64,000 nucleotides of DNA from Fontisphaera persica (GTDB lineage: Bacteria; Verrucomicrobiota; Verrucomicrobiia; Limisphaerales; Fontisphaeraceae): positions 1,364,001 to 1,428,000 of the forward strand of contig NZ_CP116615.1 in assembly GCF_024832785.1 (NCBI RefSeq), given 5' to 3'. Positions within the stretch are counted from its first letter, which is position 1, and each line of letters starts with the position of its first letter. This document shows, in pieces, positions 1 to 64,000 of this stretch. Both the position numbers and the translations under genes were made by a program. Below the pieces are notes generated by a model. That model was not told where the DNA came from. It did not search any database and saw only the letters and a program-made list of their open reading frames with translations.

Positions 1-429
1 GCCGCCAATAATTATGGCACCAAAGGCACACCGCCCAAGGCCTGCCGCATGGGGGCTTTGCTTGCGCTGCCTCCGCACTTGACGGATGAGGCTCTGGGAC
101 TGGAAACAGAACCGGCACGGCGACTGGCCCAGGCACTGCGGGACTATGGCGCTTACATCGTGGACGATACGGCCTGGGATGTTTACGCTTTGGTCACGGA
201 ATGGGGGCCAGCCGGGCGGGTCAAGGATGAATTCAAAAAAGCTTGGGGATTCGAGATAAACCCCGCCCATCGGAATAACCCATGGTCACGGGATATGGAC
301 CGTCTGTTTACGAATTTGCACGTCGTGGACAACAATGGCCCGGACCGCATCGGCGGCGGCGGCGAGCCGCGAGTGCCCTTGGCGCCGCCCCTGGCCCCAC
401 CCGGCCAGCGCCAACAAGATTACCGCTGA
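1..429 (+). CDS. C-terminal part of an unrecognised protein (5' end outside window)
   Basis: The frame is open from base 1, so the start lies upstream of the window; a Met codon at 49 is probably internal. The visible 142 residues contain a Met-Gly-Ala-Leu-Leu-Ala-Leu-Pro-Pro stretch, an Asp-Tyr-Gly-Ala-Tyr-(Ile)-Val-Asp-Asp stretch, and near the end a His-Val-Val-Asp-Asn-Asn-Gly-Pro stretch followed by a Gly-rich segment and Pro-Leu-Ala-Pro-Pro-Leu. These compact motifs look like a conserved family of bacterial proteins of unknown function, perhaps secreted, but no catalytic family can be named. The stop codon overlaps the stop region of the convergent avtA gene by about 10 bp. Confidence 0.6.
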   Translation, partial: AANNYGTKGTPPKACRMGALLALPPHLTDEALGLETEPARRLAQALRDYGAYIVDDTAWDVYALVTEWGPAGRVKDEFKKAWGFEINPAHRNNPWSRDMDRLFTNLHVVDNNGPDRIGGGGEPRVPLAPPLAPPGQRQQDYR

Positions 430-1706
430 TTTTGGGCTGCTTCGTCGGCGATGATTTCAACGGCCTCCCGCACCACATTTTCATGGCCCGAGTAATTAAT
501 GCGCAAACATTGATGGCGATGCGTCCAATTCTCTTCGAGGCCATAGAAAAAATATTCACCCGGCACCGTTAAAACCTTGCGCTCCTTGAGGCGCTGGCAG
601 AACTCACGGCTCGAAATTTTTAATTCAGGCAGCCAAAGCCAATGAAAAAAAGCGCCTTCATCCGCGTGCATCGCCCAAGGGACCCGTGCACGCTCAAAAG
701 CGGCGTGCAACCATTCGCGGGCTTTCAATCGCCGGGCATTGTAGAACGGCTGCAACCAGCGAGGCCCAATCTCCAAAATGCTGCCATCTTCAATCCAAGG
801 AAGGACCATTTGCTGTCCCAACGTAGGATTGGCCAGCCCGGCCACGGCCGTCAAGGAAGCCACGGCTGCGGTCACCTCGGCGGGGCCTACCACGATTCCC
901 GTGCGCGTGCCTGGCAGGCCAATCTTGGAAAGGCTGAAAAGGAGGATGAAATGCGGGGCATATACGGGTTGGATGGAAGTATAAACAATGGCGGGGAATG
1001 GCACACCGTAGGCCTGGTCCAGTATGATGGGGATGCCAAATTGGGAGGCCAAGCCGGATAACGCCCGGATTTCGTCATCAGCCAGGACGTTTCCGGAGGG
1101 ATTGGTGGGCCGAGAAATCAGCATGGCGGCAATGTCGCCCTGGCGCAGGCGCTCCTCCACCACGGCTAAGTCTATGTGATATTTGAAGAGATGACGATTG
1201 GGACCCTCTATCCATTCCAGCTTGGGGCGGCAGGCAACAAAAATATCCGGCTCCAACCCCTGGTCCGCATACCCAAGATACTCAGGACAAAGGGGAAGCA
1301 GGATTTTTCTTTGTTTTCCCGCCCTGTCCTGTCCGGCAAAAAGATTGATAAGGAAAAAGGTGGCACATTGGCTGCCCGGGGTGATGGCCACATGCTCCGG
1401 CTGCACCGGCCAACCATAAGTACGGCGCAGCAGGGCGGCAAAAGCCTCAATGAATCGGGGATGTCCACGAGGGGGATCGTAATTACCCAGCATGGCGGCC
1501 ACCGTTTCCGGTTCTTCAAGCATTTGTTTGAGCCGCTGCCGGGCAGCTTGAGTAAATTCGGGCACCATGGCCGGATTCCCGCCGCCCAACATGCGCATGT
1601 CTGGATCCACGGTTAGCGCGTGCCCCAAGTCTTCCATTAACTCCCAGATGCCGGTGGCTTGAGATAACTTGGCCCCTACGCGGGTAATCACGTCAGGATT
1701 GAGCAT
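420..1706 (-). CDS. avtA: valine--pyruvate aminotransferase (class I/II, PLP-dependent)
   Basis: The 428-residue product matches E. coli AvtA (417 aa) along its whole length by recall: Met-Glu-Asp-Leu near the N-terminus, Leu-Gly-Gly-Gly-Asn-Pro-Ala, Asn-Tyr-Asp-x-Pro-x-Gly, Pro-Glu-Tyr-x-Gly-Tyr-Ala-Asp, Ser-Arg-Pro-Thr-Asn-Pro-(S/T)-Gly-Asn, and Ser-Leu-Ser-Lys-x-Gly-Leu-Pro-Gly with the PLP Lys at about residue 261. The family transfers amino groups between alanine or 2-aminobutyrate and 2-oxoisovalerate, linking to valine synthesis; ilvC lies about 11 kb away. A longer frame begins at 1775, but the ATG at 1706 fits the family start and lies 4 bp after the upstream gene's stop, so the two are probably co-transcribed. 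It converges with the partial gene at 1-429. Confidence 0.93.
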   Translation of the reverse strand: MLNPDVITRVGAKLSQATGIWELMEDLGHALTVDPDMRMLGGGNPAMVPEFTQAARQRLKQMLEEPETVAAMLGNYDPPRGHPRFIEAFAALLRRTYGWPVQPEHVAITPGSQCATFFLINLFAGQDRAGKQRKILLPLCPEYLGYADQGLEPDIFVACRPKLEWIEGPNRHLFKYHIDLAVVEERLRQGDIAAMLISRPTNPSGNVLADDEIRALSGLASQFGIPIILDQAYGVPFPAIVYTSIQPVYAPHFILLFSLSKIGLPGTRTGIVVGPAEVTAAVASLTAVAGLANPTLGQQMVLPWIEDGSILEIGPRWLQPFYNARRLKAREWLHAAFERARVPWAMHADEGAFFHWLWLPELKISSREFCQRLKERKVLTVPGEYFFYGLEENWTHRHQCLRINYSGHENVVREAVEIIADEAAQNQR

Positions 1707-1710
1707 AGAG

Positions 1711-4365
1711 TCACGGGAATTGCACTTCGAGGATAGCGGGACCCTGGACCTGCAATGCCATCCATCCTTGCGCATGGCCCACCTCGTGCGGCGGCTGCAA
1801 CGGCAAATCCCGGCCGTTGAGTTTCAATCGGGGCGTGGCAGACAGGCCGCTCAGCAGCACAAAATAAGGCTGGGAGGGCCAGCCCATGACTTGGAAACGG
1901 GCGGACTGCGCGTTTTCCTGCTGGATGCGAATGTGGCCGGGAGCATGCACGTTGAAACCCGCGCGGCGGAAACGCTTAAAATCCCATAATGGAACTTGTG
2001 TGAAATAGTTGACGGCGTTGGCCCCCACCGTGCCGGGGTTGATCGCGGGGCCGTCAGCTTGTTGCTCGCGAAGAAGGAAATAGTCGGGCAGCAATCCCAC
2101 GCGGTTGGTGTCCTCAGCCTTCCAGGTATGTTGGAGACCGGCCACGGTAATGCCGTCAGCCACCGTACGCCAGATGCCCCGAGGATCGGCCTCGGCCAGC
2201 CGATACAGAGAATCAGCGTACACCAAACCACACCATTGAACGGGTTGCCCAAACCAGACGGGGGCTTTCCAGGTGGTGGCTCCCAGCACGGCAATGGTGC
2301 TGTACAAACCCACTTTGCCTTGCGTTGGATTGACCAGATAAACAAACGGAATGCCCGTCCATGCCCAATACCGCGCCTGTTCCAAAAAGGCGGAGTCCCC
2401 GCTTAATTCGTAGCCAAGCACATATGCCTTAACCAGATGGGCTGAGGCTAAAATATCCGGTGTGTGCAAAGGAATTTCCCATGTCTGCGCCCCGCGGGGC
2501 ACGCCGTGATTATAGCGCTTCTGCGCGCGCAAGGCAGTCAAGGCGCGTGCCGTCAACTCGCGATCGCCACAAAAGGCGGCGGCTTGCAGGGCTTCGGCCA
2601 GCGGTTGAAAAGTCAGACCATTGGCGTGATTCGTCCAGTAAGTGCGTGCGTAATCCGGCCCGCCAGGTGTCGGACGGTAAAACACAAGATAATCATCTCC
2701 CAGGCGCTTAAGTTGACTGGCGGCGTATTCGCGCGCGGTGTTGATATTGTCGCTCACCTGACCAAATACCAGGGGCACGGCCGGACCGCGCACATGGCTT
2801 ATGGCGGAATGGAAATAATTCCGTGAGGGCACCAAGGCAAGGGCCTCAGCGGCTGCCTGACGCAGTTCCTGGGCAAACGGAGATTCACGCCGGGCCAGCC
2901 AAGTCATGTAAAGCGCCGCATCAGCCGCAGGTTGCGCATTGAACCCGGGCCAGACGGCGTGACGGTAGCGGTTGCCCTCGCGGACTTTCGAGCGTAACCA
3001 GCCCCGGGCCGCCAGTTCTTCGTAGGCCGGCAAATCCATGTAATTTTTGGCGTAAGCCGGCAGGCCATGCAAAGCCACGTATTGTTGGACGGCGGGAATG
3101 ACCGTGCTGCCCTCCCCCCCCATCAAACGCAGCCGGCATTCAACCTTTTCCCCGCCTCGTAAAAGCCGAGGAAAATGAGGCACCAAACTGCCCTCTGGAC
3201 GGTTAGCACCGTCCGATTCAGGCCAAATCACCCCCATGACGTGGCCCCTGCTGCCATAGAGCCGGTCGGGCGAATCGAACACGGCACTAAAGCCAAGATG
3301 GTTGTCATAAGCCAGGGCGACATAATGTCCACGTTCCTGCACCACCATGAGCGGAAAGGTTATCTTATGGTTGGCTGGAACCTGTCGGCGAGACTCAGGA
3401 CCAATGATATCCGCCTCCGAGCTGCTAGGCTCGTTTTCCAGATATTCCAGCCCGGCAAAAAGCGCCTGGTTTTTATTGGTGCCGAAGGTCCCTTCCCCGG
3501 CGGCAAGCAAAAACATTGGCACATATAAAACCTCGGTATCTTGGGAGGTTTCCAACACAGTTCTGACCTCCACGACATTGGCCGAGCCAGCGCGAAACTC
3601 CTGTGCATACCGCCATTCAGCACCCCGGACATCTTTCCAGACGGCCTCCAACTGATAAATTGAAGGTGTCATCCGCACCACAGGAAGTGGAATATCCATC
3701 CAATGTTGCTTCATTTCATGCGCATAAGAAATCTGAAGACGCGGATGCGCATAAGCCATGGCGTGGCCATTCACGCGCATTTCAACGCCCCATCGAGAAT
3801 CCGGGGCATCCCAGCACTCCACCAGGCCGGACTTCACCACTCGCCGACGGCCGGGGGCAGGCGGCTGCCATGGGACTGGCGGTGGGGTAAACTCCGCCCG
3901 TGGTTCAAATTGAATAAATGCCAGGACAGCTTCGCCGGAATTACCGGGCGGGTCCAGTCTAAAACGGTATTGTGGCCCTAATGCGGGCAACGGCAGCCGA
4001 ATTTCTGCCCATTGATCTTGGGGCACAATAAACCGCCGCGACTGATCTTCCGTGGCATGACGATCGAAAAAGAATAATTGGGCCATCCCACCCGACGATG
4101 ATTTGAGACGGATTTTCACCCAAAGCAACTGGTTAGCAGGAAAATCGCGAGCTGGACTGTGGATATAAGGATCATGGCCAGCAATCACCATCCGCAATCC
4201 TTCAGCAACTGGCTCGAAGTGGCTGAGGTGGTGGGGGCCATGCCATTGCCGGGCTTCTTCCGGGCGGGTCAAATCAAAGGAAGGCAAGGTGGAGGCGCTG
4301 TGAAGCCCGCACACGCTTACCCCAAAAGCTAAAACCAATATGCTCCAGGCAAACTTTCTATACAT
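1711..4365 (-). CDS. large secreted protein, possibly carbohydrate-active, function unknown
   Basis: An 884-residue product. The ATG at 4365 is preferred over the longer frame (to 4443) because it opens directly into a signal peptide: Met-Tyr-Arg-Lys, then a hydrophobic stretch ending near Cys-Gly-Leu-His-Ser-Ala-Ser. Residues about 30-190 look beta-rich, like a carbohydrate-binding or jelly-roll domain. About 440-790 is helical with Trp/Tyr-rich motifs (for example His-Ala-Val-Trp-Pro-Gly-Phe) resembling an (alpha/alpha)-toroid as in some glycosidases and lyases. The last 80 residues form a small beta domain. I do not recognise the family, and the toroid idea is inference from pattern. It is followed 4 bp later by avtA, so the two probably share a transcript, though no functional link is obvious. 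Confidence 0.7.
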   Translation of the reverse strand: MYRKFAWSILVLAFGVSVCGLHSASTLPSFDLTRPEEARQWHGPHHLSHFEPVAEGLRMVIAGHDPYIHSPARDFPANQLLWVKIRLKSSSGGMAQLFFFDRHATEDQSRRFIVPQDQWAEIRLPLPALGPQYRFRLDPPGNSGEAVLAFIQFEPRAEFTPPPVPWQPPAPGRRRVVKSGLVECWDAPDSRWGVEMRVNGHAMAYAHPRLQISYAHEMKQHWMDIPLPVVRMTPSIYQLEAVWKDVRGAEWRYAQEFRAGSANVVEVRTVLETSQDTEVLYVPMFLLAAGEGTFGTNKNQALFAGLEYLENEPSSSEADIIGPESRRQVPANHKITFPLMVVQERGHYVALAYDNHLGFSAVFDSPDRLYGSRGHVMGVIWPESDGANRPEGSLVPHFPRLLRGGEKVECRLRLMGGEGSTVIPAVQQYVALHGLPAYAKNYMDLPAYEELAARGWLRSKVREGNRYRHAVWPGFNAQPAADAALYMTWLARRESPFAQELRQAAAEALALVPSRNYFHSAISHVRGPAVPLVFGQVSDNINTAREYAASQLKRLGDDYLVFYRPTPGGPDYARTYWTNHANGLTFQPLAEALQAAAFCGDRELTARALTALRAQKRYNHGVPRGAQTWEIPLHTPDILASAHLVKAYVLGYELSGDSAFLEQARYWAWTGIPFVYLVNPTQGKVGLYSTIAVLGATTWKAPVWFGQPVQWCGLVYADSLYRLAEADPRGIWRTVADGITVAGLQHTWKAEDTNRVGLLPDYFLLREQQADGPAINPGTVGANAVNYFTQVPLWDFKRFRRAGFNVHAPGHIRIQQENAQSARFQVMGWPSQPYFVLLSGLSATPRLKLNGRDLPLQPPHEVGHAQGWMALQVQGPAILEVQFP

Positions 4366-4511
4366 GCCCAGGAGATTTAGATTCTTTTGCGAAATTGGGC
4401 GAGAAAATAAGGCAGTTGAATACCCCTGTAACAAGGCACACAAATACCCCTCAGTGCGGTTGCAAGCTGGACTGCTTTATGAGAGGGGCTGGCAAGGCAA
4501 CCTTTGATGAC

Positions 4512-4937
4512 TCAGCGATGAACGTAAGTAATTTTGACCCCACAGCATTGTTCTTTGCGACTGCCATTCTGCTTAAGCCACTTCGGGTCTTTGGGGCCTT
4601 GGTAGGTCACTTGCAAATGGTTGCTGCCCAGCCACTGCAAATCGAAATTACCGTAACCGCTCCACAGTTTGTCACCTAGAATGAAGTGTCTTTGGTTGAA
4701 AGGCTCTTCTTGGCGTCGCACATTAACGTTGGAGTAGAAATAGCCAGCGGCACCGCCCCCTGCGCACTCAAAAGCCGTAGCCACATAACGTCCGCCAGGG
4801 CTGAACTTTTCCTGCAAAACCGTTACACGGTCGGTTTTTCGCCACTGCTCGCCACAGGCAATGGCTAGAATAATCAGGCCTAAGAAAATTACGCCCCATC
4901 CCAACGCAGGCCAGTGAAAGGAATTGGCTTTTTTCAT
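4512..4937 (-). CDS. small membrane-anchored protein, DUF5412-like
   Basis: A 141-residue product. The ATG at 4937 is favoured over an in-frame start at 4994 because Met-Lys-Lys precedes one hydrophobic segment (about residues 10-30, ending Ile-Ala-Cys-Gly) that could be a signal anchor or an atypical lipoprotein signal. The mature part has Phe-Ser-Pro-Gly-Gly-Arg-Tyr-Val-Ala-Thr-Ala-Phe, then a Gly-rich Gly-Gly-Gly-Ala-Ala-Gly-Tyr turn, and Leu-Gln-Trp-Leu-Gly-Ser-Asn-His-Leu-Gln-Val-Thr-Tyr. This resembles DUF5412-type single beta-domain proteins of unknown function. Two adjacent Cys residues lie near the C-terminus. It is divergent from the glycosidase gene that follows. Confidence 0.65.
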   Translation of the reverse strand: MKKANSFHWPALGWGVIFLGLIILAIACGEQWRKTDRVTVLQEKFSPGGRYVATAFECAGGGAAGYFYSNVNVRRQEEPFNQRHFILGDKLWSGYGNFDLQWLGSNHLQVTYQGPKDPKWLKQNGSRKEQCCGVKITYVHR

Positions 4938-5041
4938 TTTGGGGTACAATAGTAAAAATAATCTAATGGCTGGAATTGGCAAACGTTTTATCACAAGATT
5001 TTTATCGAGATTTTCCGCGGTTTTCGTCTAGGATGCAGCCC

Positions 5042-8000
5042 ATGAAAATACCCTCTCAATTGTGGCTGCTCCTTTTGGCGATACTCCCTGGCCAGATGCT
5101 TCACGGTGCCACGACCTCCCCTGCCCTGCCTTCTTCGGCTTCCGTGAAGAAATTGTTTGGCCAACCTCCGCGCGAATATGCCAGCGCTCCGCTGTGGGTT
5201 TGGAATGATAATCTAACAGAGGCGCAGATTCGCGAAACGATGCGGGACCTGGCAGGCCAGAATGTGCGCCAGGTGTTTGTGCATCCCCGGCCGGGCTTGA
5301 TGACCCCTTATCTGTCCCCAGCATGGTTTCGCTTGTGGAAAATCGCCCTGCAGGAAGCCAGACGATTGGACATGAATGTCTGGATTTATGACGAAAACTC
5401 CTATCCCAGTGGCTTTGCCGGCGGCTGGGTACCCGAGCTGATGCCGGAATCCCGGGGCCGAGGTCTTGCGTTCAAGGAGGAGAATACGCCACCCCGCTGG
5501 GGTGATAACACACTTGCCATTTTCCTGATGGAGGGTGACAAGGCTACGGATGTCAGCAGCCGCGCCTTGCGTGGCGAGCCGCTGCCGCCGGGAAAATATC
5601 TGGTGGCCACCATGCAGCGCGCCAGGAACTCACCGTGGCACGGCGACCGTTGTTACGTGGATTTGCTGTACCCCGGCGTCACCGAAAAGTTCCTCGAAGT
5701 CACCCTGGAGGCTTATCGCCGTGAATTGGGCCATGAGTTTGGCAAGCGCATTCCCGGAAGCTTCACCGATGAACCTGAACTGACCCCCGCCGGGGGGCTG
5801 CCTTGGACGGAAGATTTGCCCAAGCAATTCCAGCAGCGGTGGGGCTACAGCCTGCTGGCCAACCTTGCTTCTTTGCACTCGCCGGTGGGAGATTGGCAGC
5901 GAGTGCGCCACAATTATTACCAGACATTGCTGGACCTGTTCATCGAGCGCTGGGCCAAACCTTATTATGAGTATTGTGAGAAGCATGGTTTGGAATTCAC
6001 TGGCCATTATTGGGAACATGAATGGCCCAATGCGCGCATGGTGCCCGACAACATGGCCATGGCGGCCTGGCAGCAGCGCCCCGGCATTGACATCCTGATG
6101 AATCAATATGCCGAAAACACCCACGCGCAATTTGGCAACGTCCGCTCCTGCCGCGAAATCTCCAGCCTGGCCAACCAACTGGGACGTGCCCGCACGCTGG
6201 TGGAGCTTTACGGTGCCGCCGGCTGGGAACTGAGGTTTGAGGACATGAAGCGCATTGCCGACTGGCTGCAAGTGCTCGGGGTCAACACCATGGATGAACA
6301 CTTGTCCTATATCACCATCCGAGGCGCTCGCAAACGCGACCACCCACAGTCTTTCAGTTATCATGAGCCTTGGTGGTCAGATTACCATGTGCACGCCACC
6401 TACATGACCCGGCTATCTTGCGCCCTGTCCCAAGGGCGTCAGATTAATCGCATTTTGGTGCTCGAACCGACCACCACCGCCTGGATGTGGCAGGGCACGC
6501 CGCAACTAAGCGAACTGGGCAGCAGCTTTTTCAATTTGTTAATGGCGTTGGAGCGCGCCCAGGTGGAATATGACCTGGGATGCGAAGATGTATTACGCAA
6601 CCATGGCAGGGCGGAAAACGGGCAGCTCGTTGTGGGGCAGGCTCGTTATGACCGCGTGGTGTTGCCGCGATTCACGGAAAACTTGAACCGTGCCACGGTT
6701 CAGTTGCTTGGACAATACACCTCCCAAGGAGGTGTGCTCTATCAACTCGGCGAACCTCCCTCACGTGTGGATGGGCAGGTCTCAGGAGGCGGCGTGCAAG
6801 CGTTGCGGGGACCGGGAGTGAAAAAGGTAACCGCGGAAGAGGTGCCGGGGTTGTTGCGCGATTTTATGGCGCAGAAAGGATTTATCATCCATCGCGCCCC
6901 CAATGATGCAGGAATCCTCTTCCATCACCGGCGGCAGCTTGCCGATGGTGAGCTGCTGCTGTTGGTCAACACCAGTGCCGAGTCTGGCAGCAGTGGGGTC
7001 ATCCAAAGCGACACAGCCCAAGGGGTGGAGGCGTGGAACTTGTTCACTGGCGCGGTTGAATCTTACCCCTGCGAACGTGAAGCCCAAGGAATTCGCATCC
7101 GCTATTCACTTCCGCCAGTGGGCAGCCTCCTGCTTTACTTGAGTCCGCAACCTTTGCCATCTCCCGCTCCTGGTGCGGCAACTCCGGCACGTGTCGCCGC
7201 GGCCGGACCAGTTGATGTTCAGCGTCTGGAGCTGAACGTGCTGACGCTGGATTATGTGGACATATCGGCCGGCGGGGAAACGCGCTCCAATGTCTATTAT
7301 TACGCGGCCAACCAGTTCGCCTATCAAAAAAATGGCATGCCTCGCAATCCTTGGGACAGTGCGGTGCAATTCAAGGATGAACTGATACGAAAAACTTTTC
7401 CTCCTGAAAGCGGTTTTAGCGTAACCTACCGTTTCTTCATTACTGGCGCTGTGCCCGCGGAATTGAATTTTGTACTGGAACGGCCGGACCTCTACACCAT
7501 CACGTGCAATGGACGGCCCCTGACGCCGCAAAAAGGACGCTGGTGGATGGACAAATCCTTTGGCGTTTTGGACCTGCGCCGCGTCGCTCAATTGGGGGAA
7601 AATGTGGTGACCTGCACGGCGCGCCCGTTCCGCATCGAACATGAAATTGAACCGGCCTATGTGCTGGGGGCCTTCACGTTACGGCCGGCCAGCCGCGGTT
7701 TTATCATCGCTCCAGACGAGCCCATTGTCATCAAGCCAGCCGGTGCCGAACCGGTGCATGGCATCAACCCCGACACCACGATGTGGCTCAGCGGCGGCGT
7801 TAAATTTTCACCCAACGTCAATGACCGGCAGCCTTGGGTGGTGTTTGATTTGGGCGAGGCCAAATCGCTGGCTGAAATCAAAATCTGGAATTATTGCGAA
7901 GGACACGTCCGGGATTTAACCGGCCGTGGCGCCCGCGAAATACGGCTGAGCGCTGGTTTAACCTCCGCTCAAGATACGCCGCTGGATTGGGGCCGGCACA

Positions 8001-8695
8001 CCCTGGCGCAGGCGCAAGGCGCAGCACGCCCGCAAAAAATCCAACTGCCCAACCAGCCCGTTCGATATCTTAAAATTGAAATACTCTCCAATCATCACGG
8101 AGTTTCCTACCCCTGCGGGGATGATGTGCCAGACCACGGCTTCGTGGGATTGGCGGAGGTGCGGTTTATAGATAAAGCGGGTCAAGCGGTTAAAAGCGTC
8201 CGTGTCGCCGCCCAAAGCAGTGAATTACCTGCCCACCAACGGTTGGCCCGCTATCTGGTGGACGGTTCAAGTTTGCAAGGGGCAAAGCCCGGCTGGAATG
8301 AACAGGGGCATCCCTTTTATGCGGGCGGGGTGGCCTATCGCCAGACCTTTGAGCTTTCCCAAACATCTGGGCGTTACCTGGTACGCCTGCCCGATTGGTT
8401 GGGCAGCGTGGCTCGCGTGAAGGTCAACGGAAAATTTGCCGGCCACATTTACACACCCCCTTATGAGTGTGAGGTCACCCGCCAGCTCAAGGCAGGGCGC
8501 AACGTCATTGAGGTGACGGTGGTGGGCACGCTGAAAAACACCTTGGGGCCCCATCACGCTGGCTCCGGTCTGGGCAGTGCCTGGCCTGGCATGTTCCAGC
8601 GCGGTCCTGCGCAGGGTCCGCCTCCGGGCAATCAATACTTTACGGTGGGTTATGGTTTATTTGCGCCCTTTGAATTGGAGCAAAGAAAACCCTGA
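5042..8695 (+). CDS. secreted glycoside hydrolase, GH106-type (alpha-L-rhamnosidase-like)
   Basis: A 1217-residue product. The ATG at 5042 (alternatives 5033 and 4976) opens a classic signal peptide: Met-Lys-Ile-Pro, a Leu-rich core, then His-Gly-Ala. The catalytic part begins with Ala-Pro-Leu-Trp-Val-Trp-Asn and Val-Phe-Val-His-Pro-Arg-Pro-Gly-Leu, followed by Trp-Ile-Tyr-Asp-Glu-Asn-Ser-Tyr-Pro-Ser-Gly, the hallmark opening of the GH106/Glyco_hydro_106 barrel. About 905-1050 is discoidin (F5/8)-like: Gln-Pro-Trp-Val-Val-Phe-Asp-Leu-Gly-Glu-Ala, then Ile-Lys-Ile-Trp-Asn-Tyr. About 1065-1215 is a galactose-binding-like beta-sandwich. GH106 enzymes remove alpha-L-rhamnose from plant glycans such as rhamnogalacturonan. 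Many distant relatives are uncharacterised, so the substrate is inferred. Export to the periplasm or surface is expected. Confidence 0.82.
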   Translation: MKIPSQLWLLLLAILPGQMLHGATTSPALPSSASVKKLFGQPPREYASAPLWVWNDNLTEAQIRETMRDLAGQNVRQVFVHPRPGLMTPYLSPAWFRLWKIALQEARRLDMNVWIYDENSYPSGFAGGWVPELMPESRGRGLAFKEENTPPRWGDNTLAIFLMEGDKATDVSSRALRGEPLPPGKYLVATMQRARNSPWHGDRCYVDLLYPGVTEKFLEVTLEAYRRELGHEFGKRIPGSFTDEPELTPAGGLPWTEDLPKQFQQRWGYSLLANLASLHSPVGDWQRVRHNYYQTLLDLFIERWAKPYYEYCEKHGLEFTGHYWEHEWPNARMVPDNMAMAAWQQRPGIDILMNQYAENTHAQFGNVRSCREISSLANQLGRARTLVELYGAAGWELRFEDMKRIADWLQVLGVNTMDEHLSYITIRGARKRDHPQSFSYHEPWWSDYHVHATYMTRLSCALSQGRQINRILVLEPTTTAWMWQGTPQLSELGSSFFNLLMALERAQVEYDLGCEDVLRNHGRAENGQLVVGQARYDRVVLPRFTENLNRATVQLLGQYTSQGGVLYQLGEPPSRVDGQVSGGGVQALRGPGVKKVTAEEVPGLLRDFMAQKGFIIHRAPNDAGILFHHRRQLADGELLLLVNTSAESGSSGVIQSDTAQGVEAWNLFTGAVESYPCEREAQGIRIRYSLPPVGSLLLYLSPQPLPSPAPGAATPARVAAAGPVDVQRLELNVLTLDYVDISAGGETRSNVYYYAANQFAYQKNGMPRNPWDSAVQFKDELIRKTFPPESGFSVTYRFFITGAVPAELNFVLERPDLYTITCNGRPLTPQKGRWWMDKSFGVLDLRRVAQLGENVVTCTARPFRIEHEIEPAYVLGAFTLRPASRGFIIAPDEPIVIKPAGAEPVHGINPDTTMWLSGGVKFSPNVNDRQPWVVFDLGEAKSLAEIKIWNYCEGHVRDLTGRGAREIRLSAGLTSAQDTPLDWGRHTLAQAQGAARPQKIQLPNQPVRYLKIEILSNHHGVSYPCGDDVPDHGFVGLAEVRFIDKAGQAVKSVRVAAQSSELPAHQRLARYLVDGSSLQGAKPGWNEQGHPFYAGGVAYRQTFELSQTSGRYLVRLPDWLGSVARVKVNGKFAGHIYTPPYECEVTRQLKAGRNVIEVTVVGTLKNTLGPHHAGSGLGSAWPGMFQRGPAQGPPPGNQYFTVGYGLFAPFELEQRKP

Positions 8696-8923
8696 ACCCT
8701 ACCAGCAAGGAGATTGCCCTCTGGAAGCAGTTCACGGCTGGATTCCTACCGCCTCCCTTCCTGGTGTCCTCCAGGATGGTCGGATGGTCGGCCCCATCGC
8801 CCAGGGAGCCTTTTTGAAGCTCGAAGCAAGGGGTGTTTTTCTCCCAAGCTTGTAATATCTGTGGGGTATCTTGTGTTTTTGTCTGGCCTGAAATGGATAA
8901 ACTTTGGATAACACGGCGAGCTT

Positions 8924-11077
8924 ATGAAGCAACTTGCCTTGCGTTTTTTCCTGCTGGCAGCATGGCCCTGCCTTGCCGGTTCAATGTCCCTGCCCCTCAT
9001 GGCTGCAACCTCCACGCCTCTTTCTTACCCGTCCACCCGCAAGCTTGATCATTGGGATGATTACCATGGCCAGCGCATTGCTGATCCCTACCGATGGCTG
9101 GAGGATGCCGATTCCCCGGAAACCAAGGCGTGGATTGAGGCGCAAAATCGCGTCACTTTTGCTTTGCTGGAGTCCATTCCGGAACGGGCTGCCATTCGGC
9201 AACGCCTTACTGAGCTTTGGAATTACGAGCGCTACGGAGTGCCGGCCCGGCAGGGTGAAAGGTACTTCTTCAGCAAAAACGACGGATTGCAAAATCAATC
9301 GGTGCTTTATACCGCCGCCACATTGGAGGCGCCCCCGCGGGTGTTGCTGGACCCCAACCGTCTTTCTGCCGACGGCACGGTGGCCCTTGCTGGCTCCGCT
9401 GTGAGCGAAGACGGGCGGTGGCTTGCGTATGGCTTGTCGGGCGCAGGCTCTGACTGGCAAACGTGGAAAGTGCGCAATGTGCAAACCGGCGAAGACCTGC
9501 CTGATGAATTGAAATGGATTAAGTTCTCAGGCGCCGCCTGGACGCATGACCACCAAGGTTTCTTCTACAGCCGTTATGATGAACCTAAACCCGGCGCTCA
9601 ATATCAGGCGGTCAATCGCTTCCCGAAAGTTTATTACCATCGCCTGGGCACCCCGCAAACCGAGGATCGCCTCATTTATCATCGGCCAGACCAGCCCAAT
9701 TGGGGCTTTTACAGTACGGTGACAGAAGACGGCCGCTATTTGATTCTCACCGTAACCCGCGGCACGGATACCAGGAATGGAGTTTTTTACCTGGATTTGC
9801 AGGCTTCCGACGGCCAAGTGGTGGAGCTGTTGAATGAATTTGATGCGGATTATTCATTTATTGGCAACGAGGGGCCGGTGTTTTGGTTTCGCACTGACTG
9901 GCAGGCGCCGCGTGGCCGGGTCATCGCCATAGATACCCGCCAACCCCAGCGTGCGGCTTGGCGGGAAATTATTCCGCAAACCAAGGACACCCTGCGCGGC
10001 GTTTCGGTGGTGGGCGAGCGGTTCATGGCCCATTATTTGCGCGACGCCCACTCGGCGGTGCGCATCCATCATTTGAATGGGCGGTTGGATCGTGAACTCA
10101 AACTGCCGGGACTGGGCAGTGTTTCGGGCTTTGGCGGCAAGCGCACGGACCGCGAGACCTTCTTTGCCTTCACCAGTTACACCACGCCGGGCACGATATA
10201 CCGGCTGGATTTTTCGACGATGAAGACGACGGTCTGGCGCGCGCCTCAGGTCAAGTTTAACCCCAATGATTATCTTACGCGCCAGGTCTTTTATCGCAGC
10301 AAAGATGGGACACGAGTCCCCATGTTCATTACTCATCGCAAAGGATTGCGGCGGGATGGGCAGCGGCCGGTGTACTTGTACGGTTACGGGGGCTTCAACA
10401 TCAGCCTGACCCCTTCGTTCTCGGTGGCCAGTCTGGTATGGATGGAAATGGGAGGCGTGTTGGCCATTCCCAATTTGCGCGGGGGCGGTGAATATGGCGA
10501 AGAATGGCATCGGGCCGGCATGAAGAACCTCAAACAAAATGTTTTTGATGATTTTATTGCCGCGGCCGAGTGGCTTGTCCAAAACCGATATACCCGGCCT
10601 GACAAACTGGCCATTGGCGGTGGCAGCAACGGCGGTCTCCTGGTGGGGGCGTGCATGACGCAGCGCCCGGAGCTTTTTGGAGCGGCGCTGCCTGCCGTGG
10701 GAGTGATGGACATGCTGCGCTTCCACAAATTCACCATAGGTTGGGCCTGGACGGCTGAATATGGCAATCCAGACCTACCCGAGGATTTTCGGTATTTGCT
10801 GGCCTATTCTCCGCTGCACCAACTCAAGCCAGGCATTCGCTATCCGGCCACCTTGATCACCACCGCCGATCATGATGACCGGGTTGTGCCGGCGCACAGC
10901 TTCAAGTTTGCCGCTCGTCTGCAGGAATGCCAGGCTGGGCCGGCGCCGGTTTTAATCCGTATTGAAACCCGCGCAGGTCACGGAGCCGGCAAGCCCACCT
11001 CCAAAATGATTGAAGAAGCGGTAGACCGGTGGGCCTTTCTGGTTCGCGCGCTGGATTTGCGCCCGCGCCTTCCCTAA
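8924..11077 (+). CDS. secreted prolyl oligopeptidase (family S9A)
   Basis: A 717-residue serine peptidase that cleaves short peptides after proline. A signal peptide (about residues 1-27, ending Ala-Ala-Thr) indicates export. An N-terminal beta-propeller (about 100-420) is followed by an alpha/beta-hydrolase domain. The catalytic elements are visible: Gly-Gly-Ser-Asn-Gly-Gly with Ser568, Asp-His-Asp-Asp-Arg-Val-Val-Pro at 649-656 supplying the acid, and Arg-Ala-Gly-His-Gly with His686. The early Asp-Pro-Tyr-Arg-Trp-Leu-Glu-Asp motif is typical of S9A. A POT peptide transporter starts 16 bp downstream, suggesting coupled peptide digestion and uptake. About 230 bp precede the start and hold no recognised element. 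Confidence 0.93.
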   Translation: MKQLALRFFLLAAWPCLAGSMSLPLMAATSTPLSYPSTRKLDHWDDYHGQRIADPYRWLEDADSPETKAWIEAQNRVTFALLESIPERAAIRQRLTELWNYERYGVPARQGERYFFSKNDGLQNQSVLYTAATLEAPPRVLLDPNRLSADGTVALAGSAVSEDGRWLAYGLSGAGSDWQTWKVRNVQTGEDLPDELKWIKFSGAAWTHDHQGFFYSRYDEPKPGAQYQAVNRFPKVYYHRLGTPQTEDRLIYHRPDQPNWGFYSTVTEDGRYLILTVTRGTDTRNGVFYLDLQASDGQVVELLNEFDADYSFIGNEGPVFWFRTDWQAPRGRVIAIDTRQPQRAAWREIIPQTKDTLRGVSVVGERFMAHYLRDAHSAVRIHHLNGRLDRELKLPGLGSVSGFGGKRTDRETFFAFTSYTTPGTIYRLDFSTMKTTVWRAPQVKFNPNDYLTRQVFYRSKDGTRVPMFITHRKGLRRDGQRPVYLYGYGGFNISLTPSFSVASLVWMEMGGVLAIPNLRGGGEYGEEWHRAGMKNLKQNVFDDFIAAAEWLVQNRYTRPDKLAIGGGSNGGLLVGACMTQRPELFGAALPAVGVMDMLRFHKFTIGWAWTAEYGNPDLPEDFRYLLAYSPLHQLKPGIRYPATLITTADHDDRVVPAHSFKFAARLQECQAGPAPVLIRIETRAGHGAGKPTSKMIEEAVDRWAFLVRALDLRPRLP

Positions 11078-11093
11078 GTTGATTTCTTTTGCC

Positions 11094-12446
11094 ATGTCTG
11101 TGCCGCGTTATCCTTCCAAACCGGTGGAAACCACGGGAATCCCGCCTGGCATTCCGTACATCATCGGCAATGAAGCCGCCGAGCGTTTCAGTTTTTACGG
11201 CATGCGCACCATCCTGGTGGTGTTCATGACCCAATATCTGATGAACGCCCAGGGCCAGCTCGCGCCCATGCCGGAGGCTGAAGCGCGGGCCTGGTTTCAC
11301 ACTTTTGTGTCTGCGGTTTATTTCCTGCCAATCCTGGGAGCCATCCTCTCGGACGCATTACTGGGCAAGTATCGTACCATTTTCTACCTTTCGATTGTCT
11401 ATTGCTTTGGCCATCTGGCCCTCGCCATTGATGACACCCGGATCGGACTGGCCATTGGATTGACCTTGATTGCGGTTGGCTCCGGCGGCATCAAACCGTG
11501 TGTTTCCGCCAATGTAGGCGATCAATTTGGGCGAGCCAATCAACACCTTCTTCCGCGTGTTTTTGGCTGGTTTTATTTCTCCATCAATTTTGGCTCCTTT
11601 TTCTCAACGCTCCTCACCCCCTGGCTGCTGAAACACCATGGGCCGGCGTGGGCGTTTGGAGTGCCCGGTATTTTCATGTTTCTGGCCACCCTAATCTTCT
11701 GGATGGGGCGCAACAAGTTTGTGCGAGTCCCGCCCGCAGGGATGCAATTTGTCAAAGACTTGTTCAGCCTGAACAATTTGAAGATTATCGGGCGGCTGGT
11801 GCCCATTTATTTGTGCGTTGCGATGTTTTGGGCCTTGTGGGACCAAACCAGCTCGGCCTGGGTGTTGCAGGCGGAAAAAATGGACCGCCAAATTTTTGGA
11901 CGGGAAATCTTGTCCTCGCAAGTCCAGGCCATCAATCCGCTGCTCATCCTGATCCTGATACCGTTCTGTTCCTATATCTTGTATCCCCTCATTGACCGGG
12001 TGTGGAAGCTCACCCCGCTGCGCAAGATCGGCCTGGGCTTTTTCCTCACCGTCCCCTCCTTTGTACTAACCGCGTGGGTCGAATCTCAGATTCAGGCAGG
12101 CCATCATCCCCATATTTCCTGGCAGTTCCTGGCCTTTGTGATTATCAGTCTGGCAGAGGTCATGGTAAGCATCACGTGCCTGGAATTTTCCTATACCCAG
12201 GCGCCGGTGACCTTGAAATCACTGGTGATGTCGGTGTATCTGCTTTCGATCTCCCTGGGGAATGCCTTTACCGCCGCCATCAATCACCTGATTCAGAATC
12301 CTGACGGTTCCAGCAAACTGGACGGCACGGATTACTACTTGTTTTTCACCGCGCTGATGGCCATCACCTCATTGGTTTATGTCTTTATTGCCGGCTGGTA
12401 CAAAGAGCAGCCGGTGCACCTTGCCACGGAGGCCACCGAAAAATAA
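11094..12446 (+). CDS. POT/PTR2 family proton-coupled peptide transporter
   Basis: A 450-residue, roughly 12-TM major-facilitator protein of the POT family, which imports di- and tripeptides with protons across the inner membrane. The signature Asn-Glu-Ala-Ala-Glu-Arg-Phe-Ser-Phe-Tyr-Gly sits at about residues 21-31, matching the ExxERFxYYG proton-coupling motif. A second hallmark, Gly-Ser-Gly-Gly-Ile-Lys-Pro-Cys-Val with Asp-Gln-Phe further on, lies in TM4-5. The ATG at 11094 is preferred; an in-frame TTG at 11079 would add five residues. It lies 16 bp after the prolyl oligopeptidase stop and is closed by a strong hairpin terminator at 12447. It is slightly shorter than typical bacterial DtpT members (about 490 aa). 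Confidence 0.92.
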   Translation: MSVPRYPSKPVETTGIPPGIPYIIGNEAAERFSFYGMRTILVVFMTQYLMNAQGQLAPMPEAEARAWFHTFVSAVYFLPILGAILSDALLGKYRTIFYLSIVYCFGHLALAIDDTRIGLAIGLTLIAVGSGGIKPCVSANVGDQFGRANQHLLPRVFGWFYFSINFGSFFSTLLTPWLLKHHGPAWAFGVPGIFMFLATLIFWMGRNKFVRVPPAGMQFVKDLFSLNNLKIIGRLVPIYLCVAMFWALWDQTSSAWVLQAEKMDRQIFGREILSSQVQAINPLLILILIPFCSYILYPLIDRVWKLTPLRKIGLGFFLTVPSFVLTAWVESQIQAGHHPHISWQFLAFVIISLAEVMVSITCLEFSYTQAPVTLKSLVMSVYLLSISLGNAFTAAINHLIQNPDGSSKLDGTDYYLFFTALMAITSLVYVFIAGWYKEQPVHLATEATEK

Positions 12447-12478
12447 AAATCCGGGAAGTTCAAAACCTTCCCGGATTT
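12447..12478. terminator. bidirectional Rho-independent terminator
   Basis: A perfect 12-bp inverted repeat (12447-12458 with 12467-12478) closes an 8-nt loop. It begins one base after the POT transporter stop and lies about 20 bp beyond the ilvC stop on the opposite strand. Read in the ilvC direction the stem is followed by TTTTTATTTTTC-like sequence, a good U-tract. In the plus direction the tract is only the TTT of the stem end, so it probably serves ilvC best. Confidence 0.85.
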
Positions 12479-12499
12479 GTCGAGGTAACTGGGGCTGAC

Positions 12500-13600
12500 T
12501 TAATTTGAAGCGCGGCCTGCCACCCCTTTGGTGCCTTTGGTAATGGCCTTGGCCGGCTCCTTGGGACGCAATGCGCGCACGGCGGCGCCTGCGCGCCACA
12601 TCTCGGAGTCGCGGATTTCGTTAAGCTCCTTCTGGAGTTGCTCCTGGTAATTTGGCGCGCCGCAAGCCTTCAGCACTCGCTTGCATTCCTCGCCGCTTTT
12701 GACCCGTTTATACAATTCTTTGAACACTGGCATGACCGCCTTCTTGAATTTGGGTTTCCAGTCCAGCGCGCCCCGTTGCGCGGTGGCGGAGCAATTGGCA
12801 TACATCCAGTCCATGCCCTTCTCATCCACCAACCGGATGAGGCTTTGGGTCAATTCCTCCACCGTTTCATTGAAGGCCTCGCTCGGCGTGTGGCCATTCG
12901 CGCGCAACACGTCGTATTGCGCTTCCATGATGCCCGCCAGGGCGCCCATGAGCACGCCGCGCTCACCGGTCAAATCGCTGAACACCTCATGCTCGAAAGT
13001 AGTGGGGAACAGGTAACCCGAGCCAATGCCGATGCCCACCGCCAGACAGCGCTCCTCCGCGCGACCGGTGTAATCCTGCTCCACGGCATAGCTCGAATTA
13101 ATGCCGGCCCCGGAAAGGAAATTGCGACGCACGGACGTGCCTGATCCCTTGGGCGCCACCATGATCACGTCCACATTGGGCGGCGGAATCACGCCCGTAA
13201 GTTTTTTGTAAGCAATGCTGAATCCGTGACTGAAGTAAAGCGCGTCGCCGTCCTTCAGGTGCTTCTTCACCGTGGGCCAGATGGCTCGTTGAGCGGCATC
13301 AGAAACCAGCATCTGAATGATTGTGCCCCGTTGCACGGCTTCTTCGATGTCAAAGAGGGTCTTGCCCGGGACCCATCCATCTTTTACGGCGCGGTCCCAG
13401 TCTTTTTTGAACTGTTTGGCCTGGCCGACAATGACATTGAAGCCGTTGTCCCGCAGGTTCAGCCCTTGCGCCGGCCCCTGCACTCCGTAGCCAATAATGG
13501 CAATAACCTCGTCCTTCAGAACTTTACGGGCCTTGGCAATCGGAAATTCCTTCCGGGTCACCACTTTTTCTTGCGTGCCGCCGAAATCAATAATGGCCAT
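12500..13600 (-). CDS. ilvC: ketol-acid reductoisomerase
   Basis: A 366-residue enzyme that converts 2-acetolactate or 2-aceto-2-hydroxybutyrate to the dihydroxy acid with NAD(P)H and Mg2+, the second common step of Val/Ile/Leu synthesis. The nucleotide-binding stretch Ile-Ala-Ile-Ile-Gly-Tyr-Gly-Val-Gln-Gly-Pro-Ala is at about residues 34-45. The Mg-binding knotted domain shows Asp-Leu-Thr-Gly-Glu-Arg-Gly and Glu-Ala-Phe-Asn-Glu-Thr-Val-Glu-Glu-Leu. Lys-Gly-Ser-Gly-Thr-Ser-Val-Arg-Arg and the Asn-Cys-Ser-x-Thr-Ala-Gln-Arg-Gly-Ala-Leu-Asp-Trp motif match the variant seen in Bacteroidota and plants rather than the short class I form of Proteobacteria. The C-terminal tail is Lys/Ala-rich. It stands alone, with no ilvB, ilvN or leuA beside it. 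Confidence 0.95.
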   Translation of the reverse strand: MAIIDFGGTQEKVVTRKEFPIAKARKVLKDEVIAIIGYGVQGPAQGLNLRDNGFNVIVGQAKQFKKDWDRAVKDGWVPGKTLFDIEEAVQRGTIIQMLVSDAAQRAIWPTVKKHLKDGDALYFSHGFSIAYKKLTGVIPPPNVDVIMVAPKGSGTSVRRNFLSGAGINSSYAVEQDYTGRAEERCLAVGIGIGSGYLFPTTFEHEVFSDLTGERGVLMGALAGIMEAQYDVLRANGHTPSEAFNETVEELTQSLIRLVDEKGMDWMYANCSATAQRGALDWKPKFKKAVMPVFKELYKRVKSGEECKRVLKACGAPNYQEQLQKELNEIRDSEMWRAGAAVRALRPKEPAKAITKGTKGVAGRASN

Positions 13601-13620
13601 GTTTGTATTTTTCAGTTAAG

Positions 13621-13638
13621 CGGGCGGTCATCCGCCCG
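13621..13638 (-). promoter_or_regulatory. stem-loop in the ilvC leader
   Basis: A perfect 7-bp GC-only inverted repeat (13621-13627 with 13632-13638) with a 4-nt loop lies 20 nt upstream of the ilvC ATG, within its likely 5' leader. The sequence further upstream is rich in CAA/ACA repeats and looks unstructured. No terminator-like U-tract or leader peptide was seen, so attenuation cannot be claimed. It could affect translation or mRNA stability. Confidence 0.35.
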
Positions 13639-13832
13639 TCAGGTTGTTTGTTGTGTTTGTTGCGTGCGGAAGCTACCTGCCGTGCGCGGGGATTTCCTTC
13701 CCTTTCCCCCGCTCACGACGAGCCTCAACTTACATGCGGTTTATCGTATCCATCAGCCCACCAGCGTCAAATGGAAATCCATACCAGCGAGCACCCGGGC
13801 GCTTCAAAGCAATTCAAGTCTCTCTCGAGCGG

Positions 13833-14192
13833 TTATTTTTTCGGCAAATCTTTTACGGCTTTGGTGGTTTCACTGGCGGCTTTCTCCACAGACTTGGTCG
13901 CTCCTTCGGCGATAAGTTTTTGCAGGGTTTCAACCATTTCTTTAATCGCCTGCTTCTGCTCCTCGGTCAGCTTGGCGCGGGCGTAGGTTTTTTGTAGTTG
14001 GGTAAGCGCACCGGCCAAATCTTCTGCCTTGATCGCCTGAATGGCTTTTTCCACCTCCGATTTAACGGATGCCTCAGCCGAGCTAAAAGCTGACTCCAGC
14101 TTGCCGGTGTCCACCTTGGATTTAGTGCCGCAGCCCATCATGCTGAACAAAGCTGCCACCAGTACCACGACTGCGATGATTGTGTGTTTCAT
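13833..14192 (-). CDS. small lipoprotein, helical
   Basis: A 119-residue product. The ATG at 14192 starts Met-Lys-His-Thr, followed by a Val/Ala/Leu core and Met-Met-Gly-Cys-Gly, an atypical but plausible lipobox with the Cys at about residue 21. The mature part is almost wholly predicted helix, with charged heptad-like runs (Glu-Ala-Ser-Val-Lys-Ser-Glu-Val, Leu-Thr-Glu-Glu-Gln-Lys-Gln-Ala-Ile-Lys) and ends Leu-Pro-Lys-Lys. It resembles small envelope lipoproteins common in this phylum. No function is recognised. An in-frame start at 14210 would place six residues before the signal. Confidence 0.7.
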   Translation of the reverse strand: MKHTIIAVVVLVAALFSMMGCGTKSKVDTGKLESAFSSAEASVKSEVEKAIQAIKAEDLAGALTQLQKTYARAKLTEEQKQAIKEMVETLQKLIAEGATKSVEKAASETTKAVKDLPKK

Positions 14193-14225
14193 AATTTCAC
14201 GTGCCGTCACCAGTGTACTCCTGCC

Positions 14226-14246
14226 CTGTCGGATGTCAACCGACAG
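14226..14246 (-). repeat. short inverted repeat upstream of the small lipoprotein gene
   Basis: A perfect 7-bp inverted repeat (14226-14232 with 14240-14246, 7-nt loop) lies 34 bp upstream of the lipoprotein ATG. It could be a leader hairpin or a dyad operator. No matching second copy was noticed in the window, so its role is open. Confidence 0.3.
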
Positions 14247-14412
14247 ACAAGGGAATCTCGCCTCGCGTTTGGGCAGTGCAATCGGTGGACAGATATCGCT
14301 CTAGGTGGGGGCTTTCCCCTTGTTGCCCCTAAGAGCTTGAATGTCGCCCTTTGCCCCAAGCCGTGGGTATTGCAGTTGCCTTAAGAGGCCAATTTTGCCA
14401 TGGTCATACCCC

Positions 14413-15834
14413 GTGACCACTCGGTTTTTATATCCAGCATGCTGGGCTGCGCTGCTTTCATGCTTCACGGCCTCCTCCGCCACTTTCAATGTCCGTGATT
14501 TCGGCGCTCAAGGTGACGGCCGTCACGTGGATTCGCCCTCCATCCAAAAAGCCATGGACGCCGCCGCAATGCAGGGAGGTGGTCAGGTGGTTTTTCCAGC
14601 GGGACGTTACCTGTCTGGCACTCTACATCTGCGGAATAACCTTACCCTGGTGTGGGAGGCGGGGGCACGGCTGGTGGGCGCCACTAATCTTGACCTCTAC
14701 GCTGCCCCCACGCCGCCGGCCTACATGCCGGAAGCCAAATGGGGTAAATGGCACCGCGGTCTGATGGTTGGACAAGGGGTTACCAACGTAACCCTGATTG
14801 GCCCCGGAGTGATTGATGGCAATCGCGTGTTTGACCCCACCGGCGAAGAGCGCATGCGCGGGCCGCACACCATCGTCTTTGTGGACTGCCGGAACTTTAC
14901 CATTCGCGACCTGGAAATCGTGGATTCGGCCAATTACGCCATTTTCTTTCAGGTCAGCGATGAAGTGGAAATTCGGCGGGTGAAAATTCGTGGCGGCTGG
15001 GACGGCGTCCATTGGCGGGGCGCCCCAGAACGCTGGTGCAAAGATGTGCGCATCATTGACTGCCAGATGTACACGGGTGACGACTCCATTGCCGGCCGTT
15101 ATTGGGAGCGGACCGTCATTCAAAATTGTGTGCTCAACAGCTCCTGCAACCCGGTGCGCATTATTGGCCCCGTGCGCCAGTTGATCATTCAACAATGCCT
15201 GCTTTATGGGCCTGGTTTGGAGCCGCATCGCACTTCCAACCGCTTCAATGCCCTGGCCGGCATCAACCTGCAGCCTGGAGCCTGGGATGCCACCCGTGGT
15301 TTAACGGACGATGTATTTATTTCGGATGTCACCATGCACCATGTGGCTGCGCCTGTGCACATTTCCCTGAAACCGGGCAACACTGCCGGCACCATTCGCG
15401 TGCAACGCCTCACCGCCGCAGGGGTCTATCGGGCTGCCCTTTCCGCAGAAAGCTGGGCTGAGTCCCCGATTACCAACGTGGTTTTGCGGGATGTGACCAT
15501 TGAATACACCGGGGGCGGCAAGGCAGCCTCACCGTTGCCAACAGTGCGCGCCCCGGGCGTGGACGTGCGCCCCTTGCCTGCGTGGGGTCTGTATGTCCGA
15601 AATGTTCAAAAACTCGAACTGGATCAAGTGCGCCTGCGCTGGGAACAACCCGACAGCCGCCCAGCGATGCTGCTGGAGCGGGTGGAGGAAGCCTGGCTGG
15701 ACAAGGTAAGCTTGCGCGTGGCTGAAGGCGGCGTTGCGCCACTGGTTACCACCAATGTAACCAAGGTGTACCTTCGGCAAACGGATCTTTCCGAGCCTTT
15801 CCGCGAACTTAATGCCTCTCCCACCCGTCCATAA
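14413..15834 (+). CDS. secreted GH28-like right-handed beta-helix protein
   Basis: About 473 residues from a GTG at 14413, chosen because it opens a signal peptide (Thr-Thr-Arg-Phe-Leu-Tyr-Pro, hydrophobic core, then Ala-Ser-Ser-Ala). An ATG at 14341 would give 497 residues with a poor leader. The mature protein begins Phe-Asn-Val-Arg-Asp-Phe-Gly-Ala-Gln-Gly-Asp-Gly and continues with Ile-Gln-Lys-Ala-Met-Asp and Val-Val-Phe-Pro-Ala-Gly-Arg-Tyr, the classic start of pectate-lyase-superfamily and GH28 folds. The Tyr-Thr-Gly-Asp-Asp-Ser-Ile motif supplies the GH28 Asp pair. The polygalacturonase Asn-Thr-Asp, Gly-His-Gly and Arg-Ile-Lys motifs are replaced by Trp-Asp-Gly-Val-His, Ser-Ser-Cys-Asn and Val-Arg-Ile-Ile. 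Pectin hydrolysis should therefore not be assumed. Confidence 0.8.
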   Translation: MTTRFLYPACWAALLSCFTASSATFNVRDFGAQGDGRHVDSPSIQKAMDAAAMQGGGQVVFPAGRYLSGTLHLRNNLTLVWEAGARLVGATNLDLYAAPTPPAYMPEAKWGKWHRGLMVGQGVTNVTLIGPGVIDGNRVFDPTGEERMRGPHTIVFVDCRNFTIRDLEIVDSANYAIFFQVSDEVEIRRVKIRGGWDGVHWRGAPERWCKDVRIIDCQMYTGDDSIAGRYWERTVIQNCVLNSSCNPVRIIGPVRQLIIQQCLLYGPGLEPHRTSNRFNALAGINLQPGAWDATRGLTDDVFISDVTMHHVAAPVHISLKPGNTAGTIRVQRLTAAGVYRAALSAESWAESPITNVVLRDVTIEYTGGGKAASPLPTVRAPGVDVRPLPAWGLYVRNVQKLELDQVRLRWEQPDSRPAMLLERVEEAWLDKVSLRVAEGGVAPLVTTNVTKVYLRQTDLSEPFRELNASPTRP

Positions 15835-15935
15835 TTGCCATGCTGGTTGTTTTCCATCAAACAACTTAAAAGCCAGCGGCACAGGCGCATTTGTCTGGAC
15901 ATCAAGCATTTGTGCCTTAAACTGCAGCCCAATTT

Positions 15936-17045
15936 ATGACTGACCCACGTTTTGCCAAATTGGCCAAAGTCTTGGTGGAGTACTCCACCCGCTTGAAACG
16001 AGGTGAAAAAGTCCTGGTGGAGCTGTTTGATGTGCCGGACGAGTTTTCCGTGGAATTGATTCGGGCAGTGCGGGCGGCGGGGGCCATTCCAATTATTGAA
16101 ACCCGGCACAGCCGCTTGATGCGGGAGCTTATTCGCGAAAGCACCCCCCACCACGCTGCTTTGGTGCGGGACTTGGAGCTGTTTCGGATTAAGAAGATGG
16201 ATGCTTACATTGCAGTCCGCGGCGCCTTTAATGCGAACGAAAATGCCGATGTTCCATCGGAGCGCATGGCCATGTACACACGCACTTTGCGGCCCGTGCT
16301 CAATCATCGCATCAATCACACCCGCTGGGTGGTTCTGCGTTGGCCCACCGCCTCTATGGCGCAGGCCGCCAACATGAGCACGGAGGCATTTGAAGATTTT
16401 TATTTTCAGGTGTGCACCATGGACTACGGACGCATGGCCAAAGCCATGCAACCTTTGGTGCGCCGCATGAAAACCGCTGACCGAGTGCAGATTAAATCAC
16501 CCGGCACCGACCTGACCTTCAGCATTAAAGGCATCGGCGCCAAGGGATGTGAGGGGCGGCTGAACATACCCGATGGCGAAGTTTTTTCCTGCCCGGTCAA
16601 AAACAGTGTTAATGGCGTGATTCAATTCAATACGCCGACCATTTATTCGGGCAAACGTTTCGAGAATGTGCGTCTGGAGTTCAAGCAGGGCAAAATCGTC
16701 AATGCCACCGGCAGCGACACCAAACGCCTGAACGAAATCTTGGATACTGATGCGGGAGCGCGTTATGTGGGAGAATTCGCGCTGGGCTTCAATCCGTACA
16801 TCTTGAATCCTATGTGCGATATCCTTTTCGATGAAAAGATCGCCGGCTCCTTGCACTTCACCCCCGGCCAGGCCTATGAGATAGCCGATAACGGCAATCG
16901 CTCGGCCGTGCACTGGGATATGGTGCTCATCCAAAGACCTGAATGGGGCGGCGGTGAAATATGGTTCGACGGGGAGCTCATCCGCAAAGATGGACTATTT
17001 GTGCCCAACGACCTGCAGGGTTTGAACCCCGAAAATCTCAAATGA
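15936..17045 (+). CDS. M29-family aminopeptidase
   Basis: A 369-residue metalloaminopeptidase of the AmpS/AmpT (thermophilic aminopeptidase) family, which removes N-terminal residues from peptides in the cytoplasm using two metal ions. The expected ligands are visible in order: Glu215 in Pro-Asp-Gly-Glu-Val-Phe, Glu280 in Gly-Glu-Phe-Ala-Leu-Gly-Phe-Asn-Pro, His307 in Gly-Ser-Leu-His-Phe, and His326/Asp328 in His-Trp-Asp-Met-Val. The second-ligand spacing is close to that of known M29 enzymes. The protein is somewhat shorter than the usual ~410 residues. No signal peptide is seen. It may complete the breakdown of peptides imported by the POT transporter 4 kb upstream, though it is not in the same operon. 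Confidence 0.88.
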
Positions 17046-17189
17046 CGGCGCCAAAACAACGGACCGATTTCGGCCGGGGGAACGCCGCTGTCGCCCCCAA
17101 ATTATAGGGCCCCTTACAGGCTTCATTCTCACTCTGAGTTTCCCTGGCAACTGCCAAGGCATGGGGATGGTTGTTTCCACTACTCGTGA

Positions 17190-17212
17190 TTTTCATCGCT
17201 CAACGATGAAAA
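17190..17212. repeat. inverted repeat in the 296-bp gap between the M29 and VTC genes
   Basis: A perfect 9-bp AT-rich inverted repeat (17190-17198 with 17204-17212) has a 5-nt loop. Neither strand carries a convincing U-tract after the stem, so it is a poor intrinsic terminator. The rest of the gap from 17046 to 17341 shows no gene, tRNA or clear promoter. Confidence 0.4.
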
Positions 17213-17341
17213 AACTAGGCATCGGGGCCGGGTTGGGTTAAAAAAACATGGCCGACATCCCGCGAGCAGCCATGGTGCTGCCGGAGGAGTTGCGGCCCAA
17301 ATCATTGAACCAAAAGCGCAGAGCGCCCCGAGTGATAGCGT

Positions 17342-18127
17342 ATGGCGATTGATCGGATGCAGGCCCAGCGGTTTGAGCTGAAATACCTGATCAGCGAAGA
17401 AACCGCCTTGCAGGTGCGCGACTTTGTTTCCTGCCACCTGGACCTGGATGAGTACGGGGTGGCCAAGCCCCATCTGTCCTACGATGTGCATAGTTTGTAT
17501 CTCGATTCGGACACGTTGCGGACGTACTGGGATACCATCAACGGCAACCGCAATCGTTTCAAGCTGCGCATTCGTTTCTACAGCACTGACCCCAGCGTGC
17601 CGGTTTACTTTGAAATCAAGCGGCGGGTTAATAACTGCATTATGAAACAGCGGGGTGGGGTCAAAGGCTCGGCCATGCCGTTGCTTCTGCAAGGTTATTT
17701 GCCGGAGCCTGACCATCTGGTGTCCTACACGCCGAAAGCCCTCGTGGCGTTGCAGAATTTCTCGCGGCTCATGCACATGATTCAGGCCAAGCCCAAAGTG
17801 CACATTGCCTATCTGCGGGAGGCTTATGCCAACGAGCCGGGTACGGTGCGCGTTACCATGGACCGCGAGGTGCGCGCGCAACCCAACCTCACTGGCGTTA
17901 TCAGCACGGAAATGACCAATCCCCATTACAGCTTCAAGCCGTGGGTCATTCTGGAGCTGAAATTCACCGATCGCTTCCCCAACTGGTTCGGTGATTTGGT
18001 GCGCCATTTTAACATCATGCAGCGGGGTGCCGCCAAGTACTGTGCCAGTATTCAAGCCATCGGCGCCGGCCCCCTTAAAAGCCCCTTCCCCGTGGTACCT
18101 GAGGAGGAGGTTCAATATACTGAATGA
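17342..18127 (+). CDS. VTC-domain (polyphosphate polymerase-like) protein
   Basis: A 261-residue soluble protein made almost wholly of a VTC domain, the tunnel-fold domain that makes polyphosphate from ATP in yeast Vtc4 and is found alone in many bacteria. Visible features are Arg-Phe-Glu-Leu-Lys-Tyr-Leu near residue 10, the paired basic strand Phe-Lys-Leu-Arg-Ile-Arg-Phe-Tyr, Phe-Glu-Ile-Lys-Arg-Arg, Val-Thr-Met-Asp-Arg-Glu-Val, and Ile-Leu-Glu-Leu-Lys-Phe near the C-terminus. These alternating charged residues line the tunnel in the family. In bacteria such genes often neighbour DUF4956 or CotH genes; neither is seen here. Start could also be Met at 17357. Activity is inferred. Confidence 0.85.
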   Translation: MAIDRMQAQRFELKYLISEETALQVRDFVSCHLDLDEYGVAKPHLSYDVHSLYLDSDTLRTYWDTINGNRNRFKLRIRFYSTDPSVPVYFEIKRRVNNCIMKQRGGVKGSAMPLLLQGYLPEPDHLVSYTPKALVALQNFSRLMHMIQAKPKVHIAYLREAYANEPGTVRVTMDREVRAQPNLTGVISTEMTNPHYSFKPWVILELKFTDRFPNWFGDLVRHFNIMQRGAAKYCASIQAIGAGPLKSPFPVVPEEEVQYTE

Positions 18128-18324
18128 AACTCAGCGGGCGGCCAGCCATTGGCTGCTTTAGCTGACATACGCTGCCATTGCCGCTTTGTTTCCTCTGGAT
18201 AATGATTCCCGATTTTTCGGCCACCAGACCGCTCATCTTGCTTTGGATTTGGCATGCCGCCTCTGCAAACCGGGCCTCCTTCAATCGTCTTGGCCTGTTT
18301 GGTCATCTGGGTTAAGGTGCTCTC

Positions 18325-20592
18325 ATGCGTTGCCTTTCCACTATTCTCGTGGTGTTGTCGGCTGCAGGATGGTTGTCCTCGCGCGCCGCCACGGTTCTTG
18401 TAGAAGCGGAAAGTTTCCCATCGTTGGGAGGCTGGGTGGTGGACACCCAATTCATCGAGATCATGGGGTCTCCCTACCTCATGGCCCATGGGCTGGGCAA
18501 GCCCGTCAATGACGCTGAAACCGCATTGACCCTGCCTCAAACGGGCACATATAGGATATGGGTGCGCACCAAGGACTGGGTGGCGCGATGGGGGGCGCCG
18601 GGCACTCCTGGCCGATTTCAACTTTTGGTCAACGGCCAACCCTTGCCGGTCACTTTCGGCACAGAAGGGGCCGAGTGGCACTGGCAGGCAGGAGGAGAGG
18701 TCAGGTTCACCCAGCGGGAAATCAAACTGGCATTGCGTGATTTAACCGGGTTTAACGGGCGTTGTGACGCCATCTTACTTTCCGACGATCCGCATTTTGT
18801 CCCTCCCCATGATTCAACCCCGGCCGCGTCATGGCGAAGGCGATGGTCTGGATTGCCAGAAAAACCGCGTGATGCAGGTGAATTTGATCTGGTGGTGGTG
18901 GGCGGAGGGTATGCCGGCACGGCGGCCGCCGTGTCTGCGGCGCGCATGGGGTGCAAGGTGGCGCTGATACAAAACCGGCCCGTGTTAGGCGGCAACGGCA
19001 GCAGCGAAATCAGAGTATGGGCCCAGGGCAAAACACGGCGCGGCCTCTTTCCAAGGCTGGGAGAAATTGTGGAGGAATTCATGGACCAGGCCAAAGCCTC
19101 GCCGGGCACCGCCGAAGAGTTTGCCGATGATCGCAAGGAAGCCGTCGTGCGCGCCGAAAAAAACATTCAGCTTTTTCTAAATACTCACGCCCTGGGAGTG
19201 GAGAAAAATGGTCAACGTATTCTGGCGGTGGTTGCGTTGGATGTCCGCACGGGCGAGCTGCGGCGTTTCCAAGGGCGATTGTTTGCGGATTGCTCAGGCC
19301 ATGCCACCTTGGGACGGATGTCTGGCGCGGACCATACGGTGCGTGAAACAGATCACTTGGGCATGAGTAATATGTGGCGATGGCGAACCAATCAAACCGC
19401 CACTCCTTTCCCCCCTGTGCCGTGGGCGCTGGACTTGAGCATGAACGACTTCCCCTACCCCCGGAATGGCCGTGGAGAATGGTTTTGGGAAACGGGTTTC
19501 AACCGGCATCCGCTGCACGATTTGGAGTATATGCGCGATTGGAATCTGCGGGCAGTTTTCGGGGCCTTCCATGCCATGAAAAACAAAGAGGGCCGGGAAG
19601 CGCATCTGAATGCGGAGTTGGAATGGGTGGCCTACATTGGCGGCACGCGCGAGTCCGTCCAGCTTCTGGGCGATGTCATCCTGACCCGGGATGATATTGT
19701 GGAAAAACGCCCCTTCCCTGATGGTTGTGTGCCCACGACGTGGGACATTGACCTGCATTATCCCCGTGAGGAGTATGCGAAAAAATATCCGCAAGACCCT
19801 TTCATTTCTCGCGCGGTTTTTGACCAGTCAGTGGACCGCGAGCACGGCTACCCTGTGCCCTATCGCTGCCTTTATTCCCGCAACATGGAAAATCTCTTCA
19901 TGGCCGGCCGGAATGTGAGTGTGACGCATGAAGCGTTGGGCACGGTGCGCGTCATGAAAACCGGCGGGATGATGGGCGAGGTGGTGGGCAAGGCCGCCTC
20001 CATTTGCTTGAAGCACGATTGCACTCCGCGTGATGTTTTTGAGCGTTATCTTACCGAGCTTAAGACATTGTGTCATCTGCCCGGCGCCACCCGGCGGGCC
20101 ACTGTCCATGCCCCTTTGCAAATTCCCCCCAATCCCCCACCCCTGCCCGCTCCAGTGCCGCCGGAGGGCATTGACCCCAAAACGCTGCCAGGCCTGGTGA
20201 TTGATGATGCGCAGGCAAAGTTCAGCGGTACGTGGAGCGAGAAAGGCAGCCTCAAAGGTTACATTGGAAGCGGATATCGCTATGCCACCGCCGGCTCCAA
20301 AGCCGTGGCTCGTTTTGAATTTCAAGTGCCCCAGGATGGCCGCTATGAGGTGCGGCTTGCGCATCAACCGCATGAAAACCGCGCGAAAAACACGCCGGTG
20401 ACGGTTTTTTGCGCAGAGGGAGAAAAGCAGGTGGAGGTTAACCAGCAGGCGGCTCCCCTCTTGCCGCATGGCTTTGTATCGCTTGGAATTTTCCGTTTTT
20501 CCACCGGCAAGGTTTGGGCAGTGGAAATTCGCGCTGCCGGTGCTAATGGTTATGTCCATGCGGACGCCGTGCAGGTGCTGCCCGCGCCCTGA
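18325..20592 (+). CDS. secreted FAD-dependent oxidoreductase with flanking beta domains
   Basis: A 755-residue product with a signal peptide (Met-Arg-Cys-Leu-Ser-Thr-Ile-Leu-Val-Val-Leu, cleavage near Ser-Arg-Ala-Ala). Residues about 22-155 look like a carbohydrate-binding-like beta-sandwich. The FAD Rossmann motif Gly-Gly-Gly-Tyr-Ala-Gly is at 193-198, followed by Val-Leu-Gly-Gly-Asn-Gly-Ser-Ser-Glu, the signature of the FAD_oxidored (PF12831) family. Asn-Met-Glu-Asn-Leu-Phe-Met-Ala-Gly-Arg-Asn closes the flavin domain. About 625-755 is a second beta domain (Tyr-Glu-Val-Arg-Leu-Ala-His). Members are abundant in Verrucomicrobiota and Planctomycetota and lack a clear biochemical role; sugar oxidation is a guess. 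An Rrf2 regulator follows after 29 bp. Confidence 0.85.
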   Translation: MRCLSTILVVLSAAGWLSSRAATVLVEAESFPSLGGWVVDTQFIEIMGSPYLMAHGLGKPVNDAETALTLPQTGTYRIWVRTKDWVARWGAPGTPGRFQLLVNGQPLPVTFGTEGAEWHWQAGGEVRFTQREIKLALRDLTGFNGRCDAILLSDDPHFVPPHDSTPAASWRRRWSGLPEKPRDAGEFDLVVVGGGYAGTAAAVSAARMGCKVALIQNRPVLGGNGSSEIRVWAQGKTRRGLFPRLGEIVEEFMDQAKASPGTAEEFADDRKEAVVRAEKNIQLFLNTHALGVEKNGQRILAVVALDVRTGELRRFQGRLFADCSGHATLGRMSGADHTVRETDHLGMSNMWRWRTNQTATPFPPVPWALDLSMNDFPYPRNGRGEWFWETGFNRHPLHDLEYMRDWNLRAVFGAFHAMKNKEGREAHLNAELEWVAYIGGTRESVQLLGDVILTRDDIVEKRPFPDGCVPTTWDIDLHYPREEYAKKYPQDPFISRAVFDQSVDREHGYPVPYRCLYSRNMENLFMAGRNVSVTHEALGTVRVMKTGGMMGEVVGKAASICLKHDCTPRDVFERYLTELKTLCHLPGATRRATVHAPLQIPPNPPPLPAPVPPEGIDPKTLPGLVIDDAQAKFSGTWSEKGSLKGYIGSGYRYATAGSKAVARFEFQVPQDGRYEVRLAHQPHENRAKNTPVTVFCAEGEKQVEVNQQAAPLLPHGFVSLGIFRFSTGKVWAVEIRAAGANGYVHADAVQVLPAP

Positions 20593-20621
20593 GTCAGCCC
20601 CGGCGAGTCCCCAGTGGGTGT

Positions 20622-21086
20622 ATGAAGATTTCAAAAAAGACAGACTACGCTTTGCGTGCCTTGTTCACGCTGGTGGATGCGTACGGCAAAGGACCGGTCT
20701 CCATTCGCGAACTGGCCGAGCGGAATGCCGTGCCCAAGCGCTTTTTGGAGCACATTATGCTGGACCTGAAGGCCAAGGGATGGGTGACCAGCATCCCGGG
20801 CGCAAGGGGTGGCTACCAGCTTGCGAAGCCGCCGGAAAAAATCACCATGGGTGAAATTGTGCGCTATTTTGATGGAATTATTGCGCCCATCGAGTGTGTC
20901 TCCGTTTCCGGTTACCAGGCCTGCTCGCAAGAGGCTGTCTGCCGGTTTCGTCGTGTTTTTCTGGATGCCCGAAATTATGTGACCCTGCTCATGGATCGCT
21001 CCACCCTGGCCGATGTGGCGCGGGGTGCGCCCGTGACCGGGCGCGAAGTTTTTTCTCAAGGCTTTATCGGGGGTGAGGGTATTTGA
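20622..21086 (+). CDS. Rrf2-family transcriptional regulator, probable Fe-S sensor
   Basis: A 154-residue winged-helix regulator. It starts Met-Lys-Ile-Ser-Lys-Lys-Thr-Asp-Tyr-Ala-Leu-Arg-Ala-Leu, the classic Rrf2/IscR opening. The wing has Ser-Ile-Pro-Gly-Ala-Arg-Gly-Gly-Tyr-Gln-Leu-Ala. Three cysteines, Cys92, Cys101 and Cys107, fall where IscR and NsrR bind an Fe-S cluster, with a spacing of 8 and 5 residues that differs slightly from IscR. It probably senses Fe-S status, oxidants or nitric oxide. It lies 29 bp after the FAD oxidoreductase and is convergent with the LarA-like gene, ending 3 bp before it. The regulated genes are unknown. Confidence 0.88.
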   Translation: MKISKKTDYALRALFTLVDAYGKGPVSIRELAERNAVPKRFLEHIMLDLKAKGWVTSIPGARGGYQLAKPPEKITMGEIVRYFDGIIAPIECVSVSGYQACSQEAVCRFRRVFLDARNYVTLLMDRSTLADVARGAPVTGREVFSQGFIGGEGI

Positions 21087-21089
21087 GCT

Positions 21090-22679
21090 TTATTCCACCT
21101 CCCACATCGCAATGGGCGGTGAATGAATAACCGAAATGGAGGCGGCAGCCCCTTGTTTGGCGCGCGCCTGGGCAATGGCGTCCTCCAGCGTAGGCGCCGT
21201 CTCCCACCCCAGACGCTGGGCGGCCTCCGGACTGCGCGGATTGACGATGATTACCTGCCCGCAATGTTTCATGCCGTGGGCGCCCCAATTCCACATCGAG
21301 ACCGGATGGAAACCATGATAGCCATGGTGAAAACGGTAGAGCCGGATATAGCGCTCATCGCGCGCCAGAGCGTCCGCCCAGCGACGGTCCACTTCGTGGG
21401 GATCGCGGGTAATCTGCAGTTTGTCAAACAAATCGCTGTAACTGGGGTGATGCACCGGATCAAATTTGTTTTCCAGCGGATGCAAAAAGATGATGCTGCC
21501 ACCCGCTTTGAGGAGGGGCTTGCCTTTGTAAAAATTAAACATGTACCCCAGCCCCATCGCATACACGAGGATGGGGTTCATCACCGAATGCACGCTGTAG
21601 GGCATGACATAGGGAATGGGCACAATCAAAATATCACATTGTCCCTGCACCCGAATGAGTTGCTGCTGGTAGAGGTGTTTCAAGGTAAGCTGGTGCACCG
21701 CTTCCGCCTCGCCCGCCTGGATGCTGGTAACGCCGTAAGGGGCTTTATTGGCGAAAAAAATCTGGCGGTTCAACGCCAGTGGCGTGCATTGAAGAAAACC
21801 CTGGGTAACCCGTGCCGAGACCTTGTCAAACCATGACCACGTGGTTTCCTGGGTCTGCATATACCCCAGGTACCCGGGAAAGGTATCGGTGTTTACCGTC
21901 ATCTCAATGTGGAACACCTTGACGTGCTTTTCGACGTACCGGCCAATGCGGTCAATTACCTGATGCATCCGGCTGCGCGGGGGGTCATTGAAGCTGCGCG
22001 AGTTCATCTGGGTCTCGCAATTGTGATTGGGCCGGATGCAGCGGTAGGTGGCCAGCCCCACTCCCACCGATTTGTGCCCGCCATTAAGCGCCACGAGATT
22101 CAAGTTGACGTAAATCAACAAATCCGAAGTGGCCGCGCGCTTCTGGATTTCTACAATTTCGCCATGATCAGTATGGCCCAGCACGATGTTGCCCTCAGGG
22201 TCTTCCGCGTCATAATTATAGAGCGTGCCCTTGGGCCAGTGCGCATTGAAGATGCGGCGGCCCAGCATTTCTTTGATTTCCCAGTCATGCATATGCCGGT
22301 GCAGGCAAACCGCCACCACCAGATGCACATCATCCACCCCCGCCGCCGCCAGGCGTTCAAGCAACAGTTCAATCACCACCTGACGGCAATCCGGTGACCG
22401 CATCTTCGGGAGAGAGAGCGAAATATCATCAAAGGCAATGGTGACCTTCATGCCCGGTTTCAAGTAGGCTCGCAGCGGGTCCATCCCCACCGGATGATCA
22501 ATCGCACGTTCGGCTTCTGCCCGTAGATTGGCAAAACCGGGCAAGGGCGGGCGGGGATAAAGGACACGGGTGCCCGGCGGCACCTTTGCATAAACAAAGC
22601 TCTCGCCACGCATCAAGAACAGGGGCGGATCCCCTGGCTCATATAACTTCACCAAGCCCTCAGCATCCAATGAGGTCAT
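21090..22679 (-). CDS. LarA-like (DUF2088) nickel-pincer racemase family protein
   Basis: A 529-residue member of the lactate racemase/LarA superfamily, which racemises or epimerises 2-hydroxy acids using a nickel pincer nucleotide (NPN). The family core is visible: Lys-Val-Thr-Ile-Ala-Phe-Asp-Asp near residue 80, candidate metal/acid-base histidines His127 and His129, His172, and Asn-Gly-Gly-His-Lys-Ser with Lys203 at the position of the LarA Lys that forms the NPN thioamide link. It is about 100 residues longer than LarA (424 aa), so the substrate is likely not lactate. No larB, larC or larE cofactor genes appear in the window. Its ATG overlaps the upstream dehydrogenase stop by 4 bp (ATGA), implying translational coupling. 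Confidence 0.82.
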   Translation of the reverse strand: MTSLDAEGLVKLYEPGDPPLFLMRGESFVYAKVPPGTRVLYPRPPLPGFANLRAEAERAIDHPVGMDPLRAYLKPGMKVTIAFDDISLSLPKMRSPDCRQVVIELLLERLAAAGVDDVHLVVAVCLHRHMHDWEIKEMLGRRIFNAHWPKGTLYNYDAEDPEGNIVLGHTDHGEIVEIQKRAATSDLLIYVNLNLVALNGGHKSVGVGLATYRCIRPNHNCETQMNSRSFNDPPRSRMHQVIDRIGRYVEKHVKVFHIEMTVNTDTFPGYLGYMQTQETTWSWFDKVSARVTQGFLQCTPLALNRQIFFANKAPYGVTSIQAGEAEAVHQLTLKHLYQQQLIRVQGQCDILIVPIPYVMPYSVHSVMNPILVYAMGLGYMFNFYKGKPLLKAGGSIIFLHPLENKFDPVHHPSYSDLFDKLQITRDPHEVDRRWADALARDERYIRLYRFHHGYHGFHPVSMWNWGAHGMKHCGQVIIVNPRSPEAAQRLGWETAPTLEDAIAQARAKQGAAASISVIHSPPIAMWEVE

Positions 22680-23932
22680 ACACGTAAGTCGAAAACGGTT
22701 TTGAAGTTGCCGGGTTGTTCGGTGTGAAAAGCATGGGCAATGGCCGCACGAAATTCAGTCAGCGGAAGTTTTTTGCTGACCAGCGGGCGCAGACGCCCGC
22801 CCGATGCCGCCAATAATTCCAACGCCAGTTGTATCGTTTTCACCCTCCGCCCGCCGGGCAGGGTTTCCCAACCATAAGCATAAGAGCCATGGACGCGCAG
22901 CTCCTTGTACCAGGCGCTTGTCCAATCAATGCCCGATGGAATACCCGGCATGCCCACCAGCAACACCAGACCGCCAGGCCGGGTTAAACGCAAGGCATCG
23001 TCCATCGTGGGGCCGATGCCCACGCAGTCCAGCACCGCATCGGCCCCGCCCAGTACCACTGGCTTGCCTAACTCCGGTTGATAAATGCCCCCCCCTGCAT
23101 CCAGGCTGCCGGTGCGCTCCAACACCCACTGATACAGAGCCGCCGGGGGCCGCAAGCCGATGCATTCATCCGCTCCCAGTTGCCGCGCCATTTCGGCCTG
23201 GTGGGGAAACCGAGCCACCGCCAACACCCTCCCCTGCCCTCCGGTCATGCGATATGCAGCAATGAGCAGGAGGCCGATGGTCCCGCAGCCAATAACCAAC
23301 AGAGTTTTTTCCTTTTCACGTGGCGCCTTCAGCGCGGCATGCAAAGAACAGGCCAAAGGCTCGGCCAGCACGGCTTCTTCATCAGAAAGCGCGTCGGGGA
23401 CTGGATGAACTTGGGAGGGATGCGCTACCAGGGAGGCATGGCTCCAGCCGCCGCCGGTGCTGGCGCAATAACCGGTTTGAAAGCCACCCTGTAAACAGCC
23501 CCGGAGGATATTTTCGCAATTGGCGTATTGACCCGCTGCGCAAGGACGGCAAGGAGTCTCCATGCCCCGCACTTCACACCCCAGCGCTGGCTCCAAGACC
23601 ACCCGCATGCCAGACCGCAGGTTTGAGGGGGTTGCCGAGCCGGTCTCCACAATCTCCCCCACCACCTCGTGCCCCAGCACAAAAGGCGTCGAGACAAAAG
23701 GCGAGAAGTAAGGACTGCCTTTGCAGGCAATGGTGGACAAATCGGAACCACAAATCCCGCTCAGGCGGGGGGCCAGTCGTACCCAGTTGGGACGCGGCAA
23801 AGGGGGCGGCGCCACCTCCGCAAATTGCAGACACGAAAAGCTGCCGGTGGCGATTTCGGGCCAGCGGCCGGCCAGACTGCGCACCCACAACCAACGTGGT
23901 ACGGAACGTATGAATTGGACTGCACGCGGCAT
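22676..23932 (-). CDS. zinc-dependent alcohol dehydrogenase (MDR family)
   Basis: A 418-residue medium-chain dehydrogenase. The catalytic zinc site is seen as Gly-Ile-Cys-Gly-Ser-Asp and Gly-His-Glu-Val-Val-Gly. The structural-zinc lobe is partly kept: Cys-Glu-Val-Arg-Gly-Met-Glu-Thr-Pro-Cys-Arg-Pro-Cys-Ala, with Asn-Cys-Glu. The NAD(P) Rossmann motif is Val-Ile-Gly-Cys-Gly-Thr-Ile-Gly-Leu-Leu. It resembles threonine or polyol dehydrogenase relatives that oxidise a secondary alcohol to a ketone. About 35 residues precede the usual N-terminus. It is coupled to the LarA-like gene downstream and starts 12 bp after the HAD gene, so a hydroxy-acid or sugar-acid conversion shared with the racemase is a reasonable inference. 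Confidence 0.88.
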   Translation of the reverse strand: MPRAVQFIRSVPRWLWVRSLAGRWPEIATGSFSCLQFAEVAPPPLPRPNWVRLAPRLSGICGSDLSTIACKGSPYFSPFVSTPFVLGHEVVGEIVETGSATPSNLRSGMRVVLEPALGCEVRGMETPCRPCAAGQYANCENILRGCLQGGFQTGYCASTGGGWSHASLVAHPSQVHPVPDALSDEEAVLAEPLACSLHAALKAPREKEKTLLVIGCGTIGLLLIAAYRMTGGQGRVLAVARFPHQAEMARQLGADECIGLRPPAALYQWVLERTGSLDAGGGIYQPELGKPVVLGGADAVLDCVGIGPTMDDALRLTRPGGLVLLVGMPGIPSGIDWTSAWYKELRVHGSYAYGWETLPGGRRVKTIQLALELLAASGGRLRPLVSKKLPLTEFRAAIAHAFHTEQPGNFKTVFDLRV

Positions 23933-23944
23933 GCCAGTAAGATT

Positions 23945-24631
23945 CTAACGCCAGTTTTCCACCTGCCAACCCCGTTCCTTGGCCACCCGAGCCAATCGGC
24001 GGTCCGGATTAATGGCCAGGGGGTGTCCCACACACTCCAACATCGGCAAATCGCCAAAAGCATCGCCCAGAGCATGGCAATGGGCCAAATCAAAACCATG
24101 GCGGGCGGCGTGTTCGCGTATGAGCCGGGCTTTGACCTGCCCGGTGAACGGCTCCGGCAGGACGCGCCCGGTGCAAATGCCATGGACCACCTCCATGCGG
24201 GGGGCCAACACATCGGCTTCCCACTCGGCAGCCAACGGCTCCAGAAAAACATCCAAGCCGCCGGTGACAAACACGATTTTTACCCCGCCCTGGCGGAAAG
24301 CCTCCAGGCGTTGCCGCGCGGGCCCAAATATCCTGGATTGCAGGTATTCGCGGCCAAACTTTGCCGCCTCTCCCATAAGCAAATCCACTGGCACGCCGTG
24401 GTAATGCTTATAAATGGCACGGTTGGAAGCGGCACGGTCCATGGCATCCAGGAGCAGCCACCACGGGCCATGCACGGCCAGCGAGGCCAGCCACAGCCAG
24501 CGCCAAGGTCGGCGCATGGCCCGACATTTGAGATGTACCAGGGGCGCCACAATGGTGGTATCCGTCAAGGTGCCATCCACATCGCAGTAAGCCGCCGAGC
24601 ATATGCCGGTGGGGTGTTGCAATCCTGCCAT
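23945..24631 (-). CDS. HAD-IB family phosphatase
   Basis: A 228-residue haloacid-dehalogenase-superfamily hydrolase of subfamily IB (SerB/CicA-like). Motif I is Asp17-Val-Asp19-Gly-Thr-Leu-Thr; motif II is Val-Thr-Gly-Gly-Leu-Asp-Val; motif III Lys lies in Gln-Val-Lys-Ala; motif IV is Gly-Asp-Ala-Phe-Gly-Asp-Leu-Pro-Met-Leu. A helical cap with a hydrophobic stretch (Trp-Leu-Trp-Leu-Ala-Ser-Leu-Ala) follows motif I, as in members acting on lipid-linked or small phosphomonoesters. The ATG at 24631 is preferred over an in-frame start at 24676. It lies 12 bp upstream of the dehydrogenase and about 75 bp downstream of the SGNH/TPR gene on the same strand. The substrate is unknown. Confidence 0.83.
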   Translation of the reverse strand: MAGLQHPTGICSAAYCDVDGTLTDTTIVAPLVHLKCRAMRRPWRWLWLASLAVHGPWWLLLDAMDRAASNRAIYKHYHGVPVDLLMGEAAKFGREYLQSRIFGPARQRLEAFRQGGVKIVFVTGGLDVFLEPLAAEWEADVLAPRMEVVHGICTGRVLPEPFTGQVKARLIREHAARHGFDLAHCHALGDAFGDLPMLECVGHPLAINPDRRLARVAKERGWQVENWR

Positions 24632-24707
24632 GTTGCAATTCACCCAAAGTGTTCCGGGCGGTGGTCGCTGGTGCAAGCGAAAAGAGGCAGGCTACGGAAG
24701 AAAAACC

Positions 24708-26621
24708 TCAGAATCGTGTATTGCGGATTTCCTCGTCATGGGGAGCGAGTTTCCGCGCGTAAGCAAGATGGTTTTGGGCCTCATCGGCGCGGCCCAGGGC
24801 CATCAGCGTTTTGCCATATACCAGTTGGAAGGCATATTGAGTGGGATAGGTTTTAATCAACCAGGCGAAGGTGCTGGCGGCTTCCATGGGTTTGCCCAGT
24901 TGCAGATAGGCATTGCCTAGATTAAAGCGCAAGGCCCAGTCATCCGGCCGGCGGCGAATAGCCTCATAATACGTGGCCAACACCCGTTCCACTTCCTCCT
25001 GGGTTAAAGCCTGGCGCAGTTGGGCAACTTCGCGTTCCATATCCGCCACCAACCACTGATGATCTGCCTGATCCAGAAAAGGAGGATTGGCGCACAAGCG
25101 GCTCATGGCCTGGGCCACGTTGTACTCATCCAGGGAAGTGTACGCAAGATGGCGGGCGCATTCAGCTTGCGAAAGCCATTCCGCAGCCGGCGTCCCCAAA
25201 TCTTTTTGGCAGGCCTTTTCTGTTGCTTCGGCCAACTGCCGTGCCAGCCAGTAGGTGCCCCCAAACGTGGGATGGACGTGCTCATAGAAAAGCTCGCGCC
25301 CGGGGAGTTGCATTTTGGCGGATGGATGACGTGCAAAGGCGGCTTCCACATCACAAAACAACACCCCTTTGTTGGCATGAGTAGAGGCCAACTCGCGGAG
25401 GATGCCACTGATGCGCGGGTCAGCCCGGAAGGGTAAGGCATCCAGTTCCCAAGCCCGCAACAAGTGCTCGCGCGCTTTTTGGGGATTATCAAGGCGCTGG
25501 AAGCAACGCCCCAAACGATAGTGTAATTCGGCGTAATGATGGTCCAGCGCGGCCGCCGTTTGGTAATGTACGATGGCGCTGGCATAACGTCGCGCCTGTT
25601 CTTCGGCCTGCCCCAGGGCGTACGCCTCGTTCCAAAGCTGCAATTCCTCATCCTTCAACCCCGTCCGATGTAATGAACCGAGGGGCGGGAAATCTCGAAC
25701 ATTAACTGCTAAAGTACACAGGACTTTGGGGAAATCCCCCAAGGATAATACATCATCCAAATTAACCCGAAAATTCTCCAATACCTTTAGCGTCCGCGGA
25801 TCATTGGCGGGCCTTCTTTGACGCCGAAGAAAGGCCATGTCCTGCACTGGCGGCGGGTTCCATTGGTTGACCAGACGGCGCACGAGTTGGCCCACGTAAG
25901 TGGCTTTGCCCCAATCATTAACGAGCGCCAATGTGCGATTGGACCAGAGACTAGATTCCTCCGCCGCCGGGGCATGCAGACCGATGAGTTCATTGTTGCC
26001 GGTATAAATGATAAATAAATCAGGATCATATTGCGCGCATTCTCGCGCTATCCGCCGCAGCACATAAGAATCTATGCCCATCATGGCGGCATTGATGATT
26101 TCTATGCGTTTGCTGGGATAACGCTCTTCCAACATGACTTGCAAATGCCGCGCTGGACCAAAAGCCGGGTCTGGAGTGCCGAAAGCAGCCGATTCACCCA
26201 ACACAAACACCCGGAAGGTATTGGGCGATTTTTTGATGGATATTTGCGCAAAAAATGGCCGGGGCGGATTCTTTCTTGAGGTGTAATGCCGCGCGAATTC
26301 ATAATTGGTCTTCACTGTCCCCGGCTCATTGCCAGCCACCCAAAAACGGCCCGAAAAACCTATGCCAAACAACCTCAGCGTGAGTTCCAATGCTGCGAGA
26401 AGCAGCAAAGGCAGCCCCAGCGCGAAGGCCATGCGCCAGAACCAAAGTCTGCGGCGGGAAATGATGGGTTTGGAATGGGCCTGTGGGGATGTGGGCACAT
26501 TCCCATCGTGATGACGCGAAGGTCCGGACATACCTTTGCGGTCTTTGGGCACAAACAATCCATAAGCCATCTTCGCCCCAAGCGCAAGACATTTTAACAA
26601 TAATTTAACATTTCCCCGCAT
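24708..26621 (-). CDS. membrane-anchored SGNH/GDSL hydrolase-like protein with TPRs
   Basis: Up to 637 residues; in-frame Met codons at 26570 and 26531 are equally possible starts. A basic stretch precedes one TM segment at about residues 62-86 (Met-Ala-Phe-Ala-Leu-Gly-Leu-Pro-Leu-Leu-Leu-Leu). An SGNH domain follows: block I Leu-Gly-Glu-Ser144-Ala-Ala-Phe-Gly (GESxxxG instead of GDS), block III Thr-Gly-Asn-Asn-Glu, and block V His-Pro-Thr-Phe-Gly-Gly near 425. TPR-like helices are inserted around 340-400 and again at 505-635. SGNH proteins remove or transfer acyl groups, often on extracellular polysaccharides. The architecture suggests a periplasmic enzyme in envelope glycan modification, but the substrate is unknown. 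It is divergent from the LuxE-like gene, 115 bp away. Confidence 0.8.
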   Translation of the reverse strand: MRGNVKLLLKCLALGAKMAYGLFVPKDRKGMSGPSRHHDGNVPTSPQAHSKPIISRRRLWFWRMAFALGLPLLLLAALELTLRLFGIGFSGRFWVAGNEPGTVKTNYEFARHYTSRKNPPRPFFAQISIKKSPNTFRVFVLGESAAFGTPDPAFGPARHLQVMLEERYPSKRIEIINAAMMGIDSYVLRRIARECAQYDPDLFIIYTGNNELIGLHAPAAEESSLWSNRTLALVNDWGKATYVGQLVRRLVNQWNPPPVQDMAFLRRQRRPANDPRTLKVLENFRVNLDDVLSLGDFPKVLCTLAVNVRDFPPLGSLHRTGLKDEELQLWNEAYALGQAEEQARRYASAIVHYQTAAALDHHYAELHYRLGRCFQRLDNPQKAREHLLRAWELDALPFRADPRISGILRELASTHANKGVLFCDVEAAFARHPSAKMQLPGRELFYEHVHPTFGGTYWLARQLAEATEKACQKDLGTPAAEWLSQAECARHLAYTSLDEYNVAQAMSRLCANPPFLDQADHQWLVADMEREVAQLRQALTQEEVERVLATYYEAIRRRPDDWALRFNLGNAYLQLGKPMEAASTFAWLIKTYPTQYAFQLVYGKTLMALGRADEAQNHLAYARKLAPHDEEIRNTRF

Positions 26622-26736
26622 TTTTGCGCTTTTGCATCAAGGGCAAGGCCAGTAAGAACGAGGTTTAGACTTGCCCAAGCCCTCCTGACATTCCCCTTGC
26701 GCAAGGGCAGTCTCTTCAGCCATCGTTTCGAGGGAC

Positions 26737-27846
26737 ATGGATGAATTGCAGGACATTGCAAGCGAAGTGCTGAGTGTGATTGAGCGGGTCACCGCCGGGG
26801 TAGATTTTCCCGAAAATGCGTTCAATCACCTCGCTTTGCGACTGGCCATGGCCCAAAAGAACGCCAACCCCATCCTGGCTGCTTTTTGGAAGGAAGTTGG
26901 CCCCCAGCGCTGGAAAAGCTGGCGCGACATTCCCGCGCTCACCGTGGAGGCTTTCAAGCATTGGGATATGACCAGCATTCCCGCTGCCCTGCGCACGCAC
27001 GTCTTTTATTCCAGCGGAACCTCTGGCCAGCAGCGCAGTCGTCATTGGCATCATGAAGCCTCTCTGCAACTCTATCGGGCAGCATTGAAACCGTGGTTTG
27101 CCCGTCATGTTCTGCCCCAGGCCGATGCAGAGGCGTCTCGAAAATGGCTGATGGTCAGTCTTACCCCGCCCCCCGTGCTTGCGCCCCATTCCTCATTGGT
27201 GGAAATGATGGCCACGGCCATGGAGTCATGGGGGCTGCCCCAATCGGTTTTTCTGGGACAGACCAATTCTGCTGGTGACTGGGTGTTGGACCTGCCGAAG
27301 ACCAGTGCGGCTTTGCAATCCCTGGCCCAACAGGGGCAGCCGGTAGTGCTCATGGGCACGGCGTTCAACTTTGTGCATTGGCTGGATTTCCTGAACGGCC
27401 AGGGAGCAAGAATCCCCCTGCCCCCAGGTTCCTGCCTGATGGAAACGGGGGGGTACAAGGGGCGTTCCCGAGCAGTCCCCCCCGCGGAATTGCATGCGAA
27501 TCTGTGTCGGACGCTGGCGCTCCACCCCAATGCGATTGTGCGGGAATATGGGATGTGCGAGCTTTCGTCCCAAGCTTATGACGGTACCGCTTTGAGCGGA
27601 ACGGCAAGCCCCAGACAATTTTGCTTCCCTCCCTGGGTTCGCTTTCGCGTCCTTTCGCCGGAAAACGGCATGGATTGCCCGCCCGGCGTGCCTGGGTTAT
27701 TGTGCGTTTACGATTTGGCCAATGTATGGTCGGTGTTGGCCATTCAAACCGCCGATTTGGCAGTGGCAGAGGAAAGCGGTTTTGCGTTGATCGGCCGCGC
27801 TGCTTCCGTTGAGTCACGCGGCTGTTCCCTGATGGTGACGGAATGA
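26737..27846 (+). CDS. LuxE-like acyl-protein synthetase
   Basis: A 369-residue homologue of LuxE, the ATP-dependent subunit of the bioluminescence fatty acid reductase that activates a fatty acid as acyl-AMP and holds it on a cysteine. An adenylate-forming motif Tyr-Ser-Ser-Gly-Thr-Ser-Gly-Gln is at 91-98. Met-Glu-Thr-Gly-Gly-Tyr-Lys-Gly and Glu-Tyr-Gly-Met-Cys-Glu-Leu-Ser-Ser-Gln follow, as in LuxE. Cys363 in Arg-Gly-Cys-Ser-Leu lies seven residues from the end, matching the place of the acyl-carrying Cys364 of Photobacterium LuxE. Its stop overlaps the luxC-like start by ATGA. No luxA, luxB or luxD is present, so the product aldehyde must serve something other than light. It is the first gene of a four-gene run. 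Confidence 0.87.
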   Translation: MDELQDIASEVLSVIERVTAGVDFPENAFNHLALRLAMAQKNANPILAAFWKEVGPQRWKSWRDIPALTVEAFKHWDMTSIPAALRTHVFYSSGTSGQQRSRHWHHEASLQLYRAALKPWFARHVLPQADAEASRKWLMVSLTPPPVLAPHSSLVEMMATAMESWGLPQSVFLGQTNSAGDWVLDLPKTSAALQSLAQQGQPVVLMGTAFNFVHWLDFLNGQGARIPLPPGSCLMETGGYKGRSRAVPPAELHANLCRTLALHPNAIVREYGMCELSSQAYDGTALSGTASPRQFCFPPWVRFRVLSPENGMDCPPGVPGLLCVYDLANVWSVLAIQTADLAVAEESGFALIGRAASVESRGCSLMVTE

Positions 27847-29204
27847 ATTTGCCAGATTACTTTTTGGTGGACCTGCCCCCCGAGGCCTCGCTCTCGCCAG
27901 ACCTCGTGCGCGAGGCATGCCAAACCTTGCGAAAAAATCGCGAGACCTATCTACTGCATCGCGATACCGCGAGCTTGATTCGCACGCTGTCCGAGTTGGG
28001 GGCTTCCTGGCTTGATGCCCAGTACCCTTTTCGGCAGAAAGCGTTGCAGGAAGGCCCGGCCGCGACAGGTTTCTCGGCGCCGGTTTTACAAGACGGTCTG
28101 GACAGCTTTTTCCGCCAGCTTAACGAGGCCAATTTACGCGCGCTGGTGGAACAGGACCTCGGGCATGTGGACCGGCTGGACCGGCTGGTGTCCTCTGAAT
28201 CGGAACGCCGCAGTGGCATCCAAGCCATGGCCACCGGGCCGGCGCTCATGTTCCATGTTACTGCCGGCACACTGCCCATCCCCGCGCTGATGAGCATGGT
28301 GCTTGGCTTGCTGATCCGCTCAAGTCAGTTCGTCAAATGTGCCAGCGGCGCCGCGTTCATCCCCCGCCTGTTTGGTCATTCCCTTTACGAATTGGACCCT
28401 AAATTGGGGGCGTGTTTGGAGATTGCCCAGTGGCGGGGGGGTACAGCCAGCTTTGAAAATATTCTCTTGCGAGAGGCAGATTGTGTAACAGCCACCGGCA
28501 GCGATGAGACCCTCCAATCGCTGCGCCGACAAGTGCCTCCGGGCGTTCGTTTTCTGGCCTATGGCCATCGCATCAGTTTCGGGTTTGTCTGCCGGGAAGA
28601 GCTAAGCCCGTCAGCCGCCAAGCAGTGGAGCTCCCGCGCGGCAAGGGATGTGGCCGCCTGGGACCAGTTGGGCTGCCTGTCTCCGCATGTTATCTATGTT
28701 GAGCGCGAAGGACGGATAACCCCTGAGCAATGGGCGGAAATGCTGGCGACCGAGCTGGCCGGTCTGGAAAAAACGATGCCCCGCGGGCCAGCCCCACTGG
28801 AAGTTTCGGCAGCCATTGCCAGCCGCCGGGCTTTTTATGCATTGCGGGCGGCAGCCTCGCCGGACACGCGCAGTTGGCAAAGCGAAGGCAGCACGGCCTG
28901 GACGGTGGTTTATGAGGCCGACCCGCGTTTTCAGCTCTCGTGCCTCCACCGCTTTATCTACGTCAAAGGGGTGGAACATTTGGAAGAGGCGCTGCAAGGG
29001 GCGGATGAAGTGCGGAGTAAAATATCCACGGTGGGCGTGGCCGCCAGTGCGCAGCGCCTGCCGGAGATTGCGCTGCGCCTGGCCGCGTGGGGGGCGCCGC
29101 GGGTGTGTCCCTTGGGCCAAATGCAAAAGCCACCCCTGACCTGGCGGCATGATGGACGGCCCGCCCTGGGAGATTTAATTGGTTGGACTCAACTCGAAAT
29201 GTGA
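27843..29204 (+). CDS. LuxC-like acyl-CoA/acyl-protein reductase
   Basis: A 453-residue homologue of LuxC, which takes the acyl group from LuxE or CoA and reduces it to a fatty aldehyde with NADPH. Cys278 in Asp-Gln-Leu-Gly-Cys-Leu-Ser-Pro-His lies at the position of the LuxC nucleophile (Cys286 in Vibrio harveyi). Phe-His-Val-Thr-Ala-Gly-Thr-Leu-Pro and [11 protein letters not shown] resemble the cofactor-binding region of aldehyde-dehydrogenase-fold proteins. The ATG overlaps the luxE-like stop, which implies tight translational coupling and a complex. queD starts 4 bp after the stop. The length is close to LuxC (about 480 aa). Confidence 0.88.
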
Positions 29205-29208
29205 TTTT

Positions 29209-29571
29209 ATGCAGATGGAATTACGTAAAAGCTTTCAATTCGAGGCTGCGCACCGCCTCCCTTTGTTGCCCAAGAAGCACAAATGCCATCGCCTGCATGG
29301 CCATAGTTTTCAAGTGGAGATTGTGGTGGCGGGCGAATGTGACCCCAAACTGGGCTGGCTGATGGATTACGCGGATATTTCGGCGGCGTTCAAGCCATTA
29401 TGGGAAAAACTGGACCATCGTTATCTCAATGAAATCCCCGGGCTGGAGAATCCGACGAGTGAAAACATCGCGGTGTGGATTTGGCGGCGATTAAAACCGC
29501 GGCTGCCCCAGCTCACGGAAGTGGTGGTTGCCGAAACGTGCACCGCGCGCTGCGTGTACCGTGGCCAGTGA
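29209..29571 (+). CDS. queD: 6-carboxy-5,6,7,8-tetrahydropterin synthase
   Basis: A 120-residue enzyme that converts 7,8-dihydroneopterin triphosphate to 6-carboxytetrahydropterin, the second step of the queuosine/7-deazaguanine pathway. Zinc ligands His15, His30 and His32 (Ala-Ala-His-Arg-Leu; Leu-His-Gly-His-Ser) and catalytic Cys26 (Lys-Cys-His-Arg) are present. Pro-Thr-Ser-Glu-Asn-Ile-Ala and a late Val-Ala-Glu-Thr supply the pterin-anchoring Glu. The ATG at 29209 is 4 bp after the LuxC-like stop; an in-frame start at 29179 would overlap that gene. No queC, queE or queF is in the window. Confidence 0.92.
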
Positions 29572-30154
29572 CACACTGCAACATTTGCTTGAGGAAGTCC
29601 GCGCCTGCCGACTGTGCGAGGCGCAGCTTCCCCTGCCCCCTCGCCCCATCCTTCATGTCTCGCGCACAGCTCGGCTGTTAATTGTCGGACAGGCTCCTGG
29701 GCTTCGCGTACACGAAACTGGCATTCCCTGGAATGACCCTTCCGGAGACCGTCTGAGGGAGTGGCTTCAAATGTCACGTGCGTTTTTTTACGATGCACGG
29801 CGCATTGCCATCATCCCCACCGGCTTGTGCTATCCCGGCAAAGGGCGGTCAGGCGACCTGCCCCCACGCCCGGAATGTGCGCCCAAATGGCATCCGCCGC
29901 TGCGGGCGGCCCTGCCAGAAATCAAGCTAACCCTCCTGATTGGGGCTTATGCCCAAGCCTATTATTTAGGGCCTCGCCGTTACGCCTCGCTGGCTGAGAC
30001 CGTGCGCCACTGGCGGGAATATTTGCCGGCGTTTTTCCCCTTGCCCCATCCCAGTCCCCGAAACCGCCGATGGCTGGCCCAGCGTCCATGGTTTGAGCGG
30101 GAAGTTTTGCCCGCCCTGCGGCAGGAGGTGCAGAGGGTACTGGAGGGTCTTTAA
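29561..30154 (+). CDS. uracil-DNA glycosylase family protein, probable [4Fe-4S]
   Basis: A 197-residue protein of the uracil-DNA glycosylase superfamily, which excises uracil from DNA. The GTG at 29561 (Met-Ala-Ser-Asp-Thr-Leu) is preferred; it overlaps the end of queD by 11 bp. Motif A is Gly43-Gln-Ala-Pro-Gly47 and motif B is His163-Pro-Ser-Pro-Arg-Asn. Four cysteines, Cys16, Cys19, Cys90 and Cys106, follow the Cys-x2-Cys...Cys...Cys pattern of the Fe-S cluster in family 4/5 glycosylases. The [12 protein letters not shown] segment matches a widespread but poorly studied subgroup. Its TAA shares the palindrome TTAA with the stop of the convergent phosphate transporter gene. Confidence 0.85.
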
Positions 30155-31374
30155 CCCCACTGGGAAATTCGCATCAGGGCATAAGCCAGACCGGCTGTAA
30201 TGGGAATCGTCATAATCCATGCCCATAACATCCGTTCGGCCACACTCCACTTTACCGCGTTGAACCGTTTGGTGGCGCCCACGCCCATGATGGAGCCGGA
30301 AATCACGTGGGTGGTGGACAGAGGAATGCCATAATGGGTGGCCACACCAATCACGGCGGCGGCGGTGGTTTGGGCGGCAAATCCATGAATAGGCTGCATT
30401 TTGACGACATTTTTGCCCATGGTTTTGATGATTTTCCAGCCGCCGGCCGCAGTTCCCGCGGCAATGGTGATGGCACAAATCACCTTGACCCAAGTGGCAA
30501 TTTCAAACTTTTCCGTCCGCAGAAAGCTTAATTCGGGGGGTAAATCAGCAAACACCCGTGATTGGGTGGCGGTGTAAAGGGTCAAGGCAATGATGCCCAT
30601 GGTCTTCTGGGCGTCATTGCGCCCATGCTCGTAACTCATCCACGCCGCGCTGAAAAGCTGGGATTTGCCAAATACCTGGTTGACGATGCGGGGATGAACC
30701 TTGCGCAAAAGCAGCAGCAAAAGCCCCATCAATAAAAAGCCGCAAACAATGCCCATCGTGGGAGCCAGGAACATGGGTTTGATGACCTTGGGCCATAGAC
30801 CACCGTACGTCAGAACGGTGCGGGTAGTTTCCATCATCACTGGCCCATCGCCTGCCGGGGGAATCACAAGGTGAACCAAATTGGTGCCTAATTGCACCGC
30901 GTTGGTGCCTGCCGGCAGATTCATGGTGGCGATGGAATCGAGCACGTTTTGCGGGGCTGCCACCCATTTGGTAACGGCGGCGCTTTTCACCTCAATCCAT
31001 TTAATCGCTTTCCAGTTATTATGTGAGGCGGCCAGAGCCGCGCCGCACAAACCACCAATCAACGCATGGCTGCTGCTGGAAGGCAGGCCAATCCACCAGG
31101 TGAAAAGATTCCAGGCAATCGCCCCTCCCAAGGCACATAAAATGGCCATGGAATTGATGTAGGTGGTATCCACCAACCCTTGCCCGATGGTTTTGGCCAC
31201 CGCCGTGCCCATTAAGGCCCCCACCAGGTTCATGGCCGAAGCCAAAAGTATGGCTTGGGCCGGGGTCATGACCTTGGTGGCCACGGAAGTGGCTATGGCA
31301 TTGGCGGTGTCGTGGAAACCGTTGATATACTCGAATATCAACGCCACCAGCAGAACAGAAAGCACCAGCAACAT
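30151..31374 (-). CDS. PiT-family inorganic phosphate transporter
   Basis: A 407-residue, about 10-TM low-affinity phosphate permease. The duplicated family signature is clear: Gly-Phe-His-Asp-Thr-Ala-Asn-Ala-Ile-Ala-Thr near residue 19 in the first half, and His-Gly-Arg-Asn-Asp-Ala-Gln-Lys-Thr-Met-Gly in the second. Gly-Leu-Pro-Ser-Ser-Ser-Ser-His-Ala and Gly-Ile-Pro-Leu-Ser-Thr-Thr-His-Val mark the paired re-entrant loops. A ~70-residue polar linker joins the halves. It lies 22 bp downstream of the DUF47/PhoU-like gene, the usual arrangement for regulated PiT transport. Confidence 0.93.
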   Translation of the reverse strand: MLLVLSVLLVALIFEYINGFHDTANAIATSVATKVMTPAQAILLASAMNLVGALMGTAVAKTIGQGLVDTTYINSMAILCALGGAIAWNLFTWWIGLPSSSSHALIGGLCGAALAASHNNWKAIKWIEVKSAAVTKWVAAPQNVLDSIATMNLPAGTNAVQLGTNLVHLVIPPAGDGPVMMETTRTVLTYGGLWPKVIKPMFLAPTMGIVCGFLLMGLLLLLLRKVHPRIVNQVFGKSQLFSAAWMSYEHGRNDAQKTMGIIALTLYTATQSRVFADLPPELSFLRTEKFEIATWVKVICAITIAAGTAAGGWKIIKTMGKNVVKMQPIHGFAAQTTAAAVIGVATHYGIPLSTTHVISGSIMGVGATKRFNAVKWSVAERMLWAWIMTIPITAGLAYALMRISQWG

Positions 31375-31396
31375 CGGCGGTCTCCAGTCTTTCCAA

Positions 31397-32029
31397 TCAA
31401 GAATGCTTCAAGGCGATGCGTGCCATGACATTGCCTGCCGACCGGCTGCGGTCCAGCGCTTTTTCGAGAAGCTCGTACAAATCTTTCAAGATAATGGCGT
31501 TGAGGGGATCCACCTTGCCGGAATAAAGCTGAGAATGAAGTTCATTGAGAAAACGATCTCCTTCCGCTTCAATTTCACGCAAGCGGTTGCTCAGGCTTAC
31601 CATCTCTCGCAAGTGCATGGCCCGCAACTCTTTAAGCATCTGAATCAGAGTGGCAGTGGCCTCCTCCAACAAAGCCGTGTGGCGCGTAAAATCCACCCCT
31701 TGGAGCCGGTCATGGGCGCACATGAGGCGCTCGGCAAATTTTTCAATAATTTTGGGGATTTTATACAAGGCACTGGCCAAATCCTGAATATCCTCCCGTT
31801 CCAGCGCGGTCACGAAAGTTCGGCATAAAAGCTCATGGATTTCGTTGGTAATCCTTTTGTCCTTGCGCCGCAGGGCTGCGAAGGCTTCCAAGCTGGCCTT
31901 GTCGGGTTTTTGCAATAGTTGCTTCAGGGCCAGCACGCTGGCATGAGATTCCTGCGCACTAGCTTCCAGGAGATCGAAAAATTGTTTATCGTGCCCTAAA
32001 AGGCGCTGCAGCGATAACATAATCGTCAT
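31397..32029 (-). CDS. DUF47/PhoU-like PiT accessory protein
   Basis: A 210-residue all-helical protein of the DUF47 family, related to PhoU, which accompanies and probably regulates PiT transporters. Features are Asp-Lys-Gln-Phe-Phe-Asp-Leu-Leu-Glu near the N-terminus, Arg-Lys-Asp-Lys-Arg-Ile-Thr-Asn-Glu-Ile, Phe-Val-Thr-Ala-Leu-Glu-Arg-Glu-Asp-Ile and a final Glu-Lys-Ala-Leu-Asp-Arg-Ser-Arg-Ser-Ala-Gly-Asn-Val, where PhoU proteins carry metal-binding acidic motifs. The ATG at 32029 or the one at 32020 is the likely start; the frame extends to a TTG at 32053. It is co-transcribed with the transporter. Confidence 0.88.
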   Translation of the reverse strand: MTIMLSLQRLLGHDKQFFDLLEASAQESHASVLALKQLLQKPDKASLEAFAALRRKDKRITNEIHELLCRTFVTALEREDIQDLASALYKIPKIIEKFAERLMCAHDRLQGVDFTRHTALLEEATATLIQMLKELRAMHLREMVSLSNRLREIEAEGDRFLNELHSQLYSGKVDPLNAIILKDLYELLEKALDRSRSAGNVMARIALKHS

Positions 32030-32103
32030 CTTATTGTCACATCGCCGTAACAATCAATCAGAAAAGCTGAATTAAGGACGTTTATGTGCGCCGCTGGTAA
32101 AAG

Positions 32104-32129
32104 GCAGGGGTACGCAGAGCTGCCCCTGC
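32104..32129 (-). terminator. possible intrinsic terminator after the aldo/keto reductase gene
   Basis: A 7-bp GC-rich inverted repeat (32104-32110 with 32123-32129, 12-nt loop) lies downstream of the minus-strand reductase gene. Read on the minus strand it is followed by CTTTTACC, a short U-tract. It would separate that gene from the phosphate operon on the same strand. The loop is long, so confidence is moderate. Confidence 0.4.
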
Positions 32130-32226
32130 TCTAAATTTCATGGAATGAATTCCTAGCAGAATCTGGGACAGTTGTATATGGGGGGGCGGCAAATTGACGG
32201 CCGCCACTTTATTAGCATCCGAAGTT

Positions 32227-33369
32227 TTAAGTGGCGGTGGCGACAGTGCATACCAAGTCTTCCTGAGGGCGAATTCCCCATTGCTGGGCCATAAGCTCCA
32301 AATCGGGGGTTAAACCCCAACGGTCTGGCAGCGCTGCGCCCTGGTGCTCCGGATTGCCGCCCTTCAGGTGCATGCATCCGCGGTTTTGTCCTATCGCCTC
32401 AATGGCCGTTAATTCCTCTTCAGATAGTTTAATCTCCGGAGTTTCGGCCAACTCACAGGCCTTTTGTTCAATGGATTTATGCCCGTCGAGCTCTTCAATG
32501 AGGGTGGGGACCACGCACGAAACGGAGGGATGCCCCAGATTCCAAACACTGGCTAGTTGCAGCATGGTCAGGCCGTGTTTCCTGGCATAGGGCCGCATCA
32601 ATTCCAGTTTCCGATTGCCCTCCTCCACCCATCCAGCAGGTCTGAAAACGCGATGGTCCTGCGGAGGAAAAGCATGTCCCGGTTTGACATCATCGTGAAA
32701 TAGACCGCCACAATCCACCACGCGGGTGATGGTTTTAACCCCGTGAGCTTGGGCGGCCCGCAGGCACAAGGTTCCCGGCCAAGGTTCCAGCGGATTGAGA
32801 ATGATCATGGCCCATTTCACGAGTCCATCGAAACGATGAAAATTAAGCAGCAAATCCAAGGTAAAGCCATTGGCCGGCCCGGGAGCCACTCCAACGCTGT
32901 TGGTTAATCCCGCGTCCATCAGGCGCTCCATGCCTTTCCATACCTTTTCCGAGCTGTACCCGATGTAATCCGGATTATGCAGAAGCACGCAGTCGAATGA
33001 GTCCACGCCCACTCGCGCAAGACATTTCTCGGTGGCCATACGCAGGTAATCCGCGTATTCAGCGGGCAAACGCAGGCGTTCATCAGTAAAACGTGGATAT
33101 CCTTTGGAGCCTTCCCGGCGGCCTTGATAAAAATCGTGGCCAATGGCCGCCACCAGGGCGTATTCGGAGCGCGGCAGGCCCCGCAAGGAGCGTCCCAGCA
33201 ATTCATCGGCTGCGCCCGTGCCATAGACGTCCGCGGTGATGAACGTGCGAATGCCGCGATAAAAGGCCAGATGCACCAGTTTCTGGTAGCGTTCTTCCTC
33301 AATAGGCACTCCGAAATTCATGAAACGCCCGCCATTCCAAGTGCCGAAAGCCGTTCTGGTAATTTCCAT
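32227..33369 (-). CDS. aldo/keto reductase-fold protein, possibly degenerate active site
   Basis: A 380-residue (beta/alpha)8 protein of the aldo/keto reductase superfamily, which normally reduces carbonyls with NADPH. It keeps Tyr49 (Asp-Val-Tyr-Gly-Thr-Gly) and His131 (Leu-Leu-His-Asn-Pro-Asp), two of the tetrad. The usual Phe-Asp-Thr-Ala-x-x-Tyr is here Phe-Ile-Thr-Ala-Asp-Val-Tyr, so the catalytic Asp appears to be Ile44, and the Lys in Ala-Thr-Lys-x-Gly appears to be Ala75 (Val-Ala-Ala-Ile-Gly). These alignments are by eye. A C-terminal extension carries one Cys and ends Thr-Ala-Thr. No signal peptide is seen. Divergent from the URO-D-family gene across 283 bp, which suggests separate control from a shared region. 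Confidence 0.78.
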   Translation of the reverse strand: MEITRTAFGTWNGGRFMNFGVPIEEERYQKLVHLAFYRGIRTFITADVYGTGAADELLGRSLRGLPRSEYALVAAIGHDFYQGRREGSKGYPRFTDERLRLPAEYADYLRMATEKCLARVGVDSFDCVLLHNPDYIGYSSEKVWKGMERLMDAGLTNSVGVAPGPANGFTLDLLLNFHRFDGLVKWAMIILNPLEPWPGTLCLRAAQAHGVKTITRVVDCGGLFHDDVKPGHAFPPQDHRVFRPAGWVEEGNRKLELMRPYARKHGLTMLQLASVWNLGHPSVSCVVPTLIEELDGHKSIEQKACELAETPEIKLSEEELTAIEAIGQNRGCMHLKGGNPEHQGAALPDRWGLTPDLELMAQQWGIRPQEDLVCTVATAT

Positions 33370-33652
33370 ATTCAGTTTGTGTTAAAAACGCGTGTCCCCA
33401 TTATGGCATAGTTTGGACAATTCCACAAACCCGCCCAGCCTCATCCTTCCCTCCTCCCCAAGCCGATGTTTGTCTCCTGACAGGAAAGCCTCGGAGCGAA
33501 GGTCCGGGTGGTAAATCAAGGCTTTGAGTGGTGGATTTTGCCGGAGGCAAGAAGTTTTCGTCAAAGCACAGCCCGCCTTTTTCCGGTGACTCTCCCTTTT
33601 TGCTGGCTTTTACAGAGAATCTGGCATTAGCATTCATCCGCCAAAGCCCATT

Positions 33653-35083
33653 ATGGATACGGAAAAATTATACCAGGAGCGCCTGCGTCGTTACGTGGCG
33701 GCCATGCGCCATGAGCAGCCCGACATGATTCCCATCCGTCCCTTTGTGGCGGAGTTCACCGCAAAATATGCGGGGTACACCTGCCAGGAGGTGACCCATG
33801 ATTTTGAAAAGGCCTTTGAGGCTGCCCGCATTTGCGCCCGTGATTTTGACTGGGATGCCATTGTGCCCAACATGGTATATGTCTGGACCGGACTGACCCA
33901 GGCGATGGGCTTGCGATATTATGGCATCCCGGGAATTGGGATGCCGCCAGACACCGGGTTCAATTACATCGAGCCGCCGGAAGATGAGGCATTCATGCGC
34001 GCCGATGAGTATGACGCGCTCATTGAAGACCCCACTGGTTTCCTTTATAATGTGTGGTTTCCTCGCGTTTGCGCCGAGGCTTGCCGCATTGGCGATCCCT
34101 GCACGTATCGCAACAACCTGGCCTATGTCAAAGGCGGCATGGCCATGTTGCATTACTTCCACAGTTTTGGCCGGCAAATTGCGTTGATGCGCTCGGAATG
34201 CGGCACCCCTTCCGCCATTGCCGGCATTTTCAAGGCGCCATTCGACATCATCGCTGATAAGTTGCGCGGCTATGTGGGACTGACGATGGACATGCATGAG
34301 CAGCCGGACAAGGTATTGAAGGCGTGCGAAGCCCTGGCGCCCCACCTCTGCCATGTTGGCCTGACCACAGCCGACCCGGAGAAAAAGCTGCCCATTGGTT
34401 TTTGGATGCACCGGGGATGCGTGCCATTCATTACTCCGGCTCAGTTCAAGTCGCATTACTGGCCCACGCTGAAGCCGATTATCGAGGAGTTCTGGAAAAA
34501 CGGATACCAGACGCTGTTTTACGCCGAGGGCAATTGGAATGCGCATCTGGATGACTTTGCCACCCTGCCCGAGCGCAGCATGGTCTATCACGTGGACCGG
34601 GCGGATATTTTCGAGGTGCACCGCAAGCTGGGACATAGATTCTGCCTGAGCGGTGGCATTCCCAATGTATTGTTGAGTTATGGCAAACCGGAAGAGGTAC
34701 GGCAATTTTGCCGCAAGGTGGCCCAGGAGGTGGCCCGTGACGGGGGTTACATTGCCGACGCCAGTGCCATCATGCAAAACGATACCAGCATCGAGAACAT
34801 GCGGGCGTTCACCCAGGCCTTCCGGGAGTATGGCCAGTACTCCGGTCCCGCCTACACTCCCTCCTTGCCGGAGCCACACCGTGACGACCCCTCACGCCAA
34901 GGATTGCGCGGTCTGGAGGGCTGGCCTGTCACCCGCCGCCGCCCCGGCGTTTGTCTCCCATGGGAGGACAAGGTGAAGGAGTTGCCGGAGATTACCGGCG
35001 ATGCCGAGCTGGTGAAGCGTATTTGGGAAATGACTGACAGTTTTGGCAACCTCTTCATCTGGCAGGTACTACTGAGCTTCTGA
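33653..35083 (+). CDS. uroporphyrinogen decarboxylase (URO-D) family protein
   Basis: A 476-residue protein of the URO-D/methylcobamide methyltransferase superfamily. Family features are Arg-Arg-Tyr-Val-Ala-Ala-Met-Arg-His-Glu-Gln-Pro-Asp near the N-terminus, Phe-Asp-Trp-Asp-Ala-Ile, a central Gly-Ile-Phe-Lys-Ala-Pro-Phe, and late Leu-Ser-Gly-Gly-Ile-Pro and Ile-Ala-Asp-Ala-Ser. It is about 120 residues longer than HemE (about 355 aa) and lacks its N-terminal Arg/Phe-rich substrate motif, so heme synthesis is unlikely. Many such proteins in this phylum are orphan demethylase or methyltransferase relatives. No corrinoid protein gene is adjacent. A strong hairpin terminator follows. Confidence 0.8.
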   Translation: MDTEKLYQERLRRYVAAMRHEQPDMIPIRPFVAEFTAKYAGYTCQEVTHDFEKAFEAARICARDFDWDAIVPNMVYVWTGLTQAMGLRYYGIPGIGMPPDTGFNYIEPPEDEAFMRADEYDALIEDPTGFLYNVWFPRVCAEACRIGDPCTYRNNLAYVKGGMAMLHYFHSFGRQIALMRSECGTPSAIAGIFKAPFDIIADKLRGYVGLTMDMHEQPDKVLKACEALAPHLCHVGLTTADPEKKLPIGFWMHRGCVPFITPAQFKSHYWPTLKPIIEEFWKNGYQTLFYAEGNWNAHLDDFATLPERSMVYHVDRADIFEVHRKLGHRFCLSGGIPNVLLSYGKPEEVRQFCRKVAQEVARDGGYIADASAIMQNDTSIENMRAFTQAFREYGQYSGPAYTPSLPEPHRDDPSRQGLRGLEGWPVTRRRPGVCLPWEDKVKELPEITGDAELVKRIWEMTDSFGNLFIWQVLLSF

Positions 35084-35138
35084 CCGTAGCGATGGGACTT
35101 TACTAACTGTTGGAGCACGATTTGAGTTGTTTGAATAA

Positions 35139-35166
35139 AAAGGCCGGGGATTGCTCCCCGGCCTTT
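35139..35166. terminator. bidirectional Rho-independent terminator
   Basis: A perfect 12-bp GC-rich inverted repeat (35139-35150 with 35155-35166) with a TTGC tetraloop lies between the convergent URO-D-family gene and the giant secreted protein gene. The outer stem is AAA/TTT and each strand runs into an AT-rich stretch, so it can stop transcription from both sides. Confidence 0.88.
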
Positions 35167-35204
35167 GAATTTTCAGCTTCGCACCTTGCGGCGCGAGCTT
35201 TGCC

Positions 35205-38200
35205 TTACGGCGCTGTTGGGCTGGCTGCCACGCGGTAGAACCGGTTGGCTGCAGCCGGCGACGAATCCGTTAGCGTCAAGATGCCACCCGTGCCTTGCAC
35301 CGCCGGCAACCGCTGCCAGTTGGCGTCATTCAGATCGTTCTTGTACTCGATCCAATACCAGACACCCGCCACGGATTCAACGGTGAAGGAGAATCCCGAA
35401 GGGCCAAAGACTGGCGCCGCAATGCTGGGCGGAGGCGGCGGTTCAACAATGGTCACCACCAGGGTGGCTTCCTCACTGAGCGTGCTGCCCACGCTGTTGC
35501 GCACCTCCACCGTGTACACACCCGCCTGCACAGGCATGACATTGGTCAACGTTAATGTGGCATTGGTTGCACCTTCAATGTCCACGCCGTCCTTCTTCCA
35601 CTGGTAAGAGGCCGGGTCACCACCGATGGCGGCCACGGTGAAGGTGACCGTGGTGCCGGCCGCCGCCGTGACATTAGTGGGTTGAGTGGTGATAATGGGC
35701 GCCACCGTCGGATAGACCGTGATGGTGGCCGTGTTGGTGGCCGTCAACCCGATGCCATCAGTTGCAATCAGGGTGATCGTATGGTTGCCCAGTGCCAACT
35801 CTGTCCCCGGCGCCGGAATTTGCTCAATCACCACGTAGCAACCATTGTCGGTCACCTGAACTTGTGAGCGGAGGTCTGGCAGCGCCAGCAGGTGGTTGGC
35901 ACCCGCCCCAATCATCTGGTCTTGCAGACCCGTGACGAACACCGGCGGCTCAGGCGTGGTTTCCGTGACGATGATGGTCACCGCCTGATACACCCGGCTG
36001 CCGGCCTGCCCGTCGTTGACGGCGTAGTAGAACGTATCCGACCCACACAGCGCAGGTGGCGGCGTGTAGATTACCTGCGAACCGGACACGGTGACCGTGC
36101 CACCTTGCGCCGTGTTACGCGGTACTGCCAGGATGTAGAGGTCGTCCACCCAATGCGCCTCGAACTCGCCACCTGTCCGGGCGAAGATGCCGAATCGTCC
36201 GCCGCTGATGGGTTGGTACGGGGTTTGGATGTTATTGAAGTAGGTAACCCCACCCAAGGAGACGTCCACCGTGCCGTCTGCATCCATGCGGATGTAGAGG
36301 TCCTGGTAGTCGGTCATGCTAATCTTGGCGATTGGGTAACGCAGCATCCACGAGCCAACCTTGACCTCGATGGCTGGAGCTTCGTTGCCGCCGCTGTTGT
36401 AGTTGTCAATGTTGACCGTGAAGCCGCTTCCCACACCGTCCTCGGCCGCGCCAGGCGCCGGGCCATTGGGCAGGTCAGTCGCGAAGTTGATGCTGATGCC
36501 ATCAGCCGCATTGGCCGAGCCGCGGCCAATGAACAACTTGGCGCGGATGGTGAACTCAGACACCGCCATGGAGCTGATGGTGGAGTCATTCACCAGGAAG
36601 CTGCCATTCTGGCTGCTCACGGCATCCGTCAATTTGAGAACACCGCTGTTGCCCACGCCGCCCGCCGCGTCAATGTAGCCGTTGCCATACACCATGGTAT
36701 CCGGCGGCAGGAGACCGTCGTTGAAGTTGAAGGACAGTTCACGCGGCAATCCCGCATAGACCCGCTCGAAGTTGAGCGTGGCCCCTTCCGGATCGCTGTC
36801 GTTGGCCAGCAACTGGGCAATAGGCACAGAGACCGGTGTATTCGCCTGGGTCGTGAGGGTGTCAGCCCCCGTGACAGGCCGCTGGTTGACCACGGTGACA
36901 TTCAACGGCTGGCTGGAGGTTTCGCCACCGTGGTTGCCGGCCACCAGGACGTACACGCCGCTGTCCGCCGCCTGGGCGTTGGCCAGTTCCAACGTGGCAC
37001 TGTTGGCGCCCGGGATGACGACGCCATTCTTCAACCATTTGATGGTGAGCGGGCCGCTGTTCGGCGGGTTCACAATGTTACCCGTGAGCGTCACCGTGGC
37101 GCCCAAGTTGACCTGGACGTTCTCCAGCGACGGATCCACCGCCACCGACGGCGCCGGCGGGAAGTACAGGTTGTCGTACACCGCCGTCGCCCGGATGTTC
37201 ATGTCGTGCGACGTCGTGGCCAGACCTAACAACAGCGTACGGGCAAGGGCGGCCACACGGGTGTAGTGCAGCGTCCAATTCACGCCATCATAACTGTAAT
37301 AGGCGGAGAAGTTGTTGCCCTGGCGCACCAGGCGCACCCAGTTGTTCGGGTAATCCGTCAGCGGCGGCCGTACCAAGCCGATGGCGGCATCGCCCGTGCT
37401 CTGGGAGTTCGGCGCCACCGCAGCATCACGCCACTGGAAGGAGAAGGTATTCTGGCCTCCGCGTGGCGTGGAGCACATGTACATGTTGAAACTGTTATTG
37501 TTGGTGGTTTCGCGCGCCATGATGCCTGCCTTCGTCCAGGCATTGGCCTGCGTCAGGCTTTGCACGCGGACACGGACGTCAAAGTCGCCCGTAACCCGGC
37601 GGTACAACAGGTGTTGTCCATCCGCCGTGCCCCAAATATCCGCGCCATCGCAGTTGACGCTAATAACGCCCAAATCCTGCATGGACACCACGCTGGGAGC
37701 TGTGAGTTGGCCCGTCCCCAGCCCAATATCCACGGAGGTGTAGCCGTAATTGAGTACCGCACCAGTGAGGTTGAAGGCGAGGTTGAGCGACCGGTCATAG
37801 GCCATTTGGATGACCAATTGGCAACCGTTGGGCAGATAGGCATCCGCCGACAGTTTGACCGTCCGTCCATCCGGCAACAGCTCGCCCACTGAGAAGCCGA
37901 TGCTGTTGTTATTGCCCAGGTCAATACCGTAGAGGGTGGTATCGGCCGGGTTGTACAGGGTCGTATCCAACATTTCGTTGAATCGCACATACAGGGTATA
38001 GCCGTCCAAAGTGGCCGCCCATTCGATGGCGGGCGGCTCGGTGTCGGCGCCAATGGTTAAAGTGGCCACTGCGCTTTCTACCGGGGCGGCACCCGGCGCC
38101 ATGACCACTACTGAGTAATCCACGGCCACCAAGTCAGGTGTAAGAATCGGTGTGGTGTAAGTCGGCGCGTTGGCGCCAGCAATGTTCACACCGTTGCTGC

Positions 38201-41200
38201 GCCATTGATAGGCCAGAAACTCAGCCGCCCTTAGCGGCTCAGCCGTGGCTCCGACTGACAAGGTGGCGGTGCGATACGGCAGCACGCTGCCACCCTGCGG
38301 CTGTTGAGTAATCGTGACCGCAGACGCAGGCGCATATGCGCCAATGGTGGAGCCACTGAGAGGAGGCAGGGTAGCCGGATCAGTCCAAGCCGGATCCGAA
38401 ACATCAATCCACGGACGGATGGCGAGGCGGAAGTAATCGCCGCCACCGCCTTCCTTGCCCAGCACTTCAAAGAAGTACCGCTGGCCCGCCACCAGGTTGT
38501 TGGTGAACGAGCGCAGACCATCCGCAAATGCGCCCTGGCAGCAAGGCTGATTGATAATTTCCACAGCATTGGCCGGGTTGTCGTCAATGCTGCCACGAAC
38601 AATTACGGCATCATCGTGGGCCACGTAAATGACATGCGGCCCGCTGACCTGCGGGGTGAAAAAGCCGCGCATCACCGCACCGTAGTTGTTCCAGAGTGCA
38701 TCAGTTAGATTATTGCCGAGGTTCACCTGGTTGGTGTAGCCAGTGACATCGGCGGTCAATGCCGCATATTTGACGTTGTTGGTAAGGTCGGTAATCGCCG
38801 AGCCGGCAATGTTGGTGTAGCGCTCGTAATACACAAAGTTGGTGGTGAACGACCACGCGGTGACCGTGGCCACCAAATCGCCTGCAACATTCGCCGTCGC
38901 TGCGCGATCCGCAATGTTGGCCGCCACCACGGTGTACGTGGCCCCCTCAGTCGGCGGCGGGTTCAGGGTCAACAACACATCGCGGTTGTTGCCCAGCAGG
39001 ATTGCGCTGGTCACGGTAAGCGCTCCTGCATCATTGGTCACCAGGTAATTGGCGGTGTTGCCGGCCGAAGCAGCCGAGACCGGCTCGCTGAAGCGCAGCC
39101 AGAACTCGCGCGTGCCACGGAAGCCGCCCTGAGCCGCCACCAACGTGGGCGCCTCAAGGTCGCGCACCACTTGGATGACCGTCGGGCTGCTGGTGATAGC
39201 GTTATAGGCAGTGACCACCACCACATCCACCGACATGCCATTGTGTGCGGCAAATGACAAAGCAGGGGTGGTATAGGTGCGGTTGGTGGCATTGGGCACA
39301 GCCACGCCGTTGGTGCGCCATTGGATGCCAAACAGCGGATAACCATCAATGACGGGGGCAAACGTGACGGTGGCCAGTTCATTGGTGGTGAGGCTGGCCG
39401 GCATGCCTGTCACCCGGGCAAAGGTATTGGGTATCGGCCCAGAGAGGTTGTCAGGTCCAATGCGGGAAATGACGCCATTCACGGGATCAACATCATTGGG
39501 GCCTTTCCAGTTGACGGCCACGTAATCGCCACCACTGCCTTCGCGATGGCGCACTTCGATGTAATAAGCCTTCCCAGCCTGCAGGAAGATGGGCACAGAT
39601 ATGTTCGCCTGGATTCCTGTGGCAGGATTGATACCCCGGCGGCCGCTGGCATTGCTGGTCCAATCCCGCGCATTGCCATAGCTTGGCTCATAGCAGACAA
39701 GCCGGATATTGGCCGGATTTTCATTGGTGCTCAGGTACAACTCACTGTTGTCGTCCGAGGCGATGTAGAAGGTGTAATTGCCCGTACGGTCAGGAATCAA
39801 GAACCCTTGGAAACGCGTAGCATAGTAATCCAAGGCAGGGCTGAGTTGTGGCTTGTCTGGAGTGGTCATGAATTCAATGACCGAGGGCTGGTCGTTAATC
39901 CACACGGCGGTGTTGGTTAACGCGGCCAACGAGCCAGGATTGTTGCCAGAGGTGAAGTTGTATTGTTTGCGGACAATGTATCCTTGCGGCACCCAGAACT
40001 TGTAGGTCGTATCCACAGCCACCGGATTGGGTGGGTTCGCAGAGTCCGTGAGGTTGTTCACCACGACGTTATAGGCCGCTCCGGGCAGGAGGAGTTGAGA
40101 CAGCGTTAACAACACCGTCGTACCATCTGCCTGCAACGCCGCGGAGACCACGGGCACATCGGCAATGCCATCTGTTATCCGATAATTGGCCGGGTTGTTC
40201 GCGGAGGCTGCCGCAAGCGGTTCGTTGAACATAACCCTCACCTGGTCGCGGTTGGCCACGCGAACCTGCGCCCCAATGATGGCCGGGCCCACGTTATCCG
40301 GAGCTGACAGCACTACCGTTGCAATGGCGCTTGCAAAACCGCTGGGCGTGTAGCACATCACGCGGAAGCGGTTGGTCGGCTCGCTCACCGGCGGGGTGAC
40401 ATAAGTACTGGTCAGGGCGTAAGGAATGTTCGTAAACACCCCTGACCCCAACGCCGTTTCTCGTTGCCATACGTATTGGACGGGCAGGCGTGTATCCACA
40501 CCTGCCGCCATGGCGGTCAGGGTGGCGGATTGTCCCGGCGCCACCGTCACCGTGCCGGGCGATTGCAGCACATAGACATCCGTCCGGTTTTCCGGAGCCA
40601 CCGGCATTAGGAAGTAGGCACCGCTGGTGCCCGGTTCCGAGGTGTTGTCAGAAGGCACATAGTAGTTATTCGGGCCGCGAATGATAGCGGTCACGTAGTC
40701 GCCACCGGTGCCCTCCTGCATGACCGCTTCAACGTAGTACCGCTGGCCAGCAGTCAATGGTGCCACGGAGTAACGCGGATTGCCGTTGAGGTTGTTATTG
40801 TAGGCCACGTTGGCTCCTTCAACGCGTGCCACGATTTGCTTGCCGTCCGGTGCTGGCCCCGTCGGGTTCGCAAACAAAATGGAACCGTCGTCGCTGCGCA
40901 CATAGAAGGCGTAGTTACCCGTTTCGGGCGGCACGAACCAGCCAATCACCCGTGCGCCATAGTATTCCATGTTGGCCGGGGCGTAGTTGAAGATGTTCCG
41001 CACATCTACCACATCCGGTCGTTTGTCCACGAACTTTTGATTGAGGTAAATGCCGTTGGCTGGCGTGCCGGGCGCCACGAAATCCCACTTGCCGATTTCG
41101 TCATAGCGTTCCACGCGCACAAAGCCTTGCACCATGAAATGCGAGGTGAAATTCGTCGTCACCGTCAAGGACGGCCCATTGGGGCCCGACGCTCGAATAT

Positions 41201-44200
41201 CGGTGAGGGTCAACGGATAGGTTGTGTAATCACTTTGCAGGCCGGTCTGCAGGAAGATGGCCCGGTTGTCGGAGCGCAGACGCCAGCCAATCACCGGCAA
41301 TCCGCCCCCCACCTGGATAGCATTAGGCGTGAACACAGAAACCGGATCCACGGGACGGTTGAACTCAATTATGGCACCGTCCATGGTGGCTTCTGAGCGC
41401 AAGCGCACGATTTGCAACGGAGTTGGGTCCTCCGCGAAAGCAATGGTGACGCTGGCCTCGGCCCGGCTGAAGAGGTTGCTGACGACGTAAGTATAAACGG
41501 CACCTGCCTCCGCAGGAGTGGCATTGATTTCCAAGGTGTATCCCTGGCCAGAAGCGCCCGGAATGGGAACGCCATTACGGAACCATTGCATGAGATACGG
41601 GCCTGCTCCTTGTATGCCTTTGGCCTTTAAGACCACTCGCCCGTAGTAGGTCAATGGCATGGCAGGCGTGATTTCCTGAATGCTCACCGGACCTAATGTC
41701 GGCTGGAAGAACGAGGCTGGAATAAAGGAATCCGAGGTCGGAGTGGTGGTGCTGTTGATGGTGTAAGCAATGCCAAAACCATCACCACCGGTTCCTTCAG
41801 CGTGGATGAATTCGAAGTAATAACGCTGCCCAGCCACCATATCCACGCCACCCAACTGATAGCGGTTGCCAGTGCCGTAGTTGGTGCCTGAAGAGCCACC
41901 TGTATAGGCAATCAGAACGGCGTCAGAAGGATCCCAGCTATTCACCGCGTTGGTATTCATGAATAAGCGGGAACCATCGTCCGATTTGATCCAGAAGCGG
42001 TACAAACCGGAGCTTTGCGGCACAAAATAGCCGCGAATACGAGCTCCATAGTTATTTAGGGTCGAGTCAATAAAGTTCGGGAAGTTAAACACCGGAGCGT
42101 TGGTGTAATAAATCACATCCGCAAAGGTGCCCAGCACCCGCGGGTGATAGATAAGGTCCTGCAAACGGCCGCCATAGTTGGGCACGTTTTGCCACATTTC
42201 AAACAGGATGGGGTTGTTGACGTAGTTGGGGGCGGTGTTGGTGCGGGAAACTTCTGCCATGGGGTTGTCCGCCGCGTCGGTCATGTTAATAAAGGTCACA
42301 CTATAATTTGCTCCTGGGTTGAGGAGGGTGCCCAACGTGAGCACTACGCGCGAGTTGTTGCCGAAAGGTTCGGCTTTCAACACCGGCACCATGGTGTTGT
42401 TGGCATCCAGCACCAGGTAACTGCTGATGTTGGTGAGCGAAGACAGGCTCATGCCCTCGGAGAAGGTCACCAACAGGCAGTTGGTTGAGCCGGGCGCCAC
42501 AACCATCGAGGAGACCGTGGGAGGCGTGGTGTCACCGGCCATGTTCACCGTTAATTCGGTGGAGATGGCTTGAGCACCGGGGACCTGAACAATGCAACGA
42601 TAACGAGCACCATGGTCGCTCCATAAGCGCAAGGCCGGGGTGGTGTAGGAGGCGCTGGTAGAAGCCACCCCTGGAATGGTGACAAAGGTGCTGCTGCCCG
42701 GATTGGCCCGTTGCCAGATGTACCGAATTTCTGAAGCCGGGGCCACGGTGGCTGTTGCGGCAACGGTAAGCGCCAGTGTGCTGCCGTCATTAACGTTGGC
42801 CGATGCCGCCAGGTCAGTCGTGATGGTGACAGTAGCCCCCGGATAAGTGAAGTCGCCAAAGTCACGGAAGCGGCCCGAAGCCTTGCCCATGTACCAGTTG
42901 GCGTTGTAGTGCACTGTGCCCATCAACCCAATCCACATGGTGGCCGGCGAGCTCTTGGTATATGAACCCGTCAAAACCGTCCAATTGGTGCCGTCGGTGC
43001 TGGAATAAGGCGTGAAGGTGTCACCGGCGCGGCGCAGACGAATCCAGCAGTTGGGGAAGGTAACCACTGGTGTGCCGGCGTTGTGAATGGTGGCAGCACC
43101 ATCTGCCGGGGTGGCACGACGGCCAGCCTCGAAGCGGTTCAGCCCCTGCCAGAGCATGGAGGTGGCCGGCGGGAAGGGATGCACGGTGACCCATGGGGCG
43201 GCAGAGTACAAGTCATCACGGGCAATCAGGCCAAACTTGGCCAGGTCAGAGGAGTTCTGCGGCTCCATAATCAAGGTTTCCGTGGCCCGCACGATTTCCT
43301 CAACGCGGACTTTGATATCGAAGTCACCCGTGCGCGGAATCAGGAAGAAGTAGCCTTGGTCGCTATTTCCCCAGATGTCCGAGCCACCTGCGGAGAAATC
43401 AATGGCGTTGGGAGCGGGGGCAGCCTCTACCGTTCCATAGACCAGCGGATAGCCGATGTTCGTCCCCAAGAAATTCCAATCCCAACCGGTGGTGGCCACC
43501 GTGCCACCGCCTACATTACCACTGGCATCCGCGATGTTGGCCGCCGTAACCGAGAAGGTGGGAGAAGCCAGGGCGGTCAGCAAATCCAGGCGCACTGTCT
43601 TCCAGTCATCCAACAAGGTGGCCTTGCCCACGGTGGCGCCGGTCACGGTGTAGTTTGCGGGATTCTCGGCCGTGGCTTTGTCCACCGTTTCACTGAAGAC
43701 CACACTGGCCAAATAACGGCCTGCGGCACCAGCGGAAACAAGCGTAGGTCCGGTGGTATCCGTGCCTTGCACCGTCAAACGCGCCACACTGCTGGTAACC
43801 GAGCCATAGGCGCTGGAAGCCACCACGTGATACAGCGTGCCGTTCATGGCAGCATTGGCCGGCGGCGTGCGGTAGAGAATGTTAGTGGCTCCCGGAATGG
43901 CCACCCCATTGGCGTACCATTGCAACGAAGGGCTGGCCAGGAGGCTGCCTTCCAGACCCACGCGGAAAGTGGCTATGCTGCCAGGCGTCACGATTTGCGA
44001 GGCCGGAGCGGAGGCAATCAAAGGCAACGGGCGATAGTCCTCATAGATGGCCAGGTCATCGAGGTTATCAGTGCCGGTATCGTTGTTGCCACGGAAGGAG
44101 ATATAGACAGAGGAATCACGCGCGATGACAGAATTGGGAATCAAGGTGGGCGCAAAATAGTGGATCATGCGGCCGGGTGCCAGGCCGTCACTGCCGAAGT

Positions 44201-47000
44201 CCCACACCGCGCCAGTGACGCGGATATTGTAGCTGTCCACATTTTCGAACCATACCACCACTTTGTACCACCGGTTGGCGAGCGGCCGATTTCGATTGAC
44301 CGCCAAACCATCCACCACGGTGGTGTCGAGGGATTCCTTGTTCTGGAAGCGGAAGTCAGTTTCCGGGCTGTTGTTGGCCACGGTGTCCCAACGCAAGGTG
44401 ATCCATTGCTTGTCGGCATCTGCGTTAGGCCGGCTTTGGGGAGCCTGGACCAACCCAAGCTGCAGGATGCGCTGCGGGCTGCCCGAACCACCTGCCGTCT
44501 TGAATTTCACCATCATTGAGACACCGATAATCTTGCCCGGCCGGGAGAAATTAAAGACGCGATTGGTCAAGGTGGCGCTGCCGTCGGCGTTGTTGGGCAG
44601 GTCGAGAGCCGGAGAGTTGCTGACACCGCCAGTGCTGACCCAGTTGAAGTTGCCCGCGTTGGTGTGATAAGTGCTCTTGAAGCCAGCTTCCGTGTTGAAG
44701 GGATCGAAGAAGTTGGGGGTGGGATAATTCACCCGCAGAGAGGCCACCGTGCTGGTCACAGAACCACGCTCATTGGCCGCCACCACGCGATATTGTCCCA
44801 CGTCTTGCATGTTGGCATTATTGATGACCAGCGTGCTGGAGGTGGCGCCGGGAATATCAATACCGTTCAACTGCCACTGTAAGGTCGCTGCCGGGTCGGC
44901 ATTCACGGCCACGGTGAAGGTGGCACTTCCCCCAATAATCGCCGTCTGATTCGCTGGCTGAGTAGTGAACACCGGAGCGAACTTCACATCCAAAAAAGCC
45001 ACGGCGCTGGTTTGGCTGAAGAAGTTGTTGGCCACGACAACCTGGTAGTTGCCTTCACTGGTGACTTGCACCGGATTAATGGTCAGGGAAGCACTGGTAC
45101 CACCCGAGACTGGCTGGCCGTCCTTATACCATTGATAGGTCAGGAGGTTGCCGGAGGCGACAACCGTAAAGGTGTGGCTGGCGCCTGCGTTGACCACTGC
45201 TCCCTCCGGCTGCGTAGTAATGTTCACCGGAAACACGACGGTGACGTTGGCCACGGAGCTGGTCACTGCTCCCAAATCATTGGTAATCACTGCCCGATAT
45301 TGGCCGGCGTCGGCAGCCGTCCAAGCCAGGCGCGCCATGGCATTGGAAGCAGGGGCATCCGAAGTCACAACCTGCCAGTCAGTGCCGTCAAATTTCTGCC
45401 AGATGAACGTCAAGGGTGTCTGACCGCGAGCCTGAATGCTGAACCCGCCGAAACTGCCCTCGGCGAAGAAATAGTCCGGTTGGGGTTGCTGGGTAATCAC
45501 TGGGACCAGAAGCACCGTAACCGTAGCCACCGAGCTGGTGACACTGCCGGCCGCATTCTGGACCACCACATCATAGGCGCCGCTGTCGTTGGTCACGGCG
45601 TTGCTCTTGGAATAAGTGGGACCGGTGCCAATATTGGCCCCGTCTTTACGCCATTGGTAGGTTAAAGTCCCCTGCCCCACCGCCACGACGGAGAGGTTGA
45701 AACTGCCCCCGTCCGGCACGCTCACACTTTGCGGCTGGACCACAATAACGGGCGGAGTCAGGACGCTGCGCTCCGGCGAGGGGCTGCCTTCGCCCTCAGG
45801 CAAATCGGCAGTCACTATATAATAATAGGTGGCGCCGTTGGTGAAGGTGTTGTCGGTGAAGCTGGTGCCCGCCACCGAGCCATCCAAAAGCTGGTAGGGG
45901 CCACCGGCAACCAATGAGCGATACACGTTGTAACTGGTCGCGCCCGTAACGACTGGCCAGCTCAAATCAATCTGGCCATTGTTATAGGTGGCCGTCAAGT
46001 CTGCCACTGCCGCCAAGGGCATGCCGCTGATTTCCGTCGAGTAAAAACCTTCTCCCAAACCCGAGGCCGCATTGATGATATAGTAATAAGTGGTGCCATT
46101 CACCAAGCCGGTATCCAAAAGCGAGGTTTGCGCAGTGTTCGTGACCAGCGTGTACGGCCCGCCCGCCGTGGTAGCACGCTGGATGTTGTAACTGGTGGCA
46201 CCAGGCACCGCCGCCCAGCTCAAGTTCAGGGCACTGTCGCGCCGCTGCACATTTAATGTTGGGGCGGGCAGAGCTTGAGCAATCACCACGCCATAAACAC
46301 TGCGCCCGCCATTGTCCGCGCCGAAGGTCTGCACATCGCCGGCAGCAACGGTCTTGACATAGACTGACATGAAATCGTTCAGTGAGCCGTCATTGGAGTT
46401 ATCATTGGCCACCTCATCCGGCCAGTCCGCCCGTCCGGCACGGTTAAGGCCATTCATAACAGCCGTCCAGCCATTGTTCGTCAGCCACTGCATGTTGTTG
46501 GGCCCGAAGGTGGGAGGATCGCTGGGGTTGGCCGTGGCCTCCCCAAGCCGGTTGTCCACCAGGATGTACACCTTGGACGGCACCGCGAGGGAGATGGTCA
46601 AAACCATGTTGGTATTATCGCGGTTGTCGTTGCCAATCATGATGTACTCCGCCCCCTGAAGGTAAGGGAGCACCACGGGTTGTCCCAAGCCATTGGTAAA
46701 CCATTTCCAAGTGTGGGTCCGATCCACGAAAGCAAAAACGCCATTGGCAAAAGAGGGCACGGTGAAGGGGTCCAGAAATTCACCTGCCATGCCATTGCTA
46801 AAAGTCACGCCGGTCCATTTTGCCGTGACGGTATCGGTGGCTTCGTTGTCTCCTCCGACCTCCACGACATTCGTTATGTTGGGAAAGGCCATCAAGACCA
46901 CGGTCATGCACACGTAGGCAACCACCGCAGCAAGGCGGGCGGGCCAGCGGCGGAAGGTCTGGGCCATTGGACGGAACATGGAGACAGGCTTGGTTTTCAT
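35205..47000 (-). CDS. giant secreted multidomain protein (Ig-like, FN3, PA14, lectin-like)
   Basis: 3931 residues from the ATG at 47000; a longer frame to 47102 would precede the signal (Arg-Trp-Pro-Ala-Arg-Leu-Ala-Ala-Val-Val-Ala, hydrophobic to about 37). Domains by eye: N-terminal domain 40-240; two FN3-like 243-413; four Ig-like 415-753; LamG-like 763-990; then six repeats of [Ig-like, bacterial Ig-like Big_5, third domain], where the third domain is DUF1349-like (about 1180-1380), PA14 (1595-1750), PA14 (1960-2113), PA14 (2340-2500), PA14 (2720-2867), DUF1349-like (3100-3283); Ig-like; a Big_9-like domain split by a lectin-like insert (3373-3680); an Ig-like domain 3767-3848; and a short C-terminal beta domain. 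PA14 copies keep Tyr-x-Phe-x-x-x-Ser-Asp-Asp-x-Ser. PA14 binds glycans, so adhesion or polymer capture at the surface is likely. No catalytic domain or PEP-CTERM tail was seen. Confidence 0.9.
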   Translation of the reverse strand: MKTKPVSMFRPMAQTFRRWPARLAAVVAYVCMTVVLMAFPNITNVVEVGGDNEATDTVTAKWTGVTFSNGMAGEFLDPFTVPSFANGVFAFVDRTHTWKWFTNGLGQPVVLPYLQGAEYIMIGNDNRDNTNMVLTISLAVPSKVYILVDNRLGEATANPSDPPTFGPNNMQWLTNNGWTAVMNGLNRAGRADWPDEVANDNSNDGSLNDFMSVYVKTVAAGDVQTFGADNGGRSVYGVVIAQALPAPTLNVQRRDSALNLSWAAVPGATSYNIQRATTAGGPYTLVTNTAQTSLLDTGLVNGTTYYYIINAASGLGEGFYSTEISGMPLAAVADLTATYNNGQIDLSWPVVTGATSYNVYRSLVAGGPYQLLDGSVAGTSFTDNTFTNGATYYYIVTADLPEGEGSPSPERSVLTPPVIVVQPQSVSVPDGGSFNLSVVAVGQGTLTYQWRKDGANIGTGPTYSKSNAVTNDSGAYDVVVQNAAGSVTSSVATVTVLLVPVITQQPQPDYFFAEGSFGGFSIQARGQTPLTFIWQKFDGTDWQVVTSDAPASNAMARLAWTAADAGQYRAVITNDLGAVTSSVANVTVVFPVNITTQPEGAVVNAGASHTFTVVASGNLLTYQWYKDGQPVSGGTSASLTINPVQVTSEGNYQVVVANNFFSQTSAVAFLDVKFAPVFTTQPANQTAIIGGSATFTVAVNADPAATLQWQLNGIDIPGATSSTLVINNANMQDVGQYRVVAANERGSVTSTVASLRVNYPTPNFFDPFNTEAGFKSTYHTNAGNFNWVSTGGVSNSPALDLPNNADGSATLTNRVFNFSRPGKIIGVSMMVKFKTAGGSGSPQRILQLGLVQAPQSRPNADADKQWITLRWDTVANNSPETDFRFQNKESLDTTVVDGLAVNRNRPLANRWYKVVVWFENVDSYNIRVTGAVWDFGSDGLAPGRMIHYFAPTLIPNSVIARDSSVYISFRGNNDTGTDNLDDLAIYEDYRPLPLIASAPASQIVTPGSIATFRVGLEGSLLASPSLQWYANGVAIPGATNILYRTPPANAAMNGTLYHVVASSAYGSVTSSVARLTVQGTDTTGPTLVSAGAAGRYLASVVFSETVDKATAENPANYTVTGATVGKATLLDDWKTVRLDLLTALASPTFSVTAANIADASGNVGGGTVATTGWDWNFLGTNIGYPLVYGTVEAAPAPNAIDFSAGGSDIWGNSDQGYFFLIPRTGDFDIKVRVEEIVRATETLIMEPQNSSDLAKFGLIARDDLYSAAPWVTVHPFPPATSMLWQGLNRFEAGRRATPADGAATIHNAGTPVVTFPNCWIRLRRAGDTFTPYSSTDGTNWTVLTGSYTKSSPATMWIGLMGTVHYNANWYMGKASGRFRDFGDFTYPGATVTITTDLAASANVNDGSTLALTVAATATVAPASEIRYIWQRANPGSSTFVTIPGVASTSASYTTPALRLWSDHGARYRCIVQVPGAQAISTELTVNMAGDTTPPTVSSMVVAPGSTNCLLVTFSEGMSLSSLTNISSYLVLDANNTMVPVLKAEPFGNNSRVVLTLGTLLNPGANYSVTFINMTDAADNPMAEVSRTNTAPNYVNNPILFEMWQNVPNYGGRLQDLIYHPRVLGTFADVIYYTNAPVFNFPNFIDSTLNNYGARIRGYFVPQSSGLYRFWIKSDDGSRLFMNTNAVNSWDPSDAVLIAYTGGSSGTNYGTGNRYQLGGVDMVAGQRYYFEFIHAEGTGGDGFGIAYTINSTTTPTSDSFIPASFFQPTLGPVSIQEITPAMPLTYYGRVVLKAKGIQGAGPYLMQWFRNGVPIPGASGQGYTLEINATPAEAGAVYTYVVSNLFSRAEASVTIAFAEDPTPLQIVRLRSEATMDGAIIEFNRPVDPVSVFTPNAIQVGGGLPVIGWRLRSDNRAIFLQTGLQSDYTTYPLTLTDIRASGPNGPSLTVTTNFTSHFMVQGFVRVERYDEIGKWDFVAPGTPANGIYLNQKFVDKRPDVVDVRNIFNYAPANMEYYGARVIGWFVPPETGNYAFYVRSDDGSILFANPTGPAPDGKQIVARVEGANVAYNNNLNGNPRYSVAPLTAGQRYYVEAVMQEGTGGDYVTAIIRGPNNYYVPSDNTSEPGTSGAYFLMPVAPENRTDVYVLQSPGTVTVAPGQSATLTAMAAGVDTRLPVQYVWQRETALGSGVFTNIPYALTSTYVTPPVSEPTNRFRVMCYTPSGFASAIATVVLSAPDNVGPAIIGAQVRVANRDQVRVMFNEPLAAASANNPANYRITDGIADVPVVSAALQADGTTVLLTLSQLLLPGAAYNVVVNNLTDSANPPNPVAVDTTYKFWVPQGYIVRKQYNFTSGNNPGSLAALTNTAVWINDQPSVIEFMTTPDKPQLSPALDYYATRFQGFLIPDRTGNYTFYIASDDNSELYLSTNENPANIRLVCYEPSYGNARDWTSNASGRRGINPATGIQANISVPIFLQAGKAYYIEVRHREGSGGDYVAVNWKGPNDVDPVNGVISRIGPDNLSGPIPNTFARVTGMPASLTTNELATVTFAPVIDGYPLFGIQWRTNGVAVPNATNRTYTTPALSFAAHNGMSVDVVVVTAYNAITSSPTVIQVVRDLEAPTLVAAQGGFRGTREFWLRFSEPVSAASAGNTANYLVTNDAGALTVTSAILLGNNRDVLLTLNPPPTEGATYTVVAANIADRAATANVAGDLVATVTAWSFTTNFVYYERYTNIAGSAITDLTNNVKYAALTADVTGYTNQVNLGNNLTDALWNNYGAVMRGFFTPQVSGPHVIYVAHDDAVIVRGSIDDNPANAVEIINQPCCQGAFADGLRSFTNNLVAGQRYFFEVLGKEGGGGDYFRLAIRPWIDVSDPAWTDPATLPPLSGSTIGAYAPASAVTITQQPQGGSVLPYRTATLSVGATAEPLRAAEFLAYQWRSNGVNIAGANAPTYTTPILTPDLVAVDYSVVVMAPGAAPVESAVATLTIGADTEPPAIEWAATLDGYTLYVRFNEMLDTTLYNPADTTLYGIDLGNNNSIGFSVGELLPDGRTVKLSADAYLPNGCQLVIQMAYDRSLNLAFNLTGAVLNYGYTSVDIGLGTGQLTAPSVVSMQDLGVISVNCDGADIWGTADGQHLLYRRVTGDFDVRVRVQSLTQANAWTKAGIMARETTNNNSFNMYMCSTPRGGQNTFSFQWRDAAVAPNSQSTGDAAIGLVRPPLTDYPNNWVRLVRQGNNFSAYYSYDGVNWTLHYTRVAALARTLLLGLATTSHDMNIRATAVYDNLYFPPAPSVAVDPSLENVQVNLGATVTLTGNIVNPPNSGPLTIKWLKNGVVIPGANSATLELANAQAADSGVYVLVAGNHGGETSSQPLNVTVVNQRPVTGADTLTTQANTPVSVPIAQLLANDSDPEGATLNFERVYAGLPRELSFNFNDGLLPPDTMVYGNGYIDAAGGVGNSGVLKLTDAVSSQNGSFLVNDSTISSMAVSEFTIRAKLFIGRGSANAADGISINFATDLPNGPAPGAAEDGVGSGFTVNIDNYNSGGNEAPAIEVKVGSWMLRYPIAKISMTDYQDLYIRMDADGTVDVSLGGVTYFNNIQTPYQPISGGRFGIFARTGGEFEAHWVDDLYILAVPRNTAQGGTVTVSGSQVIYTPPPALCGSDTFYYAVNDGQAGSRVYQAVTIIVTETTPEPPVFVTGLQDQMIGAGANHLLALPDLRSQVQVTDNGCYVVIEQIPAPGTELALGNHTITLIATDGIGLTATNTATITVYPTVAPIITTQPTNVTAAAGTTVTFTVAAIGGDPASYQWKKDGVDIEGATNATLTLTNVMPVQAGVYTVEVRNSVGSTLSEEATLVVTIVEPPPPPSIAAPVFGPSGFSFTVESVAGVWYWIEYKNDLNDANWQRLPAVQGTGGILTLTDSSPAAANRFYRVAASPTAP

Positions 47001-47340
47001 GATGCTCACTGCTTTGAGGGTTTTAAACAACAGCCCACGCACCCCCTGCCGGATAGGGCGGGCTAGCCGGCAACCACATAGAACTGCCTGTGGCTGTGGC
47101 ACGTTTGGCTGTCATTTGTAAAAATGAGATTATTCCGTTGTCTCAAAAACGCAAGTCTTTTCGTAACAAAAAATTCACCAAAATTGGGGACAAAAAAGAA
47201 TTTGTGCGTCCAGCTTGGGATGGGGGCATGACCAAGAAGCGGCCGGGAATGGAGCCACCTGCCTTTTCAGCCGGTGGGCCATTTTTTCATTGTCTCAACC
47301 GTCGGCTGGCGCGAGAATTCCATTAAACGTCCAGCGCCCT
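47001..47340. promoter_or_regulatory. AT-rich divergent intergenic region; weak promoter candidate
   Basis: This 340-bp gap between the giant gene (minus) and the thioesterase gene (plus) is AT-rich at 47105-47205. On the minus strand TTGCGT (47149-47154) and TAATCT (47127-47132) are 16 bp apart and could be a -35/-10 pair for the giant gene, giving a leader of about 120 nt. The match is modest. No RNA gene or repeat was recognised. Confidence 0.3.
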
Positions 47341-47739
47341 ATGGAAAAAATCCGACGCTTCTTCAAAAACGACCGGTTTGCCACCCGCGCCAATATCGAG
47401 CTGCTGTCGCTGGCCCCCGGTTACGCCAAGTGCCGCATGCCGCTGCAAGATTATCATTTTAATGGCTACAACACCGTGCACGGCGGGGCCATTTTTACCC
47501 TGGCCGATTTTACGTTCGCGGCGGCCAGCAACTCGCATGGCAACATTGCGGTGGCCATCAACGCGTCCATCTCTTTTCTCAAGGCAGGCACTTCCGGCAC
47601 CCTGTGGGCGGAAGCACGCGAGATATCACGCAACCCCAAACTTGCTTCCTACACTGTTGAAGTGCGGGATGATGCCGGTGACCTGGTAGCCGTGTTTCAG
47701 GGCATGGTTTACCGGAAAAGTGAAATCATCCCGGAGTAG
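47341..47739 (+). CDS. PaaI-type hotdog-fold thioesterase
   Basis: A 132-residue acyl-CoA thioesterase of the PaaI/YigI type. The hotdog signature Asn-Thr-Val-His-Gly-Gly-Ala-Ile-Phe-Thr-Leu-Ala-Asp-Phe is at about residues 44-57, with the catalytic Asp at the end of the helix. Ile-Asn-Ala-Ser-Ile-Ser-Phe-Leu-Lys-Ala and a final Gln-Gly-Met-Val-Tyr-Arg-Lys match the family. The ATG at 47341 fits the family length; an upstream in-frame start at 47215 would add 42 unlikely residues. It is cytoplasmic and probably hydrolyses aryl- or medium-chain acyl-CoA. Confidence 0.9.
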   Translation: MEKIRRFFKNDRFATRANIELLSLAPGYAKCRMPLQDYHFNGYNTVHGGAIFTLADFTFAAASNSHGNIAVAINASISFLKAGTSGTLWAEAREISRNPKLASYTVEVRDDAGDLVAVFQGMVYRKSEIIPE

Positions 47740-47789
47740 AGCCAGCGCAGGCTCTGGACTGATCGCAATACGGCCGCCGCATCTGCGCG

Positions 47790-49034
47790 TTAGCGGGGTT
47801 GTTTGTTGGGCTTGTTGGGCTTATCGGGAGCCGGAGGAGTGTTTTGGCGCAGATTTGGGTCCACCATTGCCGCCAGCCGCAGCCGGGCTTCATCCACCGC
47901 GCCAACTTGGGGGGAGGCCTGCAATTGGTCCCGCAGGTTATCGAGGATTTGCAACCGCACCTGAGCCAGTTGGATATCCTGAGGAGTGGGATTTTTGGGG
48001 TTCTCAAAGCCCTTTTTCTCCAATTCACGAATCAGCCTTTCCCGCGATTTATCCGGCAATTGCGGGTTTAACGCCGACTGGTACCACATTTGATTGGCCT
48101 GCTCGCTCAACCCCACATATTCGGTGGCCAGACGGGCCAGCTCCTCGCGAGCCCTGGCATCCGTAATGCGGGGGTCCTGAGCCAATTGCGCGGCCAGCGG
48201 CAGCATGTCCTGACGCAAGACATTCTGCAAATAGTCCAGCGCATCCTTGTTCAAGCGCCCGTCGGCTTGAACCAGCATGGCCTGCGCCTGCTGCACGTAA
48301 GAGCGATCCCCGTACTTGCCAAGAATTTCCAAGGCCGGGCCAATATCCCCCTGATTATTGGCCGCGTTTGCGAGTTGTGCCGTCGCCGCGGCAATGGCAG
48401 CTTGCTGATACTTGCCAGGGGCCATTTTTTCCAGCGCCTGGGCCACCCGGCGCATTTCTTGGGGACTGGCGGCCTGACTCATGATTTGAGCCAGGAGCTG
48501 TTCAGCCTGTTCCCCGCCAATTTCCTGCACCACCTGCAACAATTCCTGACGCAAAGCGCCGACCTTGCCGCCGGCACCTTTGGCTTTGCCTTGCGCATCA
48601 ATGTTCAATCCATCGCCTGAAGTGAGGAATTCTCGAATTGCGTCCAGGGATTGTGGTCCTGCCAGAACCAGCTCGCCCAACAGGCGCTGGATGGCCCGCT
48701 GACTGTTGGGCCCGCCATTCTGATGCAATTCACGAATGCGCGCCAGAACCTCCCGCGGATTGCTCAAACCCGGCGCGGCCACTGGGGCGGACACCAGCGC
48801 CCCGCCCTCCAGTGCCTGGCGTACGCCGGCCGGCGCGCTCTGCGCCGCTGTCCCTGAAAGTGGCCGATTGGGGCGGGATGGTTCTTGCGCTATCGCAGCA
48901 TTTTGCTGGCTCCATTCTTGTTGGAGGCGCTGAATTTCCGCAGCATAATGGCGGTGCCATCGCTGGCCGGAAACAAAATAGCCCAGGGCAAACGCTGCGG
49001 CTACTGCTCCCAGAACCATCATCAACTTTTTCAT
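47790..49034 (-). CDS. membrane-anchored helical-repeat protein, function unknown
   Basis: A 414-residue product. The ATG at 49034 opens Met-Lys-Lys-Leu-Met-Met-Val-Leu-Gly and one hydrophobic segment (about 5-22), a signal anchor, followed by a coiled-coil-prone stretch (Tyr-Ala-Ala-Glu-Ile-Gln-Arg-Leu-Gln-Gln-Glu-Trp). A Pro/Ser/Ala linker to about residue 90 is followed by Gln/Ala/Leu-rich helices to about 380, which resemble HEAT or armadillo-like repeats (Ala-Leu-Glu-Ile-Leu-Gly-Lys-Tyr-Gly-Asp). The tail is Pro/Lys/Asn-rich. The family is not recognised; a scaffolding role in the periplasm is a guess. It is divergent from dnaE, with about 215 bp between them. Confidence 0.72.
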   Translation of the reverse strand: MKKLMMVLGAVAAAFALGYFVSGQRWHRHYAAEIQRLQQEWSQQNAAIAQEPSRPNRPLSGTAAQSAPAGVRQALEGGALVSAPVAAPGLSNPREVLARIRELHQNGGPNSQRAIQRLLGELVLAGPQSLDAIREFLTSGDGLNIDAQGKAKGAGGKVGALRQELLQVVQEIGGEQAEQLLAQIMSQAASPQEMRRVAQALEKMAPGKYQQAAIAAATAQLANAANNQGDIGPALEILGKYGDRSYVQQAQAMLVQADGRLNKDALDYLQNVLRQDMLPLAAQLAQDPRITDARAREELARLATEYVGLSEQANQMWYQSALNPQLPDKSRERLIRELEKKGFENPKNPTPQDIQLAQVRLQILDNLRDQLQASPQVGAVDEARLRLAAMVDPNLRQNTPPAPDKPNKPNKQPR

Positions 49035-49247
49035 AGTGCGTAAAATTGCAACCAAGCTCGCTGAGGGAACTTGTAATCATTCTGGCATTTCATTCCTTGA
49101 TGGGCAAGGTGGAAAAATCGGGAAAACAGGATGCTCCCTGCCGAAGCCTGGTGCCGGTCACGTCCACCACTTATTTTGGGGCAGGTCAGCCAGAGGGCGT
49201 CATCTTTTTAACAACAAACGCTGGACAATCCGCCGGTGCGCTCCAAC

Positions 49248-52200
49248 ATGAGCGGCATGTCGCGTGCCGACTTCGTTCATCTGCATTTGCACACGGAGTA
49301 CTCCCTTTTGGACGGGGCCTGCCGGGTGGACAAACTGGCCGAACTGGCCGCCCAGATGGGGTTTCCAGCGCTGGCTATTACGGATCATGGCGTCATGTAC
49401 GGCGCCATTGATTTTTACCAGGCTGCCAGCAGCAAGGGGATCAAGCCCATCATCGGCTGCGAAGTATACGTGGCTCCGGGGCGTTGCACGGACAAGAAAG
49501 GGGGCAATAGCGGGCGCGACCCCTATCACCATTTGGTGCTGCTGGCCCAAAACAAAACCGGATATCACAACCTCATCAAACTGGCTACCCGGGCGCATTT
49601 GGAAGGCTATTATTACAAACCCCGGATTGATAAAGAGCTGCTGGAGCAATACCAGGAGGGGCTGATTGTGCTGTCCGGTTGCCTTAACAGCGAAGTGCCT
49701 CAGCTCATCCGGAAAGGTGAGTTGGACAAAGCCCGCGCGGTGATTGACTGGTTCAAGCAGCGCTTTGGAGCAGAGCGATATTATTTGGAGCTGCAAAATC
49801 ACGGATTGCCCGAGCAACAAAACGTCAACCGTCATCTCATCCAATGGGCGCGCGAATTTGGCCTTTCGCTGGTGGCCACCAACGATGTGCATTACCTGAA
49901 AAAGGAACACTCGGAGGCACATGACTGCCTGTTGTGCATTGGCCTGCAGACGGTGCGCGAAGACCCGCGGCGCCTGCGCTACCAGCCCGGGCAGTTTTAT
50001 CTCCGGTCGGCATCGGAAATGCAGGCGCTGTTTGCGGAAATCCCCGAGGCGGTCACCAACACTCTGGCGGTGGCCGAGCAGTGCAATTTGCAAATTGAGT
50101 TCGGCAAATTGAATTATCCCGTTTTCCAGCCGCCGGATGGAATCAGCCGGGAGCTCTACCTGCGCCAGCAAATCATTCAAGGGCTATACCGTCGCTACAC
50201 CATTCACGCCATTTTAGAAGGCGAGCTCATCCGTCCGGTGGCCATTGAGGACCCAACGCGTTTGCCCACGTGGCCTGGGTTGGACGGGTTATGGACCAAT
50301 CCCGAGGCCAATATCCAGCATCCGGTGGTGGCGGAGGCGGTTCGGGCGGTCATGGAGCGCCTGGCCCTTGAGCTGATGGTCATTGAGAAAACCAACTTCG
50401 TCAGTTACTTCCTCATTGTGGGTGATTTTGTGCAGTATGGCCGGCGCAATGGGGTCGCCTGCGTGGCGCGTGGTTCGGCCGCCGGTTCGCTGGTGACGTA
50501 CCTGCTGGAAATATCCAACGTGGACCCCATCCGCTACGGACTGCTTTTCGAGCGATTCCTGAATCCTGAACGCGTCAATCCGCCGGATATTGACATTGAT
50601 TTTGCCGATGACCGCCGCGATCTGGTCATTAATTATGTGCGGGAAAAGTACGGCAAGGAATGCGTGGCCCAAATCATCACCTTCGGCACTCTAGGCGCAA
50701 AATCAGTCATCCGGGATGTGGGCCGGGTGCTGGGATGGAATTATGGGGAATGTGACCGGCTGGCCAAGATGGTGCCCAACGATCCCAAGATGACGCTGGA
50801 AAAGGCCCTCAAAGAATCCCCGGATTTTCGCAAAGAATATGAGGAAAATCCCAAAACCCAGGAGCTGCTGAACATTGCTTTCGTGCTGGAGGATTTGACG
50901 CGAAATGCCTCGGTGCATGCCGCCGGGGTGGTCATTGGCCCCGAGCCGCTGGAAAATTTGCTGCCGCTTAAAACCGACGACAAAGGCTCCATCGTCACCC
51001 AGTACGCCATGGGGCCGGTGGGGGATTTGGGGTTGTTGAAAATGGATTTTCTGGGTTTGAAAACCCTCACCGTCATCCGCAACACCTGCCAGATGGTGGA
51101 GCAAACCCGCGGCATCAAAATTCTCATTGACCGCCTGCCGTTGAACGACCAGCCGACCTATGACCTGCTCAACCGCGGCCTGACGGTGGGCGTGTTTCAA
51201 CTGGAATCGGGTGGGATGCGGGAATTGTGCCGGAAGTTCCAGATTAGCTCCATTGAACACATCACCGCCTTGGTGGCGCTGTACCGGCCGGGGCCCATGG
51301 AGCTGATTGATGACTTCATTGAGCGGCGCCACGGCCGGCGGGAGATTGTCTATGAGCATCCCCTGCTGGAACCGCTCACCCGCGAGACTTATGGGGTGTT
51401 GATTTATCAGGAGCAGGTCATGCAGGCGGCTCAGGTTTTGGCCGGTTATTCCCTGGGCGCAGCCGATGTGTTGCGCCGCGCGATGGGCAAGAAAAAACCC
51501 GAGGAAATGGCCAAGCAGCGGGAGATTTTTGTCAAAGGCTGCTGGGAGAAAAACCAAATCCCCCCGGACAAGGCCAACGCGATTTTTGACTTGCTCGACA
51601 AGTTTGCCGGCTACGGCTTCAACAAGTCCCACGCGGCTGCCTATGCCATCGTAGCGTATCAAACCGCGTATCTGAAAGCCAATTACACGGTCGAGTTTCT
51701 GGCCGCGATGATGACCAACGACATGAGCGACACCGAAAAGGTTGCCATCCTCATTGCCGAAGCCAGGGAGTTTAACATTCAGGTGCTGCCACCCGATGTA
51801 AACCACAGCCAGGTTCACTTCAGTCCGGACCAGGACGGCAAGGCCATCCGTTTTGGCTTGGCAGCCATCAAAGGTGTCGGCGAGGTGGCCGTAAATGCCA
51901 TCATCAAGGCCCGCACGGAAGGGGGCCCATTTTCCTCGCTGGCCGATTTAGCCGCGCGGGTGGAAACGCGGACGGTGAATCGCAAAGTGCTTGAGGCCTT
52001 GGTCAAAGCGGCGGCGTGCGATGGCTTTGGCCAGCCGCGCAAGGCCATGTTTGAGCAAATTGACGCGGTGCTGGCGCGTGCGGCCAGCATGCATGCCGAC
52101 CGCCAGGCAGGCCAGGACAACCTGTTCGATGTCTTCAAGGAAACGCCACCACCCCCGCCAACGGGCGGCAATGCTGGTGAAGACTGGCCGCTCCATGAAC

Positions 52201-52895
52201 GGCTCAAGTACGAGAAGGAGCTGTTGGGGTTCTACGTGACCGGCCATCCCCTGCAACCCTACGAAAGCATCCTCACCCGCTACTGCACCCACAACACCCA
52301 AACCGCCAAGACTCAGGCCAGTGGCACGATGGTGCGCATGGGCGGACTGGTGACCGCCGTGCAAAAAGGTCTTTCCAAGAAGAACAACAAGCCCTTTCTC
52401 ATGGCCACGTTGGAAGATATGGTAGGCGTGGCCAAAATCCTGCTCACCGGCGAGGTTTATGAGCAGTATCAGGAGCTGGTGGTCCCTAATACTCCCTTGC
52501 TGGTGGTGGGTGAGTTGCAAATGGACGAGGATATCCCCAAACTTTTTCCCACGGAAATCACGCCCCTGGTGGATGCGCCGCGCCGCTATACCAAACAAGT
52601 TCAATTTCGTTTGCAACGGCAGGCGCTGACGGAAGAAAACCTCCAACGCCTCCTCGGCATCATCTGCAGGCATCGGGGACGGTGTCCGCTATTTTTAGCG
52701 GTGATGCATTCGGATGGCACGGTTTTGTTCATCGAAGCCCATGAATCGTTCGCCGTAACCCCCAGTCATTATTTGGAAAAAGAAGTCAACGATGCCTTTG
52801 GCCCAGAGACCTATTATGCCAAGGTAGATGAGGTGCTCCCGGCGCGGAGGGACCGTTCCTGGTATGGACGAAACCGCAATGGGAATGGCGATTAA
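49248..52895 (+). CDS. dnaE: DNA polymerase III subunit alpha
   Basis: A 1215-residue replicative polymerase. The N-terminal PHP domain keeps its metal motifs: His-Leu-His-Leu-His-Thr-Glu-Tyr-Ser near residue 11, Ile-Thr-Asp-His-Gly, Gly-Cys-Glu-Val-Tyr, and Ala-Thr-Asn-Asp-Val-His-Tyr. The palm carries Asp447-Ile-Asp449-Ile-Asp451, two of which are the catalytic pair. Ala-Arg-Gly-Ser-Ala-Ala-Gly-Ser and Phe-Asn-Lys-Ser-His-Ala-Ala-Ala-Tyr are further family hallmarks. The C-terminal OB-fold and tau-binding region are present. No inserted exonuclease domain is seen, so it is DnaE1-type rather than PolC. Start choice is uncertain among GTG 49236, ATG 49248 and ATG 49257. Confidence 0.97.
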
Positions 52896-53073
52896 ACCGT
52901 TGCGCCCCAGTGACATAGACAATTTGCGTGCCTTCGCTGCTATTGCGTAAGGAAAATTACCGACAAAGGAAGATAAAATCATTGGATATTCTTCTCTATA
53001 AGCTAGTTACGTTCATTTTATTCAGATACTTCTGGTACTTGTTTTTTTCCATGGCGGCTCGTAGGTTGTTGCC

Positions 53074-53754
53074 ATGCAACCGGTGCAAAGCGGTTTTGTA
53101 AAAGAGGACCCGTGGCGGATTTTCCGCATCATGGCGGAATTTGTGGATTCATTTGAGACGATGTCCAAGGTGGGGCCGGCAGTGACCATCTTTGGTTCGG
53201 CTCGCACCAAGCCATCGGACCCATATTATCGCTCGGCCGAGAAAATCGCGCGGGGTCTGGCGGAAAATGGCTTTGCCGTCATCACGGGCGGCGGCCCGGG
53301 CATCATGGAGGCCGCCAACAAGGGGGCGGCCAGAGGCAAGGGGCAATCTGTGGGATTAAACATTGAACTGCCCTTCGAGCAGAAGAGCAATCGTTTTGTC
53401 AACGTGCCGATTGAATTTCACTATTTCTTTTCTCGCAAGGTGTGCTTCGTGAAGTACAGCATGGGCTTTATCTACATGCCCGGCGGCTTTGGCACGTGCG
53501 ATGAATTTTTTGAGGTCATCACCCTGGTGCAAACGCAACGCATACCCAAATTCCCGCTGGTTTTGTTTGGCTCGGAGTACTGGAGTGGCCTGCTGGCTTG
53601 GATGAAGAAACAGATGGAAGGCCGGAAATACATCAGCCCTGGGGACCTTGATTTGGTCAGGCTGGTGGATCGCGAGGAGGAGGCCATCGAGATTATTCTG
53701 GATTACCGGCAGCGCACCGGGGTGCCGGAGCGTGTCAGCAAAGCTTTTGTTTAA
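53074..53754 (+). CDS. LOG-family nucleotide phosphoribohydrolase
   Basis: A 226-residue Rossmann-like protein of the LOG (TIGR00730, formerly 'lysine decarboxylase') family, which cleaves ribose 5-phosphate from cytokinin-type nucleotides or other nucleoside monophosphates. The signature Pro136-Gly-Gly-Phe-Gly-Thr-Cys-Asp-Glu144 is intact, with the catalytic Glu, and Gly-Gly-Gly-Pro-Gly-Ile-Met-Glu occurs near residue 72. The N-terminus Val-Lys-Glu-Asp-Pro-Trp-Arg-Ile-Phe-Arg-Ile matches the longer bacterial subgroup. It starts a plus-strand run with the M16 protease (7 bp gap) and pabB. About 180 bp of AT-rich sequence separates it from dnaE and probably holds a promoter. Confidence 0.9.
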   Translation: MQPVQSGFVKEDPWRIFRIMAEFVDSFETMSKVGPAVTIFGSARTKPSDPYYRSAEKIARGLAENGFAVITGGGPGIMEAANKGAARGKGQSVGLNIELPFEQKSNRFVNVPIEFHYFFSRKVCFVKYSMGFIYMPGGFGTCDEFFEVITLVQTQRIPKFPLVLFGSEYWSGLLAWMKKQMEGRKYISPGDLDLVRLVDREEEAIEIILDYRQRTGVPERVSKAFV

Positions 53755-53761
53755 GTGGAAT

Positions 53762-55093
53762 ATGTCAGTTCAAAAAAAGAACGGCTTTCAGTTTCCCGTC
53801 TATCGCATCTCACGGCTGCCCAACGGTTTGCGCGTAGCGACCGCGGAGATGCCACACATGACCAGTGTCAGCCTGGGCATTTGGGCGGGTGCAGGCTCTC
53901 GCTACGAGCCGGCTCCGCTGAACGGAGTCTCGCATTTCATCGAGCACATGCTGTTCAAAGGCACCCGCCGACGCTCACCGCTGGAAATATCGCAAGCCGT
54001 GGAAGGGATTGGCGGTTATCTCAATGCCTTTACGAGTGAGGAAAGCACCTGTTTTTATTCCAAGGCGCGGCATGAGTGTTTTGAGGATTTGCTTGATGTG
54101 CTGACGGATATGTACCTCCACAGCCGCTTTGCTCCGGAGGATATCCGGAAGGAACGCGAGGTCATCAAGGAAGAGGTCGCCCAATATTACGATGAGCCGC
54201 AACAATACGTGCTCGAGTTGCTTAATGCCCTGCAATGGCCGGCGCAGCCGCTCGGCCGCCCCATTACCGGCACTTTCCATACCCTGGATGGGATGAATCG
54301 GCGGCATCTCACCTCTTTTTTGCACGAGCACTATCGTTCGGGCAATACGTTGATTTGCGCGGCAGGACGCATCACGCATCATCAGGCCTTGAAAGCGGTG
54401 CAAGCCATGGCCGGTAAATTTGCCACGGGCAAACCCCCTGCCTTTGTTCCCGCCACGGCAAGACATCAGGGGCCGGTGGTGCATTTGCACTGGCGTAAGA
54501 CCGAGCAAACCCAGTTTGCCCTCGGGCTGCGCACCTGCTCCCGGCACGACCCTGCCCGCTGGGCTTTGCGGTTGCTGAGCGTGGTGCTGGGGGAGAACAT
54601 GAGTTCCCGCCTGTTTCAAAAACTCCGCGAGGACTCGGGCATGGCCTACTCGATTCAAAGCTCGGTAAGTTTCTTCGCCGATACCGGCGACCTGGTGATT
54701 GCCGGCGGTTTGGACGCGGAAAAACTTGGCCCGGCCCTGGAGGTGATTTGGAAGGAATTGGAGGATTTGGCGACCCACGCCTTGCGGGCGGCAGAACTGC
54801 GGCGCGCCCGTGATTATCTGCTGGGGCAAATTGACTTGAGCCTGGAAAATACGGAAAGCCAGATGATGAATTTGGGCGAGCAATGCCTGGGGCTTGATGG
54901 GTTTATGAAGCCAGACGAGGTCAAAGCCGCGTTGAGCCGCGTAACCGCCGCCGAAATGCGCGCCGTGGCCGCGCGATTTTTCCGTCCCGACCGGTGCAGT
55001 CTGGCGGTCATCAGTTCCGATAAATCGCTGGGCCGCCTGGCCTTGCGAGAGCTGCCCGGCAATCCGCAATTGGTGCAAAGCCTCAGCGCGTGA
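53762..55093 (+). CDS. M16-family zinc protease (PqqL/MppB-like)
   Basis: A 443-residue insulinase-family peptidase. The inverted zinc motif His58-Phe-Ile-Glu61-His62 is present, with the third ligand Glu138 in Lys-Glu-Glu-Val 76 residues later, exactly the family spacing. The C-terminal half has the paired domain with Ser-Ser-Arg-Leu-Phe-Gln-Lys-Leu-Arg-Glu. Size and motifs match bacterial processing-peptidase-like M16B enzymes, which form dimers and degrade or mature peptides. A longer frame starts at 53648, inside the LOG gene, but the ATG at 53762 fits the family. Its stop overlaps the pabB start by 4 bp (GTGA). No PQQ genes are adjacent. Confidence 0.92.
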   Translation: MSVQKKNGFQFPVYRISRLPNGLRVATAEMPHMTSVSLGIWAGAGSRYEPAPLNGVSHFIEHMLFKGTRRRSPLEISQAVEGIGGYLNAFTSEESTCFYSKARHECFEDLLDVLTDMYLHSRFAPEDIRKEREVIKEEVAQYYDEPQQYVLELLNALQWPAQPLGRPITGTFHTLDGMNRRHLTSFLHEHYRSGNTLICAAGRITHHQALKAVQAMAGKFATGKPPAFVPATARHQGPVVHLHWRKTEQTQFALGLRTCSRHDPARWALRLLSVVLGENMSSRLFQKLREDSGMAYSIQSSVSFFADTGDLVIAGGLDAEKLGPALEVIWKELEDLATHALRAAELRRARDYLLGQIDLSLENTESQMMNLGEQCLGLDGFMKPDEVKAALSRVTAAEMRAVAARFFRPDRCSLAVISSDKSLGRLALRELPGNPQLVQSLSA

Positions 55094-56580
55094 GCGTACT
55101 CGTTGCAGAATTGCCCGGCTTTCCCGACACGGAGAGTCTGACGGTCCGCCTGTCGGGTGGGGAGGGCAGTTTGTTTTTGGAAAGCACCCTCACCGGCCCC
55201 AGCGGTGCGCGTTATTCTTTTTATGCCTGCCGGCCCATGGCGGTGCTGCGCAGTTGGGGCCATCGGTGCCAAATCGTCACGGGCCATCGGGTCACGGAAG
55301 TTTTCGGCAATCCCTGGCAGGTGCTGGCAGCATTATTGGAGCGATTCGAGTTGTGTGACCAACCGGATTGTCCCTTCCCCTTGGGGGCGGCGATGGGTTA
55401 CTGGGGTTACGAATTAAAACATTTTGTGGAGCCGTGCCTGGGCCGCGAGGCCATGGATGACCTGGGTCTGCCGGAATGCTGGGTGGGATTTTACCCCAGC
55501 TTGCTGGTGGCCGACCAAGCCACGCAACGCGCATGGATAGTGGCCACGGGTCTACGCGCCGATGGCACTCAGGAGGCCAGCGAAGCCCGCCGCCAGCGAG
55601 ATGAATGGCTGGCCATGCTTAATGCTCCCCCCCTGTCTCCTACACCTCGGGCGAAGGTGATTGAGGGACACAGCAGGGATTATGACCAAGCTGCGGTGGC
55701 AGCTTCCATGCCTCGGAGCAACATGTCGAGGGAGCAATTTTTGTGCGCGGTCGAGCGGGCCCAAAGGTATATTCGCCAAGGTCAAATTTATCAGGTCAAC
55801 CTGTCGCATCGCTTGCGGGCGCCCTGGCCTTACCCTGCCTTCCAATTTTATCAGCACCTGCAGGAGACCTCCCCTGCCCCGTTTGCAGCATGGCTGAATG
55901 CGGGGGAATTCCAGGTGGCTTCCTCTTCGCCAGAGCAGTTTTTACGCATCAGCGGACGTCATATCACCACCCGCCCCATTAAAGGGACCCGGCCGCGCGG
56001 GGCTGACGCCACCCGCGATGCGCAACTGGCTTATGAGTTACAAACCAATCCCAAGGAATTGGCTGAACTGGTAATGATTACGGATTTGCTGCGCAATGAC
56101 CTTGGCCGGGTTTGTGAATATGGCAGCGTACAAGTTCCCGACCTCGCCCGCCTGGAGCGTTTTGCGCATGTGCAACACCTGGTGGCCACGGTGACGGGAG
56201 AATTGCGGCCGGAAATGACCCATGCAGGAGCGCTCGCGGCTTGTTTCCCCGGCGGCAGCATTACGGGCGCCCCTAAAATCCGCGCCATGCAAATCATTGA
56301 TGAAATGGAGCCAGTGGTACGGGGGGTATATACCGGTTGTTTGGGGTACCTGGGTTTCAATCGCGAAAGCCAGCTTAGCATCGCCATTCGCACAGCGGTC
56401 TGCCACGCAGGAGAAGTTTTCTTTGCCGTGGGCGCGGGCATCGTGGCCGATTCCGTGCCAGAAGCCGAATATGCCGAAACCCTGCATAAGGCAGCCGGCT
56501 TTTGCGCCGCCCTATCCAGGCCGGTCACCCAGACGATGCCGACGGCTTGCCCAATGCCTTTGGGGAGCGGTAGGGAATGA
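55090..56580 (+). CDS. pabB: aminodeoxychorismate synthase component I
   Basis: A 496-residue chorismate-binding enzyme that makes 4-amino-4-deoxychorismate for folate synthesis. The C-terminal catalytic domain has Tyr-Ile-Arg-Gln-Gly-Gln-Ile-Tyr-Gln-Val-Asn-Leu-Ser, Thr-Arg-Pro-Ile-Lys298-Gly-Thr-Arg-Pro, Asp-Leu-Leu-Arg-Asn-Asp-Leu-Gly-Arg-Val, and Pro-Gly-Gly-Ser-Ile-Thr-Gly-Ala-Pro-Lys. The Lys in PIKGT is the nucleophile that separates PabB from anthranilate synthase, which has Ala there. The GTG start overlaps the M16 stop by 4 bp, so translation is coupled. The glutaminase PabA and the lyase PabC are not adjacent. Confidence 0.93.
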   Translation: MSVLVAELPGFPDTESLTVRLSGGEGSLFLESTLTGPSGARYSFYACRPMAVLRSWGHRCQIVTGHRVTEVFGNPWQVLAALLERFELCDQPDCPFPLGAAMGYWGYELKHFVEPCLGREAMDDLGLPECWVGFYPSLLVADQATQRAWIVATGLRADGTQEASEARRQRDEWLAMLNAPPLSPTPRAKVIEGHSRDYDQAAVAASMPRSNMSREQFLCAVERAQRYIRQGQIYQVNLSHRLRAPWPYPAFQFYQHLQETSPAPFAAWLNAGEFQVASSSPEQFLRISGRHITTRPIKGTRPRGADATRDAQLAYELQTNPKELAELVMITDLLRNDLGRVCEYGSVQVPDLARLERFAHVQHLVATVTGELRPEMTHAGALAACFPGGSITGAPKIRAMQIIDEMEPVVRGVYTGCLGYLGFNRESQLSIAIRTAVCHAGEVFFAVGAGIVADSVPEAEYAETLHKAAGFCAALSRPVTQTMPTACPMPLGSGRE

Positions 56581-56759
56581 GTTGCTCTGCGGGTGCTGTG
56601 CCGCCCCGGTTTTGGGGAGGACGAGTCTTATCAGGTATTAGTAAGGACCTGAAGAAATACAGGTGAGGAGGCATTGATGCCCAACGAACGAGCTGGCATT
56701 CGTGCTTGCCAGCACGGCCTGCAATTTTTACCGTAGGCGCCCATTATTTGGGTCGGGGC

Positions 56760-57725
56760 ATGTCGCCGGTGGTTCAAAAGTTCGTCATCTCCGCGTGCGT
56801 CATCGTGTTATCCACGGTGGCAGGCTATTTATGTCGCCGCCGGGGCTGGCTGGCGGAAACCGCCAGTGAGCGGATTATGACATGGGTGGCGGTGTTTGGT
56901 TATTCCAGCGTGGGTTTTCTGACGGTATGGGGCACAGCCTTGAAACCTGCGGACGCCATTTTGCCGCTGTGGGCCGTATTGCACATGCTGGTCATGACTT
57001 TTTTAAGTCTCGGCCTCTCACGATGGTTTGCCCAAAATCGGGCGGAGCGCGGATTGTTTGCGCTGATTGCCGGTGTCGGCAATAATGGCTTCACCGGGGG
57101 CGCGTTTGTGTTGTATCTGCTGTATGGCGAGGAGGCGATGGGCCTTTCCAACATCTATATTCTCCTCTTCATGGCCATGGCCGTGCTGGTTTTGTATCCA
57201 TTGGCACGGCATTATGCGGAAGACTCGCCCCAAGGCTCTTTAACTGAGTTGTTTCGGAGAAGCCTTTTTGACTGGCGCTCGCTAGGTTTGCCGGTGGTAT
57301 TGCTGGCCATTGCGCTATCGTCGTGGGGGGTGACACGCCCAGCTTTCCTCGTACGATGGCATGTAGTGGACGCTTTGGTGTACACCATTACACCGCTGGC
57401 GTTTTTTGGCATTGGGTTGCGGTTGCGTTTGTCGCGCCTGGCGCCCTTGCGCCGGATGATTGTCGGCACAGCGCTGGTGCGGTTTGTTTTGGGGGCACTG
57501 ACAGCGGTAGCCCTGGCGTGGGTCACGCATGGACTGCCCTGGCCTCTGGAAGGATTGCGCTGGAAAGTGTATGTGGTGCAGGGGTTTGTGCCCACTGCCA
57601 TTACCTCCGTAGCGGTAGCCAACATGTTTCGCCTCAAGCCAGATGAAGCCTCAGCCTTGTTTGTGGCCAACACCGTGATTTACCTGGTGGTGGTTCTGCC
57701 GCTGGTGTTCTGGCTCTTTGGCTGA
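56760..57725 (+). CDS. AEC-family (auxin efflux carrier-like) transporter
   Basis: A 321-residue membrane protein with about 10 TM segments in two halves of five, as in the AEC family that exports or exchanges organic acids. The segments include Val-Ile-Val-Leu-Ser-Thr-Val-Ala-Gly-Tyr-Leu, an Asn-Asn-Gly-Phe-Thr-Gly-Gly-Ala motif after TM4 typical of the family, and a paired Pro-Thr-Ala-Ile-Thr-Ser-Val-Ala near the end, where the crossing helices lie. The ATG at 56760 is preferred to a TTG at 56706. It is convergent with hrpB, with 4 bp between the stops. The substrate cannot be told from sequence. Confidence 0.85.
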   Translation: MSPVVQKFVISACVIVLSTVAGYLCRRRGWLAETASERIMTWVAVFGYSSVGFLTVWGTALKPADAILPLWAVLHMLVMTFLSLGLSRWFAQNRAERGLFALIAGVGNNGFTGGAFVLYLLYGEEAMGLSNIYILLFMAMAVLVLYPLARHYAEDSPQGSLTELFRRSLFDWRSLGLPVVLLAIALSSWGVTRPAFLVRWHVVDALVYTITPLAFFGIGLRLRLSRLAPLRRMIVGTALVRFVLGALTAVALAWVTHGLPWPLEGLRWKVYVVQGFVPTAITSVAVANMFRLKPDEASALFVANTVIYLVVVLPLVFWLFG

Positions 57726-57729
57726 GCAA

Positions 57730-60324
57730 TCAACGCCATTCGTGCTTGGGGTACTTGCGCTGCAATTCCTGTTTGAGGCGGGGATAATGCTCACGCCAGA
57801 AGCCGGCCAAGTCCTGGGTGACCTGTACCGGACGCATGTTGGGAGCCAGGATGTGCAGAGTGAGGGGAACACGTCCCATGGCCAGGCGCGGCGTTTTTTC
57901 AATGCCGAACAGTTCTTGAATTCTCACGGCGCTATAGGGCGACGCCCCTGCGGCATAAACCACTTTGGGCCGGCGGCCATTGCCAAGGTCCACGCGCTCC
58001 GGAGCGTGGCGGTTGAGCAATTCTTGTTGCGCGGGAGAGAGCCAGGATTGCACCACTGGTTTCACAGGGCGGTCTTTAATTTCTTTGTAGGTAAACGCCC
58101 CGTGGCATATTTGCTCAATGAGGTGCAGGCGATCAGCCTCTTGCAACGGCGGCAGCTCCAATTCCGGGCAATGAGCAGCAAGAAAGTTCAGGCGAATAAT
58201 CCATTGTTCGACTTCGTGGTCCCAATGTTTCAGGGTCAAGCGTCCTGCGGCAACTTCCGCGGCCAATAAAGGCGCAGCCGCTTCCAGCGGCGGCGGCTCC
58301 ACCTTGCGGGTCTCGAGGGGCAAATCCCGAAACATCAGACACGCCTCACAATACACCCGGCGGTCGGTGGCATCGTAATAAATGCGTTGTTTTTGATGAA
58401 TATCTTCAGGAAAAAGCTCCCGCAGCCATTCCGGCTTCACCGCGCTGGCCAGGGAAAGCAAGGTTTGGATGGTTTTATCGGCAGCTTCCACTTCCCGGAT
58501 TTCGGCCACCACCAGCAGAGGACTGTGATGGACGACACTGTCACGAGCCAGCACCCCCTTGCGCCCATGCACCAATTCACACCGCAGCGTGCCCATGTCC
58601 ACGCGTCGGGCCAGCCGATCGGCAAACGCAGCCAGGAGGCATTTACATAGAGCCTCATCTGAAACTCTCTCCGTTTCGACAGGCAAACCCTCACGCGCTG
58701 CAATGCGCAGGAATTGTTCTTGCAACGGCCCCACCTGACGGGCGGCTTGAGGGTTGATCCCCACACGTTGGCAGGCTTCCGGGCGGAAATCGTGGCGGAC
58801 TGCATAGTTCCAGGCGCGCATGAGCAGAAAAAAATCTGATTCTGCCTTTTCCCCTAATAGATCATCACGATTTTGGCCCGAGACCCTGTCCAGTCGCCGC
58901 AGCAAAAGGTCACGCCCCTGGGTTAAAGCAGCCATCAAGGCCGCTTGCGGCACGCAACGATAATCGGCCGCCGCCAATAACAACCGCGCATAGCGAGGAT
59001 GCACAGGGAAGGCGAGCATTTTGCGTCCCAGCGTGGTGATCTGGCCGTTGTGGTCCAAAGCCCCCAAATCGGTCAGCAATTCCTCTGCATGCACCAGCGC
59101 TTCGGTAGAGGGTGGCTCAAGCCAGCGAAATGCTTGCAGCTTCCCAATACCAGCCGCTTTGAGTGTCAAAACGACTTCGGACAAGTCCAGCCGCTTGACT
59201 TCCGGCGTTTCCTGGGCAGGACGTTCCCAATGCTCCTGGGCACTCCATAGCCGCAGGCAGCGCCCCGGCGCTGTACGCCCGGCACGTCCAGCTCGCTGGT
59301 CAGCAGAAGCACGACTGATTTTTTCAATGAACAAGGTGTTGATGCCCCGATTTGGATCATAGCGCGGGATGCGCGCCAGGCCGCTATCAATGACCAGGCG
59401 CACCCCATCAATGGTCAGCGAGGTTTCAGCCACGTTGGTGGCCACGACCACCTTGCGTCGTTCATAGCGGGCCACGGCGGCATCCTGGGCTTGCGGAGGC
59501 AGTTCTCCATGCAACGGCAGCACGAGCAGGCCGCGGGCTTCTGGCAATTGGCGCACTGCTTCCAGCGTTTGCTGGATTTCATAACTGCCCGGCATGAAGA
59601 TTAAGACATCCCCCTCCATCCCTTCTCGCAAAGCTCTGCCAAGCGCGTCCGCCGCCAGTTGCCAGACGGGCAGTCCTCCGCCAGCTCGCACCGGCAGGTA
59701 ATCCACGTCCACCGGAAAAGTGCGCCCTTCCGAAGTCACCGCGGCACAGGGTTGCAAGTAATTCCACAAAAGTCGGGTATCCAACGTGGCCGACATCACC
59801 AATATTTTCAGGTCAGGGCGAGTGGTCTCCTGAAGTTCCAACGCCCGTGCCAGGGTAATGTCGCCGTAAAGGTGGCGCTCATGAAATTCATCAAAAAGGA
59901 TGGCAGTAACACCTTTGAGTTGCGGGTCTTCCACCATTTGCCGCAACAGAATACCCTCGGTAACATAACGAATGCGGGTGGACGGCGAACTAAAGTTTTC
60001 AAATCGGATACTGTATCCCACTTCACGCCCCAAGGGCACTTCCATTTCCCGCGCGACGCGTGCAGCCAGCAATCTGGCGGCCAATCGGCGTGGTTGGAGG
60101 ATGATGGCTTGCCCGTCGCCCAGCAGGCCGTGGCGCAGCAGCATTTGAGGGACCTGGGTGGATTTCCCTGAGCCTGTGGGTGCCTGTACAATCAAGCGGT
60201 GGTGCTGCTGGAGGCGTTCGATAATGTCCGCCTCAATAGCGTAAATGGGCAGGCGTTCCGTCATGCTAAGCAAGGGGGCCAGGAGGTCGTGGAAGCATTG
60301 AACCGAAGACTCAAGGTTTCTCAT
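57730..60324 (-). CDS. hrpB: ATP-dependent helicase HrpB
   Basis: An 864-residue DEAH-box helicase. Walker A is Ala-Pro-Thr-Gly-Ser-Gly-Lys-Ser-Thr near residue 50, motif II is Asp-Glu-Phe-His-Glu, motif III Met-Ser-Ala-Thr-Leu-Asp, and motif VI Gln-Arg-Ala-Gly-Arg-Ala-Gly-Arg. The RecA-like core is followed by the HrpB-specific C-terminal domain. The N-terminus Leu-Pro-Ile-Tyr-Ala-Ile-Glu matches HrpB at about residue 25. Met at 60324 overlaps the O-antigen ligase stop by 14 bp; Met at 60264 would avoid the overlap. HrpB is a putative RNA helicase whose role is not well defined; it is non-essential in E. coli. Confidence 0.92.
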   Translation of the reverse strand: MRNLESSVQCFHDLLAPLLSMTERLPIYAIEADIIERLQQHHRLIVQAPTGSGKSTQVPQMLLRHGLLGDGQAIILQPRRLAARLLAARVAREMEVPLGREVGYSIRFENFSSPSTRIRYVTEGILLRQMVEDPQLKGVTAILFDEFHERHLYGDITLARALELQETTRPDLKILVMSATLDTRLLWNYLQPCAAVTSEGRTFPVDVDYLPVRAGGGLPVWQLAADALGRALREGMEGDVLIFMPGSYEIQQTLEAVRQLPEARGLLVLPLHGELPPQAQDAAVARYERRKVVVATNVAETSLTIDGVRLVIDSGLARIPRYDPNRGINTLFIEKISRASADQRAGRAGRTAPGRCLRLWSAQEHWERPAQETPEVKRLDLSEVVLTLKAAGIGKLQAFRWLEPPSTEALVHAEELLTDLGALDHNGQITTLGRKMLAFPVHPRYARLLLAAADYRCVPQAALMAALTQGRDLLLRRLDRVSGQNRDDLLGEKAESDFFLLMRAWNYAVRHDFRPEACQRVGINPQAARQVGPLQEQFLRIAAREGLPVETERVSDEALCKCLLAAFADRLARRVDMGTLRCELVHGRKGVLARDSVVHHSPLLVVAEIREVEAADKTIQTLLSLASAVKPEWLRELFPEDIHQKQRIYYDATDRRVYCEACLMFRDLPLETRKVEPPPLEAAAPLLAAEVAAGRLTLKHWDHEVEQWIIRLNFLAAHCPELELPPLQEADRLHLIEQICHGAFTYKEIKDRPVKPVVQSWLSPAQQELLNRHAPERVDLGNGRRPKVVYAAGASPYSAVRIQELFGIEKTPRLAMGRVPLTLHILAPNMRPVQVTQDLAGFWREHYPRLKQELQRKYPKHEWR

Positions 60325-62182
60325 GCCAGAGGCGCTCTGCAGCGCGATAATAGGCATAAGCAGTGGGATTATCCCACCAGTTCAGGCGAATGGAGGCAGC
60401 AAACCAAACCTTGGAGCGCCGATATTGGCGGCGCTGGAAGTAATGCCACCCCATATTGGCGAGGGTGTAGTAATTATTGGGGTCAAGTTCCAGAGCACGG
60501 AGAAAATAAGGCTCAGCCAGGTCATGTTCCCCCAGCCAGTCGTGGCACATGCCCAGGCGAATGAGGGCATAAGAATCCATCGGATTTAATTCAATGGCCC
60601 GCTGGAACCACTCCATGGCAGTGCGCGCCTGATTGATGTAGTCACCCTCCTGGCGCCAGCTCTTGCGACGGTGGTATTCGCCGATTTGATGGGCCACCCA
60701 ATGGCTCAAGGGTTGGGCCTCCCAAGCCCGGTGCAAGGCAGCCAGTTGGACAGCACCAGACTCTGCACGGTCAGCCTGGCGCTGCCAGTAAGCATGTTCC
60801 GCGCTGCGCCAAGCTCGCACCCCCAGAAAGCCACCAACCATCAGCAGGGACAAGCTGAAAAAAAACAAGGTGGGCCGACTTAATGGCACCCAGTATCGCT
60901 CGGTGGCGAAACGCAAATGCCCGCACATGAGCGCCAGTAGGGCAAACGCTGTCAATGCAATCGCCGGCAAATGAAAATGGAAGTCCGTTACACAGGCCAG
61001 CAGCAGACCAATCCATCCGATGCCCGCTCCCATGAGGAAGGCGCGTTTGCCTCCGCGCAATTCCTCCTGATGTATGGAATGACTCAGCGCTCGCCAGGCG
61101 CGCCAGCCTCCCCCCAGCCCGAGGGCCACCGCCAATGTCAGGATGCCAACCCCGGCAGCCCCGTAATCCACGAGGGTATTGACATATTCGTTGAGAGCGA
61201 AATTGGGACGAAGCTGGGTATGATTCACCGGTTGCCGGTATTTGGGATAGACCAAATCAAAATGCGCCGGGCCATGTCCCCACCATGGACTGTCCTGCCA
61301 GAGTTGTATTCCTGCTTCCCAAAGGCGCCAGCGAGGGTCACGGTCGTGCCCGCGGTCAAAGGCCGCCGCCACCCGTCGCTTAATTTTTTCCTGGGCCTGG
61401 CCGTAAAACCAAATGCCGCCAAGAAAAATTACTATGAGAATGACCAGGACTGGAATGCGGTATTGGCGCATGGCAAACAAGGCGGCTGCCAGCAACACCA
61501 GCGCAACAAAAGCTGCTAGCCACCCCCCGCGTGAAAGCGTCACCGCGATGCCCCCCAACATGATTAATGCCGCGTAGCCGGTGATGATGCGGGTGGGATA
61601 ATTGAGCCGGCCGGCCAGGGTAAAGGTAATCGCCAGCGGTAATAGAAGCGTTAAAAATCCGGCCAGGTGATTGGGATAGGCGAAAGTGCCACTGCCCCGC
61701 TGGGCATAAGTGGCAGGCTTGAACAAATGCCAAACCATGGTGTCACCGGTAACAAATTGCACCATGGCATATAAAGACACACCCACGGCTAGCAGGCTCA
61801 AACACAAAGTCACCCAGCGACTGGCCTCTTGCCGGTAAAGATTATTCAGTGCCCAGAGGAAAAACAGGGCATAAACACCTACACGCAAAACCTCTTCCTG
61901 GGCTTCATGCTGAACGGGGGCAAAATGGGCGCGCACCAATGCATACCCTCCAAATAACAACGTCAACCAGCACACGGGCGGCCACAATAAACGCGGGTTG
62001 GGGGCAATCCATAAGCGGACCAGCCACAACACGAGGGCCAGCAGGACCAGGCCGGTAGCCACGGCAAACTCGGTGGCACGCACAGCCCCGAATGCCAAGG
62101 TTGAAAACACCAAAATAAGGCAGAGAAGCGCCAGACACACCTTTTCCAGCACCTCGTCCATGCGTTGAATGTCCACTTGCAT
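60311..62182 (-). CDS. O-antigen ligase-like polymerase with C-terminal TPRs
   Basis: A 623-residue inner-membrane protein of the Wzy_C/O-antigen ligase superfamily. About 11 TM segments span roughly 14-460. A periplasmic loop holds Trp-Trp-Gly-His-Gly-Pro-Ala-His-Phe and Asn-Phe-Ala-Leu-Asn-Glu-Tyr, at the place of the conserved His loop. The last ~100 residues are TPR-like helices (Trp-Phe-Gln-Arg-Ala-Ile-Glu-Leu-Asn-Pro; Tyr-Phe-Leu-Arg-Ala-Leu-Glu-Leu-Asp-Pro). Members join or polymerise lipid-linked glycans or, in related groups, exopolysaccharide. It precedes hrpB on the same strand with a short overlap, an odd pairing of functions. No glycosyltransferase genes are nearby. Confidence 0.85.
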   Translation of the reverse strand: MQVDIQRMDEVLEKVCLALLCLILVFSTLAFGAVRATEFAVATGLVLLALVLWLVRLWIAPNPRLLWPPVCWLTLLFGGYALVRAHFAPVQHEAQEEVLRVGVYALFFLWALNNLYRQEASRWVTLCLSLLAVGVSLYAMVQFVTGDTMVWHLFKPATYAQRGSGTFAYPNHLAGFLTLLLPLAITFTLAGRLNYPTRIITGYAALIMLGGIAVTLSRGGWLAAFVALVLLAAALFAMRQYRIPVLVILIVIFLGGIWFYGQAQEKIKRRVAAAFDRGHDRDPRWRLWEAGIQLWQDSPWWGHGPAHFDLVYPKYRQPVNHTQLRPNFALNEYVNTLVDYGAAGVGILTLAVALGLGGGWRAWRALSHSIHQEELRGGKRAFLMGAGIGWIGLLLACVTDFHFHLPAIALTAFALLALMCGHLRFATERYWVPLSRPTLFFFSLSLLMVGGFLGVRAWRSAEHAYWQRQADRAESGAVQLAALHRAWEAQPLSHWVAHQIGEYHRRKSWRQEGDYINQARTAMEWFQRAIELNPMDSYALIRLGMCHDWLGEHDLAEPYFLRALELDPNNYYTLANMGWHYFQRRQYRRSKVWFAASIRLNWWDNPTAYAYYRAAERLWHEKP

Positions 62183-62287
62183 TCTTTGGACACCCTAGCG
62201 CAGGCGGGGCCTTCCGTCACGTGGATTATGGTTCAGCCAGTCCCTTTTACTTTGCCCTGTCGAGGGGAATGATTTTATGCTGTGCTC

Positions 62288-63064
62288 ATGCGGGTCATCG
62301 GCTTGCAATACGACATCGTCTGGGAAAACAAAGCTGCCAATTTTCAAAAAGTGCGGCATCTGTTGGGGGAGGCTGCGCTCGGCCCCGACACCCTTGTGGT
62401 TTTGCCCGAAATGTTCGCCACTGGTTTTTCCATGCAGGTGGCACAGATTGCTGAACCGGCAGGCGGCCCGACGGAACAATTTCTCGCTCAACTCGCACGA
62501 GAGTATCAATGCACGGTTGTGGGCGGAAAAGTTTCACCCGGCAATCCTCCCTTGGGTCGCAATGAAGCCGTTATCTTTGACCCCCAAGGCCAATTGGCTG
62601 GCCGCTATGCCAAGCAACGCACGTTTAATCCAGGCGATGAGGGAAAGTATTATGAAAGCGGTTCTCAGACGGTGCTGATGCTCACCGGCTCATGGCGGTG
62701 GTCACCTTTTATTTGCTACGACCTGCGGTTCCCCGAGTTATTCCGGCGCGCGGCCAAAGAGGGGGCAGAGTTGTTTGTGATTATTGCCAACTGGCCGCTT
62801 GAGCGGATTGAACATTGGCAGATATTGCTGCGTGCTCGCGCCATTGAAAATCAGGCCTATGTGGTGGGGGTCAACCGATGTGGACGATCACCCAAGTTGG
62901 TCTATGGTGGACAGTCGTTGGTGATATCCCCCCGCGGTGAAGTGTTGGCCCAAGCAGGCGATGGGGAAGCAGTCTTAGCCGCAGACATCGAGCGGGAAAG
63001 CCTGTTGGAATATCGTCGTGATTTTCCCGTTTTGGCTGACCTGTTAATCAGTCCTCCCGGTTAA
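62288..63064 (+). CDS. carbon-nitrogen hydrolase, YafV/omega-amidase-like
   Basis: A 258-residue nitrilase-superfamily amidase. The Glu41-Lys109-Cys143 triad is visible: Leu-Pro-Glu-Met-Phe-Ala-Thr-Gly-Phe, Tyr-Ala-Lys-Gln-Arg, and Phe-Ile-Cys-Tyr-Asp-Leu-Arg-Phe-Pro. These match the Nit2/YafV group that hydrolyses 2-oxoglutaramate or 2-oxosuccinamate, removing by-products of transamination. The ATG at 62288 starts the usual Met-Arg-Val-Ile-Gly-Leu-Gln-Tyr-Asp-Ile; a GTG at 62282 adds two residues. It is divergent from the O-antigen ligase gene and convergent with the CDF gene, with a 4-bp gap. Confidence 0.92.
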   Translation: MRVIGLQYDIVWENKAANFQKVRHLLGEAALGPDTLVVLPEMFATGFSMQVAQIAEPAGGPTEQFLAQLAREYQCTVVGGKVSPGNPPLGRNEAVIFDPQGQLAGRYAKQRTFNPGDEGKYYESGSQTVLMLTGSWRWSPFICYDLRFPELFRRAAKEGAELFVIIANWPLERIEHWQILLRARAIENQAYVVGVNRCGRSPKLVYGGQSLVISPRGEVLAQAGDGEAVLAADIERESLLEYRRDFPVLADLLISPPG

Positions 63065-63068
63065 GCGG

Positions 63069-64000
63069 TCAAGCCGATTTGGGCGGCGGTTTGTTGGCTG
63101 ATGCGGGGGAGGCAGGAGAAGTGCGTTCCAACCGAGTGTCCTCCCAGGAACATGGATCCTCAATCGGCTCGAGATGCGTGAATATTGTGGCTGCTGGCAG
63201 GCGGGACCGCAAATCAGCTTCAAGTTTTTCAAGCCAGTCGTGCCCCTGTTGAACAGTCCAGGTGCCGGGCACCAAAACGTGCATGGAAATAAACCGGCGC
63301 ATTCCCGATTGCCGGGTGCGCAATGCGTGAAATTGCAAACCGGACTCTCGATAGGGTGACAAAACTTCCTGGATCACTTGCTGGTCCTCTACTGGCAGGG
63401 CTGTGTCCATCAGCCCCAGGATGGAACGCCGCACAATGAGCCAGCCTGTGCGAGTAATGTTGACTGCCATGGCGATGGCGATTAGGGGGTCCAACCATTG
63501 CCAACCCGTCAATCCTACCGCTCCTACACCCCCGATTACCGCTACCGAAGTCCAGACGTCTGTCATCAAGTGACTGGCATTAGCTTCCAAGGTGATGGAA
63601 CGATGCAGTCGGCCCGCACGGCCCAATACCATGGCCACCACCAAATTGATGCTGGATGCCAACACGCTGATGACCAATCCCAACCCCAAATCGTGCAGGG
63701 GCTGCGGGAATAGAAGCCGGTTAATGGCCGCCGCCGCAATACTCACCGCCGCCACCACAATCATCGTCCCTTCGGCGCCACTGGAGAAATACTCTGCCTT
63801 GCTATGCCCATAAGCATGGTCTTCATCCGGCGGGCGGGCAGCGATGGCCAGCACCACCAAAGCCATGATGGCCCCCGCTAGGTTGACCAGGGATTCTAAG
63901 GCGTCCGACAAAAGGCCGATGGAGCCAGTGACAAAAAATGCGCTGGTTTTTAATCCAATCGTCACTCCTGCCGCACCAATGGACAACCATGCGTATCGCG
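63069..64000 (-). CDS. cation diffusion facilitator transporter (5' end outside window)
   Basis: The frame runs off the window end, with [11 protein letters not shown] preceding the first TM, as in many CDF proteins. At least 309 residues are visible. CDF features are TM1-2 with Gly-Leu-Leu-Ser-Asp-Ala-Leu-Glu-Ser, [11 protein letters not shown] before TM3, and His-Leu-Met-Thr-Asp-Val-Trp in TM5, the metal-site HxxxD. The soluble C-terminal domain ends Pro-Pro-Lys-Ser-Ala. CDF proteins export Zn, Fe, Mn or Co against protons; the metal cannot be told here. Confidence 0.9.

Follow-up and report, generated by a model that had tools for sequence, protein, structure and literature searches.

The flocculins and epithelial adhesins of yeast (Flo5, Epa1; GLEYA/PA14) present one N-terminal lectin head per protein and no row of heads. 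By profile, they have the PA14/GLEYA family in common with the protein described here. A closer counterpart in size is MpPA14, a DcisD PA14 lectin that is likewise part of a giant adhesin, the 1.5-MDa adhesin of Marinomonas primoryensis; its DcisD motif holds a calcium that binds sugar diols, according to the part of the report cited here (PMC8092209). PSCyt proteins of freshwater Verrucomicrobia likewise combine PA14 or Laminin_G_3 with a Big-type Ig-like domain (Big_2) and, in the section of PMC5615132 referred to here, have planctomycete-type cytochrome and PSD domains as their core. A conserved C-terminal domain common to many secreted proteins is known from type IX secretion (PMC4804311, cited in part).

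We analyzed a stretch of 64,000 nucleotides from Fontisphaera persica (contig NZ_CP116615.1, positions 1,364,001 to 1,428,000; referred to as the window), which encodes a protein of 3,931 residues. In contrast to the Marinomonas adhesin, four PA14 domains alternate here with Ig-Big_5 spacers and are accompanied by DUF1349 caps, and a Pfam scan of the protein at E<=10 found no RTX calcium repeat families. Unlike in the PSCyt proteins, neither planctomycete-type cytochrome nor PSD domains were found in the Pfam scan. The C-terminal tail resembles the type IX domain in being common to many proteins; however, 30 members of this tail domain gave no match to the type IX (Por_Secre_tail type) C-terminal domain in Pfam and NCBIfam at E<=1.

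Architecture and conservation of the protein

The open reading frame lies on the minus strand (window 47000-35208, ATG start) and is followed by a stop codon at 35205-35207; an alternative GTG start is located at 47102. Judged from the sequence only, the N-terminus is signal-like. The neighbours are ordinary genes (URO-D, DnaE), and no polysaccharide-use cluster is evident around the gene. In another genome of the same genus (G001) the whole protein is present end to end with 84.8% identity and both flanks are syntenic. Between these two proteins the six heads are 86-91% identical and the Ig-Big_5 spacers 72-90%. The whole-protein dN/dS is 0.079 (dS 1.24), showing that the whole protein is under purifying selection.

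Table 1. Features of the 3,931-residue protein, from the N- to the C-terminus (positions in the window)
Feature	Position	Strand	Residues (aa)	Detected by
Signal peptide and N-terminal domain without Pfam match	46269..47000	-	1-244	
Two fibronectin III-like domains	45753..46268	-	245-416	Pfam, own HMMs
Four Ig domains	44721..45752	-	417-760	Pfam, own HMMs
'LecA' (working label), domain without Pfam family	44031..44720	-	761-990	
Unit 1: Ig, Big_5, DUF1349-like	42834..44030	-	991-1389	
Unit 2: Ig, Big_5, PA14	41691..42833	-	1390-1770	
Unit 3: Ig, Big_5, PA14	40581..41690	-	1771-2140	
Unit 4: Ig, Big_5, PA14	39429..40580	-	2141-2524	
Unit 5: Ig, Big_5, PA14	38325..39428	-	2525-2892	
Unit 6: Ig, Big_5, DUF1349	37161..38324	-	2893-3280	
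Ig domain	36888..37160	-	3281-3371	
Bacterial cadherin/Big_9 domain, split	35961..36887	-	3372-3419 and 3628-3680	
L-type-lectin-like domain inserted in cadherin/Big_9	36120-36743	-	3420-3627	
HYR-like domain and last Ig domain	35430..35960	-	3681-3765 and 3766-3857	
C-terminal tail domain 'Ct', R-F-Y-R-V near stop, no Pfam/NCBIfam family	35208..35429	-	3858-3931	

A preliminary description had placed six units of an Ig, a Big_5 and a third domain at about 44.0-37.1 kb on the minus strand of a secreted 3931-residue protein, the third domain being DUF1349-like in the first and last unit and PA14 in the middle four. Coordinates and order were borne out by Pfam and by our own module HMMs, which were seeded from these same window copies and gave one Ig-Big_5-DUF1349, four Ig-Big_5-PA14 and again one Ig-Big_5-DUF1349 module for aa 991-3280 (nt 44030-37161). 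Pfam recognized PA14 (PF07691) in four stretches (107.6 bits, cut-off 24), Big_5 (PF13205) in five (85.3 bits, cut-off 23.6), DUF1349 (PF07081) in two (43.6 bits, cut-off 32.4) and Ig_3 in six. Scored alone, the DUF1349 copy of unit 6 exceeds the cut-off (33.0 bits) and that of unit 1 stays below it (27.5 bits); at E<=0.1, DUF1349 is recognized in 22 of the 23 sequences of the DUF alignment. The Asp-Ile-Trp-Gly opening reported for both copies is present as GSDIWG at aa 1206 and as GADIWG at aa 3119.

When the full protein was compared to itself by BLAST, no off-diagonal pair was listed; the copies were therefore compared domain by domain in shuffle tests. The PA14 copies are pairwise 31-37% identical (shuffle Z 15-24) and the two DUF1349 copies 32% (Z 23-24). 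The Big_5 copies are more diverged (22-52%, Z from about 0.4 to 21), the most alike pair being units 1 and 5 with 52%; all these identities come from semi-global alignments, in which some percentages cover a short overlap. At the DNA level there is only short, diverged repetition, with 57 nt at 65-72% for the longest family, and thus no recent duplication. The module copies are real homologs, but old.

Outside the six units, the 'LecA' domain is conserved in the proteins of G001 and of two genomes from other families, G013 and G041. The N-terminal domain has no informative match in Pfam or PDB; it was detected (window 46269-46964) in 13 of 58 genomes searched, own genome included, and three tandem domains of this type occupy the slot after Ig-Big_5 in locus L118 (8195-10072). 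Near the other end of the protein, the two halves of a Big_9/cadherin-like profile flank the L-type-lectin-like domain, which appears to be inserted (window 35961-36887).

A socket for heads and the history of the units

The head order of the window protein, D-PPPP-D (D, DUF1349; P, PA14), is also present in the own-genome paralog L121, in G013 from another family (Ig4-'LecA'-D-P-P-lectin-P-P-D) and in G041 from a third family ('LecA'-D-PP-PP-D-Ig-lectin-lectin-HYR). With the G001 loci included, an Ig domain directly precedes 145 of 161 Big_5 domains. Big_5 is followed by PA14 in 89 cases, by DUF1349 in 44, by an unrecognized head-size domain in 4 and by an L-type lectin, an N-terminal-type domain or no head in one case each; 21 cases were not assignable. 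Pfam analysis of unrecognized and terminal heads detected GH115_C (L125), Laminin_G_3 (L146) and CBM96 (L122). In L114, the lectin-like head gave a weak match to L-type lectin; no informative Pfam family was found for the head in L142 or for the final one in L122. Judged by these families, the slot after Ig-Big_5 appears to be a socket for carbohydrate-binding domains in the relatives.

The order of heads was tested in 78 arrays after four G001 loci had been dropped; 29 arrays combine PA14 with DUF1349, and 28 of these mixed arrays have an uncut 3' end. DUF1349 closes 24 of the 28, compared to 11.2 expected from within-array shuffles (0 of 20,000 as high), and is found inside between PA14 domains only 3 times (12.4 expected, p 0.0003). 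Sampling a single array from each family gave a median of 16 out of 19 with DUF1349 at the end, versus 7.6 expected. At array starts DUF1349 is not enriched (8 of 28 versus 11.2 expected), and mirror symmetry as a general rule was rejected. The near mirror symmetry noted earlier for the window protein holds for the order of head types only, all units pointing the same way. The palindrome is thus a trait of this array lineage, and the general rule is the DUF1349 end cap.

An Ig-Big_5-PA14 profile matched 12 of 96 phylum genomes at E<=1e-20 (own genome included), the matches outside the own genome being mostly to the PA14 part only. The window core matched 56 of 58 genomes at E<=1e-3, a count that includes Ig-alone matches and genomes which are nearly all from the same order, own genome included. 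A scan of named genomes yielded 60 loci, mostly with matches to the Ig stretch only; in L053-L112 our own HMMs detected one Ig-Big_5 pair, zero PA14 and zero DUF1349.

The array had been explained by unit duplication with swapped end domains; on this view, one unit was multiplied in tandem within the protein and the end heads were replaced later. The Ig-Big_5-X plan common to all units and the pairwise likeness of the units 1 and 5 Big_5 domains are consistent with this, and so are AU tests on the heads alone, which do not reject a single clade (PA14 p 0.065; DUF1349 p 0.176), the heads being too short. Cassette trees were built from 80 stretches (L113-L192), a biased sample chosen by match to the window core or N-terminus or to own-genome PA14, DUF1349 or Big_5 hits; these are quick trees with long branches, and single support values call for caution. 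A single clade was rejected for the four Ig-Big_5-PA14 units (31 rows, AU p 2.3e-5) and for the six Ig-Big_5 blocks of the window (42-row subset, AU p 0.007), in both cases taken with those of G001; as units, the copies are thus not each other's closest relatives, contrary to the duplication model. The block tree comprises 115 Ig-Big_5 blocks after removal of three G001 loci, of blocks lacking an Ig and of those shorter than 150 aa. It joins units 1, 2 and 3 to the units of the same number in G013 (SH-aLRT 88, 90 and 95) and does not bear out the likeness of units 1 and 5. Grouping unit 6 with the last unit of G013 raises the likelihood in the 42-row subset (p 0.775), which is not proof. The full-unit tree (31 rows) places unit 2 with unit 2 of G013 (97) and then unit 2 of G041 (96), unit 3 with unit 3 of G013 (97) and unit 5 with a unit of G002, a genome of the same family (99).

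In the clade that includes the Ig-Big_5 blocks of units 1 and 6, 15 of the 16 blocks carry DUF1349 (SH-aLRT 98, quick tree); therefore, the end modules look inherited as whole cassettes, and swapped end domains are not supported. Across the block tree the head type changes 19 times versus 34.7 times in shuffles (0 of 500 as low), and at least 4 changes are forced by the starred branches. Head type thus partly follows the block, and cassettes mostly move as wholes, with some exchange of heads. With both AU tests, the position-by-position grouping with the array of another family and the DUF1349-linked clade against it, in-protein duplication appears largely refuted by the unit and block trees, and we consider it very improbable. 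On the same trees, the array appears to be inherited in order rather than freshly duplicated; it would be old, its order being kept by selection.

The C-terminal tail domain

The less expected part of the protein is its tail. The last ~70 residues (aa 3858-3931) form a domain of which the retrieved loci contain 30 members; for these, a comparison to NCBIfam gave no family beyond chance and no match to the PEP-CTERM C-terminal anchor at E<=1; no description of the domain was found in the open-access literature searched. The own genome has 80 tail matches at E<=1 (66 at E<=1e-3), with three in one frame and two in another, and the tail was detected in 38 of 96 phylum genomes, own included, with up to 60 matches each. 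A tail ORF match was obtained in 29 of 30 loci examined, and all 29 end 0-4 residues before the stop; L209, which has an interrupted frame, gave no such match. Among 41 tail matches in 40 phylum loci, the distance to the stop is at most 6 residues for 37 and at most 10 for three; the remaining one is the inner copy of a tandem pair. As a control, we determined how often domains of the same ORFs lie <=10 residues from the stop: this is the case for 29 of 29 tails compared to 0 of 199 Ig, 0 of 11 fn3, 1 of 116 PA14 and 1 of 141 Big_5 domains. Dozens of large proteins, most of them with a signal peptide, end in this tail and its terminal R-F/Y-Y-R-like motif; matches of the own genome lie in L193-L222. 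The N-terminus looks signal-like for 29 of 39 tail proteins (L302 excluded) versus 10 of 26 other window genes; the filter was crude and missed some signals, and some frames were wrongly chosen. A search for SprA gave no match in the genome, and control genomes were likewise without match.

By analogy with the type IX domain, position and number suggest that the tail is probably an export or anchoring tail. We tentatively propose that it is recognized by an as yet undescribed outer-membrane route of this phylum for export or anchoring, which more than 50 proteins of a single genome would use; the Ig-Big_5-X array would be one of the main cargoes, with heads moving as whole cassettes and DUF1349 marking the array end. 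The tail might also be merely the last FnIII- or discoidin-like stalk domain and no sorting signal, a reading to which we likewise give limited credence. It agrees with a weak likeness to FnIII (hhalign probability 58.6%) and with the only Pfam match of the tail, F5/8-type discoidin, in 1 to 2 of the 30 members (E down to 2.6e-4), as well as with chitosanase discoidin domains in PDB (E 7e-4). It does not explain why all 29 tails stand at the very end when Ig, fn3 and PA14 domains of the same frames almost never do, nor why otherwise different proteins have the tail in common. If the tail is a recognition signal, this family, present in neither Pfam nor NCBIfam, lists candidate cargo of the putative route. 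What began as an anecdote on a single protein yields two statements, on the socket and on the tail, that can be tested in a phylum with little previous study.

Heads, folds and proposed function

Both Asp residues of DcisD and a GGD loop are present in all four PA14 heads of the window protein, and order-wide 113 of 131 heads have both Asp. In PDB, the profile matches of the PA14 heads are 6qdi, a protein with two PA14 domains, and lectins of the Epa and Flo type. A structure model of unit 5 has a modest mean pLDDT of 59, and its fold matches cover the Big_5 part, which matches the S-layer protein SbsC with Z 15.7 and rmsd 1.5 over 98 residues; the fold lists contain no PA14 match, which does not speak against a PA14 fold. 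The DUF1349 model (pLDDT 34) was too poor for a fold search. Solved relatives of DUF1349 are uncharacterized (3mep, E 0.0059; 3o12, E 0.082), and one of 23 DUF1349 members weakly matches GH43_C2, a concanavalin A-like domain. Because of this weak match and the families that share its slot, DUF1349 is a predicted sugar binder. The fixed Ig-Big_5 socket with exchangeable heads in non-random order leads to the same prediction; no paper combining DUF1349 and PA14 was found in the open-access literature searched.

The protein is a real, conserved, modular multi-head protein and a new arrangement of known domains. We favour, with a probability of about 0.6, a secreted, surface-held multi-lectin protein tying the cell to polysaccharide. 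The signal peptide, as far as the amino acid sequence tells, would direct export via the Sec pathway. Ig and Big_5 domains would form an extended rod, the Big_5 fold being assigned by model comparison, and each Ig-Big_5 pair would provide a fixed socket for a single carbohydrate-binding head. With their calcium motif, the four PA14 heads probably bind polysaccharide through calcium, and the DUF1349 heads closing the array probably bind sugars as well, as concanavalin-like domains. Mucilage of algae or plants is an example of the polysaccharide to which the cell would probably be tied, and the tail, common to dozens of large own-genome proteins, would probably serve as export or anchoring signal. 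The rod with four glycan-binding heads proposed earlier is supported by the Asp-Asp calcium motif in all four PA14 domains; however, four heads are too few, because two DUF1349 domains and one L-type-lectin-like domain are further candidate heads.

The best fold matches of the Big_5 part are two S-layer proteins, SbsC and SbsB (Z 15.7 to 15.0), and the protein could instead be a structural matrix or S-layer-like wall protein whose heads bind the cell's own surface polysaccharide. We regard this as unlikely: the Pfam scan at E<=10 found no SLH wall-binding domain, Big_5 is a generic spacer, and in known adhesins the glycans bound by PA14 lectins are external ones, as stated in the cited part of PMC8092209. 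Giant proteins with carbohydrate-binding domains have also been read as weapons for predation or cell contact in other PVC-group bacteria (PMC12057145, cited in part). For the window protein such a role has very little to recommend it, as the Pfam scan of its 3,931 residues found no catalytic or toxin domain.

Two further giant frames were observed in the own genome. An open frame of 20,890 residues (C1:958887-1021556, plus strand; L303-L306) carries the motif LEQRVLLSA close to its beginning, one PA14 match and repeat units of about 119-131 residues. Another of 10,034 residues (C1:1732212-1762313, minus strand; L310-L311) combines the motif LEPRVLLSA with repeat units of about 121 residues, and the adjoining frame of 778 aa ends in the tail domain.
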